Source: Pseudomonadota bacterium
GTDB taxonomy: Bacteria; Pseudomonadota; Gammaproteobacteria; Steroidobacterales; Steroidobacteraceae
Assembly (NCBI GenBank): GCA_025355245.1
Contig: JANXZZ010000023.1
Location: forward strand, 1 to 48,984
Length of the DNA: 48,984 nt
Direction: 5' to 3'
The position numbers were made by a program, and so were the translations under genes. Below the pieces are notes generated by a model. That model made no database searches. It saw only the letters and a program-made list of their open reading frames with translations, and was not told where the DNA came from. Each line of letters begins with the position of its first letter. Position 1 is the first letter of the stretch. Positions 1-48,984 of the stretch are shown piece by piece.

Positions 1-831
1 CGGGCCAGTTGCCCACGACTCTAACCCCTGCCGTTGAAGCGCGCATTCTGGAGTGGAGCGGCAAGCGCAAGCCCTCCGATGGTTCGACGCACTGGAGCAC
101 CCCGCAAACTTGCCGAGCAGCTGGGGGTCTCGTACATGATGGTGGCTCGCGTGTGGCGCAAGCACGCCCTGCGACCGCACCGGCTCGAGGGCTACATGGC
201 CTCGAACGATCCGGATTTTGAGACCAAGGCCGCTGAGATCATCGGTCTTTACTTGCATCGGCCCCAGCACGCGGCTGTGTTCTGCGTCGACGAAAAGACT
301 GCGAGCCAAGCCCGTGATCGCAAGGACCCGGTGTTGCCGCTTTCGCCGGGGCGCGCCGAGCGGCACGGCTTTGAGTATTTTCGCCACGGCACGCTGTCCT
401 TGTACGCGGCCTTCAACACCAAGACGGGCGAGGTGCTCGGCAAGACTGCGGCACGGCATACCTCGGCCGAGTTCGTCGCTTTCCTCACCGACATCGTCGC
501 CAACCAATCGCGTGGCAAAGAGATCCGAGTCATCGCGGACAATCTCTCGACACACAAGAGCGCGTTGGTCAAAGACTTCCTGGCGGCGCATCCTAAAGTC
601 CGCCTGCGCGTCACGCCGACCTACGCCTCGTGGCTCAACCAGGTGGAGCTGTGGTTCTCCAAGATCGAGCGCGACGTCATCGCTCGCGGCGTGTTCACCT
701 CGGTAGTCGATCTAAAGAGAAAGCTCATGCGCTACATGCGTCATTACAACAAGGCGCCCAAGACCGTGAAGTGGAAATACGCAGACCCTTCACGCCGCAT
801 CAGTACACAATCGGTTGGTACAGGCCACTAG
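1..831 (+). pseudogene. IS630-family transposase, 5'-truncated by window edge and frameshifted
   Basis: This is a DDE transposase of the IS630/Tc1 type. The main frame (from base 34) shows the catalytic acidic residues in family context: VDEKTA, IADNLSTH and the WLNQVELWF block near the C-terminus. The N-terminal HTH region is split between frames. The frame beginning at base 9 reads ILEWSGKRKPSDGSTHWST, and the frame beginning at 34 takes over with RKLAEQLGVS. Removing one C from the run at 100-103 would restore STRKLAEQLG, so a single-base insertion (or a sequencing error) breaks the gene. The natural stop is at 829-831 and touches tail-to-tail the stop of the next minus-strand gene. The left end of the element lies outside the window, so terminal repeats could not be checked. 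Confidence 0.85.
1..831 (+). mobile_element. Partial IS630-family insertion sequence (right part)
   Basis: The transposase described above marks this element. Only its right side is inside the window. I could not define a right inverted repeat or a TA target duplication without the left end. The right boundary must lie at or shortly after 831. Confidence 0.6.
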
Positions 832-1496
832 TGCGTCGACCAGCTCGCGTCCCGCAAGCCCTCGTCGAGCTCGCCTCCGGGAAAACACTGGGCCGAGAAA
901 TACCGGTCGGGGTCGCCATCGGCGTAGGAGCGGCTCATGTAGATCGTGTAGTAGTAGTCGAGGGCGTTTCTCTTCGCTATCCGCTCCGGGACGCCCAGCA
1001 GCTTCGCGGTGCGAAAGTTCCTCTGCACCGCCTCGCACTCGGTGCGCGCTTCGTTGTATTCGCCGCGGACGTGCATGCTTTCGTGGGTCAGCAGGCCAAG
1101 GCTCGCAAGCTCCTCCCGGTCCGCGCGCTGCGGATGGCGAATGTACGCCATCAGCGTATTGCACCACGGGTACTGGAACGCGATCGCTCCGCTCTGCGGA
1201 TTGGCGTGCCCGATGTTCGTCGAATTCGGGTCGAACATGGTGTCGAGCACGCTATTGCAATGGACGTGCGCTGGCTTCGAATCGGCGAGCTCCGTGGCGA
1301 TCGCCGACATGTGGCGCTGGAACAGCCAAGTGTTGATCGGCTGCCAGATGGAAATCAGCCCGATCGCCGCCAAGACGTAGACATACCCTTTCCAGACACC
1401 CTTCGACAGGGGCATGTCAATGGGTGCCGAAGTTGTCGACCGAAACTCGCGGACGATCAACCAGCCGCACGTCAGTGAAATCAGAATCCAAAACAT
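828..1496 (-). CDS. Membrane protein with HExxH metallopeptidase-like motif
   Basis: This is a 222-residue protein of no family I can name. A hydrophobic segment lies at the N-terminus (residues 1-18) and a second at about 36-60. The rest is predicted to be soluble. Around residue 140 it carries LLTHESMHVRG followed by NEARTECEAVQ. HESMH fits the zinc-metallopeptidase pattern HExxH, and the downstream E/C/Q residues are suggestive of a conserved helix. This makes a membrane-anchored zinc protein plausible, but proteolysis is inference. The start overlaps the end of the upstream broken hydratase reading frame by 16 bases. The stop overlaps the transposase stop, so the C-terminus could have been altered by the insertion. 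Confidence 0.6.
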   Translation of the reverse strand: MFWILISLTCGWLIVREFRSTTSAPIDMPLSKGVWKGYVYVLAAIGLISIWQPINTWLFQRHMSAIATELADSKPAHVHCNSVLDTMFDPNSTNIGHANPQSGAIAFQYPWCNTLMAYIRHPQRADREELASLGLLTHESMHVRGEYNEARTECEAVQRNFRTAKLLGVPERIAKRNALDYYYTIYMSRSYADGDPDRYFSAQCFPGGELDEGLRDASWSTH

Positions 1497-1987
1497 GGGA
1501 ACACCCGCAGGAGCGCTTCGGCTCCCGACTCAAATGCCAGCGACACCGACCCACCGTCGCCATGCTCGAGCGATTGCGTCGCACGGGCTTCGGGATGACC
1601 AGCAATCATAACGTCGAGGGGTCCGTAGCCGTCGCCGCAGCACCACGCGTTCACCGTCGGGATCGTCGGTTTCTGGTACCGGCGAAGCCGGCGCCACCAG
1701 CCGTGGCTTGCGCGCCGTGCGTTGCGGGTCCCGGCAAGATCCTTCGCCTCCGTATCGCGAAAGTATTCCTTCAGGTCCATCCCCGCCGACCAGGCGCTCC
1801 TTTCCCCGGTGAGGACAAACACGCCGACGGCGTCGTCGTGCTCGAGCGTGTCGCGCACTCCCATCATTCGGCGATTCAACTGCGGACTCATCGAATTGCG
1901 CTTCTCGGGCCGGTCGAATTTGACCCACGCGCTTCGGTCCTCGATCGTGGATGGGACCGTAGCGCCTTGAGATCTGGTGGTGCTCAT
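1481..1987 (-). pseudogene. p-Hydroxycinnamoyl-CoA hydratase/lyase, C-terminally truncated
   Basis: Residues 1-120 match the crotonase-fold hydroxycinnamoyl-CoA hydratase/lyase (feruloyl-CoA to vanillin and acetyl-CoA). The family-typical blocks are WVKFDRPEKRNSMSP, the oxyanion-hole region WSAGMDLKEYFR, and WRRLRRYQKPTI. After VNAWCCGDGYGPLDVMIA the similarity ends; the family has a glycine-rich loop and about 150 further residues here, including the C-terminal acid/base region. The remaining 45 codons are unrelated read-through. The start is intact (ATG at 1985-1987). I read this as an inactive remnant of ferulate/coumarate catabolism. No CoA ligase or vanillin dehydrogenase is nearby. Confidence 0.75.
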
Positions 1988-2153
1988 CGTGAGTCCCTGG
2001 TGGCGCGTCTGTCAGAAAACGGGGCCAGAACGGATTCTACGTCGAGGTGCGAGCGTCCGTGTCCGCACAGTAGTGGATTGGAGCGGACGACCGGTTGGTA
2101 GAGGCGCTTCCACGACCGATCGGAACCCGTCAGGCGGTGCTGCCCGGCGCGGT

Positions 2154-2365
2154 CTAGTATCTTGCCGGCGCAGCCAGCCGGACGGGCGAAATCGCGGCGC
2201 CGTAACCGGGGTAATTTCGCCGCTCGACGATCTCGAAGAAAAGGCGCATCGCAAAGAGCGCGGGACTAGATAGAAATACTCCCCGCTGGCATCCCGGTCA
2301 TACAGTATGTTGTTCGTGCGCGTCGTGTCGAGCAGGGCAGCGTCCAGCGCGAACCGTGCACGCAA
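2154..2365 (-). pseudogene. C-terminal remnant of HPPD / 3-dehydroshikimate dehydratase (QuiC-like) protein
   Basis: Reading leftwards from about 2363, one frame gives ALLDTTRTNNILYDRD and SGEYFYL. After a frame change near 2230 it continues FFEIVERRNYPGYGAA and SPVRLAA to a stop at 2154-2156. This is the C-terminal signature of 4-hydroxyphenylpyruvate dioxygenase-fold proteins, where the Glu in FFEI(V/L)xR is an iron ligand. The ILYDRD plus APVRLAA ending is characteristic of the bifunctional sugar-isomerase/HPPD-like proteins that act as 3-dehydroshikimate dehydratases in quinate catabolism. Only about 70 residues remain and they need a frameshift, so it is dead. It abuts the MFS remnant on the other strand. 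Confidence 0.6.
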
Positions 2366-2725
2366 GTCATTATCTTCAGGCTGCTGCTGGCCTCGACGAT
2401 CATTCTTGCCAATGGCCGTGACTCGGAGCTGGCGGTGATCAGCGTCTTCTCGGTTGCATTTTTTGGGCAGGGCTTGGTTGGGCTCGGCTGGGCCGTGATC
2501 GCGGACATCTCGCCGCGGTCGCTGATGGGCGTCACCGGCGGCATGTTCAGTCTTGCCGCAAATCTCGGCGGAATCGTGACTCCCTCGGTCGTTGAGGTGA
2601 TCATCAGCGCGACCGGATCGTTCGCCTGGGCGCTGGCCTTCATCGGCGTTGTTACCGCGATCCGGTCGCTGGCGTATTTGTTCATCCTGAGCGACGTCTT
2701 TCGCACCGAGCTCGATCCGGGTTGA
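2366..2725 (+). pseudogene. C-terminal fragment of an MFS transporter (ACS-type)
   Basis: From about 2366 the frame reads VIIFRLLLASTIILAN, then from 2435 the blocks GQGLVGLGWAVIADISP, GVTGGMFSLAANLGGIVTP and TGSFAWALAFIGVV, with a stop at 2723-2725. These are transmembrane helices of the C-terminal half of an anion:cation symporter-type MFS permease, the group that carries hexuronates, tartrate and aromatic acids. Roughly 120 of about 430 residues survive, and no start or N-terminal half is present. Its position beside the hydratase/lyase and QuiC-like remnants suggests it once imported an aromatic acid; that is inference. Confidence 0.7.
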
Positions 2726-2846
2726 GCGCGGTCAACGCGGTCGACGCGATGATGCGGCGGATCGGGAGTCTCACTGCGCGGAAGTCGGGCTCCGAGCGAG
2801 TTCAGGCGAAATGCCATGTGGCGGTCAGTTCGTTCTAGAATGAGCG

Positions 2847-3692
2847 ATGGCCGAGTACGCCACTTCCGCCGCCGGCATGAACGTTCCCGCGATTGTCTAC
2901 GGGACTGCGTGGAAGAAGGACGACACCGCACGGCTCGTCACGCTCGCGCTCCAGGCGGGATTTCGGGGGATCGACACCGCCTGCCAGCCCAAGCACTACA
3001 ACGAGGCGGGCGTCGGCGCCGGAATCGCGGCGAGCCTCGGCGCGGGGCTCTCTCGCACCGACATCTACCTGCAAACCAAGTTCACGTCGGTGTCCGGGCA
3101 CGATCCGGCGCGGATTCCGTACGACCCCGCCGCGCCACTGCGCGGGCAGGTGGCCCAATCCTTCGCCACTTCGCTTGGCAACCTGCAGACATCCTACGTC
3201 GATTGTCTTGTCGTCCATTCGCCACTCCCGACGGCCGCCCAGACCTTGGAAGTGTGGCGCGCGATCGAGTCGATCATCGATGTCGGCGGGATCCGGCAAG
3301 CCGGCGTCAGCAACTGCTATGTGCTTTCGACCCTGCAAGCTCTTTACCGAGAGGCTCGCGTGAAACCGGCGGTCGTCCAGAACCGCTTCTACGCCGAGAC
3401 CGGCTACGACCGCGATATCCGCGCTTACTGCCGCGATCACGGCATCGTCTACCAGTGCTTCTGGACGCTCACCGCTAACCCCGAACCGCTGGCGGACCCC
3501 GCAATCACGGAGCTGGCGTCGAGCTATCGACGGACTCCCGCGCAAATCCTGTTTCGCTACCTGACCCAGGTCGGCGTCGTTCCGCTGACCGGAACTCGAT
3601 CGGGCGCGCACATGCGCGAGGATCTCGCGATTTTCGAGTTTGAGCTCACCGAGCCGGAGCGGGACGCGGTCACAGTGCTGTTCGCGGGTTGA
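2847..3692 (+). CDS. Aldo/keto reductase
   Basis: This is a 281-residue NAD(P)H-dependent oxidoreductase with the (beta/alpha)8 fold. The full catalytic tetrad is visible: D43 and Y51 in GIDTACQPKHYNE, K78 in LQTKF, and H124 in VVHSPLP. The cofactor-binding C-terminal part is present (PLTGTRSGAHMREDL). The length is that of a complete small AKR. The substrate cannot be inferred. The start is ATG at 2847, with only a weak upstream purine stretch. It stands alone between pseudogene remnants and shows no frame damage, so it is probably still functional. Confidence 0.9.
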   Translation: MAEYATSAAGMNVPAIVYGTAWKKDDTARLVTLALQAGFRGIDTACQPKHYNEAGVGAGIAASLGAGLSRTDIYLQTKFTSVSGHDPARIPYDPAAPLRGQVAQSFATSLGNLQTSYVDCLVVHSPLPTAAQTLEVWRAIESIIDVGGIRQAGVSNCYVLSTLQALYREARVKPAVVQNRFYAETGYDRDIRAYCRDHGIVYQCFWTLTANPEPLADPAITELASSYRRTPAQILFRYLTQVGVVPLTGTRSGAHMREDLAIFEFELTEPERDAVTVLFAG

Positions 3693-3784
3693 GGCGCATC
3701 CTTTCGCCGAGCGCGGCTCGGGAGTTCGGGATGGAATCTCGTTCGCCGGTCGGGCGCCGCTCCGACCCAAAGTTGACTATAGAG

Positions 3785-4092
3785 TCAGGCCCGGCGGTTT
3801 AGTTGCTCCTCCAGTACTGCAATCGCGGCGGCAGCCAGCGCCGCTTCGCTGAGCGTGGCTGCGTAGAGTGCCGCTCCCGCCGGCGGCCGCGGGCGGGGCT
3901 CCACGAGACTGTACGCGGTGCGCGCGCCGCTAGCGCGGAGAGCAACGGCGCCAGGATCAGGTCGTTGCCGTCAAACAGACCGCCCGAATAGGACGGCAGA
4001 CGCTCCGCGGCCGGCGGCACTTTGAGTTGCTGCCGCGCCGCAAAGGCTATCTCCGTCAGTTCGTGCGCGGCTCTGATCGGGCGCTCGCCGAA
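3785..4092 (-). pseudogene. C-terminal remnant of BadF/BadG/BcrA-type (N-acetylglucosamine kinase-like) ATPase
   Basis: Leftwards from about 4092 one frame reads IRAAHELTEIAFAARQQL and then SGGLFDGNDLILAPLLSAL. After a frame change near 3930 it continues as YSLVEPRPRPPAGAALYAA and ends LEEQLNRRA at a stop at 3785-3787. The SGGLF-type turn, followed by a helix and a proline-glycine-alanine-rich tail, is typical of the C-terminal half of ASKHA-fold kinases of the BcrAD_BadFG family, which includes N-acetylglucosamine kinases. The ATP-binding N-terminal half is absent and the frame is broken, so this is a relic. The family call rests on pattern recognition only. Confidence 0.5.
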
Positions 4093-4317
4093 ATCCGCGC
4101 GGACTGGCTCCGGGACTGGGAAATTCTGGTGACGTCCGACGCGATGCATTCGACCGATTTCGCTGGCCCGCTTCGCGGCCGGAATCTGCCGGCTGAGGTC
4201 GTCGACGAGCTTTACCGCCGCAATGCGAAGGCGCTGTTCGCGCTCGCCTGGAGTATTGGCCCGCGGCGCGCGGGAAACTCGGTGCTTCCGCGCTCGAGTG
4301 CGATCCGCGGATCCTGA
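4027..4317 (+). pseudogene. Possible C-terminal fragment of a TIM-barrel amidohydrolase
   Basis: Between about 4090 and 4240 this frame reads ADWLRDWEILVTSDAMHS, then DFAGPLRGRNLPAEVV and ELYRRNAKALF. The pattern 'strand + SDAMH + ... + LYxxNAxxLF' resembles the last barrel strand and C-terminal helix of metal-dependent amidohydrolases. After ALF the frame becomes unconvincing. A different frame continues KLGASALECDPRILIGGPDL, which I do not recognise. The match begins where the kinase remnant on the other strand ends, near 4090. The family assignment is uncertain. Confidence 0.35.
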
Positions 4318-4383
4318 TCGGGGGACCGGATTTGCACGAGGTCTTTCGGCCCGGACGAGGCGAGCTCGAAATGTCCCTCGACG

Positions 4384-4953
4384 CTACGGGCGGATTTCGA
4401 CCGGAATCTTTCCGCGAACGAGCGTCCAGACCTCAAGAAGGTTCTCGTTCGACAGGGCGATGCAGCCGTTGGTCCAGTCCTGGGTCTGGTAGTACGACAA
4501 CGGCTTCTGCATTACGTTTGGAAGTCCGTGGATCATGATGTCCTGACCGGCCGATACGTGCCGCTCGGCCGCTTGTTTGCGGTCGTCGGCGTTGGGGTAG
4601 GACACGTGTAGCGCTCGGAAATAGCGGCTGTTGGGCTGGCGGGCGTCGATCACGTAGTGCCCTTCCGGCGTTCTGAAGTCGAATTCCTGGCGCTTTGGTC
4701 CGACGGGGCTGAGGCCCAGCGCGACTGCATAGCTGCGCAGCGGTTGACCGTCGCGCATAAGGTAGAGCCGATGCTCCGACTTGACGACCAGTATCGAGTC
4801 GGCGGTCGGCGTCGAGGGCGCAGTGGAGGCGTCCCCGGGCGCCTCCTGCGCGCTGAGGGCTGGCGACAACGCAAGTGCCAGAATCATAGCGAGCGCACGC
4901 GCGGCGGCGGCGAGGCCGGGTCCGTGATGCGTCAGGTAAGGAGTGGCGGTCAT
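4384..4953 (-). CDS. Periplasmic L,D-transpeptidase (YkuD domain)
   Basis: It is predicted to make or edit 3-3 or lipoprotein cross-links in peptidoglycan. From the ATG at 4953 the protein has 189 residues, with a signal peptide ending near ALSPALSAQ. The YkuD domain follows: ILVVKSEHRLYLMRDGQ, a typical FDFRTPEGHYVI strand, IMIHGLP, and the catalytic block DWTNGCIALSN with the nucleophilic Cys and the upstream His. A GTG 42 bases further upstream (4995) is an alternative start, but it would place charged residues before the signal sequence. No strong ribosome-binding site marks either. The gene stands alone, convergent with the degraded plus-strand stretch to its left. Confidence 0.85.
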   Translation of the reverse strand: MTATPYLTHHGPGLAAAARALAMILALALSPALSAQEAPGDASTAPSTPTADSILVVKSEHRLYLMRDGQPLRSYAVALGLSPVGPKRQEFDFRTPEGHYVIDARQPNSRYFRALHVSYPNADDRKQAAERHVSAGQDIMIHGLPNVMQKPLSYYQTQDWTNGCIALSNENLLEVWTLVRGKIPVEIRP

Positions 4954-4995
4954 GGCAACCAGATCCAGACGGGGCCCTACTGCCTTTATAAGCAC

Positions 4996-5459
4996 GAGCC
5001 TGCTGGACCACCCGGTATGTGCGCACAGAATGCGGCCCTACTAGTCTCAAATGGCTGCTCGACGGGCAGGGCCTGGGTCCCGCCATGATTATGTTCGAGA
5101 CCTCTGTCACAAGGTGCGACGGCGCGCGAGCGGAGGGGCGCCTGCTCGCGCCGCAACTCGAAGCCGTGCGGATGTAGTAGCAGTCGGTGGATGATCCTTG
5201 CAGCGGCCTCGACTCGACGCCCAAGGCCGAGGCCGCCGGGCTCAATGCAATTGCGCTCGGTCATGGGCAGCGCCTGCACCGCTGCGCCTGCCGGGAGCAG
5301 ATTCGAGGCCGCCACCAGCGAGGAAGCGAAAGCTCGAATGCTTTCGGGCGCAGAGGCGCGCGACGCACAGCGCGAGAAGGATGCGCTGCGCGCCGCAGAC
5401 ACCGCACCGGGTGCCCGCGGATGTTCGCAAGAGCCGCTTGAGGCTCGCGAGCAGGGTTC
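4996..5459. other. Degraded stretch without a recognisable gene
   Basis: Several overlapping open frames exist on both strands, but they have the arginine/alanine/proline composition of chance frames in GC-rich DNA. I find no family motif, signal peptide or convincing start here. It lies between the L,D-transpeptidase and a TPR-protein remnant and may be the decayed front part of that gene. Confidence 0.4.
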
Positions 5460-5690
5460 AGCTTTCCGGAGGCTTACACGACGAGCGACGGCCTCGCGGT
5501 CGTGCCTGCCCGACTCGGGGCCAAGGGAAAAGCCTGCGAACTGCTGGAGCGCGCTTACGCGAAACGTCAGGGTGCTATGACTGAACTGGCGGGCGAGCCC
5601 CGCGTTCGACGACCTGCGATCGGAAGAGCGCTGCGGCGTCGTGCTGCGCACCGCAGGGCTTGCGCGCTGAACCACGCGAAGCACTCAGGC
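5460..5690 (+). pseudogene. C-terminal remnant of a TPR-containing regulator/cyclase-type protein
   Basis: One frame reads VPARLGAKGKACELLERAYAKRQG. A shift of frame just after it gives SPAFDDLRSEERCG and LRTAGL. The order 'LG.kd.A...LerAy..R.g' followed by 'P.fd.LRsd.Rf..ll...gL' is the usual tail of CadC-like winged-helix/TPR proteins and related adenylate-cyclase-linked TPR proteins. Only this tail is visible, in two frames. I therefore call it a relic with limited confidence. Confidence 0.4.
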
Positions 5691-5766
5691 GTCTGGGTCG
5701 GCGCGACTGCGACGCCCGGTTCGCGCGTACCGGTAGTCCGAAAACCTCGTGCACCGGAATGCGTTG

Positions 5767-7092
5767 CTAGCGGGGAGCGGGTTCCGCCGCCGGAGGCATG
5801 AGCTCGCGAAGCGCGATGACTTCTGCCGAGATGGCGGCCTTCATCGTCGGTCCGCGATCGGGGGCGAACAGCGCGGAGTGAAGTGACGGAAGCGTTTCGC
5901 CTCCCTTCAGCGCCGCCTCGTACTTTAACTGCTCCACCGCACCGATACGAAGCATGAGGGTAGGTACGCCTGCGTGTTGATATTGGGAGAAGTCCTCGCT
6001 CGCCATCTCGGGCGGTATATCCACGACCCGCAGCGCTCCGAGTTCGCGCAGCAGCGCGGTCGAGACGCGTTGGGTCAGCGCCGGTTCGTTGACCAAGGCG
6101 TATCCCACGGATGAAATTTCTATTAGAGGCTCCCGGGGCGCGCCGCCGGCCACTGCCTCGGCCTTGGTGATGCGATCGATGGAACTGAGCAGATGCTTGC
6201 GGACGTCTTCGCTCAGCGAGCGGACCGAGAGCTCGAGGACCACCTCGCCTGGAATGATGTTGGCCTTGGTGCCGCCGTGGATGGAACCGACCGTCACAAC
6301 GGCCGGATCGAAAGGAGACATTTCCCGGGAGACAATGGTCTGCAGCGCCAGCACCGTGCGCGAGGCAATCACAATGGGATCCACCGTCGACTCGGGTCGC
6401 GCACCGTGGCCGCCCCGACCAAAGATCGTGATCTTCACGGTGTTGATGTGGCTAAGGATCGGCCCAGCGTGAAAGCCGATGAGGCCGGCCGGATACCGGG
6501 CGTCGTCGTGTACGGCCAGCGCGTAGGCGGGGCGCGGAAAGCGCGTGAACAGACCGTCCGCCAGCATCGCCACAGCGCCGCCCCCACCTTCCTCCGCCGG
6601 CTGGCCGATCAGCATCAGCGTGCCGCGCCAGCGGGCACGGCTGTCCGCCATGATGCGCGCCGTGCCAATCCACGACGCCATATGGAGGTCGTGTCCGCAG
6701 GCGTGCATCACGGCGACATCTGCGCCGTTGTCGTCCTTAGTTCGCACCGTGCTTGCGAACGTCAAGCCCGTTTTCTCCTCGACGGGCAAGGCATCCAATT
6801 CCGTCCGTAGCATCACAACCGGTCCGTCGCCGTTTTTCAGGATGCCGACGACCCCCGTGCCGCCAACGCCGGTCGTGACCGTGTAGCCGAGCGCGCGAAG
6901 TTCTGCTGCTAGCTTGGCGGCGGTCTGCTGCTCGTGGCGCGAAAGCTCCGGATGCCGATGCAGATCGAAGTACAGCGTTTCGGACGCAGGATAGGCGGCA
7001 TCGACTTCGGCCGAGACGGCACTGGCGGGTTCGGCTTGGCTGCGGGTGGCGACCAGAAGCAACGCAAGAAGCGCGCGCGATATTGGTTTCAT
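5767..7092 (-). CDS. Secreted M20-family amidohydrolase/carboxypeptidase
   Basis: This is a 441-residue member of the M20D (hippurate hydrolase/IAA-amino-acid hydrolase-like) family, which cleaves N-acyl amino acids or amide-linked substrates. A short signal peptide (about residues 1-20, ending SQA) suggests the periplasm. The metal-binding elements are visible: MHACGHDLH, the Glu pair in GQPAEEGGGGA, a His in AVHDD, and the C-terminal SLHSALFAPD. The dimerisation (lid) domain is intact, with IFGRGGHGARPEST. The length is complete for the family and there is no frame damage. The gene lies downstream of the degraded gluconate cluster on the same strand, about 30 bases from the gluconolactonase remnant, with no visible functional link. 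Confidence 0.9.
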   Translation of the reverse strand: MKPISRALLALLLVATRSQAEPASAVSAEVDAAYPASETLYFDLHRHPELSRHEQQTAAKLAAELRALGYTVTTGVGGTGVVGILKNGDGPVVMLRTELDALPVEEKTGLTFASTVRTKDDNGADVAVMHACGHDLHMASWIGTARIMADSRARWRGTLMLIGQPAEEGGGGAVAMLADGLFTRFPRPAYALAVHDDARYPAGLIGFHAGPILSHINTVKITIFGRGGHGARPESTVDPIVIASRTVLALQTIVSREMSPFDPAVVTVGSIHGGTKANIIPGEVVLELSVRSLSEDVRKHLLSSIDRITKAEAVAGGAPREPLIEISSVGYALVNEPALTQRVSTALLRELGALRVVDIPPEMASEDFSQYQHAGVPTLMLRIGAVEQLKYEAALKGGETLPSLHSALFAPDRGPTMKAAISAEVIALRELMPPAAEPAPR

Positions 7093-7122
7093 GTCTCAAT
7101 TTAACCCAAAGCTACGGTGGCA

Positions 7123-7297
7123 TCACGGCGATTGAGCGCCGACGTTGTTCAGGCACATCGAATAGACCGAGGTACTCGCGAAGATGAACAGCCGGTTCTT
7201 CTTTGGCCCGCCGAATGTCAGGTTGGCAACGGTTTCGGCAGATGAATCTTGCCGATGAGTTCGCCGTCGGGGCGTAGCAACGGACGCCGTCCGCGGC
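7123..7297 (-). pseudogene. C-terminal remnant of SMP-30/gluconolactonase
   Basis: Three frames must be joined to read DGVRCYAP, then DGELIGKIHLP, then ETVANLTFGGPKKNRLF and ASTSVYSMCLNNVGAQ. This is the C-terminal blade of gluconolactonase/SMP-30 proteins, where (E)TxxNLTFGGP is nearly invariant. About 55 of roughly 300 residues survive with two frameshifts. It sits directly after the broken gluconate permease and close to gluconokinase, so lactone hydrolysis, import and phosphorylation once formed a gluconate pathway cluster. Confidence 0.65.
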
Positions 7298-7301
7298 GGG
7301 G

Positions 7302-7818
7302 TCACCCCAGGCGGTAGCTGCGCCACACGTTGCCGCCTACGTCGGTGCGTGCGGCATCGGGAGTGCGTGGTTTCAAGTCCGCGAAGACCCGGCGATTCGT
7401 CAGCGGCGCGCCATTCAGCACGACAAACACCAGCGGTACCAGCGGCACGAAGCCGACTTCGAAGAAGAGGTGGGATTCCGACCACACAGGCCGCGCAGAG
7501 TATCGCCCAGTGGACGCTAATCGCGCCGAAGCGGTCCACCAACGTGAGCGCGATGCGCTCCGCACCGGCCGGGGCGGTCAGCATCCGACCCAGCATCGCG
7601 CCCAAACCCAGGACTTCCGTCACGAATCCGAGAGCATGGCCGACACCCTGCTGCAAAGCACTCAGCAACGGGCCCGCAGCGATCCCGGCCAGGAGCCCGA
7701 GAAATACGGCAGCCAGCAGCAACGCGAGGAACGCGTGGATCCTCGGCATGGACACGAGCACGACCAGCAGTGCGACCGCCGCCGCGGCATTCGCCAGCAG
7801 CTGCGCGTCGTGGGTCAT
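7302..7818 (-). pseudogene. Gluconate permease (GntP family), frameshifted and truncated
   Basis: The start ATG (7816-7818) overlaps the gluconokinase stop as ATGA, so translation was coupled. The first frame gives GntP N-terminal helices: LLVVLVSMPRIHAFLALLLA, GVGHALGFVTEVLGLGAML and GAERIALTLVDRFG. Near 7475 the frame changes, and the adjacent frame continues LFFEVGFVPLVPLVFVVL, the conserved second part of this region. The remaining reading frame ends at 7302 after about 175 residues in total; the family has about 440. Both a frameshift and a large 3' deletion are therefore present, and gluconokinase has lost its cognate transporter here. Confidence 0.8.
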
Positions 7819-8342
7819 CGCTGCGCGAGCCAGTCGCCGATGGCATCCAGCAGCTCCTCGACTGGTCGGCACCCGTCCAGCACCACCGTGCAAGGCTCTT
7901 CGATGGGCCGCTCCCAGATCGCAAACTGGCTCGCGACCAGTGCTGGCGGCATGTAGTGTCCGGCTCGACGGCCGACGCGCTCCAGTGCTACGGAGTAAGG
8001 AACCTCGAGCATGACAAGGCTCAGGCCGGGAATGCCCTGGCGCAGGCGGTCGCGGTAGCTGCGCTTGAGCGAGGAGCAGGTAAGTACCGGTGCCGCGGTC
8101 CCGCGATGTCGCTGCGCTTCCGCCACCAGTCGATCGAGCCACCCGGTCCGGTCGACGTCCTCGAGCGCGATCCCCGCGCGCATCTTCGCGACGCTTTCGG
8201 CCGAGTGAAACAGGTCGCCCTCGATGAGGCCCGCCGCGAAGCGCTGCGCCCAGCCCTCGGCGACCGTGCTCTTGCCGCTGCCGCTGACACCGGCGACCAG
8301 CAACGGATACCGTTTTGGGCTCTGCATGGGACGCGAATTCAC
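7815..8342 (-). CDS. gntK: Gluconokinase
   Basis: This is a thermoresistant-type gluconokinase that phosphorylates D-gluconate to 6-phosphogluconate for the Entner-Doudoroff/pentose phosphate routes. At 175 residues it is full length. The P-loop GVSGSGKST lies at about residues 18-26, followed by EGDLFHSAESVAKM (substrate region), LTCSSLKRSYRD (family signature) and the GHYMPPALVASQF block. The frame is intact. An in-frame ATG at codon 6 (8325-8327) is an alternative start. Its stop overlaps the start of the broken gntP, and gluconolactonase beyond it is also broken, so this kinase may be a survivor in a dying cluster. Confidence 0.93.
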   Translation of the reverse strand: MNSRPMQSPKRYPLLVAGVSGSGKSTVAEGWAQRFAAGLIEGDLFHSAESVAKMRAGIALEDVDRTGWLDRLVAEAQRHRGTAAPVLTCSSLKRSYRDRLRQGIPGLSLVMLEVPYSVALERVGRRAGHYMPPALVASQFAIWERPIEEPCTVVLDGCRPVEELLDAIGDWLAQR

Positions 8343-8372
8343 CGGAGTAGCGCGCGACCGCGAGGGCCCATG

Positions 8373-9686
8373 CTACTTCACCGCGGTGCCAAGCAGCTCT
8401 TGCGTGCGCTCGATGATCAGTCCCTCTGCGCATCCCGGTGCGAACAGCGACTTCCGTACTTCAAAAGTCTTGCCGCGTGCGTAGCTCGCATCGTCCGGAA
8501 GGTACCCCGCGTAGCCATTGGTCAGCGTCAGCAGCAAGGGGCTGCGCGCGTCAAGTCGCTCGCGCAAGTGGCGGTCGATGAGCGTGCCGACTTCAGCGGA
8601 AATTCCGACGAGATCCACTGGGCCGATGCCGAGGTACGGGATTCGCAGGGGTCGCATCAGGCCAGGGTTAGCCTTGTCCGGACAGGAAACGACCGCTTGC
8701 GCTGCGCGGACTGGGGCGGACACGGGCTGCGGCGGCAACCGATCCGTTACTCGGATGACTTCCAGCGCGAGCGCCTGCCCCAGCCGCTGCGTGACGGTGA
8801 AGCCCGCTGCCTGCATGTCCGAGGTCACGACGCGGCCGTCGCTTTGCGGTTCCGCGTGGAACGACATCAGGATCGGATTCTGGTCGCCGGCCGCTCCACT
8901 CGTCCAGAACGTCTCGGTCCGGTGGGCGCCGTAGTGTTCATTGACGAAGCGGTCGACCACACCCGGTATGTCGGCGCTGACCAGCGCGGCGTGCTCGGCG
9001 GCGGTCTCCGAGCTGTAGAGGGACACGGCGTGCACCGCATAGTTTGCGATGATCGCAAGCGGACTCCCGTCGGCACGGAAGAAACCGGCCACCCGCACGC
9101 TCTTGTCCGAGGCACCCTCCGGATCCTGGCCGAGAATGAAACCGGTCGCGCTCGACTCGTCACGATTCATGTGGATGTAGGCGAGGCCGCTGCCAGTGCC
9201 GACCCGGACAGCCTCGAGTCGGTGTTGCGCCTGATCGATGGCTGCCAACATCCCGGCCAGGACCAGCGCGTCGTATCCATTGCCCATGCCCCACGGAACG
9301 GTGTGCGTGTGGGTCGCCGCAAGCAGAATACGGGCCCTCGGCACCTTGAAGCGCTCCGAAATGGCGCTGACGGCGTGCTCGTAGAATTCTTCCGGCAGGA
9401 TAATTACGTCGACGACGACCAGGATCGCCTTCGCTCCGGCGCTGTCGAGGACCAAGGCGCGGGCGTAAAGCGAGTCGTGAACCGCAACGAGCGGTGCGTC
9501 GTTGCCATTTCGAATCGGAAACTGCGACGGCGCCGGATCGATGCCCGCCATGCCGGTTCCGGCCTCGAGGCTCGCCGGACTGATCGAAGCGCTGACGCCG
9601 ACCGCGGTCGCCTGCGGCGGGCCTGCGTACAGGGCGAGCGCGGCGAGAAGTGCGGCGACGCCAGGCAGGCACCGCTCGCGAGTCAT
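8373..9686 (-). CDS. Secreted neutral/alkaline ceramidase-like hydrolase
   Basis: This 437-residue protein (from the ATG at 9686) resembles the N-terminal catalytic domain of neutral/alkaline non-lysosomal ceramidases and related proteins. An N-terminal hydrophobic signal (VAALLAALALYAGPPQATA) precedes the mature part. Metal-ligand style blocks are visible: LLAATHTHTVP, IIANYAVHAVSL and SADIPGVVDRFV, plus a glycine-rich SGAAGDQNPI. Bacterial ceramidases are larger (about 640 residues), so this belongs to a shorter relative whose substrate is unknown. A TTG at 9713 is an alternative start, but the ATG gives a cleaner signal peptide. It begins one base after the stop of the GH1 remnant, suggesting a former operon. 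Confidence 0.75.
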   Translation of the reverse strand: MTRERCLPGVAALLAALALYAGPPQATAVGVSASISPASLEAGTGMAGIDPAPSQFPIRNGNDAPLVAVHDSLYARALVLDSAGAKAILVVVDVIILPEEFYEHAVSAISERFKVPRARILLAATHTHTVPWGMGNGYDALVLAGMLAAIDQAQHRLEAVRVGTGSGLAYIHMNRDESSATGFILGQDPEGASDKSVRVAGFFRADGSPLAIIANYAVHAVSLYSSETAAEHAALVSADIPGVVDRFVNEHYGAHRTETFWTSGAAGDQNPILMSFHAEPQSDGRVVTSDMQAAGFTVTQRLGQALALEVIRVTDRLPPQPVSAPVRAAQAVVSCPDKANPGLMRPLRIPYLGIGPVDLVGISAEVGTLIDRHLRERLDARSPLLLTLTNGYAGYLPDDASYARGKTFEVRKSLFAPGCAEGLIIERTQELLGTAVK

Positions 9687-9687
9687 C

Positions 9688-9969
9688 TCACGCGACCCGA
9701 TTGTCGCGCGCAACCTTGGCGTACCAGAACCCCGAATCCTTGACCGTCCGCTTCTGGCGGTCGGCGAAGTCGACGTACGTGAGTCCGAAGCGCTGGCTGT
9801 AGCCCGAAGCCCATTCGAAGTTGTCGAGAAGACTCCAGCAGTGGTACGCGCGCACCGGCACGCCGTCCCTAATTGCGCGTGACAGCACTAGCAGATGCGC
9901 ACGCAGGGCAGGTGCGTCGGCTTGGGCCCGCGCGCGTCGACCGGTATCGGCACCGGCGGTCTCAGTCAA
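9688..9969 (-). pseudogene. C-terminal remnant of GH1 beta-glucosidase
   Basis: The frame contains [18 protein letters not shown], then [13 protein letters not shown], then RFGLTYVDF and [13 protein letters not shown]. This is the last part of glycoside hydrolase family 1, where W(S/T)LxDNFEW lines the glucose subsite and RxxKxS closes the enzyme. The acid/base (NEP) and nucleophile (TENG) regions are absent, so the protein cannot be active. The stop at 9688-9690 is the natural one. The first 20 codons are unrelated. It is another lost sugar-catabolic gene in this region. Confidence 0.8.
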
Positions 9970-10791
9970 TCAGGGGGCCGCTGGCGGCTCGGCGTCAGTG
10001 GGCACGCCGGCGAGATGACGAAAGAGTGCGACAACGCGGTTCACGTACGACTTTTCGTGGCCCGCGACGAGCCAGCTACCGTCCGTAATCTTCGTCAATG
10101 CGTAGTACGACCAAGTATCGGGGGAGCGCTGGTTGAGGAAATACACCGTGCGCAGCGCGCCGGGCTTGAACAGCGTCAGCGCCCACCACCGGACGGCGGT
10201 CACGTTCTCCGTTTCGAGGACGATGCGATCGACGCGGCTCTCGCGTACGCGCATTCGGTAGACGACGTCGCTCGCGCTTCGGTTGTCTCTCTGGGACATG
10301 TAGAAGTTCTGCCCGCCCGCGAGTTCGGCCGCGGTAAAATCAGCGCGCGGCTGACCGGCAACTTCGCCTGTCAACGGCGTCGCGGCCGTGACGAGCGGCA
10401 GCCACGCCTGATCCGTGGTCGACCAGTACCGCAACAGCAACAAGCTCGAGACCGAACCAAATCGCGACAGCAGCGCCAGGTGGCCGCCGGCCGCGCGGAA
10501 TGTGCCCGCAACGGCCACGAGCGTTCGATAGTTCAGGTCCGTCCACCCGGTACAGGCTCCGAGCGCCGGGGCTTCCGTCAGGCGTCCGTTGGTCCAGGTG
10601 CGCACATTCGGCGGCGCACCGGCATCGCTGTATCGCGGCTCCGGCACCGCGCCCGAGCACGGCACTATTACAGCTGGCGCTTCGCCGCTTTCGCCGGAAG
10701 CCCCGATGAATGCGAAACAGAGCAGCACCAGCGCAAAGCGACGACCTGCACGCGAACGGCCGCTGGAACGGTTGTCAGTCGTCGGATCCAT
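9970..10791 (-). CDS. Conserved secreted protein of unknown function
   Basis: From the ATG at 10791 this is a 273-residue protein with a signal peptide (ALVLLCFAFIGASG) and a mature part rich in beta-prone segments. Recognisable stretches are CTGWTDLNYRTLVAVAG near the start of the mature region and VRWWALTLFKPGALRTVYFL near the middle. The C-terminus NRVVALFRHLAGVPTDAEPP looks like a conserved amphipathic helix. I recall proteins with this kind of ending annotated only as domain of unknown function (possibly DUF6675), but I cannot confirm it. The open frame extends 89 codons further upstream, but that part has chance composition and no signal sequence. It follows the DUF998-like gene on the same strand after 166 bases. 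Confidence 0.7.
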   Translation of the reverse strand: MDPTTDNRSSGRSRAGRRFALVLLCFAFIGASGESGEAPAVIVPCSGAVPEPRYSDAGAPPNVRTWTNGRLTEAPALGACTGWTDLNYRTLVAVAGTFRAAGGHLALLSRFGSVSSLLLLRYWSTTDQAWLPLVTAATPLTGEVAGQPRADFTAAELAGGQNFYMSQRDNRSASDVVYRMRVRESRVDRIVLETENVTAVRWWALTLFKPGALRTVYFLNQRSPDTWSYYALTKITDGSWLVAGHEKSYVNRVVALFRHLAGVPTDAEPPAAP

Positions 10792-10957
10792 AGCGCTGTA
10801 TAGCACGCTGTCGAGGGGCGTTCCGTAGGCGCCGGCCGAGAGTTCGCACGGGCCTTGGCTGTGCTTCGTGCCGGGCACGAAGTGGCCCTCGGACCCGCTC
10901 GTTATGCATGGGGCGCATCGACGAAGCGCAGCTCCGCTAAGCGTCGTCACTCGGCGG

Positions 10958-11737
10958 TCAGCGGCCTTCCGACTCTGCGAATACCGTGCGCCTCGGGAAT
11001 ACGAGGACCGCCATATAAGCTGACAGGACACCGCAGGTGACCCATTCCCAGAACGCAAAACTCAACAACAGGGAGACTCCGCGGGCACGCCAGGAGAGGT
11101 TTACCCACGGCAGGTCCGGCCGCGCCAGGAAGACGTACGCCAGCGCGACGGCCGCCAGAACGACCGGCGATACGACGGCGCACGCGAGCACGGGCCCCCA
11201 GAACCGTCCGCCCCGGCTGGATCGGCGAATACGGCGAAGAATGCCATTCTGGAACGTCCCGACAACTCCGTAGCACAGACCGGTGAAGGCCAGTATGGCG
11301 AGGATCTCGTGTGCCTTCGGAAGCGGAACGAGCCGGTCGGGCAGCGCCGCGGCGATCGCCGTGCAGATGTATCCCAACTGAAATGCGCGGAATCCGCGGG
11401 GCCGCTCCGCCGCGCCCAAGAGGCGAGATTGCTGCATCGACAGCGTCGCCCACAGGAACCCGAGGATGCCGCAAGACACGATCCCCGCCGATGACCACAG
11501 GTGGCCGGCCGGGTTTCGGTCGGTCGCGAGCAGACTCGATACGGTCATGTATCGCCAGTCGTACTCGGAGGGGTACCGTCTCGCCGCCATCACAACGCCG
11601 CCCCAGAAGGCGAATATCCCCACGAGTCCCGTCGTGGCAACCACCCAGTGCGTGACCGTGGCGCCCCGGCGTTCGAGCCCCGCGCGGGCCGGCCGGTCCG
11701 GGGCAGCTCGCGTTCGAACCGGACGTGGCGCGGACAT
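10958..11737 (-). CDS. DUF998-like integral membrane protein
   Basis: This is a predicted polytopic inner-membrane protein of about 259 residues, from the ATG at 11737. Hydrophobic segments include HWVVATTGLVGIFAFWGGVV, SSAGIVSCGILGFLWATL, FQLGYICTAIAAALPD, ILAILAFTGLCYGVVGTF, GPVLACAVVSPVVLAAVALA and LLLSFAFWEWVTCGVLSAYM, making about six helices. The motif WRYMTVSSL after the first helix, in the periplasmic loop, fits DUF998 proteins, whose function is unknown. The open frame extends 28 codons upstream with arginine-rich chance-like sequence. It is probably co-transcribed with the secreted unknown protein downstream. Confidence 0.7.
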   Translation of the reverse strand: MSAPRPVRTRAAPDRPARAGLERRGATVTHWVVATTGLVGIFAFWGGVVMAARRYPSEYDWRYMTVSSLLATDRNPAGHLWSSAGIVSCGILGFLWATLSMQQSRLLGAAERPRGFRAFQLGYICTAIAAALPDRLVPLPKAHEILAILAFTGLCYGVVGTFQNGILRRIRRSSRGGRFWGPVLACAVVSPVVLAAVALAYVFLARPDLPWVNLSWRARGVSLLLSFAFWEWVTCGVLSAYMAVLVFPRRTVFAESEGR

Positions 11738-12386
11738 CTTTATCGACCGCACACCGACTCCTCGTGGTCTGTTCACGCTAGCGTTGCGAGCCATGGCTGA
11801 CGCCGCAGCCAGCCCGCGCAATGACCGGTGCCGCGTGGGCTCGAGCGCGTGGCAACCACAAGCGGTGCGTCGATCGGCGTCCCGTACAGTCGATGACCGG
11901 CGACGCTCGAAGCGCTGCGCGCCCCACGGGGCCTATTCCCGAGAAACATCGAACGGCTCGATCCGAAGGATCTGGCGACTCCCGTCATTGCTCGCAATCG
12001 CAGCGATCGCCACCACCGTGCCGAGCGCCAGCGCAAAGCTTCAGGCGGCAATCATTGTGGCGTAGTTTGGCACGGGAGGCATCCGCCTTTTAGGGACGCT
12101 TCCTCAGACCGTGTCGGTTGTGCCAGCACGGCGGGAAGTGGCGGCGGTGAGCGAAACTCAGAGTCTGTAGCTGCGCTGCACAATCCGCGAGAGCGTGCTC
12201 CTGAGAACCGACCGTGTCTTCGCGGGCGATCCGGGAACCGTATATGCGTGGGCCGGCAACGTGTGATCCCCAGGGGCAGCCACCGACGTCGTGCTAAAAA
12301 GGGAGCGCTGGCCGAAAATCGAACGTGTGGCCAGCAATCGCCCGCGCTTCGTTTCGTGACGGTCGCCGATCAACGAGGTTTCAACC
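11738..12386. other. Intergenic region between divergent genes
   Basis: This is about 650 bases between the DUF998-like gene and the VIT transporter. I found no frame with recognisable protein motifs. A hydrophobic stretch on the minus strand (ALALGTVVAIAAIASN, near 12000-12040) ends at a stop after about 20 more codons and may be a relic. The 3' end must contain the promoter of the VIT gene, but I see no convincing sigma-70 boxes. A GAGG about ten bases before 12387 serves as its ribosome-binding site. Confidence 0.4.
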
Positions 12387-13082
12387 ATGCCCGCAGACGC
12401 CAAGGGAACCAACCGGATCGCGCGGGCGGGTTGGCTTCGCGCGGCGGTGCTAGGTGCGAATGACGGCATCCTCTCGACATCGAGCCTCGTGCTCGGTGTC
12501 GCTGCCGCGCATGCAACGTCTGGCAGCATCGTGGTCGCTGGAATGGCCGGCCTGGTCGCAGGATCGATGTCGATGGCTGCCGGCGAGTACGTGTCGGTGC
12601 AGTCCCAAGCCGACAGCGAGCAGGCCGAGCTCGAGCGGGAGCGAGCCGAACTGCAGGTGGACGATAAAGGCGAGCACCAGGAGCTGGCTGCAATTTACGT
12701 GGCTCGCGGCCTCAACCCGTCGCTCGCCAAGCAGGTCGCCGAGCAGCTGATGGCACACGACGCCCTGGGCGCACATGCTCGGGACGAACTCGGTATTTCC
12801 GAAGCGCTGCGTGCGCGCCCGATTCAGGCTGCACTGGCTTCCGCCGGCAGCTTCGCCGTCGGCGCAGCAATGTCACTCGGGGTCACGGCTTTGGCTCCCA
12901 CGACGGTCGTGATCCCGCTGGTGGCGGGCACCGCATTGGTGTTTCTGGCGCTGCTCGGGGGAGTCGCTGCTCGCGCGGGCGGCGCGAGCGTGGTAACCGG
13001 CGCGACGCGCGTGACGCTTTGGGGTGCGCTGGCCATGGCACTGACCACCGCCGTCGGTACGCTGTTCGGAACGGCGCCATGA
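12387..13082 (+). CDS. VIT1/CCC1-family iron/manganese transporter
   Basis: This is a 231-residue member of the vacuolar iron transporter family; bacterial members export Fe(II)/Mn(II) or sequester them. The characteristic first helix carries LGANDGILSTSSLVLG, followed by GLVAGSMSMAAGEYVSVQSQ, an acidic cytoplasmic domain (EQAELERERAELQ...) and the HDALGAHARDELGI segment. Three more C-terminal helices follow. These are the five-helix topology and metal-binding insertion of the family. GAGG at about -12 supports the start. It stands alone and points away from the DUF998-like gene. An iron/manganese role fits the iron-related content of the window (two TonB receptors, Cyc2-like proteins), but no link is proven. 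Confidence 0.92.
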   Translation: MPADAKGTNRIARAGWLRAAVLGANDGILSTSSLVLGVAAAHATSGSIVVAGMAGLVAGSMSMAAGEYVSVQSQADSEQAELERERAELQVDDKGEHQELAAIYVARGLNPSLAKQVAEQLMAHDALGAHARDELGISEALRARPIQAALASAGSFAVGAAMSLGVTALAPTTVVIPLVAGTALVFLALLGGVAARAGGASVVTGATRVTLWGALAMALTTAVGTLFGTAP

Positions 13083-13141
13083 AGCACCCGTCGAGGTCTG
13101 GAAAATGCACCCTCGTTGAGCGTGTTCGTTGCTGTCTACGT

Positions 13142-13849
13142 CTACGCGACTGCGCCGCTGCCTGAGGACGGGCGGGCGGTGGCCGACGGCCACAGCGGGC
13201 GGGACACCGTCACGACACCGCCGCCGCCTGCCGCGATGCGCGCGCGGAAACCCACGCGGCGAGCCACCGCCAGCATCGCCGTGTTGGCGGCGAGGATCTC
13301 GCCGTCGATGTGCCGGTAGCGCAGGGCCCTCGCCCGCGTGACAAGCGCCCTCAGCAGCGCGATGCCGACACCACGACGTTGCCAGGCGTCGACAATTGTC
13401 AGCGCAAATTCGCAGTTCCCGCGACGCCGCGTGGCGACCACCCGGCCACCGCCGACGATTTCCGTTCCGCTCGCGTGACGGACGTACGCCAGCAACACGG
13501 CACAGCGAGGGTTGCGCGCTTGACGCGCGATCATCGCGAGCACGTTTGGAGTGAGCGTGGGCACCGGCATCATAAACCGCAGATAGCGCGACCGTGCCGA
13601 CAGGCGGTTGAAGAACTCCGGGCCACGACGGAGGTCCGCCGGAACGAGCGATCGGATATTCACCCGTGCGCCGTCCGGCAAGCGCACGTGGGCGCTCCCC
13701 GGGCGGGGCGAGTTCCCGACCGGTGGTGAGTTCCGGTCGCGAATCGCACTTGCCACGCGGCGTCCTCCGTCGTTACCGAGTCGCCGTCCGCATGTCGCGG
13801 CGAGCGTGCCTACGGCGCTGCCGGCGGCTGCGTACAGTAGGAATACCAT
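13142..13849 (-). CDS. GNAT-family N-acetyltransferase
   Basis: This is a 235-residue protein, from the ATG at 13849, with a single GNAT domain. The acetyl-CoA binding signature is clear: WQRRGVGIALLRALVTRAR followed by GEILAANTAMLAVARRVGF. Upstream, EFFNRLSARSRYLRFM is like the start of the acetyltransferase domain in protein-lysine acetylases of the Pat type. The N-terminal 40 residues (MVFLLYAAAGSAVGTLAA) are hydrophobic and may anchor it or be a misread start; a start nearer to 13700 is possible. It overlaps the peroxiredoxin gene by 40 bases and is the last gene of the cytochrome operon. The substrate is unknown; post-translational control of metabolism is one option. Confidence 0.8.
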   Translation of the reverse strand: MVFLLYAAAGSAVGTLAATCGRRLGNDGGRRVASAIRDRNSPPVGNSPRPGSAHVRLPDGARVNIRSLVPADLRRGPEFFNRLSARSRYLRFMMPVPTLTPNVLAMIARQARNPRCAVLLAYVRHASGTEIVGGGRVVATRRRGNCEFALTIVDAWQRRGVGIALLRALVTRARALRYRHIDGEILAANTAMLAVARRVGFRARIAAGGGGVVTVSRPLWPSATARPSSGSGAVA

Positions 13850-14451
13850 TCGACGCACCCCTGGCCGGGGTCCTCGGCAGTCAGTCTTCCGCCCGGTTCG
13901 ACCGCGGGTGTCCAATCTCCGGCCTGCCAGCCTTCGGGAGTCGCGACGTGCGCCTTGTCGGCCGCCTGCAGCGCGCGCACGAGACGGAGCACCTCGGCGA
14001 CAGAGCGTCCGGCTTCGCAAGGGTAGCGATGCATCGCCCGCACGACCCCGCGGGGGTCGATGACGAACAGCGCCCGCTCCGTCTCAGATCCGCGCGCCGA
14101 TTCCATGTCGTAGGCGCGCGCAATTCGCAGCGACGGATCCTCCAGGATAGGGAAATCAACGCTGACGCCGAACTCCCGCTTCAGGCTGGCCCGCCAGGCA
14201 GCGTGCGTCCCCGCGGAATCAATCGACAGGCCCAGCAGGCGGCAGTCGAGCGCCCGAAAGTCGCTGGCAGTCTGCGCGAAGCGCGCCATTTCGCTGCTGC
14301 AGACGGGTGTAAAGTCGGCGGGATACGCAAAAAATACGAGCCAGTGACCGCGAAAGGTGTCGAGGCTGATGGGTCCGTGGGTGGAGGCGCCCGTGAAGGC
14401 AGGCGCGACCTCGCCGATCCGTGGCGGAGCGAGGACGGGGGGAAGTGCCAC
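13810..14451 (-). CDS. 1-Cys peroxiredoxin (Prx6/AhpC-TSA family)
   Basis: It is predicted to reduce peroxides with a thiol electron donor. From the GTG at 14451 it is 213 residues. RIGEVAPAFTG opens the thioredoxin fold. The active-site block is PADFTPVC with C51 as peroxidatic Cys and T48 in the standard position. LLGLSIDS and FPILEDPSLRIARAYDM follow as in Prx6-type proteins, and the C-terminal GW(Q)AGDW is also family-like. Two further Cys at the extreme C-terminus (GCVEWYSYC) are unusual and could resolve the sulfenate. The start is 23 bases after the cytochrome c4 stop, so it is in the same operon as the Cyc2-like and c4 genes, consistent with peroxide defence tied to electron transport. 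Confidence 0.88.
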   Translation of the reverse strand: MALPPVLAPPRIGEVAPAFTGASTHGPISLDTFRGHWLVFFAYPADFTPVCSSEMARFAQTASDFRALDCRLLGLSIDSAGTHAAWRASLKREFGVSVDFPILEDPSLRIARAYDMESARGSETERALFVIDPRGVVRAMHRYPCEAGRSVAEVLRLVRALQAADKAHVATPEGWQAGDWTPAVEPGGRLTAEDPGQGCVEWYSYCTQPPAAP

Positions 14452-14474
14452 CGTTGTTCCCGCGGCCCGACGAC

Positions 14475-15098
14475 CTAAGGCTGCGACTCGAGGAACTCGG
14501 CGACTGCCGACATCTCCTCCGTCTTGAGTCCTTGTGCCACGCCGTGCATGACCGCGACGTTGCGCATGTTGCTCTGGAACGAGTTCAATTGCTTCAGGAC
14601 GTATTGGGCGTGCTGCCCCGCCAGACGCGGAAAGTCTCCGATGCCGTGGGCATCGGGTCCGTGGCACGCCGCGCACGCGGGGACGCCGACCGCCGCCACT
14701 CCCTGCTCGTAAATAATCTTACCGCGCGCGGTCAGTGCGGAGTCGCCACCCCGCCCGCTGCCCGCCGTCTGGCCCGAGTAGTACTGCGCGAGGGCGTCCA
14801 TCGTGCTGTCCTCGAGGTTGCCGGCCACGCCCCACATGTAGCCGATCGCATCCGGGTCACCGCGGGTCTGGCCGCGGAATGCCTTGAGCTGTGCGACCAG
14901 GTAGTTGGCGTTTTGGCCCGCGAGGCGCGGGTACTTCGGCTGCTGGCTGATCCCACGCGGTCCGTGGCAGGTACCGCAGATGCCGACAGCGAGTCGAACC
15001 GCCGTGGCGTGCGCGACCGGATCGGTTTCGTCGGCGAGCGACGCACCGGTCATCAGAGTCAGCAGAAGCGTGGCCAGCGTCAGGTACTTGTTCATCAT
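14475..15098 (-). CDS. Dihaem cytochrome c4-type protein
   Basis: This is a periplasmic electron carrier of 207 residues. A signal peptide (MMNKYLTLATLLLTLMTGAS-LA) precedes two homologous cytochrome domains with haem-binding CGTCH (41-45) and CAACH (142-146). Each is followed by a PRLAGQ(N/H)A segment and by a distal Met ligand (GYMWG and VMHGVA), as in cytochrome c4. AGGGG before the start is a good ribosome-binding site. A second ATG follows directly, so the start may be 15095. It lies 26 bases after the Cyc2-like cytochrome-porin and before the peroxiredoxin, so all are probably one transcript. In the Acidithiobacillus rus pathway a c4-type dihaem cytochrome takes electrons downstream of Cyc2; a similar role here is inference. 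Confidence 0.93.
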   Translation of the reverse strand: MMNKYLTLATLLLTLMTGASLADETDPVAHATAVRLAVGICGTCHGPRGISQQPKYPRLAGQNANYLVAQLKAFRGQTRGDPDAIGYMWGVAGNLEDSTMDALAQYYSGQTAGSGRGGDSALTARGKIIYEQGVAAVGVPACAACHGPDAHGIGDFPRLAGQHAQYVLKQLNSFQSNMRNVAVMHGVAQGLKTEEMSAVAEFLESQP

Positions 15099-15124
15099 GA
15101 CATTAACCCCTGTTACCAAGCCGG

Positions 15125-16486
15125 TCAGTACGACAGCCAGACAAGCGCATAGATCGTGTTGTTGTCTTTCGCGTTTCGGCCGGCGCCGTCGTAGTTGGTT
15201 CCGAGGCCGCTGTACTTGCTGTAGTTGACGTACTGCAGCGACAGCTTGGTGTTGAGCCAAGGGAGGTAATTCAGCTCCGCGGTCAAGCCCTTGGTGTCGG
15301 GTAGCCCGCTCGTGTTGCCGAGAAACGTGGTGTCGTTGCTGCCGGTCGTGGAAAAGAAGCCCAGCGTGCCGCCGATCTTGCGCTGGTAGTAGTAGGTCCC
15401 GTTCGCGCGGACGGTCGTCAGGTCGTCGCTTAGATTGTCAGCCTTGCCGGCAGCGAAGGATGCGTTCAGCGTCTGCGCCTCATGGATTCGGGTCGCCTCA
15501 AAGCTGAAGAAGTGCTGGTCGGCGATGAACTGATACTGCACGTCCTCGGCGACGTCCTGGTACTTGTCGGCAGGTCCCGCAAGCGGCTGGCCGTAACCCG
15601 CTCCGAAATCCGGGAACACATTGAAGGTCGCGCCGTAGATACCGACCTCGATCGAGTGGCGACCGAGATTGTGCTCGTAAGCGAGACGCCAGTAGGGCGC
15701 GCCTCCCTTGAGGACGCCACCGGCGCTGGTGCTGTCGAGAGGTCCCGCCGTTCCCTGCTTCGCCGAGCGATAGACACCCAGTTCTCCGTATAGTGACTCG
15801 TTCCAGAATGCGTACGCCGTCAGTCCCGCGACGTCCTGGGCACGCCCGCCATCGATCTGTGCGCCGTAGGGCACGCCCGGTGCGGCGCCGGAAGCGGCAT
15901 AGGGGAAGCCGAACGCGGGAGTCGAGTTCCAGAGGTCCTGCACGGTCGGATTGTTGTTTAGCGACAGCCCGTAGACCAGACTCTGGTCGTTGGGCAGGAT
16001 CTTGAGGTCGGCGTAGCGGATGTCGGTGTTGTCGATGCCGATCGTGCCGCCGTCGTAGGAATAGGTAAGCTGCAGGAACGCGCCGACGTGCGGGGCGATC
16101 TTGCCAGCGTAGAAGAGACTCACCTGCTGCGGGAACGCGATCGTGCCGTTCTGCGAGCCACCGGCAACCGCGGAATCGGGCAACGGCTTCGCCAGCTGCG
16201 TGCCAGATACCTGCACCATCAGCGACAACGGCGGCAGGGCGGCTAGTTCCAGGATCTCGTCGCGTTGTGGGGTGACACCCTTCACTTGCTTCAGGTTGTC
16301 GATCACGTAGCCGCTGGCCTTGAACATCCGGCCAAAGTGCGTGAGTTCCGGCCACACCGTATGGCATGCCTCGCAGGCCATGCCTGTCTGCCTGGCAAAA
16401 CTGGGTACGGCTCGTGCGACCAGCGGTCCGCCCATGAGCGCAAGGCCGAGAAGCAGAGTTCCGAGCGTGCGTGCGACTGACGTCAT
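15125..16486 (-). CDS. Cyc2-like outer-membrane monohaem cytochrome-porin fusion (copy 1)
   Basis: From the ATG at 16486 the protein has 453 residues. GAGGAGG eight bases upstream decides this start over one 20 codons earlier. A signal peptide ends at VARA (about residue 26). The mature protein begins PSFARQTGMACEACHTVWP, giving one haem-c site at residues 38-42, followed by HFGRMFKASGY. The remaining 400 residues have alternating aromatic/polar strands and end in WLSY, an outer-membrane beta-barrel profile. One N-terminal CXXCH joined to a barrel is the architecture of Cyc2, the fused cytochrome-porin used for Fe(II) oxidation, and QTGxxCxxCH plus FGRxFK resembles it. The substrate is unproven. 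It heads an operon with cytochrome c4, peroxiredoxin and GNAT. A paralogue lies at 31327-32700. Confidence 0.82.
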   Translation of the reverse strand: MTSVARTLGTLLLGLALMGGPLVARAVPSFARQTGMACEACHTVWPELTHFGRMFKASGYVIDNLKQVKGVTPQRDEILELAALPPLSLMVQVSGTQLAKPLPDSAVAGGSQNGTIAFPQQVSLFYAGKIAPHVGAFLQLTYSYDGGTIGIDNTDIRYADLKILPNDQSLVYGLSLNNNPTVQDLWNSTPAFGFPYAASGAAPGVPYGAQIDGGRAQDVAGLTAYAFWNESLYGELGVYRSAKQGTAGPLDSTSAGGVLKGGAPYWRLAYEHNLGRHSIEVGIYGATFNVFPDFGAGYGQPLAGPADKYQDVAEDVQYQFIADQHFFSFEATRIHEAQTLNASFAAGKADNLSDDLTTVRANGTYYYQRKIGGTLGFFSTTGSNDTTFLGNTSGLPDTKGLTAELNYLPWLNTKLSLQYVNYSKYSGLGTNYDGAGRNAKDNNTIYALVWLSY

Positions 16487-16655
16487 GTTGCCCTCCTCGA
16501 TTGCCAGGTCGTGCGGCCGACCTTTCAACAAGCGTGGGCGCGTCACGCCGTCCTGTCAGTTCGGGAGACCACACACGAAGCTGCGGCAACTACGTACGCT
16601 TGCGCACAAAGCTGCCGGCCGCGGACCGCGCGAACGGAGTGCAACGAGCGGGCCG

Positions 16656-18056
16656 CTAGACGGCGCGCGAGTACCTCGGCATCGTGCTGTCAGGGGACTT
16701 AGCGTACAGGTAAGGGTCGAAGACCATGGCAATATTTCGCATCAACAGGCGACCGCGCTCGGTTACCTGCAGGCCCCGGTTCACCCGGGTGACCAGGCGA
16801 TCCGCGAGGAGCGGCGCAAGCGCCGCAAGCTCGGCCGCGAAATGGGACTCGAAGTGAATTCCGTGCCGCGCCTCGATGCTTTCGAACTCGACCCGCAAGC
16901 CGCTCATCAGCGCCTGGATCACGTCGCGGCGCAGTGCATCCTCCGCGGTCAGGCGAACGCCCCGATCGGTGGCGAGCCTGCCCGTGTCGATCGCCGCGTA
17001 GTAGCGATCGAGCGTCTTCGCGTTCTGGGAGTAGGTGTCGCCCACCTTCGAGATTGAGCTCACGCCAAGCCCGATCAGATCGCACTCGGCCTGCGTCGAG
17101 TAGCCCTGGAAATTGCGGTGCAAGCTGCCATCCTGCTGCGCCTTCACGAGTTCGTCGTCCGGTCGGGCGAAATGATCCATGCCGACATAGACGTAGCCGG
17201 CCGCCGTGAGCCGCTCGACCGTGAGGCGGAGCAAGGCAAGCTTCTCGTTGGGGGAAGGCAGGTCAGCGCTCCGAATCTGCGTCTGCGGCTTGAACAGGTG
17301 CGGGAGGTGGGCGTATGAGTACACCGCGAGGCGGTCCGGACGGGCACCGGTCACGAGGTCGAGCGTGCGCGCGAAGCTCTCCACTGTCTGCAGCGGCAGG
17401 CCATAGATCAGATCGACACTGATCGAACGGATTCCGGAGTCGCGCGCGGCGCTGATGAGTCCGAACGTGTGCGCCGCGGATTGCACGCGATTGACCGCGG
17501 CCTGCACCGCGGGATCGAAGTCCTGAATGCCGAGGCTGACCCGGTTGAAACCGAGGGCCGCGAGACGCGCCACGCCGCTGGCATCGACCGTGCGCGGGTC
17601 GATCTCGATCGAGAACTCGCGTGCGTCGTCGCGGCAGAGCGAGAAGCTCCGCTCGAGCATCGCCATCAGATCGGCAATCTGTTCGGTCGTCAGGAATGTC
17701 GGCGTGCCGCCGCCAAGGTGCAGTTGCCCCACCGCGCGGTGCCGGCTGAACGCGGCCCCGACCAGCTCGATCTCCCGGCCAAGCTTGGTGAGGTAGAGGG
17801 CGCCCCTGCGCGCATCGCGGGTGATCACCTTGTTGCAGCCGCAGTAGAAACACGGGCTCGTGCAAAACGGCACGTGCACGTAGATTGACAGCGGCTTAGG
17901 CGGTGCGCCCGAGTTGCTGGCGCGCGCGGCGGCCAGGAACTGTTCGGGGCCGAAACTCGGGTCGAACTGGACGACTGTTGGATAGGACGTGTAGCGCGGT
18001 CCGGGCCGATCGTAGCGACGGATCAAGCTCTCATCGAAAACGGAACTGTCGGTCAC
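16656..18056 (-). CDS. hemN: Oxygen-independent coproporphyrinogen III dehydrogenase
   Basis: This radical-SAM enzyme converts coproporphyrinogen III to protoporphyrinogen IX without oxygen in haem synthesis. At 466 residues it is full length. The N-terminus RYDRPGPRYTSYPT is the HemN signature. The cluster motif C65-x3-C69-x2-C72 lies in FCTSPCFYCGC, with the extra Cys typical of HemN. GGGTPTFL, SIEIDPRT and the C-terminal HemN region (GLRVEFESIEARHGI) follow. It stands 170 bases upstream of the Cyc2-like operon on the same strand. Haem supply for c-type cytochromes and low-oxygen growth fits the neighbouring FixLJ and stress-protein genes. I saw no FNR-type box in the upstream sequence. Confidence 0.95.
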   Translation of the reverse strand: MTDSSVFDESLIRRYDRPGPRYTSYPTVVQFDPSFGPEQFLAAARASNSGAPPKPLSIYVHVPFCTSPCFYCGCNKVITRDARRGALYLTKLGREIELVGAAFSRHRAVGQLHLGGGTPTFLTTEQIADLMAMLERSFSLCRDDAREFSIEIDPRTVDASGVARLAALGFNRVSLGIQDFDPAVQAAVNRVQSAAHTFGLISAARDSGIRSISVDLIYGLPLQTVESFARTLDLVTGARPDRLAVYSYAHLPHLFKPQTQIRSADLPSPNEKLALLRLTVERLTAAGYVYVGMDHFARPDDELVKAQQDGSLHRNFQGYSTQAECDLIGLGVSSISKVGDTYSQNAKTLDRYYAAIDTGRLATDRGVRLTAEDALRRDVIQALMSGLRVEFESIEARHGIHFESHFAAELAALAPLLADRLVTRVNRGLQVTERGRLLMRNIAMVFDPYLYAKSPDSTMPRYSRAV

Positions 18057-18199
18057 GGTTTTGCGCTCCGCGGTCCCTGCGGACCCTTGCCGAAAGCCTA
18101 TCGTCCGTGCCGCCTCCGCATAAGCGGGAAACTACGGATGCGGCAGGCGGGCCGCCGCGCGCCGGGCGGACTTCGCGGTCGTCCCGCAACCGCGCATTG

Positions 18200-18390
18200 C
18201 TAGCCGGGCGTCACGTCGCGACCGGTGGACGGCGACGCCCAGTTCCACACTTCCGGCAAGTCCTCGCCGTTCTGCGAGATGACACGCTTGTGCTCGACCA
18301 GTTTGTCCCTGAGCTGCTGCTTCAGTTGGCGGCACGCCAGTACGCTTCGATGCGCCGCCGCGTATCTGCCAAAAGCGTGGCACTGTCCAC
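18200..18390 (-). pseudogene. Phosphoketolase reduced to its two ends by an internal deletion
   Basis: From a GTG at 18390 the frame reads SATLLADTRRRIEAYWRAAN, the extreme N-terminus of xylulose-5-P/fructose-6-P phosphoketolase, and then meets a stop. In another frame the sequence continues at once with QLKQQLRDKLVEHKRVISQN and GEDLPEVWNW, the extreme C-terminus, ending at the stop at 18200-18202. About 60 codons remain of a family about 800 long. Both natural ends are kept while the middle is missing, so a single deletion of roughly 2.2 kb with junction near 18330 explains it. It starts 4 bases after the UspA-type gene, so they were once an operon. Confidence 0.7.
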
Positions 18391-18393
18391 GGA

Positions 18394-19359
18394 CTAGTGG
18401 TCGTGCCGCGGCCCGGCCGCGAGTGGGTCGGCGGCGGCGATCGAAGCTCGGTCGTTGCCCTTGACGTCCGCGGACGCGCCGCCGCTGCCAGACGCTACGG
18501 CGTCAGTCAGGACCACGTCGCCTGCAAACGCTGCCAGGACTCTGCCGGCGACGCTGCGCAAGGCGGGGGCGCCGACGAGTCGGGGTTTCTCCAGGACGAC
18601 GAGATCGTAGTCCCGCTCGACGACATAGGCGGGAACGACGTCCTTTGCGGCACCGTCCAGGAACCGGGGCGGGCCGGCCGGCGCGCGGCCGGCGAAGCTC
18701 TCGGGCGATTGCGGGCCGCCCTGCGAAGGCTCATCCCGTGCGTCCGCGCCGCCGGGTCTTACCCGCAAGAGGTCCACGTCCGCGCCGCAGGCGAGGGCAA
18801 GCGTCGCACTCAGCTCGGCGACGGCCCGGGCAGAGGCGGGCACGGCGCCGTGCGATGATTCGAGCGCGGCCGCGAACTTAGGAACTGGGCGCCACGACCG
18901 CCCACGCGTCAAGAGCAGGGGCACGGGACACGCGGCGACCGCGGCCCAGTCCGCCGCGCCGCGACCGCCCTCGTCCTGGCGGCTCGCTTCGACCGCTTTC
19001 ACGATCAGGTCGGTTGCACTGCGCTGCGCTTTTTCAGCGATCGCCTCGCGCAATGATCGATGGCAGATCGCCTCGCTCGCGATCTCGACGTCGGGCGCGA
19101 CGATGCTTTTACGAAGCGCCTGCAGGTAGTCGCTACCCTCGGCCACGCAGCGCGCGTGGGTGCGCGCGCGTGCGTCGGTCGCGGGAGCATCGGGGTCGAT
19201 ATGCACGTAACCCTCTGTATCGCATAAGAATATGTCAAGTCTGGCGTGGAAGTGGCGCACCAGCATCAACGCTTTGCTGAGCGCCTGATGGACGCGGTCG
19301 CCGCGCTCGACGAGCAGCAGAATGGAGGCGAGGGCTTGCATGGGAGCCCGATGGTCCAA
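18394..19359 (-). CDS. Tandem UspA-type universal stress protein
   Basis: This is a 321-residue cytoplasmic protein built of two UspA-like domains. The first opens ASILLLVERGDRVHQALSKA and includes SATDLIVKAVEAS and CPVPLLLTRG. The second is more diverged (ALACGADVDLLRVR, YDLVVLEKPRL, GRVLAAFAGDVVLT). The C-terminal 35 residues are low-complexity. Such proteins accumulate under respiratory or oxygen stress, but the biochemical role is usually unknown. It is divergent from the FixL-type kinase with about 60 bases between the starts, and the phosphoketolase remnant follows it. In related bacteria UspA, phosphoketolase and HemN genes sit together under low-oxygen control; that is general knowledge applied here as inference. 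Confidence 0.85.
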   Translation of the reverse strand: MDHRAPMQALASILLLVERGDRVHQALSKALMLVRHFHARLDIFLCDTEGYVHIDPDAPATDARARTHARCVAEGSDYLQALRKSIVAPDVEIASEAICHRSLREAIAEKAQRSATDLIVKAVEASRQDEGGRGAADWAAVAACPVPLLLTRGRSWRPVPKFAAALESSHGAVPASARAVAELSATLALACGADVDLLRVRPGGADARDEPSQGGPQSPESFAGRAPAGPPRFLDGAAKDVVPAYVVERDYDLVVLEKPRLVGAPALRSVAGRVLAAFAGDVVLTDAVASGSGGASADVKGNDRASIAAADPLAAGPRHDH

Positions 19360-19420
19360 CCCCGCGCGCCGCGTGGCTATGCGATGCTTCGCGTACTGTC
19401 CGGTGGAAACTACCTACTGC

Positions 19421-20932
19421 ATGGCGCTGCCAGTAACTCCGTCCTTCGAGATTCAGGCGCTGCTCGATGCGACCGTAGATGCGGTGATCCTCATCGATGC
19501 CGACGGCATCGTGGAGGTATTCAACCACTCGGCCGAGCGGATGTTCGGGTACGCGGCGGCGGAGGCCGTCGGGCAAAACGTCAGCCTGCTGATGACCGGC
19601 CGCGACCGGCACCACCACGACGGGTACCTCGAGCGGTATGTAAGGACGGGGGTTGCCCACATCATCGGAACCGGTCGGGACGTTCGCGGCCGCCGCAAGG
19701 ACGGTCACGAGTTTCCGGCGTTCCTGTCCGTGGGCCGGATCGCGGACTCGGACCCACCTCGCTTTGTCGGCTTTATCCAGGACACCACGCTGCGCGTGCA
19801 GGCGCTGGCTGCCGTGCAGCGCGAGCGCGACCGCGCAAACCGCTACCTAGAGGCTGCGCAGACGATCTTGGTGGCGCTCGACCTGACACACCGCGTGACG
19901 CTGATCAATCGAACCGGCAGCGAAGTGTTGGGGTATGACGAGGACTTTCTGAACGGCCGTGACTGGATCGACACGGTCGTCGCCCCTGCCGAGAAAGCGC
20001 AAGTGGCGGCGCTGGTAGATCGGCTCGCCGAGCGGGGGCCGCGCTCGCCACTGCACTGCGAATACAGCATCGTCACGCGCGCCGGCCTCGACCGGATGAT
20101 TGCGTGGCGCTGCGTGGTGCTCGAGGACGGCACAGGTGATGCGACCGGCATCCTGTGCTCGGGCGATGACGTGACGGAGAGTCGCAAGGCGGAGCGCGAC
20201 GCGCGCGAATCGCGCGAACGCATGATGCACGTGTCCCGACTTGCGACGATGGGTGAGATGGCGACGGGAATATCGCACGAACTTAACCAGCCGCTCGCGG
20301 CGATCGCGAACTACGCCCAGGCGGGAGTGCGTCTCATGCAGCTCCCGCAACCGGAGCTTGCCGACGTCAGGGAGGCCCTCGGTCAGATCGCGGGCCAGGC
20401 GCTAAGGGCGGGCGAGATCATCCGGCGCCTGCGGAGCCTCGTGAAGAACCGGATTACGGAGCGTGAAGCCGCGAGCATCAATGACATCATCGAAGAGCTC
20501 GGCCCGATAGCGCGGGCCGACGCGCGGGCCAACGACGTACGGATCGTCCTCAATCTCGCGCAGGAGCTCCCGCCAGTGAGCGTCGACCGGATCCAGATCC
20601 AGCAGGTGCTGCTGAACCTGCTGAGAAACTCGATCGACGCGCTCGCTGCCGTTTCTGCGGTAAGCCGGCAAATCGTTGTCCAGAGTGCGGCGACTGAAGC
20701 AGGCGACATCACGGTGACTGTGACGGACAACGGCACAGGCATCGCGCCGGCCGTGCTCGACCGCCTGTTCATGCCGTTTGTCACGAGCAAGACCGACGGG
20801 ACGGGCCTCGGTCTCGCGATAAGCCGGACAATCATGGAGGCCCACAAAGGGCGCCTCGACCATTCCCCGCAATCGGAACGCGGTGCTTCTTTCGTCATGA
20901 CGTTGCCTAGCGGGCCGGGGACAAACCCATGA
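19421..20932 (+). CDS. fixL: FixL-type haem-PAS oxygen-sensing histidine kinase
   Basis: From the ATG at 19421 the kinase has 503 residues; the open frame extends 33 codons upstream without a ribosome-binding site. Domains: first PAS (about 10-125), second PAS (about 135-260), HisKA with phospho-acceptor His in TGISHELNQPLAA, and a HATPase with NLLRNSIDA, DNGTGI and DGTGLGLAIS. The first PAS matches the FixL haem domain: H66 in HHHDGYLERY occupies the place of the haem ligand (His200 in Bradyrhizobium FixL). R86 in HIIGTGR lies exactly 20 residues later, as Arg220 does. It should therefore bind haem and respond to oxygen. No membrane helix is visible, unlike Rhizobium meliloti FixL. Its stop overlaps the fixJ start (ATGA). 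Confidence 0.92.
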   Translation: MALPVTPSFEIQALLDATVDAVILIDADGIVEVFNHSAERMFGYAAAEAVGQNVSLLMTGRDRHHHDGYLERYVRTGVAHIIGTGRDVRGRRKDGHEFPAFLSVGRIADSDPPRFVGFIQDTTLRVQALAAVQRERDRANRYLEAAQTILVALDLTHRVTLINRTGSEVLGYDEDFLNGRDWIDTVVAPAEKAQVAALVDRLAERGPRSPLHCEYSIVTRAGLDRMIAWRCVVLEDGTGDATGILCSGDDVTESRKAERDARESRERMMHVSRLATMGEMATGISHELNQPLAAIANYAQAGVRLMQLPQPELADVREALGQIAGQALRAGEIIRRLRSLVKNRITEREAASINDIIEELGPIARADARANDVRIVLNLAQELPPVSVDRIQIQQVLLNLLRNSIDALAAVSAVSRQIVVQSAATEAGDITVTVTDNGTGIAPAVLDRLFMPFVTSKTDGTGLGLAISRTIMEAHKGRLDHSPQSERGASFVMTLPSGPGTNP

Positions 20933-21546
20933 AGCTTCCGCCCGCGACCGTTTTCGTCGTCGATGACGACGAGGCCGTTCGTAGTTCTCTACGCATGCTG
21001 ATCAAGTCGATCGGGCTTCCGGCCGCGCTATACGCATCGGCGCAGGAGTTCCTGTCGGCCTACCAACCGGAACATCCGGGCTGTCTGGTGCTCGACATTC
21101 GAATGCCGGGCATGAGCGGACTGGACCTCCAGCGGAACCTCAGCCTGCGCGGCGCGGTCATCCCGATCGTGTTCGTTACCGGCCATGGCGACGTGCCGAT
21201 GGCGGTCGACGCCATGCAGCAGGGAGCATTCGATTTTCTGCAGAAGCCGTTTCGCGACCAGGACCTCATCGATCGCGTGCAGCGAGCCTTCGCGAAGGAT
21301 GCGGCGAACCGGCGCGCGCTCGCGGAGACCGGCCGCATCCGTGAACACCTCGAGTCGCTCACGGCCCGCGAACGCGAGGTACTCACCCTCGTGACGAGCG
21401 GGAAAGCGAACAAGGTCATTGCAAGCGAACTCGGCGTCAGTCCGCGGACGGTCGAGATTCACCGCGCACGCGTGATGGAGAAGATGGATGCCCCTTCGCT
21501 CGCGGCGCTTGTCCGCATGGTCCTCAACCTCGAGCGTCCGCGCTAG
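20929..21546 (+). CDS. fixJ: FixJ-type response regulator
   Basis: This is a 205-residue two-domain regulator. The receiver domain has the acidic pocket VDDDE, phospho-acceptor D56 in LVLDIRMPG, the conserved Thr in VFVTGHGDV and Lys in FLQKPF. The LuxR-type HTH follows (LTAREREVLTLV, ASELGVSPRTVEIHRARV, MEKM...SLAALVRM). The arrangement and sequence are those of FixJ/TodT-like regulators. It is translationally coupled to the FixL-type kinase through ATGA. It should activate low-oxygen genes when FixL is deoxy; likely targets are the neighbouring stress-protein and respiratory genes, though I could not identify a binding site. A remnant of a paralogous C-terminus lies at 30493-30573. Confidence 0.93.
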   Translation: MKLPPATVFVVDDDEAVRSSLRMLIKSIGLPAALYASAQEFLSAYQPEHPGCLVLDIRMPGMSGLDLQRNLSLRGAVIPIVFVTGHGDVPMAVDAMQQGAFDFLQKPFRDQDLIDRVQRAFAKDAANRRALAETGRIREHLESLTAREREVLTLVTSGKANKVIASELGVSPRTVEIHRARVMEKMDAPSLAALVRMVLNLERPR

Positions 21547-21728
21547 GCACGGCGCGGGCAGCGCGCCTGCCGGCGCAAACCGGACTGCACCATTGGCCGG
21601 CGACCAGGGCGGAGCAGGCGCCCTTTTCCGATCCAGCGGCCGTTCACCGTCGGCTCGCGTACGCAAAGCTACGGATGCGCCCGTTCGGGGCGCCGCGCAC
21701 CGTAGCAGGCAGGCTCCACCTGATGTTG

Positions 21729-21734
21729 AGGAGT
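21729..21734 (+). promoter_or_regulatory. Ribosome-binding site deciding a GTG start
   Basis: GAGGAG six bases before GTG at 21741 is the only good Shine-Dalgarno sequence near this gene. It argues against the earlier in-frame starts at 21675 and 21723. Confidence 0.7.
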
Positions 21735-21740
21735 AAGCCA

Positions 21741-22715
21741 GTGCGTACAGCGCCTAAGATTCGCCGGGTCATCGTGGGGTTGAAGGAACTGCAGGCGGCG
21801 CCGACGCTCAGCAAGGCAGCGCAGATCGCCGACAAGTGCGGCGCGGAGTTGGTGCTGTTTCACGATCTTGCGACGCCCCTGTTCGTCGGCGCGCCCGGCC
21901 CGCAGCAGGGCATGCGCGCGGTCTTGCGCGATGGTCGGCGCGTGGCGCTGGCGGGACTCGAGAAGCTGGCGGCGCCGTTGCGCGCACGCGGTCTCAGCGT
22001 CTCGACCGTGGCGGAGTGGGACTACCCTCCACACGAGGCGATCATTCGCGCCGCGCGGCATGCCCGCGCCGACCTGATCGTCGTGCAGGCGCGCGCGCGC
22101 CATCGCTTTTCATCATTGCTGAGCTATACGGACTGGAGCTTGCTGCGCGACAGCCCGCTGCCGGTCCTATTGGTCAAATCGCCGCAACCCTATCGCCGTC
22201 CGCGTGTGCTGGCGGCAGTCGATCCGGCACACGCCTTTGCGAAGCCTGCGGACCTCGACGCCACCATCATGCGGCAAGCGGCCGCCCTCGCGGGCCACCT
22301 CGGATCGGCGACGCACGTCGTGCACGCCTACGCCCCGCCGTCGGCCGCCGCGTTGCAGGACTTGGCGGCGACCACAATTCAGGCGCTCGACGTGCAGGCT
22401 CACGAGACGGCCGAGCATGCTATGCGCAAGCTGTTGCGCGAGCATTCCGTGCCTGTTTCGCATGGGCACCTGGTCCGTGCGAACGCGGTCGACGCGATCA
22501 CGCGCACGGCACTCTCGGTCGGGGCCTCGATCGTCGTCATGGGCGCGATCTCCCGGCGCGGTCTGCGCCGCCTGTTCATTGGCAACACCGCCGAACGGCT
22601 GCTCGATGAGATCCCCTGCGACGTGCTGGTCGTCAAGCCCGCTAAGTTTGCGCCGCGCATGCCGCGGAGACGGCGCGGCGCGTACCTGATAGTTGCGCCG
22701 CAGCCGATCGGCTGA
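21741..22715 (+). CDS. Tandem UspA-type universal stress protein
   Basis: From the GTG at 21741 this is a 324-residue protein with two UspA domains. Domain 1 begins KIRRVIVGLKELQAAPT and contains HARADLIVVQAR and SPLPVLLVKSP. Domain 2 begins PRVLAAVDPAHAFAK and contains VGASIVVMGAISRRG followed by FIGNTAERLLDEIPCDVLVVKP. That last block fits the ATP-binding G-(2x)-G-(9x)-G-(S/T) type, here with GNTAE. This form resembles UspE. It follows fixJ by about 195 bases on the same strand and may be a target of, or co-transcribed with, the FixLJ system. The second domain is better conserved than the first. Confidence 0.9.
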   Translation: MRTAPKIRRVIVGLKELQAAPTLSKAAQIADKCGAELVLFHDLATPLFVGAPGPQQGMRAVLRDGRRVALAGLEKLAAPLRARGLSVSTVAEWDYPPHEAIIRAARHARADLIVVQARARHRFSSLLSYTDWSLLRDSPLPVLLVKSPQPYRRPRVLAAVDPAHAFAKPADLDATIMRQAAALAGHLGSATHVVHAYAPPSAAALQDLAATTIQALDVQAHETAEHAMRKLLREHSVPVSHGHLVRANAVDAITRTALSVGASIVVMGAISRRGLRRLFIGNTAERLLDEIPCDVLVVKPAKFAPRMPRRRRGAYLIVAPQPIG

Positions 22716-22924
22716 CAAGGCGCGGCTCGGTTTCGTTCGGCGGAATCTTTCGGCGACACGCGCTCGGCTACCCGGGCACCGGGGTCGACCCAATGAGGAG
22801 CGTCCTTGTTGAAGGTGCCCTGCGCGATACCGTAGTTCGACGTTTCCAGTTTATGGCCGTCGAGAACGTGGCGGTACCTTGTATCGAGTCCACATCCAGC
22901 GACCGTCCGCCGCGCATTCCGTAG

Positions 22925-25102
22925 GTGCCACCCTTAACGACCGCGGCCGACGGCGTTTCGTTGCCGCTGCCTGGAGCGCGTGCAAGAATCGTGGCACTCG
23001 GGGGTCCCTTAGGTTCGGAGCTAGCGTTGGACGAGTCGCAAACCCGCCCGGACTCCGCCGCCCGTCAGGGTCCGCCGTCGGACCGGCTGGACTCGTGGAA
23101 GAAGATTGCGGTCTACCTGAGGCGCGACGTGAGCACGGTGCAGCGCTGGGAGCGGCGCGAGGGAATGCCGGTCCACCGTCATCTGCACGACAAGCAGGGC
23201 TCGGTGTTCGCCTACCGCTCCGAGCTCGATGGCTGGTGGGCGAGCCGCCGGCTACAGCTGGGTCAACTACCTTCCACATCCCCCCCGGCGCCGGTCGGTG
23301 AGTTGCTCACCGCGCGCGCCGACTCGCGAGCGACCGCACCGGCCGCGCGCACGCGGCTGCTGGCGTGGGGTGCCGCGGCGCTGGCACTGCTGCTCCTCGC
23401 CGGCGCACTCTCCTGGTTCGCGATTGACAGGACCTATGCGTGGCACAACCCGCTGGCTGGTGCGAAGTTCTCCCGGCTGTCCGACTTCGCCGGTTCGGAG
23501 CAAGCCGCCGCGATCTCGCCGAATGGGAGAGTCGTGGCGTTCCTCGGGACGCGCGACAGTGTGGTCGACGCCTGGGTCGGCGAGATCGGCGGCGCTGGGT
23601 ACCGCAACGTGACGCAGGGGGCGTTTCCGCAACTGACAAATCCATCGATCCGCACGCTTGGGTTTTCGGCGGACTCCTCGCTAGTCTCCATCTGGACGCG
23701 TCGAGGCGACGGCACGCAGCCGCAGGACGTGAGCATCTACGCGGCGCCGATCGCCGGCGGCATGCTGCGCCCGTATCTCGCGGATGCTGCGGAGTACGAC
23801 TGGTCCCGGGATGGTCGATGGCTCGTGTTTCACACGACCGCGCCGGGTGATCCGTTGTTCGTGCGCGATCGGGGGGCAGCCGCCGCTCGGGCGGTCTACG
23901 TCGCGACGGCCGGCATACACTGCCACTATCCGTTATGGTCCATCGACGGCGCGTTCATCTACTTCGTCCGCGGCATGCCTCCGAACGATTGGGACATCTG
24001 GCGGATCCGACCCTCCGGCGCAGGCCTCGAGCGGCTCACCCATCACAACGCGCGAGTCACGTATCCGGTGATGCTTGATCGGCAGACGCTCGTGTACCTC
24101 GCGACGGACCCCGACGGTTCGGGGCCCTGGATGTACGGACTGGATGTCGAGCGGCCCGTCCCGCATCGCCTGACCGCCGGACTTGAAACCTATTCCTCGC
24201 TTGCCGCGAGCGCGGATGGCATGCGCCTCGTCGCGACGACTGCGAATCCGCGCAACAGTCTCTGGCGGCTGCGGCTCGATGAAAAGATGCCGAACGTCGG
24301 GAACCCGACGTTGGTCTCCGCCAGTGCGCTCACGCCGCGGTTCGGTCCAGGGTTTCTCGTTTTCGTTTCCGCGCGCGGTGGCGCTCCCGGAATCTGGACT
24401 CTCACCCGCGGAACGATGCGCGAGCTTTGGCACGACGCAAACGTCCATATTACCGGCGCACCGACCGTCTCACCCGACGGGAGCCGCATCGCGTTCACCG
24501 TAGAGGATGGTGCTCGTGCGCGCCTCCTGGCGATGGACAAGGACGGCTCGCATTTGACGCTGCTGACGGATTCACTGAAATTGCAGGGAAACCCGGCATG
24601 GTCGCCTGACGGGAGATCCGTTGTCTCGGCGGCGCTCCGCGATGGCGAGCCGCGCTTGACACGCATTTTCCTGAATGGCGACCCACCGGTGGCCATGCTC
24701 GGCGAATATTCCATGGACCCGGTCTGGTCACCGGACGGCCGGTTCATTGTCTACTCGGGCCCCGACATCGGCACCACGCTTCCGGTGCGAGCCGCGGCGG
24801 CCGACGGACGACCCTATGCAATCCCGAATCTGATGTTGACGCGAGGCGCGCGCCGGCTGGTCATGCTGAAGGATGGTTCCGCGCTGATCGTGCTGCGCGG
24901 CGATATCGGTCACAAGGATCTATGGGCTTTGGACCTGAAGGGCGGTGGCGAGCGGCAGCTCGCGACTCTGCCGCCGGACTTCACGGTCAATGATTTCGAT
25001 GTTGCGCCAGACGGCTCAGAACTGATTGTCAGCCGGGTCGACAGCAATTCGGAAGCGGCGCTGATCGAGCGGCCGCGTCATACGCTCCCATTCGACCGGT
25101 AA
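22925..25102 (+). CDS. HTH-transmembrane-TolB-like beta-propeller protein
   Basis: This is a 725-residue predicted one-component membrane protein. Residues 55-105 form a MerR/excisionase-like HTH (LDSWKKIAVYLRRDVSTVQRW, then MPVHRHLHDKQGSVFAY and ELDGWW). A proline-rich linker leads to a single transmembrane helix at about 146-167. The rest is a periplasmic-side WD40/TolB-like propeller with repeated SPDG(R/S) turns (for example AWSPDGRSVVS, VWSPDGRFIVYSG). By topology the HTH is cytoplasmic and the propeller outside the membrane, a CadC-like logic. Proteins like this are common in Acidobacteria; neither ligand nor target is known. The GTG start at 22925 is the first in the frame; a GTG at 22991 is possible. 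The frame is intact and ends at 25102. Confidence 0.8.
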   Translation: MPPLTTAADGVSLPLPGARARIVALGGPLGSELALDESQTRPDSAARQGPPSDRLDSWKKIAVYLRRDVSTVQRWERREGMPVHRHLHDKQGSVFAYRSELDGWWASRRLQLGQLPSTSPPAPVGELLTARADSRATAPAARTRLLAWGAAALALLLLAGALSWFAIDRTYAWHNPLAGAKFSRLSDFAGSEQAAAISPNGRVVAFLGTRDSVVDAWVGEIGGAGYRNVTQGAFPQLTNPSIRTLGFSADSSLVSIWTRRGDGTQPQDVSIYAAPIAGGMLRPYLADAAEYDWSRDGRWLVFHTTAPGDPLFVRDRGAAAARAVYVATAGIHCHYPLWSIDGAFIYFVRGMPPNDWDIWRIRPSGAGLERLTHHNARVTYPVMLDRQTLVYLATDPDGSGPWMYGLDVERPVPHRLTAGLETYSSLAASADGMRLVATTANPRNSLWRLRLDEKMPNVGNPTLVSASALTPRFGPGFLVFVSARGGAPGIWTLTRGTMRELWHDANVHITGAPTVSPDGSRIAFTVEDGARARLLAMDKDGSHLTLLTDSLKLQGNPAWSPDGRSVVSAALRDGEPRLTRIFLNGDPPVAMLGEYSMDPVWSPDGRFIVYSGPDIGTTLPVRAAAADGRPYAIPNLMLTRGARRLVMLKDGSALIVLRGDIGHKDLWALDLKGGGERQLATLPPDFTVNDFDVAPDGSELIVSRVDSNSEAALIERPRHTLPFDR

Positions 25103-25305
25103 GGCCTCAGACCGTCCGTCGCGCGCGGGAAGCTGTTCGCACCGGCGGCTGAGCACGACGGAAGAGCGGGCATGCGCCGCTGCCGGCCTTGGTGTCGAAG
25201 GTGAACGCAAAAGTCGGCGGGATCGCGTGAAGCCGACGTTCGCGCTCGCCCGAGCCGCAGTGGTGCCCCGCTCGCGGTACCCCGCCGGACCCTGCGCCAA
25301 GAGTC

Positions 25306-26811
25306 CTACGACCGCGGTTGGAGCCAGTTCGGCAGGAACGTCAGTGGATCGTCGTGGACGGATTCATTGAATTTAACGTGACTTGCCGCTAGCGACGTCT
25401 GCAGGCGCCCGTCTTTGCAGGCTTGGAGCACGTCCATCGCCCCGCCCAGGAATTGGCCGCCGATGAAGATTTGCGGAATTGTCTGCACCGAAGTCTTCGC
25501 AGTCAGCGCCGCGCGAATCTTGCCGCCACGATTCCCGTGTTGATATTCGACCGAATCGAGGTCGACTGATCGGTAGGAGATGCCGTACTTGCCAAACATG
25601 CGTCGAGCCGACCAGCAGAATTCGCACCATTCGAGCGCGAACATCACGACGGGCTGCTCAGGGTCGCCCAGCAGTCGGTCTATGAACGCGGCCGCATCGG
25701 CATCCACCGGCAGTGGGGCGATTTCGACCTTCGGCTGCGGCGATGGCACCGGTGCAGGCGCTGCCGAATCAAACCGATAATGTGGCGTCGACCGAGCGAT
25801 GGTCAGCTCGTCTTCGGTCATGTCGGAGGGGATGTCGGAAAACAGCGGCGTGCTCAGGTAACGCTCACCGGTATCCGGCAGCATGCACAGGATGTTCGCG
25901 CCCTCGCGCGCCGATTGACTCACCTGCAGCGCGCCGGCAAAGGTAGCCCCGCCGGAAATACCCACAAATATCCCTTCCTTCTGCGCCAGGTCGCGCGCGC
26001 ACCTGAGCGCGTCGGCACCTGCGATCGGAATGATGCGATCCACGAGCTTCAGGCGCAACGCATCTTCCACCAGTGCCGGAATGAAGTCCGGACTCCACCC
26101 CTGCATCAGATGCGGGCGGAAATTCGGATGGCTGCCTGCCGCCACGCCCTCCTTAGTGCGCGGCTGCGGAATTCCGCTGCCGAGAATCTGCGAGTTGTCG
26201 GGTTCGCAAACCACGATTGTCGTGTTCGGGCGGGCCTCGCGCAGCACGCGGGCAACGCCCTTCAGCGTTCCGCCCGTGCCGAAGCCCGTCAACCAATAGT
26301 CGAGCTCGTCGCCGTCGAAGGCCTCGAGTATTTCGGGCGCGGTCGTGCGCGAGTGCGCATCGGCGTTGGCTTCGTTCTCGAACTGGCGGCAGAGGAACCA
26401 GCCGTGTTTGTCGGCGAGCTCGGTAGCCTTCGCGAGCATGCCGCTGCCTTTGAGCGCCGCGGGGGTCAGCACGACCTTCGCGCCCAGAAAGCGCATCATC
26501 TTGCGTCGCTCGACGCTGAAATTCTCCGCCATCGTGACGACGAGCGGGTAGCCTTTCTGAGCGCAGACCATGGCGAGCCCGATGCCGGTATTGCCGCTCG
26601 TCGCCTCGATCACGGTCTGGCCCGGCCGAAGCGTTCCACGCCGTTCGGCGTCCTCTATGACGCCGAGCGCGAGGCGGTCCTTGACCGATCCCATCGGGTT
26701 GAACGATTCGATCTTGACGAACAGATTGACGTGCGCTGGCGCTAGCCGATTGATCCTGACGACGGGCGTGTGGCCGATCGTACCGAGGATATTGTCGATC
26801 CTCTTGCTCAA
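25306..26811 (-). CDS. Cysteine synthase/cystathionine beta-synthase-like enzyme fused to glutaredoxin
   Basis: This is a two-domain protein of about 501 residues. Residues 1-330 are a fold-type II PLP enzyme: NILGTIGHTPVVRINRL, the PLP Lys K44 in GSVKDRLALG, the TSGNTG loop (71-75), GFGTGGTLKG and the C-terminal GISGGATFAGAL. This is the O-acetylserine sulfhydrylase/CBS catalytic core. After a proline-rich linker (PAPVPSPQPKVEIAPLP) a glutaredoxin follows, with VVMFALEWCEFCWS (CxxC), QTIPQIFIGGQFLGG and DVLQACKDGRL. The open frame extends to 26979, but the TTG at 26811, preceded by a G-rich run, begins exactly at the family's N-terminus. The fusion suggests redox coupling of cysteine synthesis, or persulfide chemistry. 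IS-end-like repeat A lies upstream. Confidence 0.9.
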   Translation of the reverse strand: MSKRIDNILGTIGHTPVVRINRLAPAHVNLFVKIESFNPMGSVKDRLALGVIEDAERRGTLRPGQTVIEATSGNTGIGLAMVCAQKGYPLVVTMAENFSVERRKMMRFLGAKVVLTPAALKGSGMLAKATELADKHGWFLCRQFENEANADAHSRTTAPEILEAFDGDELDYWLTGFGTGGTLKGVARVLREARPNTTIVVCEPDNSQILGSGIPQPRTKEGVAAGSHPNFRPHLMQGWSPDFIPALVEDALRLKLVDRIIPIAGADALRCARDLAQKEGIFVGISGGATFAGALQVSQSAREGANILCMLPDTGERYLSTPLFSDIPSDMTEDELTIARSTPHYRFDSAAPAPVPSPQPKVEIAPLPVDADAAAFIDRLLGDPEQPVVMFALEWCEFCWSARRMFGKYGISYRSVDLDSVEYQHGNRGGKIRAALTAKTSVQTIPQIFIGGQFLGGAMDVLQACKDGRLQTSLAASHVKFNESVHDDPLTFLPNWLQPRS

Positions 26812-27020
26812 AGTGCCCCCCGACGCAGCAGATTTGTGGCTCTTGGACCCAAAAGCCGCGTTCCCACCGCTGATGATAGACGACACGCGAGCATCTACGG
26901 CACTTGGCTCGCCCTTCTCGACCAATTCTCGCCAAAAGTGCCGCTGGGGACCCGCCAGATTGTCGCGCGGGCGCATCACTGGGGAAGCGGCTCCGTGCGG
27001 CTTCGCTCAACGGACTCACC

Positions 27021-27130
27021 GAGGTCCGCGAACGGCTCCGGTGATCTCTGCAGCGCCATATTTCAGGAGAGGAATTCGGCGTTGTGCCAAATTAAGGGAC
27101 GCGGGCGCCAATTGTAAGGAGAAGCGACAC
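27021..27130. repeat. Dispersed IS-end-like repeat, copy A
   Basis: Shared blocks with copies B and C are GAGGTCCGCGAACGGCT (27021 on), GGAGAGGAATTC (27066 on), and three imperfect units of the type GCCAAATTAAGGA at about 27055, 27086 and 27107. They are followed by GAAGCGACAC at 27121-27130. The unit spacing is near 25-31 bases. Multiple short repeats ending in GAARCGACA (complement TGTCGYTTC) recall IS21-family ends. No transposase gene is next to it, so it would be a solo end. Confidence 0.55.
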
Positions 27131-27284
27131 AAGCGCAATGTCTTCAACAGGAGTCAGCGGCGATGGCAGCACGACTCTCAACAGAAGCCCTGCGGAGAAG
27201 TCGGGGCGGTGCACGTCCGACATGGAGCGACCTTTCTCCGTCAACCCGTCATTGAGCGAGAGTGTCGCCGCAAGAGCTTCGCCG

Positions 27285-27632
27285 TCACTCGGATGCGCGG
27301 CGTCCACGACTGCCGCGGCGTTCGGCGCCCGCCCGCGTGGTCGGCGCGGTGCTGCCGTCCGCGCGGCGCGGCCCTTGCCGCCGATCGGCGAAGTGGCGAT
27401 ACGTGCAGTCACAAACGGCGGCGTCGCAACCCGGCAGCGGGAACCGCGGAGCGTCGACCGAGAGATAGCGCTGGTCCTTGCACGCCCTTGCTGCAGCGCA
27501 CGCGGAGGCGGTCCCCTCGATCCCCACCGCGTGCCAACGCTGCGACGGCGCGGCGGACAGGGCCGTCGGATCATCCTCAGAGAATGTGTATTTCAAGATC
27601 GATCGTCCGTGTGGCGCGCCCACAAGGAGCAT
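27285..27632 (-). CDS. Small conserved Cys-rich protein (CxC...H...DRR motif)
   Basis: This is a 115-residue putative protein without a known function. The central part reads ACKDQRYLSVDAPRFPLPGC, followed by a C-x5-C-x-C-x4-H arrangement and ADRRQGPRR. I recognise this pattern (small proteins with LPLxxC.....C.C.Y.H..DRR.GPRR) as recurrent in proteobacteria, and it could bind a metal. The first 45 residues fit (QRWHAVGIEG... before ACAAARA), while the C-terminal 25 are low complexity. No strong ribosome-binding site is visible. The DNA on the other strand is also open, so coding is likely but not certain. Confidence 0.5.
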   Translation of the reverse strand: MLLVGAPHGRSILKYTFSEDDPTALSAAPSQRWHAVGIEGTASACAAARACKDQRYLSVDAPRFPLPGCDAAVCDCTYRHFADRRQGPRRADGSTAPTTRAGAERRGSRGRRASE

Positions 27633-28141
27633 ACGTTAGCGCAGCGCGCCAGTGCCGGGTCCGTCGAGTTCACACAAGCCTGCCGGATCGTGCGATTCGG
27701 CCGCAATATTGCGACCTGCGTCGCACTCGGTACTAGCGAGGAGCCGTGGATGCATTTGCGCCGACCCGCCGCCGCGGGTGCAGACGGGCGATGACGATGA
27801 TCTCGCTATCGACCTGTGACCGCCGGTCGCTGCAGAGTCCCGAATGGGCGGCCTACCCTTTATAGGAAGCTCCCACCTTGCGCGGCACCGCCGAGCTCTC
27901 CGTGACTTCGCGAGCTAGGGGAGAGGACGTCCGACGGCTTTGCACAGAGGCGTCTCCCCGGCCACCAGGGTTCTCCGAAACGTGACGACGCTCACTTCTT
28001 AACAACTCTCCGAGGCCGATCTATCGGAATCGCTAGGGGTTTCCGGTCAGCGCTGCCCCGTCCCGCGAATACTGTCGACGGCTCGACCTTCCGAGCCAGG
28101 CGCCCGACTCGACCGGAGGGCGTACACGGAGGCCCGGCGTC
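27633..28141. other. Intergenic region
   Basis: About 500 bases separate the small Cys-rich gene from the sulfotransferase gene, which diverge. I see no recognisable protein, RNA or repeat. The stretch 27850-27880 (CCTTTATAGGAAG) is locally AT-richer than its surroundings and could hold promoter elements, but no paired -35/-10 boxes stand out. Confidence 0.4.
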
Positions 28142-30046
28142 GTGCTTGATTGGTTCAACGCTCGCGAAGCGGTCGACGCAGGTGTCGCGCTGGCCGACTA
28201 TTTCTCGGGAAACACGCAGTCGGTTTCGAAGAAGCGACGCAACGTATCGTCGCGCCGAGACCCCGGGAGAGCGCTGCAAGATCTCATGCGGCAGACGGAC
28301 CGCGATCAACGGGTTCAGCGCCTCAATTTCTATCAGAAGGCTCGATTCGCCACTTCCTTCAAATGGCAGTTGCTCCAGGGCGGAGTTGCGCCCGCCATAG
28401 CCGCTGAATTGACGCGGCGGGTAGTGGTTCATCTGTCCCTGAATTCGGGCGGCTCCGCGCTTGGGAAAAACTCGCCCGCTGCGCCGATCAGTTCAAGCGA
28501 CTCCGGCAAAGCGCGCTATTGCTTCGATCAGGCCAACGCATGCGTCGCGCAGGGCGCGCATTCCGAGGCAGTGGGTCTGTATCAGGCCTGCGTCAGGCTC
28601 AATCCCCGTCATACCGACGCTATCAATAACCTAGCCGCTACATTGTGTGAACTGGGGCGCTACGAGGAGGCAGAAAACCACTTTCGGGCAGCGATCAGTC
28701 TGAATGCGAATCACCCCGAAGCGCATGGAAACCTCGGGGCCCTGCTGCGCTCGAAGGGTCGCCTTGACGACGCCGAGGCGTCGCTGCGGCGCGCCATCAA
28801 ATTGCGACCGGACTTTATCGACGCGCGCTGCAATCTCGGTTCGACGCTCACTGCCCTCGGTCGCCTGCGCGATGCCAGGGCGCACTTCAAGAGAGCTCTG
28901 AAGGTCGTACCTCGCCATGCCGGCGCCTTGTTGGGCCTGGGTCATGTCGCGAGGCTCGAAGGGCGCTTCGAGGAAACCGGCGCAATGTTCAAGCGCGCGC
29001 TAAAGGCCAATCCGACGATGCCAGACCTCTGGGCCTCAATGGTCGGACAACGTAAAATGACGACGGCTGACGCCGATTGGCTGAAGCGCGCGGAGGAACT
29101 CGCGGCCGGTCGCATCACGCCTTTGCAGGATGCTGACCTGCGATTCGCGATGGGGAAGTACTGCGACGACGTGGGAGACTTCCCGAGGGCCTTTGACAAC
29201 TACCGGCGCGGCAATGCATTGCTGAAAAATGTAGCCGGACCCTATGAACGGGGCGCGCGCACGCGCTTCGTTGACGACCTCATCCAGGCCTACTCTTCGC
29301 AAGCTAGCTTTATTCCCGCAGACGGGGCGTCTGACTCGGTGCAGCCGATTTTCGTCGTCGGCATGATGCGGTCGGGCACGTCGCTCGCTGAACAGATCAT
29401 CGCGTCGCATCCGTCGGTGAAAGGCGCGGGAGAACTGGGATTCTGGAATGACGCCGTTCGTGAGCATGAATCCGCCGTGCGGGCGGCGCCCTTGGAGCGC
29501 GTGAGGAGAACTCAGCTTAGCCAAGCGTATCTACGAGTCCTGACGAGCCGAGTCCCTGACGCATCGCGCATTGTTGATAAGGCGCCGGTCAACTCCGACT
29601 ACCTCGGCCTCATTCACTCGGTGTTCCCGAGAGCTCGCATCATTTATATGCGCCGAAACCCTATCGACTCGTGCCTGTCCTGTTATTTTCAGCAGCTTTC
29701 GCCCGCCTTGACGTTCACGATGGACTTGTCGGACCTCGCGCACTACTACCACGAACATCATCGACTCATCGCGCATTGGCGCAGCGTGCTCCCGCCCGGA
29801 ACCATCCTCGACGTGCCTTACGCGGAACTGGTCGCGGACCAAGAAGGGTGGACCCGCAAGATCCTCGAGTTCCTTGGCCTCGAGTGGGATCGGCAGTGCC
29901 TCGACTTTCACAAGACCAACCGCCCGGTCGTGACTGCCAGCTTTTGGCAGGTACGGCAGAAGATGTACCGCGAATCCGTCGAGCGCTGGCGCAACTACGC
30001 TCAGTTCATCGGTCCGCTGCTACGCCTGACGCCTTTGGCTGCGTGA
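28142..30046 (+). CDS. TPR-repeat sulfotransferase
   Basis: This is a 634-residue protein from a GTG at 28142. The N-terminal 110 residues are not recognised. About 125-300 are at least four tetratricopeptide repeats (ARYCFDQANACVAQGAHSEA, NNLAATLCELGRYEEAENHF, GNLGALLRSKGRLDDAEASL, CNLGSTLTALGRLRDARAHF). The C-terminal half is a sulfotransferase domain. FVVGMMRSGTSLAEQIIASH is the 5'-phosphosulfate loop of PAPS binding, MRRNPIDSCLSCYFQ is the 3'-phosphate region, and YAELVADQEG follows. It should transfer sulfate from PAPS to a protein tyrosine or glycan, with the TPR part binding the substrate. Such TPR-sulfotransferases are frequent in Xanthomonadales and related groups. No PAPS synthesis genes are near. 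Confidence 0.88.
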   Translation: MLDWFNAREAVDAGVALADYFSGNTQSVSKKRRNVSSRRDPGRALQDLMRQTDRDQRVQRLNFYQKARFATSFKWQLLQGGVAPAIAAELTRRVVVHLSLNSGGSALGKNSPAAPISSSDSGKARYCFDQANACVAQGAHSEAVGLYQACVRLNPRHTDAINNLAATLCELGRYEEAENHFRAAISLNANHPEAHGNLGALLRSKGRLDDAEASLRRAIKLRPDFIDARCNLGSTLTALGRLRDARAHFKRALKVVPRHAGALLGLGHVARLEGRFEETGAMFKRALKANPTMPDLWASMVGQRKMTTADADWLKRAEELAAGRITPLQDADLRFAMGKYCDDVGDFPRAFDNYRRGNALLKNVAGPYERGARTRFVDDLIQAYSSQASFIPADGASDSVQPIFVVGMMRSGTSLAEQIIASHPSVKGAGELGFWNDAVREHESAVRAAPLERVRRTQLSQAYLRVLTSRVPDASRIVDKAPVNSDYLGLIHSVFPRARIIYMRRNPIDSCLSCYFQQLSPALTFTMDLSDLAHYYHEHHRLIAHWRSVLPPGTILDVPYAELVADQEGWTRKILEFLGLEWDRQCLDFHKTNRPVVTASFWQVRQKMYRESVERWRNYAQFIGPLLRLTPLAA

Positions 30047-30492
30047 TTGTCCTGTTGCGCTCGACAAGCGCGGGACGCTTTTGGAAACCACCTTAGCCAG
30101 GCAGGGGCGCGTCCCGCGAAACAGCGGCAAAACCGGCTGCCTGAACATCGGTCGCATGAGACGACTCGTGGCAGCGCGCACCGCGCTACGAGATCGACAC
30201 AGGCCGAAGCAGAGACTCAAAAATATGACGCAGGCGGCGACAAACGAGCAAGCGCATACGTCGGCAGGATGCCGGAGCGGAAGAACTTCTCGACTTCTCG
30301 TCGCGCGGAAACTGCGGGGCACGATTCGCGCGACAGCACGCGACCCTTTCTCAGTGTGAGCGGGCCAAGTTGAACCACAGACGTTCCGGTCGCATGGGTC
30401 CCGCAAGTATTCACGTCATGCGTACGGCGCCTAGCTGGACCTTAGAGTCGCCATTAAAAAAGTCCTCGGCGGCATTGTCTGCTCGTTTTAGA

Positions 30493-30573
30493 CGAGAAAG
30501 CCTTGTGGAGAAGATGAAAGCGCAATCACTGGCGGCGCTCGTGCGCATGGTCGTGGAAGTCGAGCGCCCGCGC
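30493..30573 (+). pseudogene. Remnant of a FixJ-like regulator C-terminus
   Basis: The frame reads SLVEKMKAQSLAALVRMVVE and ERPR. By eye 18 of 27 residues agree with the end of the FixJ protein encoded at 21466-21543. This is the last helix of the LuxR-type HTH. Nothing upstream in any frame looks like the recognition helix or a receiver. The rest of the 686-base interval between the sulfotransferase and azurin genes shows no recognisable gene. It is a relic of a duplicated or transferred fixJ-like gene. Confidence 0.5.
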
Positions 30574-30732
30574 CAGCGTTCCCGCAGCAGCGTGGCGTCC
30601 GGCAGAGGGGATTCCGCCACCCCACAAACGTCCGCCACCACGAATCGCGCACGCTGCCATGGCTGACGAGGTGTCGCCGACTGGCCGGGGCGTCGACCCC
30701 ATTCGAGTTAGACGGCCCTACGCTAAACCGAC

Positions 30733-31290
30733 CTAAGTGTGCTCCGCCGCGACGATCGGCGTCGGCGGCGATGCGGTATTGCCGCGCGCTGGTGATTCCG
30801 AGCTTTCCCTGACCGCAACTTCGCGGGTGCTGGAGTCACCAAACACGAGGACGCCATGCATCACAGAGCGGTGCCCCGGCGTCGAGCAGAAAAACGTGTA
30901 GGTGTTGCCCGCGCGCAGGCTCGCAGTGCTGAACATCACGGTCGTCGTTTCACCGCCACCGACCAGCGCGGTCGCCGCGATGATGCGCTTGTCACCTTGC
31001 GGCTGGTAGTTGTGACTGCGACCGGCGTTTTGGCCCGCGATCGCAACCGCCGCGACGTCAGCGTTTCGGACCAGCACCCAGTTGTGTCCCATCACTTGAG
31101 CTGGTTGCTTCCCAACGTGGTGCAGCGTCAGTTCCACGTCGCTGCAGCCGGACCCGATCTCAAGCTTCTTCTGGTTGAACTGCATCAGATCGTTGGCTTC
31201 GACCGATACGCGGCAGACATCGGCGTGTGCCGGCATCGCCATTGCCGCGAGGGCCAGGATGCCAATAATGGCTGGGCATGCGCGGTTCAT
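30733..31290 (-). CDS. Azurin (type I blue copper protein)
   Basis: This is a periplasmic one-electron carrier. The signal peptide ends at AHA (about residue 23). The mature part follows azurin closely: copper ligands H69 in MGHNWV, C135 and H140 in FFCSTPGH, and M144 in SVMHG. The spacing H-66-C-5-H-4-M is identical to Pseudomonas azurin. The structural disulfide Cys pair (C26, C49) is also 23 apart as expected. A 30-residue Ser/Ala/Pro-rich C-terminal tail is an unusual extension. AGGAGAGGA before the ATG is a strong ribosome-binding site. It lies 36 bases downstream of the second Cyc2-like gene, so they are probably one operon. Electron transfer between the pair is a reasonable inference, comparable to rusticyanin with Cyc2. 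Confidence 0.95.
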   Translation of the reverse strand: MNRACPAIIGILALAAMAMPAHADVCRVSVEANDLMQFNQKKLEIGSGCSDVELTLHHVGKQPAQVMGHNWVLVRNADVAAVAIAGQNAGRSHNYQPQGDKRIIAATALVGGGETTTVMFSTASLRAGNTYTFFCSTPGHRSVMHGVLVFGDSSTREVAVRESSESPARGNTASPPTPIVAAEHT

Positions 31291-31326
31291 GAGCGGTCCT
31301 CTCCTATGACGTGGGCGGGGTGGGTA

Positions 31327-32700
31327 TCAGCCGATGACCCAGAAATAGGCAAAAAGCGTGTTGTTGTCGTGCGCGGAGCGGCCGAAGCCGTCGTAGTTGG
31401 TATCGCCACCGTTGAACTTCGTGTAGCCGGTGTATTGGAGTCCGAGCCGCACGTTGAGCCACGGCCGGGCGAAGGAATCCAGTTTCCCGAACGGTATCCA
31501 TTCGAGCTGCAGGACGTAGCCGCGGCTGTCGGGCGAGCCGTTGTTGCTGCCGTCGAGCGGATTGGGAGCGTAGAGCACGCTGTCGCTACTGCCGCTCGTG
31601 TCAAAGCCTTCGACCGACCCGACCCAAGTGCGCCGGAACGAATAGGTCACGTCCGCATGCAGCGCCGTCAGGTGGCTGGAGGTCGAGGTGGCCGCGCCAG
31701 TTGCAACGCTCGCATCGAGGGTTGCATGCTCGCGGATGGCGGCGAAGTTAACGGCGACAGCGTGTGGCCCTTCGTTGCTCTCCTGAAACGTCGCGTCAAA
31801 ACCGATGTCCGTGTAACGGTCTCTCGCGGCAACTGTCGGGTCCGGCGCAACGTCCACCTGCATCCCGAAGGTGCCGATCGACCACTGCCGCTCGCGGTCG
31901 CCGGCCTGGTACGCCGCACGCCAGTAAGGCGCAATGCCATCGAGGTGCGCGCTGGCGTCCGGCGTAAGTCCGGTGTTGCTGAGCCAACGGTCGGATAGAC
32001 CCCGGTAGCCGCCCGCCTCGAGGTAGTAGTGGCCGTCGATCATCGCGTACGCGGTTGCACCGAGTACCGTTTGCGCGAAGCCACCGATGACCGGTCCGGC
32101 GGTGGGTGACGGGGCGAGCGCCGAGGTGATGTAGGGCGCTCCCCAGGCAGGCGTCGAATTCCAGAGGTCCTGGACGGTTGGATTGTTGTTGACGGATACC
32201 CCGACGACCGCCCCCGTATTGCCAAGCGCAATGGCGCGCGCGTAGCGGATATCGAGGTTGTCCCAGTTAGCGTGGCGATCCGGACCGCTGTAGGTAGCCT
32301 GCACGAACGCGCCGGCATGCTGGCCGATGCGGCCGGCGAAGAACAGGCTCGTCTGGTCGATGGAGAAGTTGTCGTTCGTGCTCGTGTGCGGCGCCGGCAT
32401 CGAAGGCTGGTCGGCGCTGGTGTGGGTGTAGCCACCCTGAACCATTAACGCGAGCGGGATGAAGTGCTCGACGTCACCGAGCGCGTAGGCGTTAAGCTTG
32501 AACTCGCGCCCGTAGGGGGTCAGCGCGGGGCCGTAGCCCACCGTATGACACTGCGAGCACGGCATTCCGGTTTGCTCGGCGAAACTGGGTAGCGCGCGTG
32601 CCGGGCCGGGTACCGCGAGCAGCGCGGTCGCGGCTAGAAACGGCGCAATCCGTCCGCACAACATCCCGAGCCGCCGCCCCATCGACTGCTGAAATCGCAT
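31327..32700 (-). CDS. Cyc2-like outer-membrane monohaem cytochrome-porin fusion (copy 2)
   Basis: This is a 457-residue paralogue of the protein at 15125-16486. The signal peptide ends near ARA (residue 36). The mature protein opens LPSFAEQTGMPCSQCHTVGY with a single haem-c site (C48, C51, H52), then YGREFKLNAYAL. A barrel-like C-terminal domain of about 390 residues ends YFWVIG. The two paralogues share VNNNPTVQDLWNSTPA/LNNNPTVQDLWNSTPA, DNLDIRYA/NTDIRYAD and TNYDGxGRxAxDNNT. GGGAGG about 10 bases before the ATG supports the start. It is followed by azurin. The architecture matches Cyc2 of iron oxidisers and related cytochrome-porins. Whether the outer electron donor or acceptor is iron, another metal or something else cannot be read from sequence. 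Confidence 0.82.
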   Translation of the reverse strand: MRFQQSMGRRLGMLCGRIAPFLAATALLAVPGPARALPSFAEQTGMPCSQCHTVGYGPALTPYGREFKLNAYALGDVEHFIPLALMVQGGYTHTSADQPSMPAPHTSTNDNFSIDQTSLFFAGRIGQHAGAFVQATYSGPDRHANWDNLDIRYARAIALGNTGAVVGVSVNNNPTVQDLWNSTPAWGAPYITSALAPSPTAGPVIGGFAQTVLGATAYAMIDGHYYLEAGGYRGLSDRWLSNTGLTPDASAHLDGIAPYWRAAYQAGDRERQWSIGTFGMQVDVAPDPTVAARDRYTDIGFDATFQESNEGPHAVAVNFAAIREHATLDASVATGAATSTSSHLTALHADVTYSFRRTWVGSVEGFDTSGSSDSVLYAPNPLDGSNNGSPDSRGYVLQLEWIPFGKLDSFARPWLNVRLGLQYTGYTKFNGGDTNYDGFGRSAHDNNTLFAYFWVIG

Positions 32701-33619
32701 CTAGCAACGCCTCCCCTAGCGCATCCCCGTTATCGCCGAGGCCTCGCGGACATCAGCGTGTCGCGAAACTCTCGGGTCCATAATTTCCCAGCGGCACGGC
32801 GGCAGACAGTGGGGTATCGCTTGATGACGCGCGAGGGAAGAGGGTAGCGACCGTCAAGCGACGCCTGACAGAGCGCTATCAACGAGTTCGGCACAGACAG
32901 AATCGGTATGTGCGATGAGTCGGTAGTCAGGTTCAACCGATCGAAAATATTCTTGTCCGGCGCTGGAGACTGTCGCTGCGTGTGCAGCCGACCATGAGTC
33001 CATCGCCCCGTGCCCGGTCGTGAGGCAGATCGCGGCGTCTGTTGCGCCGTTTTGGTTCACCGAACTGGCGAGCTGCTAAGGAATCGTTCGCAAACCATTG
33101 AATTGGGTGTGTAAGGTTTGTGCTGTGACAGCGTCAATGAAGTGCGCTTTGAGCGCGGCCCTACGAACAAAAAAAGTGCGGAGCCGTGCGCTTTGATCAT
33201 TGGGTTGCCCGCACGGGCGAAGCGACCTTGAATGTGCGCACGGCGGCTGCGTGCGCGCAGCCGCGTGGAATTCGGCCGGCGCCGCTCGCCGTCGGCACGG
33301 TGTGTCAAAGGCCTGCTCAACGAGAGGCCGGACGTCGGTGCGACGCCGGGTGCTGGCTCTAGCGGTCGCCGCGGGAACGGTGGTCATTCGGCGCGGGTCC
33401 GACGCAGAACCGGACGGTAAGGTCACGCGCTCTTTAGTCTGCCGGTGATATATCTTCTGGGGCGCTTCGGTTCCCGGCCAGCTACCGGAACGTGACGGCT
33501 GGCGTCCGGCGGTAGCATGTACCGGATTCGTGAACCCGCAGGCCGTCCGGAGTGGCTTGACAATTCGCCTCGGTTATACCCAGTATGTCAAGGCGATCCT
33601 GACGGAGGAGATACTGTAG
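32701..33619. other. Long intergenic region, no gene recognised
   Basis: About 920 bases lie between the divergent Cyc2-like gene and the zinc-finger/HTH gene. Short open frames exist on both strands, but none shows a family motif or a good start. The part around 33060-33200 is less GC-rich than its surroundings and contains a run of seven A. It could be regulatory DNA or a decayed gene. Confidence 0.4.
33603..33609 (+). promoter_or_regulatory. Ribosome-binding site of the zinc-finger/HTH gene
   Basis: CGGAGGA (with GGAGGAG overlapping) about 9 bases before ATG at 33620 is the strongest Shine-Dalgarno in the area and supports that start. Confidence 0.65.
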
Positions 33620-33964
33620 ATGCGCCTGCCACTGAAGACCTCCGTCCCAAGCTGCTCTTTCTGCGGAAAGAAGGAATCTCCGGGTACACGGCTCGTCGGC
33701 GGCCCGACGGCGCGAATCTGCGATGCGTGCATTGGCGTCTGCAATAACATATTCGACGCGACGCCCTCTCATTTTGCGGGTTGGGACGCGATGTCCGACG
33801 CTCAGTTGCTGGGCTCACTAAAATCGGCGGTGACCGCGGTCGAGGCGACTCGCACGGTACTGCAAGCGCAGATTGACGCGTTGAAGAAGCGAGGTGTGAG
33901 CTGGAACGCGATCGGCGGGGCGCTCGGAATATCCCGGCAAGCGGCGTGGGAGCGTTTTTCATAG
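33620..33964 (+). CDS. Small ClpX-type zinc-finger / helix-turn-helix protein
   Basis: This is a 114-residue protein. Residues 12-42 are a C4 zinc finger like that of ClpX (CSFCGKKE ... ICDACIGVCNNIF), a module that binds adaptor or substrate proteins and dimerises. A helical linker follows, and residues 90-114 (RGVSWNAIGGALGISRQAAW) form a HTH of the type that binds DNA. No AAA+ domain is present, so it is not ClpX. This combination suggests a small transcription factor or adaptor. It stands alone, separated by a long gap from the Cyc2-like gene and followed by a broken hydrolase gene on the other strand. Confidence 0.8.
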   Translation: MRLPLKTSVPSCSFCGKKESPGTRLVGGPTARICDACIGVCNNIFDATPSHFAGWDAMSDAQLLGSLKSAVTAVEATRTVLQAQIDALKKRGVSWNAIGGALGISRQAAWERFS

Positions 33965-34173
33965 GCAGGCCGGGCGCGGGATGTTGACGAAGCTCAGCGA
34001 TGCAACGGTGCCTGGTTAGCGCGCACTTGCGGCGGTGCAAGCGACGGCGCACTACCGGAAGCAGAACGTCGGCCGGCTCGCCGCGTGCAGTGCCCCTCCT
34101 AATTCTCAATAGGTGTCGGGCTCTCATCCGGCCACCTCACGAGACAGCGCCACTTCGACCGCGCGATCGTCCG

Positions 34174-34955
34174 CTACGGCGGTGCTTTCGCGACCGCCCC
34201 GACATTCGCGCTAGTCGCGCTCGATTGCAGCGAGTGGACGGAGCATATGTAGAGTACGACCCCGGCCGCTGAGGCGTGCGCCTCGAAAATCGTCTTGCCG
34301 AAGAAATCCGTGACGTAGCCGAGCTTCATCCCGGCTGCAACGAATGTCCCGCGCTGGACCGGTGGGTAGAAAAGACCCGTCTGCTCGCTCAAGACCGGAA
34401 CGGCGCGCTCCCTCCAGACCGGGCTCTCGATCTCCGGAGCGGGGCCGGGGAGGGCCTTGAGGTAGCGGAGCACGTTCAAACTGCCGTTCACGAAAGCGGC
34501 AATGTCGGCGGGCTCCGTCGTGCCGGCGCGGCCAGCTTCGACGGCGAGGCTCGGCTTGCCGCGCAGCGCAGCCGTGTTGCTCAGATACTTGGATAGCCCG
34601 GCGTCAGTCGACTGCTCCCGATCTAAGATGATGTGATCGAGCCCGAACGCCAGGGCATGTGTCGTGACACTTGGTCTTGCGGGTCGCGCCCGACCGGCGC
34701 CCAGCAACTATGCGGCCGCAAGTTCTCGTCGCGGTCAGCGCCGTGATAGTGGATTAGTTAGTCCGCCTTTTCGATGACCTCCCGGGCAATTGGCCACGAA
34801 GCTCGTTCGGTTTGAGTCCCGTCCGAGCTTCCCGGATGGAACCGGCTCATGCTCTTGCGGTCGATGGGATTGACGTGCGGCACTTTCCGCTCGAAGGATC
34901 GAACGTTAACCAGCGGTAGCAAGATGATGGTCCCCCGTGAGCTTTTGGGCGTCAA
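34174..34955 (-). pseudogene. Succinylglutamate desuccinylase/aspartoacylase-family gene, broken
   Basis: The pieces read in order: RGTIILLPLVNVRSFERKVP, NPIDRKSMSRFHPG, GTQTERASW and REVIEKAD. Then comes an in-frame TAA (34758-34760), followed by LIHYHGADRDENLRPHSCW. A frameshift near 34690 gives HALAFGLDHIILDRE, GKPSLAVEAGRAG, and QTGLFYPPVQRGTFVAAGMK to the C-terminus. This is a zinc carboxypeptidase-like aspartoacylase-family protein. The second metal His is kept (HYHGAD), but the first HxxE-containing part is missing because stops lie directly upstream of 34955. One stop, one frameshift and the missing N-terminus make it a clear pseudogene. Confidence 0.85.
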
Positions 34956-35403
34956 TCACTGCTAGTGCATGCCAGCGTGTCAGGCCCCGATGCAGCAGTT
35001 GTTCTTGATCAGGCACAATCCCTATTCCATAAGCGAGCGCGCTCACGCCTCCGGCTCTAGCGTAGCTTGTCGAAAAAGGAGCAGAACGGCTTCGGTCAAT
35101 GGTTCGACGATCAACTTTGTCGCGGCGCTGCGCTAAGCCGCCTTGATATTTCGGGACTGATCTAAGATTAGCTTACGCCGCCTTTGAGCCAGCCTAGCAT
35201 TCCGGGCAACAATACGACTCCGGATATGAACGCCTTGGGAGTTCGAAATACCCGTGAACTGACCTAGTGACCGCGTTCCGCGCAGCAATATTTGGCGATG
35301 AACGGGACTATATCCGCGACAAAGCGGACCTGCCCATGCTCGGTAGAGCTTGCCGGGTGCACGGCGCGCTACACTGCATTCCGACCATACACAGAGGCGA
35401 CCT
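34956..35403. other. Intergenic region before the LytS-type kinase
   Basis: About 450 bases are without a recognised gene. It may contain the decayed N-terminus of the aspartoacylase-family gene near 34960-35040 and the promoter of the kinase operon. I could not recognise either with confidence. Confidence 0.4.
35393..35397 (+). promoter_or_regulatory. Ribosome-binding site deciding a GTG start
   Basis: AGAGG six bases before GTG at 35404 favours that start of the sensor kinase over an in-frame start at 35350. Confidence 0.55.
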
Positions 35404-36618
35404 GTGACCCGTAGACGCCCGGATGACGCTGAGCAGCCCGCGACGAAGCCTTCATCCATAACGTTGGCTTCGGGCAGAGAGATTTCCAAGGCCAGCCTGT
35501 TCAATGTGCTTCAGGCCGGTGGATGGACGGCCGCGTACGTGGTCTGCTCGTTTGCGGCAGCGCAAATATTTGGCCTGTGGCCGGCGCTGCTAGACACTTT
35601 CATTTGGGCGCTCGTGGGGTGCGTTATCACACTCGGTATACGGCACGTCTATCGACGATCGCGGCGGTTACACCATTCATACCTCGTGTTCGCTGCCATC
35701 GCGCTGACCGCAAGCATGCTGCTGGCGCCACTGTGGTATTCCATCGAACAAGTCACCTTGCGCATGACGATGACTGCGGTGCTACACGTAGATACATGGC
35801 GCTCGTCATTTGAGGCATACGCAGTCAGGGTGGCGCGTGATCCGCTGTTTTTTTCTGTGTACCTATGGCCCTTTTATTCCATCATCCTATTTACGTGGGC
35901 ATCCCTTTATTTTGGGGTCAACGCGATGCTGGATCTCGAATCAGAGCGCGCCAATGTTATTAATGAACGAAAAATGGCCGACACCGCTCGTCTCCGGGTA
36001 TTGCAGTCGAATTTGAACCCGCACTTCCTGTTCAACGCGCTAAACGGTATTGCGACCCTGGTCCGAGAACGAGACTCCATAACCGCTTTGGCTATGGTCG
36101 ATGCACTGGGCACGTTTCTACGGTCAACGTTACAGCGTGTGGATACTCCTGAACTTCGAGTGTCCGAGGAGATCGAGCTGATTGAGCAGTACTTGCGCAT
36201 TCAGAGGTACCGGTTTGGGTCGCGGCTGCACGCTGTGGTCGAGGCCACGCGGGAGGTGCTCGATGCCTTCATTCCAACTCTCATTCTTCAACCTCTGGTC
36301 GAAAATGCGGTTCGCTACAGTGTGCTGCCCCGGGATGCAGGCGGCTCGCTGTGGGTGTCGGTGCGCAAGGAACTCGCGGTATTGGTTGTGTCGGTGGAGG
36401 ACGACGGCTCCGGACTCGAAGGCGGCACACTTGATGCCTTCGGCATGGGCCTGCAAAATTCGTCGGACCGGCTGAAGGCACTGTATGGTTCCGCTGCAAG
36501 CCTGACGATCGGCAGCCGAACTGACGGCACGGGGTGCGCGGTAGTTATCAAACTCCCGTTTAGGCTGACAGCTGTCAGGCAGCCAAATGACAGCGCACCT
36601 GAGGCCGCAGCAGCGTGA
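35404..36618 (+). CDS. LytS/YehU-type membrane sensor histidine kinase
   Basis: This is a 404-residue kinase from the GTG at 35404. The N-terminal half contains four predicted membrane helices (WTAAYVVCSFAAAQIFGLW, LDTFIWALVGCVITLG, YLVFAAIALTASMLLAPL and FFSVYLWPFYSIILFTW). The His-kinase domain carries the phospho-acceptor in LQSNLNPHFLFNALNGI, as in the LytS/His_kinase family. A HATPase follows with LVENAVRYSV, DDGSGL and FGMGLQNSSDRL. No extracellular sensor domain is evident, so the signal may be membrane-borne. Its stop overlaps the start of the LytTR regulator (GTGA), so they form a coupled two-component system. Confidence 0.9.
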   Translation: MTRRRPDDAEQPATKPSSITLASGREISKASLFNVLQAGGWTAAYVVCSFAAAQIFGLWPALLDTFIWALVGCVITLGIRHVYRRSRRLHHSYLVFAAIALTASMLLAPLWYSIEQVTLRMTMTAVLHVDTWRSSFEAYAVRVARDPLFFSVYLWPFYSIILFTWASLYFGVNAMLDLESERANVINERKMADTARLRVLQSNLNPHFLFNALNGIATLVRERDSITALAMVDALGTFLRSTLQRVDTPELRVSEEIELIEQYLRIQRYRFGSRLHAVVEATREVLDAFIPTLILQPLVENAVRYSVLPRDAGGSLWVSVRKELAVLVVSVEDDGSGLEGGTLDAFGMGLQNSSDRLKALYGSAASLTIGSRTDGTGCAVVIKLPFRLTAVRQPNDSAPEAAAA

Positions 36619-37400
36619 GGATTCGCACGATCATCGCGGATGACGAGGAGCTTGCGCGTCGGGGTCTCAGGGCGCTTTCGCAACGATGCGAAGGCGTCGA
36701 ACTGATCTGCGAGTGCCGTAACGGGCGAGAAGCCGTAGACGCGATTCACCGACATCGGCCGGACTTGGTGTTCTTGGACGTTCAGATGCCGGGAAAGACG
36801 GGGTTCGATGTCATCAGTGCCATTGCCGATGGCCAACGCCCGCACGTGGTATTCGTGACGGCGTATGACAAATTTGCGCTGCGGGCTTTTGAAGTGCATG
36901 CGCTGGATTATCTCCTGAAGCCCGTCAACGAGGAGCGGTTCGATGCGGCGGTGGCACGTGTGCGAGAGGCGATGTCGCACGCGACGGACAGCGCAATGAT
37001 TCAGCGCGTTCGACAGGCGGCAGTCGATCCACAGGTAGTACCCGCATCATTGACGGCGTCGGCCGTAGATCGCCTTCCGATCAAGGCAAACGACGGGCGG
37101 ATATTGGTTATTCGCGTGCTCGATATAGACTGGATCGAGGCGGACGGAGACTATGTATCGGTCCATGCGAAGGGCAAGACCTGGTTGATCCGCGAAACCA
37201 TCGCCGCCATGGAACTTCGGCTGGCGCTATCCGGATTTGCGCGAATTCACCGCTCCACGCTAGTGAATGCCGAACGGGTGAGGGAACTTCGGCCTCTCGA
37301 CAAGGGCGAATATACAGTGGTACTCAATGATGGTACGGAACTCAAACTGACGCGGAACTACCGAGCGTCTGTTGAACGACTGGTCGGGGCGAATCTGTAA
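36615..37400 (+). CDS. LytTR-type response regulator
   Basis: This is a 261-residue regulator partnered with the kinase upstream through a GTGA overlap. The receiver has all key residues: the acidic ADDEE near the N-terminus, D55 in LVFLDVQMPG, Thr in VFVTAYD and K102 in DYLLKPV. The C-terminal LytTR DNA-binding domain (from about 155) reads IDWIEADGDYVSVHA, FARIHRSTLVNAERV and LKLTRNYRASVERL. LytTR regulators usually bind paired short direct repeats and act on one or a few nearby genes; no candidate operator was identified here. Confidence 0.93.
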   Translation: MRIRTIIADDEELARRGLRALSQRCEGVELICECRNGREAVDAIHRHRPDLVFLDVQMPGKTGFDVISAIADGQRPHVVFVTAYDKFALRAFEVHALDYLLKPVNEERFDAAVARVREAMSHATDSAMIQRVRQAAVDPQVVPASLTASAVDRLPIKANDGRILVIRVLDIDWIEADGDYVSVHAKGKTWLIRETIAAMELRLALSGFARIHRSTLVNAERVRELRPLDKGEYTVVLNDGTELKLTRNYRASVERLVGANL

Positions 37401-38164
37401 GCCTCCCAATCGACGCCGGGTGGGCGTCCGCCTGCATCTCTCACCGTCTGTAAAACCCCCTCTCGTCGACTGGGATTGCGGGAAGCATTTGCTGAGCGAT
37501 CTAGAGCATGGAGTTTGAGCGGACGCGTAAAACATCAGAGCAAACGGTTGGGCGACCGATCGGCCCGCAAGGGCCGCGTGTCCGCTTGCTGGATGGTCCG
37601 TGCCGGATGTTGGTGTAACAATGACTTGACTGTTCCCGCGTCAGGCACGCAAGGCCACGCGCGAGTACGGGTTACCGAATTTAAAATCCATTGCATAGTG
37701 GATCGTGGGACCCGGAAGACTGTAGGGAAGAGGGAATCAGGCGACGCGAAGTCAGTCGAACTCCGCGACGCGTCAAGCCGTCCACTGCACAATGCTGCGT
37801 GTTTTCAGTGCAGAATCTCAGGTGGCCGCATTTGGACGTCCTCCATATCCACTTTATCGTGTCTTTGGTCCACCGCGTCGCAAAGTGACACACGCCAGTG
37901 ATTCTCGATCGTAAACTAGCGCTGTGTTGTGTCGGTAGCGATGTTGACGTGGGATCAGATAGCGAGGCACGACTATGCGCTTAGTTAAGGAATCGCAGAT
38001 GTCGAACGGCGTTGCCCTGCCTCGAAGTCTTCGCTGCTCAGTCGGTCTGCGAGAACCAAACTGGCACAAGTCGTGGGGAGCGAAACGGTCAGGCCGACAG
38101 CAGTCGGAATGGCTCTGCGCATTGTGACTTCGAAGGCTGGGGAACTTCAAGGGAGAACGGAGCA
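37401..38164. other. Long intergenic region
   Basis: About 760 bases lie between the LytTR regulator and the Tat-exported SnoaL-like gene. Small open frames on both strands lack motifs. The interval is less GC-rich than the genes around it. It probably contains the promoter of the downstream gene, where GGGAGAACGGAGC precedes ATG 38165. LytTR direct repeats were looked for by eye and not found. Confidence 0.4.
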
Positions 38165-38638
38165 ATGACAGCAAAGGCAATGTCGCGTCGGGACATACTG
38201 GAGGCAGGTGCCGGCATACTGATTGTAACGGCGGGCGTGCCGCAGATGGCGGGTGCAGCGACAAGACTGCTTTCGAAGAGGGAGGAAGTGGTCCGGAACT
38301 ACTATGCCGCGTGGGATAGAAAGGACTGGCCGCGACTCGATCGTTTGCTCACGGACGGCTTCACATTTTCAAGCCCACTCGACGATCACATCAGCAAGAA
38401 CGAATACAAGGCCGGGTACTGGGACACGCAGATCGCCTATATCGACCAGTTTGACCTCAAACAGGTAATGGCGACGGATAACGAGGCATTCGTGATGTAC
38501 ATCTGCCATACCGCAAACGGGAAGACATTCCAGAACGTGGAGTATTTTCAGCTTCGCGGAGGCAAGGTAAGCGCGGTCGAATGTTACTTCGGTGGGAAAG
38601 CTAGCTTTCCCTCAGCGGTGAGCACGGGGAAAGGATAG
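38165..38638 (+). CDS. Tat-exported SnoaL/NTF2-like protein
   Basis: This is a 157-residue protein. The N-terminus SRRDILEAGAGILIVTAG is a twin-arginine signal (S-R-R-x-I-L) with a hydrophobic core and probable cleavage after AGA. The mature part is a SnoaL-like NTF2 fold: EVVRNYYAAWDRKDWPRLDR, LLTDGFTFSSPLDD, then F-x-FQ-V strands and EYFQLRGGKVSAVECYFGG. These folds serve as small-molecule binding proteins or isomerases; the substrate is unknown. Folding before export suggests a cofactor or rapid folding. The start at 38165 has GGAG close upstream; the open frame extends further with no signal. It sits between two LytTR regulators and could be their target or effector. Confidence 0.8.
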   Translation: MTAKAMSRRDILEAGAGILIVTAGVPQMAGAATRLLSKREEVVRNYYAAWDRKDWPRLDRLLTDGFTFSSPLDDHISKNEYKAGYWDTQIAYIDQFDLKQVMATDNEAFVMYICHTANGKTFQNVEYFQLRGGKVSAVECYFGGKASFPSAVSTGKG

Positions 38639-38721
38639 CGCCGTGGTGTCGCATTGCGCCCTGTGCACGACCATGGCACTTGGCCCGGTGCTTATCTGAG
38701 CAATCACGCCAGAGAACTTCT

Positions 38722-39510
38722 GTGAAGCTATTGATCGTGGAGGACCAAGTCGATGCTCGAGAAAGCCTCATTCGACTCTGTGAGGGCCGCGATGACGTGC
38801 AAGTGGTCGGCGAAACCAACTGCGGCAAGGCTGCCATCGATGCGGCGGACCGGCTGAATCCGGACATAGTGCTCCTGGATGTGCAACTACCGGACATGTC
38901 AGGGTTCGAACTCTTGCGAGCGGTGCGAGCGGAGACCCATCCCTTGGGCATTATGATCTCCCACGGCGCTGACCATGCCACCAGGGCTTTCGATGAGGGC
39001 GCCATCGATTACTTCGTGATGCCCGTTACAGCAATGCGCTTTGACGTCGCAATGTCCCGCGCCCGCTATCGATTCAATGGGATGTCACTCGGTGACAGCC
39101 GCGTGATATCGACGCCCTTAGAGACCCGCGATGCGGCGCCGTTTCCGCCACGATTTGTAGTGGGGGAGCGGCAGCGGCGACTCTATCCGCTCGATCCGAA
39201 GTCGATCGATTACATCGAGTCGGACGGTAACTATGTCACCTTGCGCGTCGGTAAAGCGGAATATCTGCGCCGCGATTCCATCAAAAGTTTGTCGACCCAG
39301 CTTGCAGACTTAGGATTTCTTCGTATCGATCGATCGCTGCTCGTGAATTCCGCCGCCGTGGCCTATGCCGAGGTGGCGGGGCACGGAACCTACGCGTTGA
39401 CGCTCACGTCCGGGGTTTGCCTGCACTCCACCGCCGCCTACCGTGATTCAATCCTGCGGGTTATCCCGCTGCCTGCGTTGACGAAGCGTCACGTCTACCT
39501 GGTGTCCTAG
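38722..39510 (+). CDS. LytTR-type response regulator with atypical receiver
   Basis: This is a 262-residue protein from the GTG at 38722. The receiver keeps the acidic patch (IVEDQ) and D53 in VLLDVQLPD. The conserved Thr/Ser position is S80 (IMISHGAD), and the nearly invariant Lys of the 'KP' motif is Met (DYFVMPV, M100). Loss of that Lys usually weakens or changes phosphorylation-driven switching. The LytTR domain is intact: SIDYIESDGNYVTLRV, FLRIDRSLLVNSAAV, and a C-terminal TAAYRDSILRVIP. No kinase gene is adjacent, so it is an orphan. The nearest kinase is LytS-like at 35404-36618. Confidence 0.88.
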   Translation: MKLLIVEDQVDARESLIRLCEGRDDVQVVGETNCGKAAIDAADRLNPDIVLLDVQLPDMSGFELLRAVRAETHPLGIMISHGADHATRAFDEGAIDYFVMPVTAMRFDVAMSRARYRFNGMSLGDSRVISTPLETRDAAPFPPRFVVGERQRRLYPLDPKSIDYIESDGNYVTLRVGKAEYLRRDSIKSLSTQLADLGFLRIDRSLLVNSAAVAYAEVAGHGTYALTLTSGVCLHSTAAYRDSILRVIPLPALTKRHVYLVS

Positions 39511-39613
39511 AGGTCCACAGAGTTCATGTCGAGGATGGATGGGTTCGTCACGCTGGCGGCGTGAGTCATCCCAAAGTGGCGCTACCGGTTGTGAGCGCTG
39601 CTACTTTCGAAAG

Positions 39614-40669
39614 ATGAGATTGGCAGATCGTATCGCGCAGTGTCGTACGCCCTTCCTCGTCGAGAGCACGAAGGACGGCGCTGTCACTCAGTTGAGTGGC
39701 GCGACTGCGTTGTCCAAAGACATTGCCGAGTGCGCCACTCGATATGTGTTGAGCGATGATCTGACGCGCTTGTGCACGGCTCTCGCCTACTCGAAAGGGG
39801 CGAGTACGCTCGCGTGTTCAGACCTGCTACACGTGCCGACTGAGCGCGTTTGGGTGGAATGGGCTGACGCTCCCTGGCTGAACGAGCTCGCGCTTTACGG
39901 TTTCAAAGGTCCAGCAGACGCGGCTCGCTCGGGCCGCGTGGGTGTCTTCGTTCGATCCACCCCCCGAGGTCGCCAAGGCCTTTTGAGAACATTCTGGGCT
40001 GACGGTGGTGAGTCGGAGACGACTGTGCTTGCCAGCAGTATGGAAGCGTACTTCGATTTCGACACCCTGGACGGCGAGGAGCCGGGGGTTGTTGGCCGGC
40101 AGGAGCGATCCTCGATTTGCGTCTCCGATGATAGTCTCGGGGGTGCGGATATCCTGCGGCGCTGTTTTCGCTTCCGCTACGAGCGCTCTTGGCAAGACTA
40201 CTATGCCAAGGCGCAATTGACGTCGGATCAAGCCGCCGCCGTCGCTCATCATTCGCTGGGTACGATCGCGATCGGCGTACCCGTAGTGCTGGCCTTCTTC
40301 CTGCTGCTCGTCACGCGTCCTGGATTGCCGCGTCGACCACTGATGCTCGAGCGTCTGAATCGTGCGCGCGCCAAGTCAGGAAAAGCCGCACTGCTTGAAC
40401 AAATGGAGGTCTTTGCCCCATTGCTACCGGAGTACAAATCCGCGCGCGGCAGCCGATCTGGAACACCGCCACCATCGCGTCGGCTGCACCATGTACGCGG
40501 CCATCTGGTGCGACGAGGCAGCAAGCTGTTTTGGCGAGTGCCTCATCTGCGCGGCAGCGCAAGGGCAGGCGTGATACGGACCCGAACGGTAACGTGGCAC
40601 GTCGATCCATCGACCTCCCCATCGAGAAGCGTCACCCATTCCGAACCATCGACCACTCGAATCTCCTGA
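39614..40669 (+). CDS. Membrane protein of unknown function
   Basis: This is a 351-residue protein from the ATG at 39614, preceded by CGAAAG. The N-terminal 200 residues are soluble with several Cys (CRTPFLV, ECATRYVL, LACSDLL). One strong transmembrane helix lies at about 220-240 (IAIGVPVVLAFFLLLVTRPG). The C-terminal part is basic and ends in a segment that looks like a conserved small domain: HHVRGHLVRRGSKLFWRVPH followed by LRGSARAGVIRTRTVTWHV. I have seen that ending in uncharacterised proteins of related bacteria but know no function. It lies about 100 bases after the orphan LytTR regulator on the same strand and may be co-transcribed. Confidence 0.6.
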   Translation: MRLADRIAQCRTPFLVESTKDGAVTQLSGATALSKDIAECATRYVLSDDLTRLCTALAYSKGASTLACSDLLHVPTERVWVEWADAPWLNELALYGFKGPADAARSGRVGVFVRSTPRGRQGLLRTFWADGGESETTVLASSMEAYFDFDTLDGEEPGVVGRQERSSICVSDDSLGGADILRRCFRFRYERSWQDYYAKAQLTSDQAAAVAHHSLGTIAIGVPVVLAFFLLLVTRPGLPRRPLMLERLNRARAKSGKAALLEQMEVFAPLLPEYKSARGSRSGTPPPSRRLHHVRGHLVRRGSKLFWRVPHLRGSARAGVIRTRTVTWHVDPSTSPSRSVTHSEPSTTRIS

Positions 40670-41356
40670 GCACCGGACGTCCGATCGATCATGGCGTCGG
40701 CAGTCAAGATGTACGGAACCGGTATTGGGCGACGGTACGGGCAGTAGCAGGCCTATGGCGGTTCCAGATCACAAATGCGCGCATAGCGCGGCGTGTGATG
40801 CCCGCGACAAACGAGTGGCGAATCTGGTCGCGCGAATCGAGTAACCCGCACTCACGGTAGTTAGCACAAATACCCCGTCCGGCGCCCGGCACTCGCTATC
40901 AATGCTCGGCCAGGCGGAGTACCCGTCTGTCGCGGTGGCGCATCCGGGCCTAGTGCTTTGTGGCACTCCCGCCCAGGGCACGCTTGGATCCCTGCTGGGC
41001 GATCACCTCCCCATTTACGCGCGGTACGGGCCGTAAAGTGGCATTTCATCGGCTAGCCGACGCGCGTCATCACGCTGCGAGCAGCTCTCATCACGCTGCG
41101 AGCAGGCTTCATACCATTGTCGTTCACGTCGATCACCAGCCGGTTATCGTCAAGACAAATGGATCGGCACACGCTGATTTGGCTATGTCGCGGCACCGCA
41201 ACGAGAGCGGTCGCAACGAGCCAGAGTTCACCTCGAGTGAAACAGCAATGAAAAAGCGGAAGGCACTAGGTGGTTGGAGCTGCGCACGAGATCGGTGTCC
41301 GGTCTGCGAGAAATGAATGTCGCGCAATGCGACAAGTTAAAGATGGGGAGATACCT
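40670..41356. other. Intergenic region before the first TonB-dependent receptor
   Basis: About 690 bases are without a recognised gene. The stretch 41067-41105 holds a short tandem repeat, listed separately. Just before the receptor, GGGGAG at 41345-41350 is its ribosome-binding site. No iron-regulator box of the Fur type was recognised. Confidence 0.4.
41067..41105. repeat. Two-copy direct repeat, unit 18 bases, period 21
   Basis: TCATCACGCTGCGAGCAG occurs at 41067-41084 and again, identically, at 41088-41105 with three bases between. It lies in a non-coding stretch about 250 bases upstream of the receptor gene. A 21-base period equals two helical turns, so both copies face the same side of the DNA, as expected of tandem regulator sites; LytTR proteins also use paired direct repeats with about this spacing. 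Confidence 0.8.
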
Positions 41357-44300
41357 ATGCTTCGAAGTCGAACGGCAATTGGCGCAATCGTCACTCGCTT
41401 CTTGATGCGGGCGCTTCGCATTGGACCAATCGATCGCGACGCACCGCAGGCGTCAGCGCTCCACACGCGACGTCGGCCGGGCATCGCCGTAATCGCGGCG
41501 GTTGCGGCCAGCCTCGCGGGAGTCCATGGCGTTGCCCTCGCGCAGGAGCAAGTCCCCACGGCGGCGCCGCCTGCCGCCATGCTCGAGGAGGTTGTTGTCA
41601 CCGGGTCCAGCATCGCGCAGAAGGCCGAGAATTCCTCGCTACCCGTCACGATTCTGACGGATAAGGATATTGCGAAGACCGGCCTTACCACTGCGACCGA
41701 CCTGCTGCAGAACCTTCCGGCAATGCAGGGCTTCGTGCCGGCCTCGAGTTCCGTCAATGGCGGCGGCGCCGGCGTGACGACCGCGGCGCTGCACGCGCTG
41801 CCGTCGAAGTACACGCTCGTGCTGATCGACGGCCAGCGCGTCGCGCCGTTGGCCCTTGGCACCGTGCAGGGTGGTGGATTCGGCGTCAACCTCGAGAGCA
41901 TTCCGTTGGATGCGGTCGAGCGGGTCGAGGTGCTGACTGACGGTGCGTCGGCGCTTTACGGCGCCGACGCAGTCGCGGGCGTCGTCAACTTCATCCTCAA
42001 GAAGAACCGGACCGACGGCAGCGTTTTCTATAACGCTTCAATTCCGGGCCAGCCGGGCGGCGGCGCCTGGAACGCGGGCGTGACTAAGGGATTCGGTGAC
42101 CTCAAGACTGACGGCTACAACCTGCTGTTCACCTTCAGCCACGACATCCAGAACAAGCTGCAGGCTTCCGACCGTGCGGTGTCGCGGCAAGGCGCGTACT
42201 TCCCGTTCTCGGTTGGCGGCACTAACTACATCTATAACAACCGCACGTCGAATACCGAACCGGCGAACGTTATCTTGTCGCAGGCCGGCGGGCTCAGCTA
42301 CAACCCGTTCTATGTCGCGAACGGAAATTGCGGCAATGGCCCGCTCGCGGCACCGCTAACGACGGCGTCCGGCACCACGTGCCGGTTCAACTATTCGGCA
42401 ACCGTAGAAGATATCCCGACGTCAACCCGCGACAGCGGCCTGCTGAAGGGGACGTTCAAGGTTGGCGACAACACGACGCTTTGGGCCGAGATCATGGTGT
42501 CGCAGTTCGACCTCGTGTCTCAGTACGCGCCGCCGGCGCAGCCGCTCGGCTTTGGCCCGACCGCGCTGTCGACACTGTGGAACGCCTACGTGGTCGGAAA
42601 TCCGTTGCTGACCGCGGCCGGTTATACCGCCTGCACGACCGCGCAGGCGCAGTCGGTTGCCGGCTGCCCCGCTGGCAGCATTACGCGCGGCACCCTCGGC
42701 TACCGCGCGGTATCGGCCGGTGGCCGCACCGACGACTTCGCCACGCTCGCACGGCACATCGCCGTGGGAATCGACTCCAGCATCGGCGACTGGGAGCTGA
42801 AGGGCCGGATTGTGCAGTCGCATAGCAAGTTTACCGACACGGCGGCCGGCGGATTCCTGGACTTCAGCCAGTTCCAATCGGCAATCCAGTCGGGTGCGTA
42901 CGACCCGGTTTTGGCACAGGGCTCGAGCTCGATCCAGGGCGCGATCCTGCACTCGCAGTTCGACGCCCAGTACTCGGACCTGACCAGCTTCGAGCTCAAT
43001 GCGCAGCACAAGCTGTTTGACTTGGGCGGCGGTCCGTCGGTCCTCTCGCTGGGTGCAGAGTACGCGCTGACCAAGTACAAGACAGACTTCAGCCCGTTGT
43101 TTCTGGCGCAGAGCGGCTTCTCGACACAGCCGAATTCCTCCGACTACCCGGTCGGCGGAAACTACGGTCAAATACCCTTCGAGGCGGACCGGACCAACTA
43201 CGGTCTGTTCGCGGAATGGCTGCTGCCGATCCTTCCGAACTTTAATGTCACTGCGTCTGCGCGCTATGACAGCTATGCACGGGTGCACAGTACGACGGTG
43301 TTCTCGACGACGGCCGACCCGGTAACCGGCCTGCAAGACCAGATTGCGCCGTCGGATCGCGGCAATACGTTCAGCGACACAACCTACAAGCTCTCGTTTC
43401 ACTACCAGCCGATCGACATGGTGGCGGTGCGCGGCTCGGTCGGCACCGGCTTCCGTGCGCCGGCGCTGAATGACATCGCAGGCGCCGTGTCGTTCGGTGG
43501 CTCGACCTCCGGCAGCTATCCCTGCCCGTTCCCGGGCTCGAGCGGTTGTCTGCCGGGCAGCGCCCAGTACGACCTGCTGTCGGGTCCGAATGGGCTGTCG
43601 GGCGCCGCCGGCCTGAAGCCGGAAAAGTCGACGCAGTGGACCTTGGGGGTGCGGGTCACTCCGGTGCCGAGCCTGTCGCTCGGCCTCGACCTCTGGAGCG
43701 TGAAGGTCACGAACCAGGTCGAGTCTTCCGGTATCGCCGAGCAAGTGGCGTTCAATAATCCACAGCAGTACGCCGCCTTGTTCGTCAATCCGTACCAGGA
43801 CCCGGCCGGGTTTCAGACCATCGCGCTGCAGCAGATTCCGTTCAACGGCGGTGAGGCGACATACTCGGGCCTCGACTGGAACGTCAACTTCCGCACTGAC
43901 GTCGGGATCGGCCTGCTACGTGCGGACTGGACCGGAACGTACATGCTGAAGCAGCAGTACACGAACGGCCCGGGCATGCCGACGCTGACCGATCTGGGCG
44001 TGAACGGCCCGGACCAGCAGGTCGTCTTCAAGACGATCTCGCATCTGGCGCTGAGCCTGCAGACGGGCCCGTGGACCAACACCCTGAGCGCGCACTACCG
44101 GTCCGGGTATCAGGACATTGCGTACACGGCGGGCAATGCCATTGTCTTCACCCAGGCGGCTGGCGGCGGGCTGGGCGCGCCAACGGCGTTCCCGGGTCTG
44201 CAGGTGCCGGCGTTCACGACCTACGATTGGCAGACCGTGCTCGAGGCCCGCGACAATCTGCAGCTGACTTTCGGCATCAAGAACCTGACGGACAAGGCTC

Positions 44301-44410
44301 CGCCACTTTCGCTGCAGGACGGTGGTGGTGGCAACCAGGCCGGATATGACGGCCGATATTTCGACCCGATCGGTCGGACGTATTACTTCCGGGGAACGTT
44401 TAAGTTCTGA
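41357..44410 (+). CDS. TonB-dependent outer-membrane receptor
   Basis: This is a 1017-residue receptor, from the ATG at 41357 with GGGGAG seven bases upstream. A long N-terminal export sequence ends near GVHGVALAQ. A TonB box-like EEVVVTGSS follows, then the plug domain (SSLPVTILTDKDIAKTGLTT, GADAVAGVVNFILKK). A beta-barrel of about 800 residues ends in the typical TYYFRGTFKF with terminal Phe. The plug with GASALYGADAVAGV is the common motif of large Xanthomonadales/Caulobacter-type receptors that import oligosaccharides, siderophores or other bulky nutrients. The ligand cannot be assigned. The frame is intact. It is followed by repeat B. Confidence 0.93.
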   Translation: MLRSRTAIGAIVTRFLMRALRIGPIDRDAPQASALHTRRRPGIAVIAAVAASLAGVHGVALAQEQVPTAAPPAAMLEEVVVTGSSIAQKAENSSLPVTILTDKDIAKTGLTTATDLLQNLPAMQGFVPASSSVNGGGAGVTTAALHALPSKYTLVLIDGQRVAPLALGTVQGGGFGVNLESIPLDAVERVEVLTDGASALYGADAVAGVVNFILKKNRTDGSVFYNASIPGQPGGGAWNAGVTKGFGDLKTDGYNLLFTFSHDIQNKLQASDRAVSRQGAYFPFSVGGTNYIYNNRTSNTEPANVILSQAGGLSYNPFYVANGNCGNGPLAAPLTTASGTTCRFNYSATVEDIPTSTRDSGLLKGTFKVGDNTTLWAEIMVSQFDLVSQYAPPAQPLGFGPTALSTLWNAYVVGNPLLTAAGYTACTTAQAQSVAGCPAGSITRGTLGYRAVSAGGRTDDFATLARHIAVGIDSSIGDWELKGRIVQSHSKFTDTAAGGFLDFSQFQSAIQSGAYDPVLAQGSSSIQGAILHSQFDAQYSDLTSFELNAQHKLFDLGGGPSVLSLGAEYALTKYKTDFSPLFLAQSGFSTQPNSSDYPVGGNYGQIPFEADRTNYGLFAEWLLPILPNFNVTASARYDSYARVHSTTVFSTTADPVTGLQDQIAPSDRGNTFSDTTYKLSFHYQPIDMVAVRGSVGTGFRAPALNDIAGAVSFGGSTSGSYPCPFPGSSGCLPGSAQYDLLSGPNGLSGAAGLKPEKSTQWTLGVRVTPVPSLSLGLDLWSVKVTNQVESSGIAEQVAFNNPQQYAALFVNPYQDPAGFQTIALQQIPFNGGEATYSGLDWNVNFRTDVGIGLLRADWTGTYMLKQQYTNGPGMPTLTDLGVNGPDQQVVFKTISHLALSLQTGPWTNTLSAHYRSGYQDIAYTAGNAIVFTQAAGGGLGAPTAFPGLQVPAFTTYDWQTVLEARDNLQLTFGIKNLTDKAPPLSLQDGGGGNQAGYDGRYFDPIGRTYYFRGTFKF

Positions 44411-44435
44411 TGCGATATTTCGCGTCATTGGCAGC

Positions 44436-44550
44436 GGCTCGAGGAGATCCGGGAACGGCTCAAACGCCCTCTCCGGTGCCAAAATAAGGAGAGGAATTCA
44501 CGCCCGCGCCAAACTAAGGAGGGGGTGACAGGTTTAGGCAGAAACGACAC
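44436..44550. repeat. Dispersed IS-end-like repeat, copy B
   Basis: Blocks shared with copies A and C: GGCTCGAGGAGATCCGGGAA (44436 on) and CTCTCCGGTGCC (44470 on). Two units follow, GCCAAAATAAGGA at 44478-44490 and GCCAAACTAAGGA at 44508-44520, exactly 30 apart. GAAACGACAC at 44541-44550 is the same terminal motif as in copy A. The repeat begins 25 bases after the stop of the first TonB receptor. It is in the same orientation as copy C, and the second receptor gene lies between them. No gene is recognised in 44551-44724. Confidence 0.6.
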
Positions 44551-44724
44551 GTAATCTGCTGCCGTAAGTTCCACAGCGTTCTTAACCGTTCGAATTGACA
44601 CCTATTCCATCGGAGGAGGAGTTCCCCGGGCGCTCACCCTCGAATTGTCTCGCGCCGCGGGAGTTTGCCGAGCGCGCGACGCTGATCCGCATCCACGCTC
44701 CCGTGGCCGGATCAATAGTCTCTG

Positions 44725-46731
44725 TCAATTGTCGATCGCAACGGACAGGGCGAGGCGACGGCCGAGATCGGGAATGACCTGCTCGAGCGAAGTCACGCGC
44801 AAGCCACGCGCGTCGGTCAGGTTCACTGCGTCGAACCGGATCGTCAACGGATGTCCACGGACGGTGGACTCGTAGCGCACGCCGGCCGAAATGGTCGTGA
44901 ATCGCGGCAACCAGTTGGCGTCGTCCTGAGTCACGGCGCGGGACGACAGGTAGTTCCACTGCACCGACGCTGCCCACGGCCGCCACCTCGGCGGCGCGCA
45001 GTCGACATTGGCGGTGAGGGTCAGCGGCACGGGGCCCAAGGGCACGAGTCCGGTCGCCCCGGGTTCCGCCAGCTCTCGGTCGACATGGGGCCGCAATAGT
45101 ACGCCGCCGGCGACGAGCTTGAAACCGTCGTGCGCGTAGGTGACCGAACTTTCAAGGCCGCGGTGCCGCACCGTACCAAGAACCGTGTACACGTTCGCGG
45201 CATCCAGGTTTAAATAGGCCTTGTCGATCTCGAATGCCCCGAAGACGACGGAGAGTCTGCCGTCCGGCGCCCAGCGCAGGCCGCCGTCGGCCTGATGGGT
45301 GCGCGACGCCAGCGGTGGCTGGCCGCGGTTCATCGAAGTGATCGGTGCGAGTGCCGCATCTTCGAGCCCCTGCACAAAACTACCGTACAGCGTGACGCCT
45401 GCCGCGGGGGTGCCCGTGAATCGCAGGCTTCCGAGCCAGGGGCTCGATTTCGCGGCCGCCGGCGCGAGAGTCGGATCAACGATCGTCCGTTCGTAGTGGC
45501 TCCGGAGGAGTCCCATTGCCAACGTCCCCACGCCTTGCCAGCGCTCCTCGTAAAGGACGCCGGCGTCGAGCTGGCGCGTCTCGTCGATGCTGATCGCGGT
45601 CGTCGCGTACGTCGCGGGCGCGAGAGGCGGGGGACTGTCGATGTTGACGACGCCGTAATCGGGAGTCGCGTCACCCCCGTAGTCCTTGTTGGATCGCCGC
45701 CCGCGGACCGCGACCTCGAACGTTCGGGCGTGCGTGTTACTCCCAAATGTCCGCGCGACGCGCAACTCGCCGGACGTCGAGGCCGACTTGTAGGGTGGCG
45801 TGACATCGAGCTGGTGATCGGCGGTCCGGTTCGGGAGGATCGACAGATACTCATCGTTGAACGTCCGTGGGTCCTGCTCGACGACGCGGAATACTCCGAG
45901 CGTCAGGCTCCACTGCGCAGCCGGAGCGTAGCGTGCGATCGCGCCGAACGTTGTCGTCCGCCAGCCTTGGGTCGTAAACGACTGGGCCGCGAGATGCCGC
46001 AGGTCGAAGAGCGGTGGCGGCGGGAGGCCGAACCTGGGAGCCCCGAAAGCGCCGTCGGTATACGACACCGGCGAGCTTTCGGTGTAGACCGCGGGGAAAA
46101 CCTCACGGTCGGAGCCGGTCTGCAGCGCGACAAACGGCAGGATCTCGAGGCGCTCCGTCGGCTGCCATCGCAGCAAGGAAGCGGCGTGCACGTTGGACGA
46201 GTGTTCAGCCGCATCGCTCAGGAAGTCACGCTGTGTGCCGACGCAGGCGAAGGCAGCGAACTGCGGCGACACGCGCCCCTGGACCTCGAGCAGCGCCGTT
46301 GACTCGCCGAACGGCCCGTGGCTCGCGTAACCACTCACGACGGTCTTGTCGCCCGGAATCGGAAGCTTCACGTCGGCGATTCCGGTCGGCGACGGGAAAC
46401 TGTACGACTGAGCGGCAATCCCGATCCGCATCGTCGACTCGCGCACCAGGCACTCTGCGATGTACTGGGTCGGAGTGTCGAAGTAGAGCCCCTCGATGCG
46501 CAGGTTGCCCGCTTGCTGGGGATTGAATCCGCGGGCGTCGGTCATCGAATAGAGCCCGATCGACTGGGCACCGACTGACGTTCCGAACGCATCGTCAGCC
46601 GAGGTGACGACATTCTGGTCGGCGCGCTGCGCGTCAGCAGGGAGGCCAATCAGAGCGCCCAAGAGGGCACCCACCAGTCGCGGGACGCGTAATTGGCCGT
46701 TCAGGGGGCGACCCCGCGCCGACCGTGGCAT
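44725..46731 (-). CDS. TonB-dependent receptor with short plug
   Basis: This is a 668-residue outer-membrane receptor from the ATG at 46731. The signal peptide ends near LPADAQ. DDAFGTSVGAQSIGLYS and ARGFNPQQAGNLRIEGLYFD follow: a TonB-dependent plug in which the usual first half looks shortened. The barrel ends in LGRRLALSVAIDN, so the terminal residue is Asn rather than the more usual Phe. The barrel strand NPLTIRFDAVNLTDARG-like part near the end is typical (LTIRFDAVNLTD). Proteins of this type are annotated as siderophore- or iron-related receptors; the ligand is unknown. A perfect inverted repeat overlaps its probable promoter. It lies between repeats B and C, which are in direct orientation. 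Confidence 0.85.
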   Translation of the reverse strand: MPRSARGRPLNGQLRVPRLVGALLGALIGLPADAQRADQNVVTSADDAFGTSVGAQSIGLYSMTDARGFNPQQAGNLRIEGLYFDTPTQYIAECLVRESTMRIGIAAQSYSFPSPTGIADVKLPIPGDKTVVSGYASHGPFGESTALLEVQGRVSPQFAAFACVGTQRDFLSDAAEHSSNVHAASLLRWQPTERLEILPFVALQTGSDREVFPAVYTESSPVSYTDGAFGAPRFGLPPPPLFDLRHLAAQSFTTQGWRTTTFGAIARYAPAAQWSLTLGVFRVVEQDPRTFNDEYLSILPNRTADHQLDVTPPYKSASTSGELRVARTFGSNTHARTFEVAVRGRRSNKDYGGDATPDYGVVNIDSPPPLAPATYATTAISIDETRQLDAGVLYEERWQGVGTLAMGLLRSHYERTIVDPTLAPAAAKSSPWLGSLRFTGTPAAGVTLYGSFVQGLEDAALAPITSMNRGQPPLASRTHQADGGLRWAPDGRLSVVFGAFEIDKAYLNLDAANVYTVLGTVRHRGLESSVTYAHDGFKLVAGGVLLRPHVDRELAEPGATGLVPLGPVPLTLTANVDCAPPRWRPWAASVQWNYLSSRAVTQDDANWLPRFTTISAGVRYESTVRGHPLTIRFDAVNLTDARGLRVTSLEQVIPDLGRRLALSVAIDN

Positions 46732-46747
46732 TCGCTCGAACCTGCGG

Positions 46748-46766
46748 CATTCAGAAAATCTGAATG
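46748..46766 (-). promoter_or_regulatory. Perfect inverted repeat, probable operator of the receptor gene
   Basis: CATTCAGA-AAA-TCTGAATG is an 8-3-8 perfect palindrome, centred about 26 bases before the receptor's ATG. It is AT-rich compared with its surroundings. On the minus strand a TTGACG (46776-46781) lies 17 bases before TTTTCT (46753-46758), a weak -35/-10 pair that the palindrome covers. This is the arrangement of a repressor site. It does not look like a Fur box. It also favours the start at 46731 over the longer frame beginning at 46803. Confidence 0.55.
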
Positions 46767-47040
46767 TCGTTTTCGCGTCAAACGGAGGCGCCTCGACCCA
46801 CATTTTCGTTCGGCGTGCATGTACATAAAAATGCCGACGCCGATTATGGGCGGCGCGTATTTAGCCGAGCTTGAAGGACACCGTCAGCCGCGTGGGTTGA
46901 CGACGCCAAACTAAAGGTTGCTAAAAAAAGAAGATACCAGTCGTTTCGCGGTAGACATGGCATTTCCGTTCCTCAATTCAATGACTCAATTCGCGCCCCA
47001 TTCGCGCGGCTGAGCCAGCCATACGGCGTCTGTGTCGCGC

Positions 47041-47146
47041 CTCGCCCGGCTCGCGAAGATCCGGGAAAGGCCCGAACAGCCTCTCCGGTGCCAAATTAAG
47101 GATAGGATTTCGGTCCCGTCCCATTTTAAGGGGCGGAGGGGAGGGC
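47041..47146. repeat. Dispersed IS-end-like repeat, copy C
   Basis: Blocks shared with copy B: GGCTCGCGAAGATCCGGGAA, CCTCTCCGGTGCC and GCCAAATTAAGGA (47090-47102). A degenerate second unit, CCCATTTTAAGGGG, follows about 30 bases later. The terminal GAARCGACAC of copies A and B is not present, so this copy is truncated. It lies 20 bases from the end of the amidohydrolase gene. The rest of 46804-47165 shows no recognisable gene. Confidence 0.5.
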
Positions 47147-47165
47147 ATACATACTGCTACCTTCC

Positions 47166-48431
47166 CTATTCCGCGTTGCGAACGAAGTTGTCGAGATAAA
47201 TGTTGCCGCGGGTTATGACGAACAGTGGTTTGTGCAGAGTATGTAAGTCGAGACGCGGATCGCTGGCGTAGATAACCACGTCGGCGTCGAGGCCGGGGCG
47301 AATTGCGCCCTTGCGCTTTTCAATCCCAAGACATTCAGCTGATAGCGCCGTCGCAGAATCGAGCGCCGCCGCTGCGCCAAACCCTTCATCGGCGAGGTGT
47401 TGGATTTCGTCGATGACCGTCGGCTCACCAGCATCGTAACCCGTGTCCGTCCCGGCAATAACGACGACGCCGATCTTGCGTGCGATCGCAACGGCGACGT
47501 GCGCACCTTCGAGCATCGCATGAGAGCGGGTGGCCAGCGCCTTTGCATCAACAGACTTAGCATCCCCCTCGGCCTGGCTTTCATAAAATGCCGAAAGAGT
47601 GGGCACGAAGCAGACTCTGTGCTCGTGCAAGAGCCTCAGCGTTGGCTCCGTCATTAACGAGCCGTGCTCCACCGTTCGCACGCCGGCCCTAACCGCTGCC
47701 GACACACCGTCGTCAGTGTAGGCGTGCGCCGCGACCGGTATCCCGAGGGCGGTCGCCTGCTGAACCGCAGCCGCCAACTCCGCGTCGTCTAAGTCGCGAG
47801 CGCGCGGATCGGCGGTCATGACGCCAGCGCGCCCGTTCGCGAAGACTTTTATCCAATCGACGTGCCGTGTAGCGTTGTCCGAGACTATTCGACGTGCTCC
47901 ATCGGCACCGATGCGGTCCCGAAATCGTAGATCGTCAAGATCCAAGTTATTGAAAACAAGAGAGCTAAGATCCGGTTGCATCGCCATCGGGCGGGCAACG
48001 ACCGGAAAGCCCGCGGCGAGGATATTTGGTATGTCGTTATCGCCACGGGCATAGAGCGCCTTCAGACCGACATCTTCGTAGCCGGTGGTGAGCATGCTCC
48101 GTCCCGTCGTAACCCCAAGCGACAGCATTCGATGGGCAGCCGCAATGTCTGTCACGTGCACGTGCGCGTCGATCAACCCCGGCAGAAGCCACGCGCCGCG
48201 CAAATCGATTCTTTGTGCGGCCGGTGAGTTGCCGGTCGTGGATGCCGATCGATCAATGCTCTGAATTCTCCCGTCGGCAATCACGACGGTCACATCTTTC
48301 AATGCGGGCGCCAGCGCACCCATAAACACGTTCGCATGTTCCAGAACCAGCATTGGCACGTGTGGTTGTGCGCGTACGTCCACGGTAGTCAGCGCGAATA
48401 GGACTGGCAGTAGGGCCGCAATCAGGCGCAT
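47166..48431 (-). CDS. Secreted amidohydrolase (imidazolonepropionase/prolidase-like)
   Basis: This is a 421-residue metal-dependent hydrolase. The signal peptide is residues 1-21 (ending VRAQ), so it acts in the periplasm or outside. The TIM-barrel metal centre is visible: GLIDAHVHVTD (HxH), K in DWIKVFANGR (position of the carboxylated Lys in related enzymes), H in IPVAAHAYTDD, H in VEHGSLM and D in AGTDTGY. The C-terminal KGAIRPGLDADVVIYASDP closes the composite beta-domain. Such secreted members often act on dipeptides (Xaa-Pro/Xaa-Arg) or aryl compounds; the exact substrate cannot be said. No frame damage is seen. It is upstream of the short-plug receptor on the same strand but separated from it by repeat C. 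Confidence 0.9.
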   Translation of the reverse strand: MRLIAALLPVLFALTTVDVRAQPHVPMLVLEHANVFMGALAPALKDVTVVIADGRIQSIDRSASTTGNSPAAQRIDLRGAWLLPGLIDAHVHVTDIAAAHRMLSLGVTTGRSMLTTGYEDVGLKALYARGDNDIPNILAAGFPVVARPMAMQPDLSSLVFNNLDLDDLRFRDRIGADGARRIVSDNATRHVDWIKVFANGRAGVMTADPRARDLDDAELAAAVQQATALGIPVAAHAYTDDGVSAAVRAGVRTVEHGSLMTEPTLRLLHEHRVCFVPTLSAFYESQAEGDAKSVDAKALATRSHAMLEGAHVAVAIARKIGVVVIAGTDTGYDAGEPTVIDEIQHLADEGFGAAAALDSATALSAECLGIEKRKGAIRPGLDADVVIYASDPRLDLHTLHKPLFVITRGNIYLDNFVRNAE

Positions 48432-48626
48432 TTGTTATTCCCTCAGACGACAGCGAACAGCAACACCCGAGGGCACCGGCACTAGTTGGCCGACCTCAGT
48501 GAAGAGCTTGCTCCGCACACCAGGCTTGAGCGCGCACGCGACTCTCTGGGGAAGTGCTGCATCCTAAGGGAAGAATCTGGCATACCTACGCGCGCGTGCT
48601 AGTGAGTCGGGCAGTGATGCTCCACT

Positions 48627-48641
48627 CCCCGTTTCACGGGG
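48627..48641. other. Small perfect hairpin
   Basis: CCCCGT-TTC-ACGGGG forms a 6-base stem with a 3-base loop directly next to the end of the small gene at 48642. There is no T-run on the minus strand after it, so it is not a classical terminator for that gene. On the plus strand it is followed by TCAGTTTACCCC, also a poor T-tract. The interval 48432-48641 holds nothing else that I recognise. Confidence 0.4.
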
Positions 48642-48866
48642 TCAGTTTACCCCAATATCGGCGATCGAGAGAGTATCGACCGGCCGGTGAAGCCGGCGGG
48701 ATGTTTCGAGAATTGCCTTCACGGCCGCCGGAAACCTCGTCAATCTAGCTCGCAGTGCGTACAGCTCCCGCTCCTCGAGGACGCGAACGCCTCCGCGGGA
48801 TCGCATCGCCTCATCGAGCGTCGCTTGGCGACGGAGGAGCTGCAGCGCTACGGTGAGCGGTGCCAT
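48642..48866 (-). CDS. Small conserved hypothetical protein
   Basis: This is a 74-residue, mostly helical protein (from the ATG at 48866; one at 48872 is also possible). AAGGA is located about seven bases before the inner ATG and supports it. The sequence LTVALQLLRRQATLDEAMRS followed by ERELYALRARLTRFPAAVKA and RRLHRPVDTLSIADI has the look of a conserved protein with three amphipathic helices and a '(L/H)RPVDxLxxAD' ending. I believe similar small proteins occur in other proteobacteria, but the function is unknown. The remaining 118 bases to the window end show no gene. Confidence 0.55.
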   Translation of the reverse strand: MAPLTVALQLLRRQATLDEAMRSRGGVRVLEERELYALRARLTRFPAAVKAILETSRRLHRPVDTLSIADIGVN

Positions 48867-48984
48867 GATCATTTCCTTCGAGAGGGTCGCGATCGCCGGC
48901 GGACGGCCCGCGTCTGGGTACGTGGGTACGGTGATTCTTTCCCCTTTTTCGGCTTCGCGCTCCGATATTTTGGAGGCCGGGGGG

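Follow-up and report, generated by a model that had tools for sequence, protein, structure and literature searches.

The closest described relative of the locus considered here is the Cyc2/rusticyanin pathway of Acidithiobacillus, Acidiferrobacter, and Acidihalobacter, in which a homologous monohaem cytochrome-porin is combined with a blue copper carrier in the periplasm. A second system, Cyc2-Cyc1 of neutrophilic iron oxidisers such as the Zetaproteobacteria, pairs Cyc2 with a dihaem cytochrome c (PMC7029218). According to PMC8406198, Cyc2 is characterised by: (i) a single N-terminal CXXCH after a signal peptide; (ii) the motif AXPXFAR[Q/K][T/Y]; (iii) PXL 4 residues past the haem motif; (iv) a length of at least 365 aa; and (v) a 16-strand outer-membrane barrel. 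A 2025 paper describes the evidence for periplasmic carriers of Cyc2 as limited, and states that expression of cyc2 on its own does not follow iron oxidation (PMC12442390). Cyc2 has already been reported in a Steroidobacteraceae MAG (PMC8357290). Azurin genes are generally not in operons, a multigene operon having been described in 1 of 10 selected Proteobacteria genomes (PMC8779525). In the available text of two papers that cover both Cyc2 and azurin, the azurin is incidental (PMC10367259; PMC5982212), and the Cyc2-azurin pair was not found in the accessible portions of the open-access literature on Cyc2, cytochrome-porins, azurin, cupredoxins, and cytochrome c4.

The window, that is, the whole stretch of 48,984 nucleotides that was analysed (contig JANXZZ010000023.1, assembly GCA_025355245.1, family Steroidobacteraceae), carries such a pair, with the following features:

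31327..32700, reverse strand: Cyc2-like monohaem cytochrome-porin, 457 aa, predicted 16-strand barrel (open reading frame, homology, model)
32545..32559, reverse strand: haem c binding motif CSQCH, residues 48-52 (sequence)
31291..31326, reverse strand: gap of 36 nt with ribosome-binding-like AGGAGAGGA (sequence)
30733..31290, reverse strand: azurin with signal-like N-terminus and C-terminal extension, 185 aa (TIGR02695, PF00127, PDB azurins)
30859..31086, reverse strand: copper-site span H69 to M144, spacing 66-5-4 (sequence)
30736..30837, reverse strand: azurin C-terminal extension, residues 152-185, past the usual azurin end (tail length, model)

An earlier note on this DNA had described an azurin with all of its copper ligands at 66-5-4 spacing, 36 nt downstream of the barrel gene, and both points hold in the coordinates and the sequence. 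The protein scores 158.1 bits against the azurin model TIGR02695 (cut-off 105.1) and 55.5 bits against PF00127, and a PDB search matches it to azurins of known structure (E 1.8e-34). Its ligands are H69-C135-H140-M144, and the same spacing recurs in 23/23 azurins linked to a barrel. C26 and C49, which we take to be the azurin disulphide positions, are invariant in 17 aligned linked azurins. The protein thus shares ligands, spacing, conserved cysteines, and family score with azurins such as that of Alcaligenes, whereas the linked type differs from an ordinary azurin in its C-terminal extension and its conserved two-gene arrangement. The window azurin runs for 41 residues past the ligand Met, beyond the usual azurin length, which is a common rather than a defining trait; judged by its residues, it is an otherwise complete azurin plus an extension. 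Within the 36-nt gap, an AGGAG-like stretch precedes the azurin ATG. Of 21 gaps measured in the other pairs, 20 lie between -4 and 47 nt, the exception (L040, 132 nt) stemming from a late start call; barrel and azurin overlap by 4 nt in five pairs (L042, L045, L047, L049, L068), which suggests translational coupling. Scanning 30400-33100 for sigma-70 promoters and terminators yielded no signal that stood clearly above shuffled sequence.

The barrel has a signal-like, hydrophobic N-terminus ahead of its CSQCH, and C48, C51, and H52 are invariant across 20 aligned sequences. It has no Pfam or NCBIfam match, and a PDB sequence search returned no clear homologue (best E 0.43). An AlphaFold2 model built from 46 sequences has 16 strands (pLDDT 86.5, pTM 0.83). 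With this model, Foldseek returns mostly outer-membrane porins (E ~2e-7 to 2e-5 among the 50 rows listed) at modest query-normalised TM-scores (0.24-0.48); the top row is a barrel for polysaccharide secretion, and 5O78, the published best match for a Cyc2 model, comes at row 46. A barrel homologue from a Robiginitomaculum MAG (L082) lacks CXXCH in its open frame.

An authentic Cyc2 was sought by context, through a rusticyanin search (TIGR03095) over 369 genomes of the class. Genome G355 alone is above the cut-off, followed by G411 at 137 bits (cut-off 146.7). No barrel occurs in the stretches examined at the rusticyanin loci of G355, G505, and G299, or at a second G411 locus; one G411 locus, L187, is the sole rusticyanin locus among those examined that has a barrel. 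Its gene order is cyc2, a gene in the Cup position, coxB, coxA, a coxC-like gene, ctaA, ctaB, and rusticyanin. Pfam backs the genes for COX2, COX1, CtaA, UbiA/CtaB, and the copper protein; the cup-like gene and the coxC-like gene have no match. The order agrees with the rus operons as described in PMC10654088, except that cyc1 does not lie between. The window barrel aligns over its full length with the Cyc2 of this rus operon at 30% identity (E 8e-67). In L187 the gene in the published Cup position lies directly behind cyc2, as azurin lies behind the window barrel. On the other hand, the window pair has azurin in place of rusticyanin, no cox gene lies beside it, and the window genome has no TIGR03095 match. 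The analogy between azurin and rusticyanin is logical, not orthologous.

Of the published traits of Cyc2, the window barrel has the single N-terminal CXXCH, the length, and, in the model, the 16 strands. It does not carry the strict sequence motif, reading ALPSFAEQT with E for R; neither does the rus-operon Cyc2 of L187. The strict motif is present in 5/23 azurin-linked barrels and in 13/13 c4-linked barrels from the same genomes, and a relaxed form in 23/23 azurin-linked barrels. PXL is present as PAL, 5 residues past CXXCH; the spacing is likewise 5 residues in 20/23 linked barrels (no match in 3/23), and 3 residues in the 13 c4-linked barrels and L187. The label "Cyc2-like", already used in the earlier note, is retained because the homology to a rus-operon Cyc2 is full-length and the strict motif fails: the protein is a homologue of Cyc2, and a certified Cyc2 is not claimed.

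The barrel and azurin form a conserved module. A barrel match occurs in 56 of 150 genomes surveyed from the GTDB family. The 85 match rows comprise 22 of the azurin-type clade (defined as at least 49% identity to the window barrel), 50 others, and 13 fragments or frameshifted pieces that were left out. One azurin-type locus (G129) ends at its contig, which leaves 21 assessable; azurin lies directly downstream on the same strand in 17 of them. The four clade members without an adjoining azurin are G146, G120, G054, and G072. In G072, which is 97% complete, the genome search gave no azurin match, so that the barrel can exist without azurin. In G120 (locus L050) the next genes after the barrel, on the opposite strand, are by eye one resembling an FTR1-type iron permease and then a cupredoxin-like one. 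A scan of named genomes, in which the best 80 of 534 confirmed relatives were examined, adds 6 further azurin pairs, all from gammaproteobacterial MAGs, for at least 23 distinct pairs overall. Outside the family, azurin lies downstream of none of the 26 distinct barrels labelled from the best 30 class-survey loci, two of these barrels ending too close to a contig end. The comparison of homologous neighbourhoods that the earlier note had proposed therefore speaks for a recurring pair.

Gene neighbourhoods were further compared at 16 family loci of 6-20 kb each, within eight positions of the pair. The barrel is common to 16/16 and azurin was called in 15; at the sixteenth (L048) azurin is present and was missed by the gene caller. 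No other gene in this interval recurs at more than 4 of the 15 remaining loci. The barrels of these pair-bearing genomes are 53-74% identical to that of the window and come from five genera.

A second module of the same general kind lies elsewhere in the window:

15125..16546, reverse strand: paralogous Cyc2-like cytochrome-porin of the sister module (42% identity; same haem motif and blocks)
14475..15152, reverse strand: dihaem cytochrome c4-like carrier of the sister module (PF00034, 56.4 bits)

The paralogue was expected to share the haem motif and barrel blocks of the window barrel. It does so, the blocks NNNPTVQDLWNSTPA and TNYDGAGRNAKDNNT occurring in both proteins. The sister module (14475-16546) resembles the Cyc2-Cyc1 system, from which the azurin module differs in that its carrier is a copper protein and not a cytochrome. 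Within the family, c4 lies downstream of 44/50 barrels of other than azurin type, five of these c4 labels having been read by eye. The proposal of two modules with different carriers, 15 kb apart, stands in its first part: both occur in 13/17 pair-bearing genomes, the window genome included, and are thus a family feature. The 15-kb proximity, by contrast, was not met in the 12 other two-module genomes, in which the modules lie on different contigs; many of these assemblies are fragmented, but G094 has long contigs for both modules, which there lie far apart.

Several other genes of the window deserve mention. The sister module lies between genes for an AhpC-type peroxiredoxin and a HemN-like radical SAM protein (13813-18056 in all), which suggests low-oxygen or redox regulation. 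Near the c4 module (19322-21546) are genes for a PAS histidine kinase and a LuxR-type response regulator, which by eye resemble FixLJ. Just past azurin (30478-30573), a 32-aa stretch is similar to the C-terminal end of this same regulator (56% identity, E 7e-6), a hint that a second copy has decayed beside the azurin module. The interval 25306-26979 encodes a PLP-dependent enzyme (PALP, cysteine-synthase-like by eye) fused to a C-terminal glutaredoxin domain, and 28142-30046 encodes TPR repeats fused with a sulfotransferase domain.

Taken together, our analysis favours, as the likely explanation, a transcriptional and probably functional module in which an outer-membrane conduit supplies a dedicated azurin with electrons whose source is probably Fe(II). 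The donor would lie outside the cell, most likely as Fe(II) or as the reduced surface of a mineral or of humic matter. By homology and from the biology of Cyc2, electrons may enter via the single N-terminal haem of the barrel, pass inward to the dedicated periplasmic azurin, and continue to the respiratory chain, with a haem-copper oxidase as the probable sink. The two genes would be co-transcribed, and the paralogous barrel with its dihaem cytochrome c4 may do the same job in parallel; the two modules might, as the earlier note suggested, serve different potentials. COX1-family genes are found in 17/17 pair-bearing genomes, in some as fragments only; nitric oxide reductases belong to this family too. 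RuBisCO-family genes turned up in 4/17 and not in the window genome, so that lithoautotrophic growth on iron is not general; these counts point to a supplementary, not an obligate, lithotrophy.

Azurin is best known as an established electron donor of nitrite reductase, and could serve NirS or NirK here as well, its place behind the barrel being incidental. NirK is indeed above cut-off in 4/17 pair-bearing genomes (G140, G094, G063, G122) and in 5/22 clade genomes. However, the window genome (87% complete) has neither NirS nor NirK above cut-off, its cd1-domain match (18.8 bits) falling below it. The one strong cd1 match among the 22 clade genomes is in G120, which lacks the pair, and there is none in the 17. 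Weaker matches above the Pfam cut-off occur in G009, G143, G105, G054, and G129; those of G105, G009, and G143 score 25.7-36.8 bits and cover part of the domain. Adjacency to the barrel, moreover, persists while the near neighbours change. Nitrite reductase was rejected as the general partner of the linked azurins, and we regard an incidental placement of the gene as improbable.

It could also be argued that the adjacency arose once and was inherited by shared ancestry, with no functional coupling. A single origin is consistent with the barrel tree, which includes 161 of 165 distinct barrels after the removal of 4 with fewer than 330 matched residues; all 23 azurin-linked barrels fall into one 27-row set with support 98. 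Special co-divergence of barrel and azurin beyond that of the sister barrel was not seen either: across 13 genomes, distances of barrel and azurin correlate at r 0.43, less than those of sister barrel and azurin (r 0.57), and the partial correlation of barrel and azurin is 0.33 (permutation p 0.024). Nevertheless, the barrels are 53-74% identical across five genera with neighbours shared by at most 4/15 loci, and inheritance without selection should have broken the pair too; other barrel clades, furthermore, fill the same slot with other electron carriers. An unselected pair is in our estimation unlikely.

The distribution of azurin itself was examined with respect to the module. It is above cut-off in 43/150 family genomes. 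All 17 pair-bearing genomes have exactly one azurin found, the linked one, and the other 26 azurin-bearing genomes have 28 unlinked azurin genes. The search of the window genome (348 contigs, 87% complete) found two barrels and one azurin in total. A PF00127 search of that genome returned a copper protein on contig C227 (40.6 bits) and missed the window azurin, so that absence in such searches is not proof. A tree of the azurins (70 rows, 139 columns), in which many forks are unresolved, places the 23 linked sequences in one 25-row set (SH-aLRT 91), together with the class sequence L237 and the azurin of G146. In the latter genome, the azurin-clade barrel and its azurin lie on separate contigs; the pair seems to have been split and both genes kept. 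The outcome that the earlier note would have counted against a module, an adjacency unique to this genome, was not seen: the adjacency recurs, and linked azurins stand apart from the others.

Least probable, and very doubtful in our view, is an outward or metal-handling module, in which the barrel would serve to export electrons or to sense copper or iron, and azurin to protect the cell from metal or oxidative stress. Azurin is associated with stress resistance, a peroxiredoxin gene is next after the sister c4 gene, and 13/17 genomes lack a RuBisCO-family match, but azurin has a high potential, which fits electron uptake from Fe(II) better than reduction in the outward direction. Electron flow in the homologous systems, rus and Cyc2, is also inward (PMC10654088).

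The linked azurins are further set apart by a derived C-terminal tail. They have 13-41 residues past the ligand Met in 22/23 cases, whereas 41 of the 42 unlinked azurins measured have 6-8 (26/27 from the family with 6-8, 14/14 from the class with 7-8, and L129 with 7); 3 of 68 non-PDB azurins without a C....H...M match were left out of the count. The sole long-tailed unlinked azurin (19 residues) is the relocated azurin of G146. The short-tailed linked exception (L017 of G134, 8 residues) joins the azurin set at its unresolved base, as does L237 (7 residues). The window tail is modelled as partly helical at lower confidence (helix 153-164; block pLDDT 59-76 across the tail). A motif [KRED]x?[LVI][AVS] occurs in 20/24 tails against 5.5 in shuffles, with 0/2000 as high, and is a lead only, because it was chosen after inspection of the tails. 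Codon-position differences in the tails of six close pairs are too few to judge. C-terminal extensions were also sought in the c4 carriers, and none was seen. The tail is likely a docking or tethering element.

The carrier slot varies across the barrels. Downstream of the 161 tree barrels, on the same strand, lie azurin (23), c4 (47), a monohaem cytochrome (14), another cupredoxin (4), no carrier by the tests applied (67), or the contig end (6); these proportions are no census, because the named loci among them are the best 80 of 534. Among the other cupredoxins, those of L115 and L026 are backed by Pfam, as are two of the monohaem cytochromes; the remaining labels of these kinds rest on motifs, and that of L187 on operon position. 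The carrier labels are strongly clustered on the barrel tree, requiring 22 changes against 80.4 in shuffles, and 34 c4-linked barrels form another set (support 100). The cupredoxins behind the barrels of L115 (9382-9834) and L026 match PF00127, and look by eye pseudoazurin-like and amicyanin-like. A broader proposal, which we put forward tentatively and would not yet favour, is that the Cyc2 superfamily is a plug-in conduit in which each barrel clade has captured its own carrier (azurin, c4, monohaem c, or other cupredoxins). The azurin-clade tail would then dock the carrier at the periplasmic mouth of the barrel, and azurin would there amount to a subunit of an electron-uptake complex in the outer membrane.

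Little is known about which periplasmic carrier accepts electrons from Cyc2 in organisms other than acidophiles. The linked, single-copy azurin with its derived tail is a concrete candidate partner for a Cyc2-like barrel, for which the sister c4 module of these genomes serves as a built-in comparison. If the proposed reading is true, azurin would gain a role in extracellular electron uptake.
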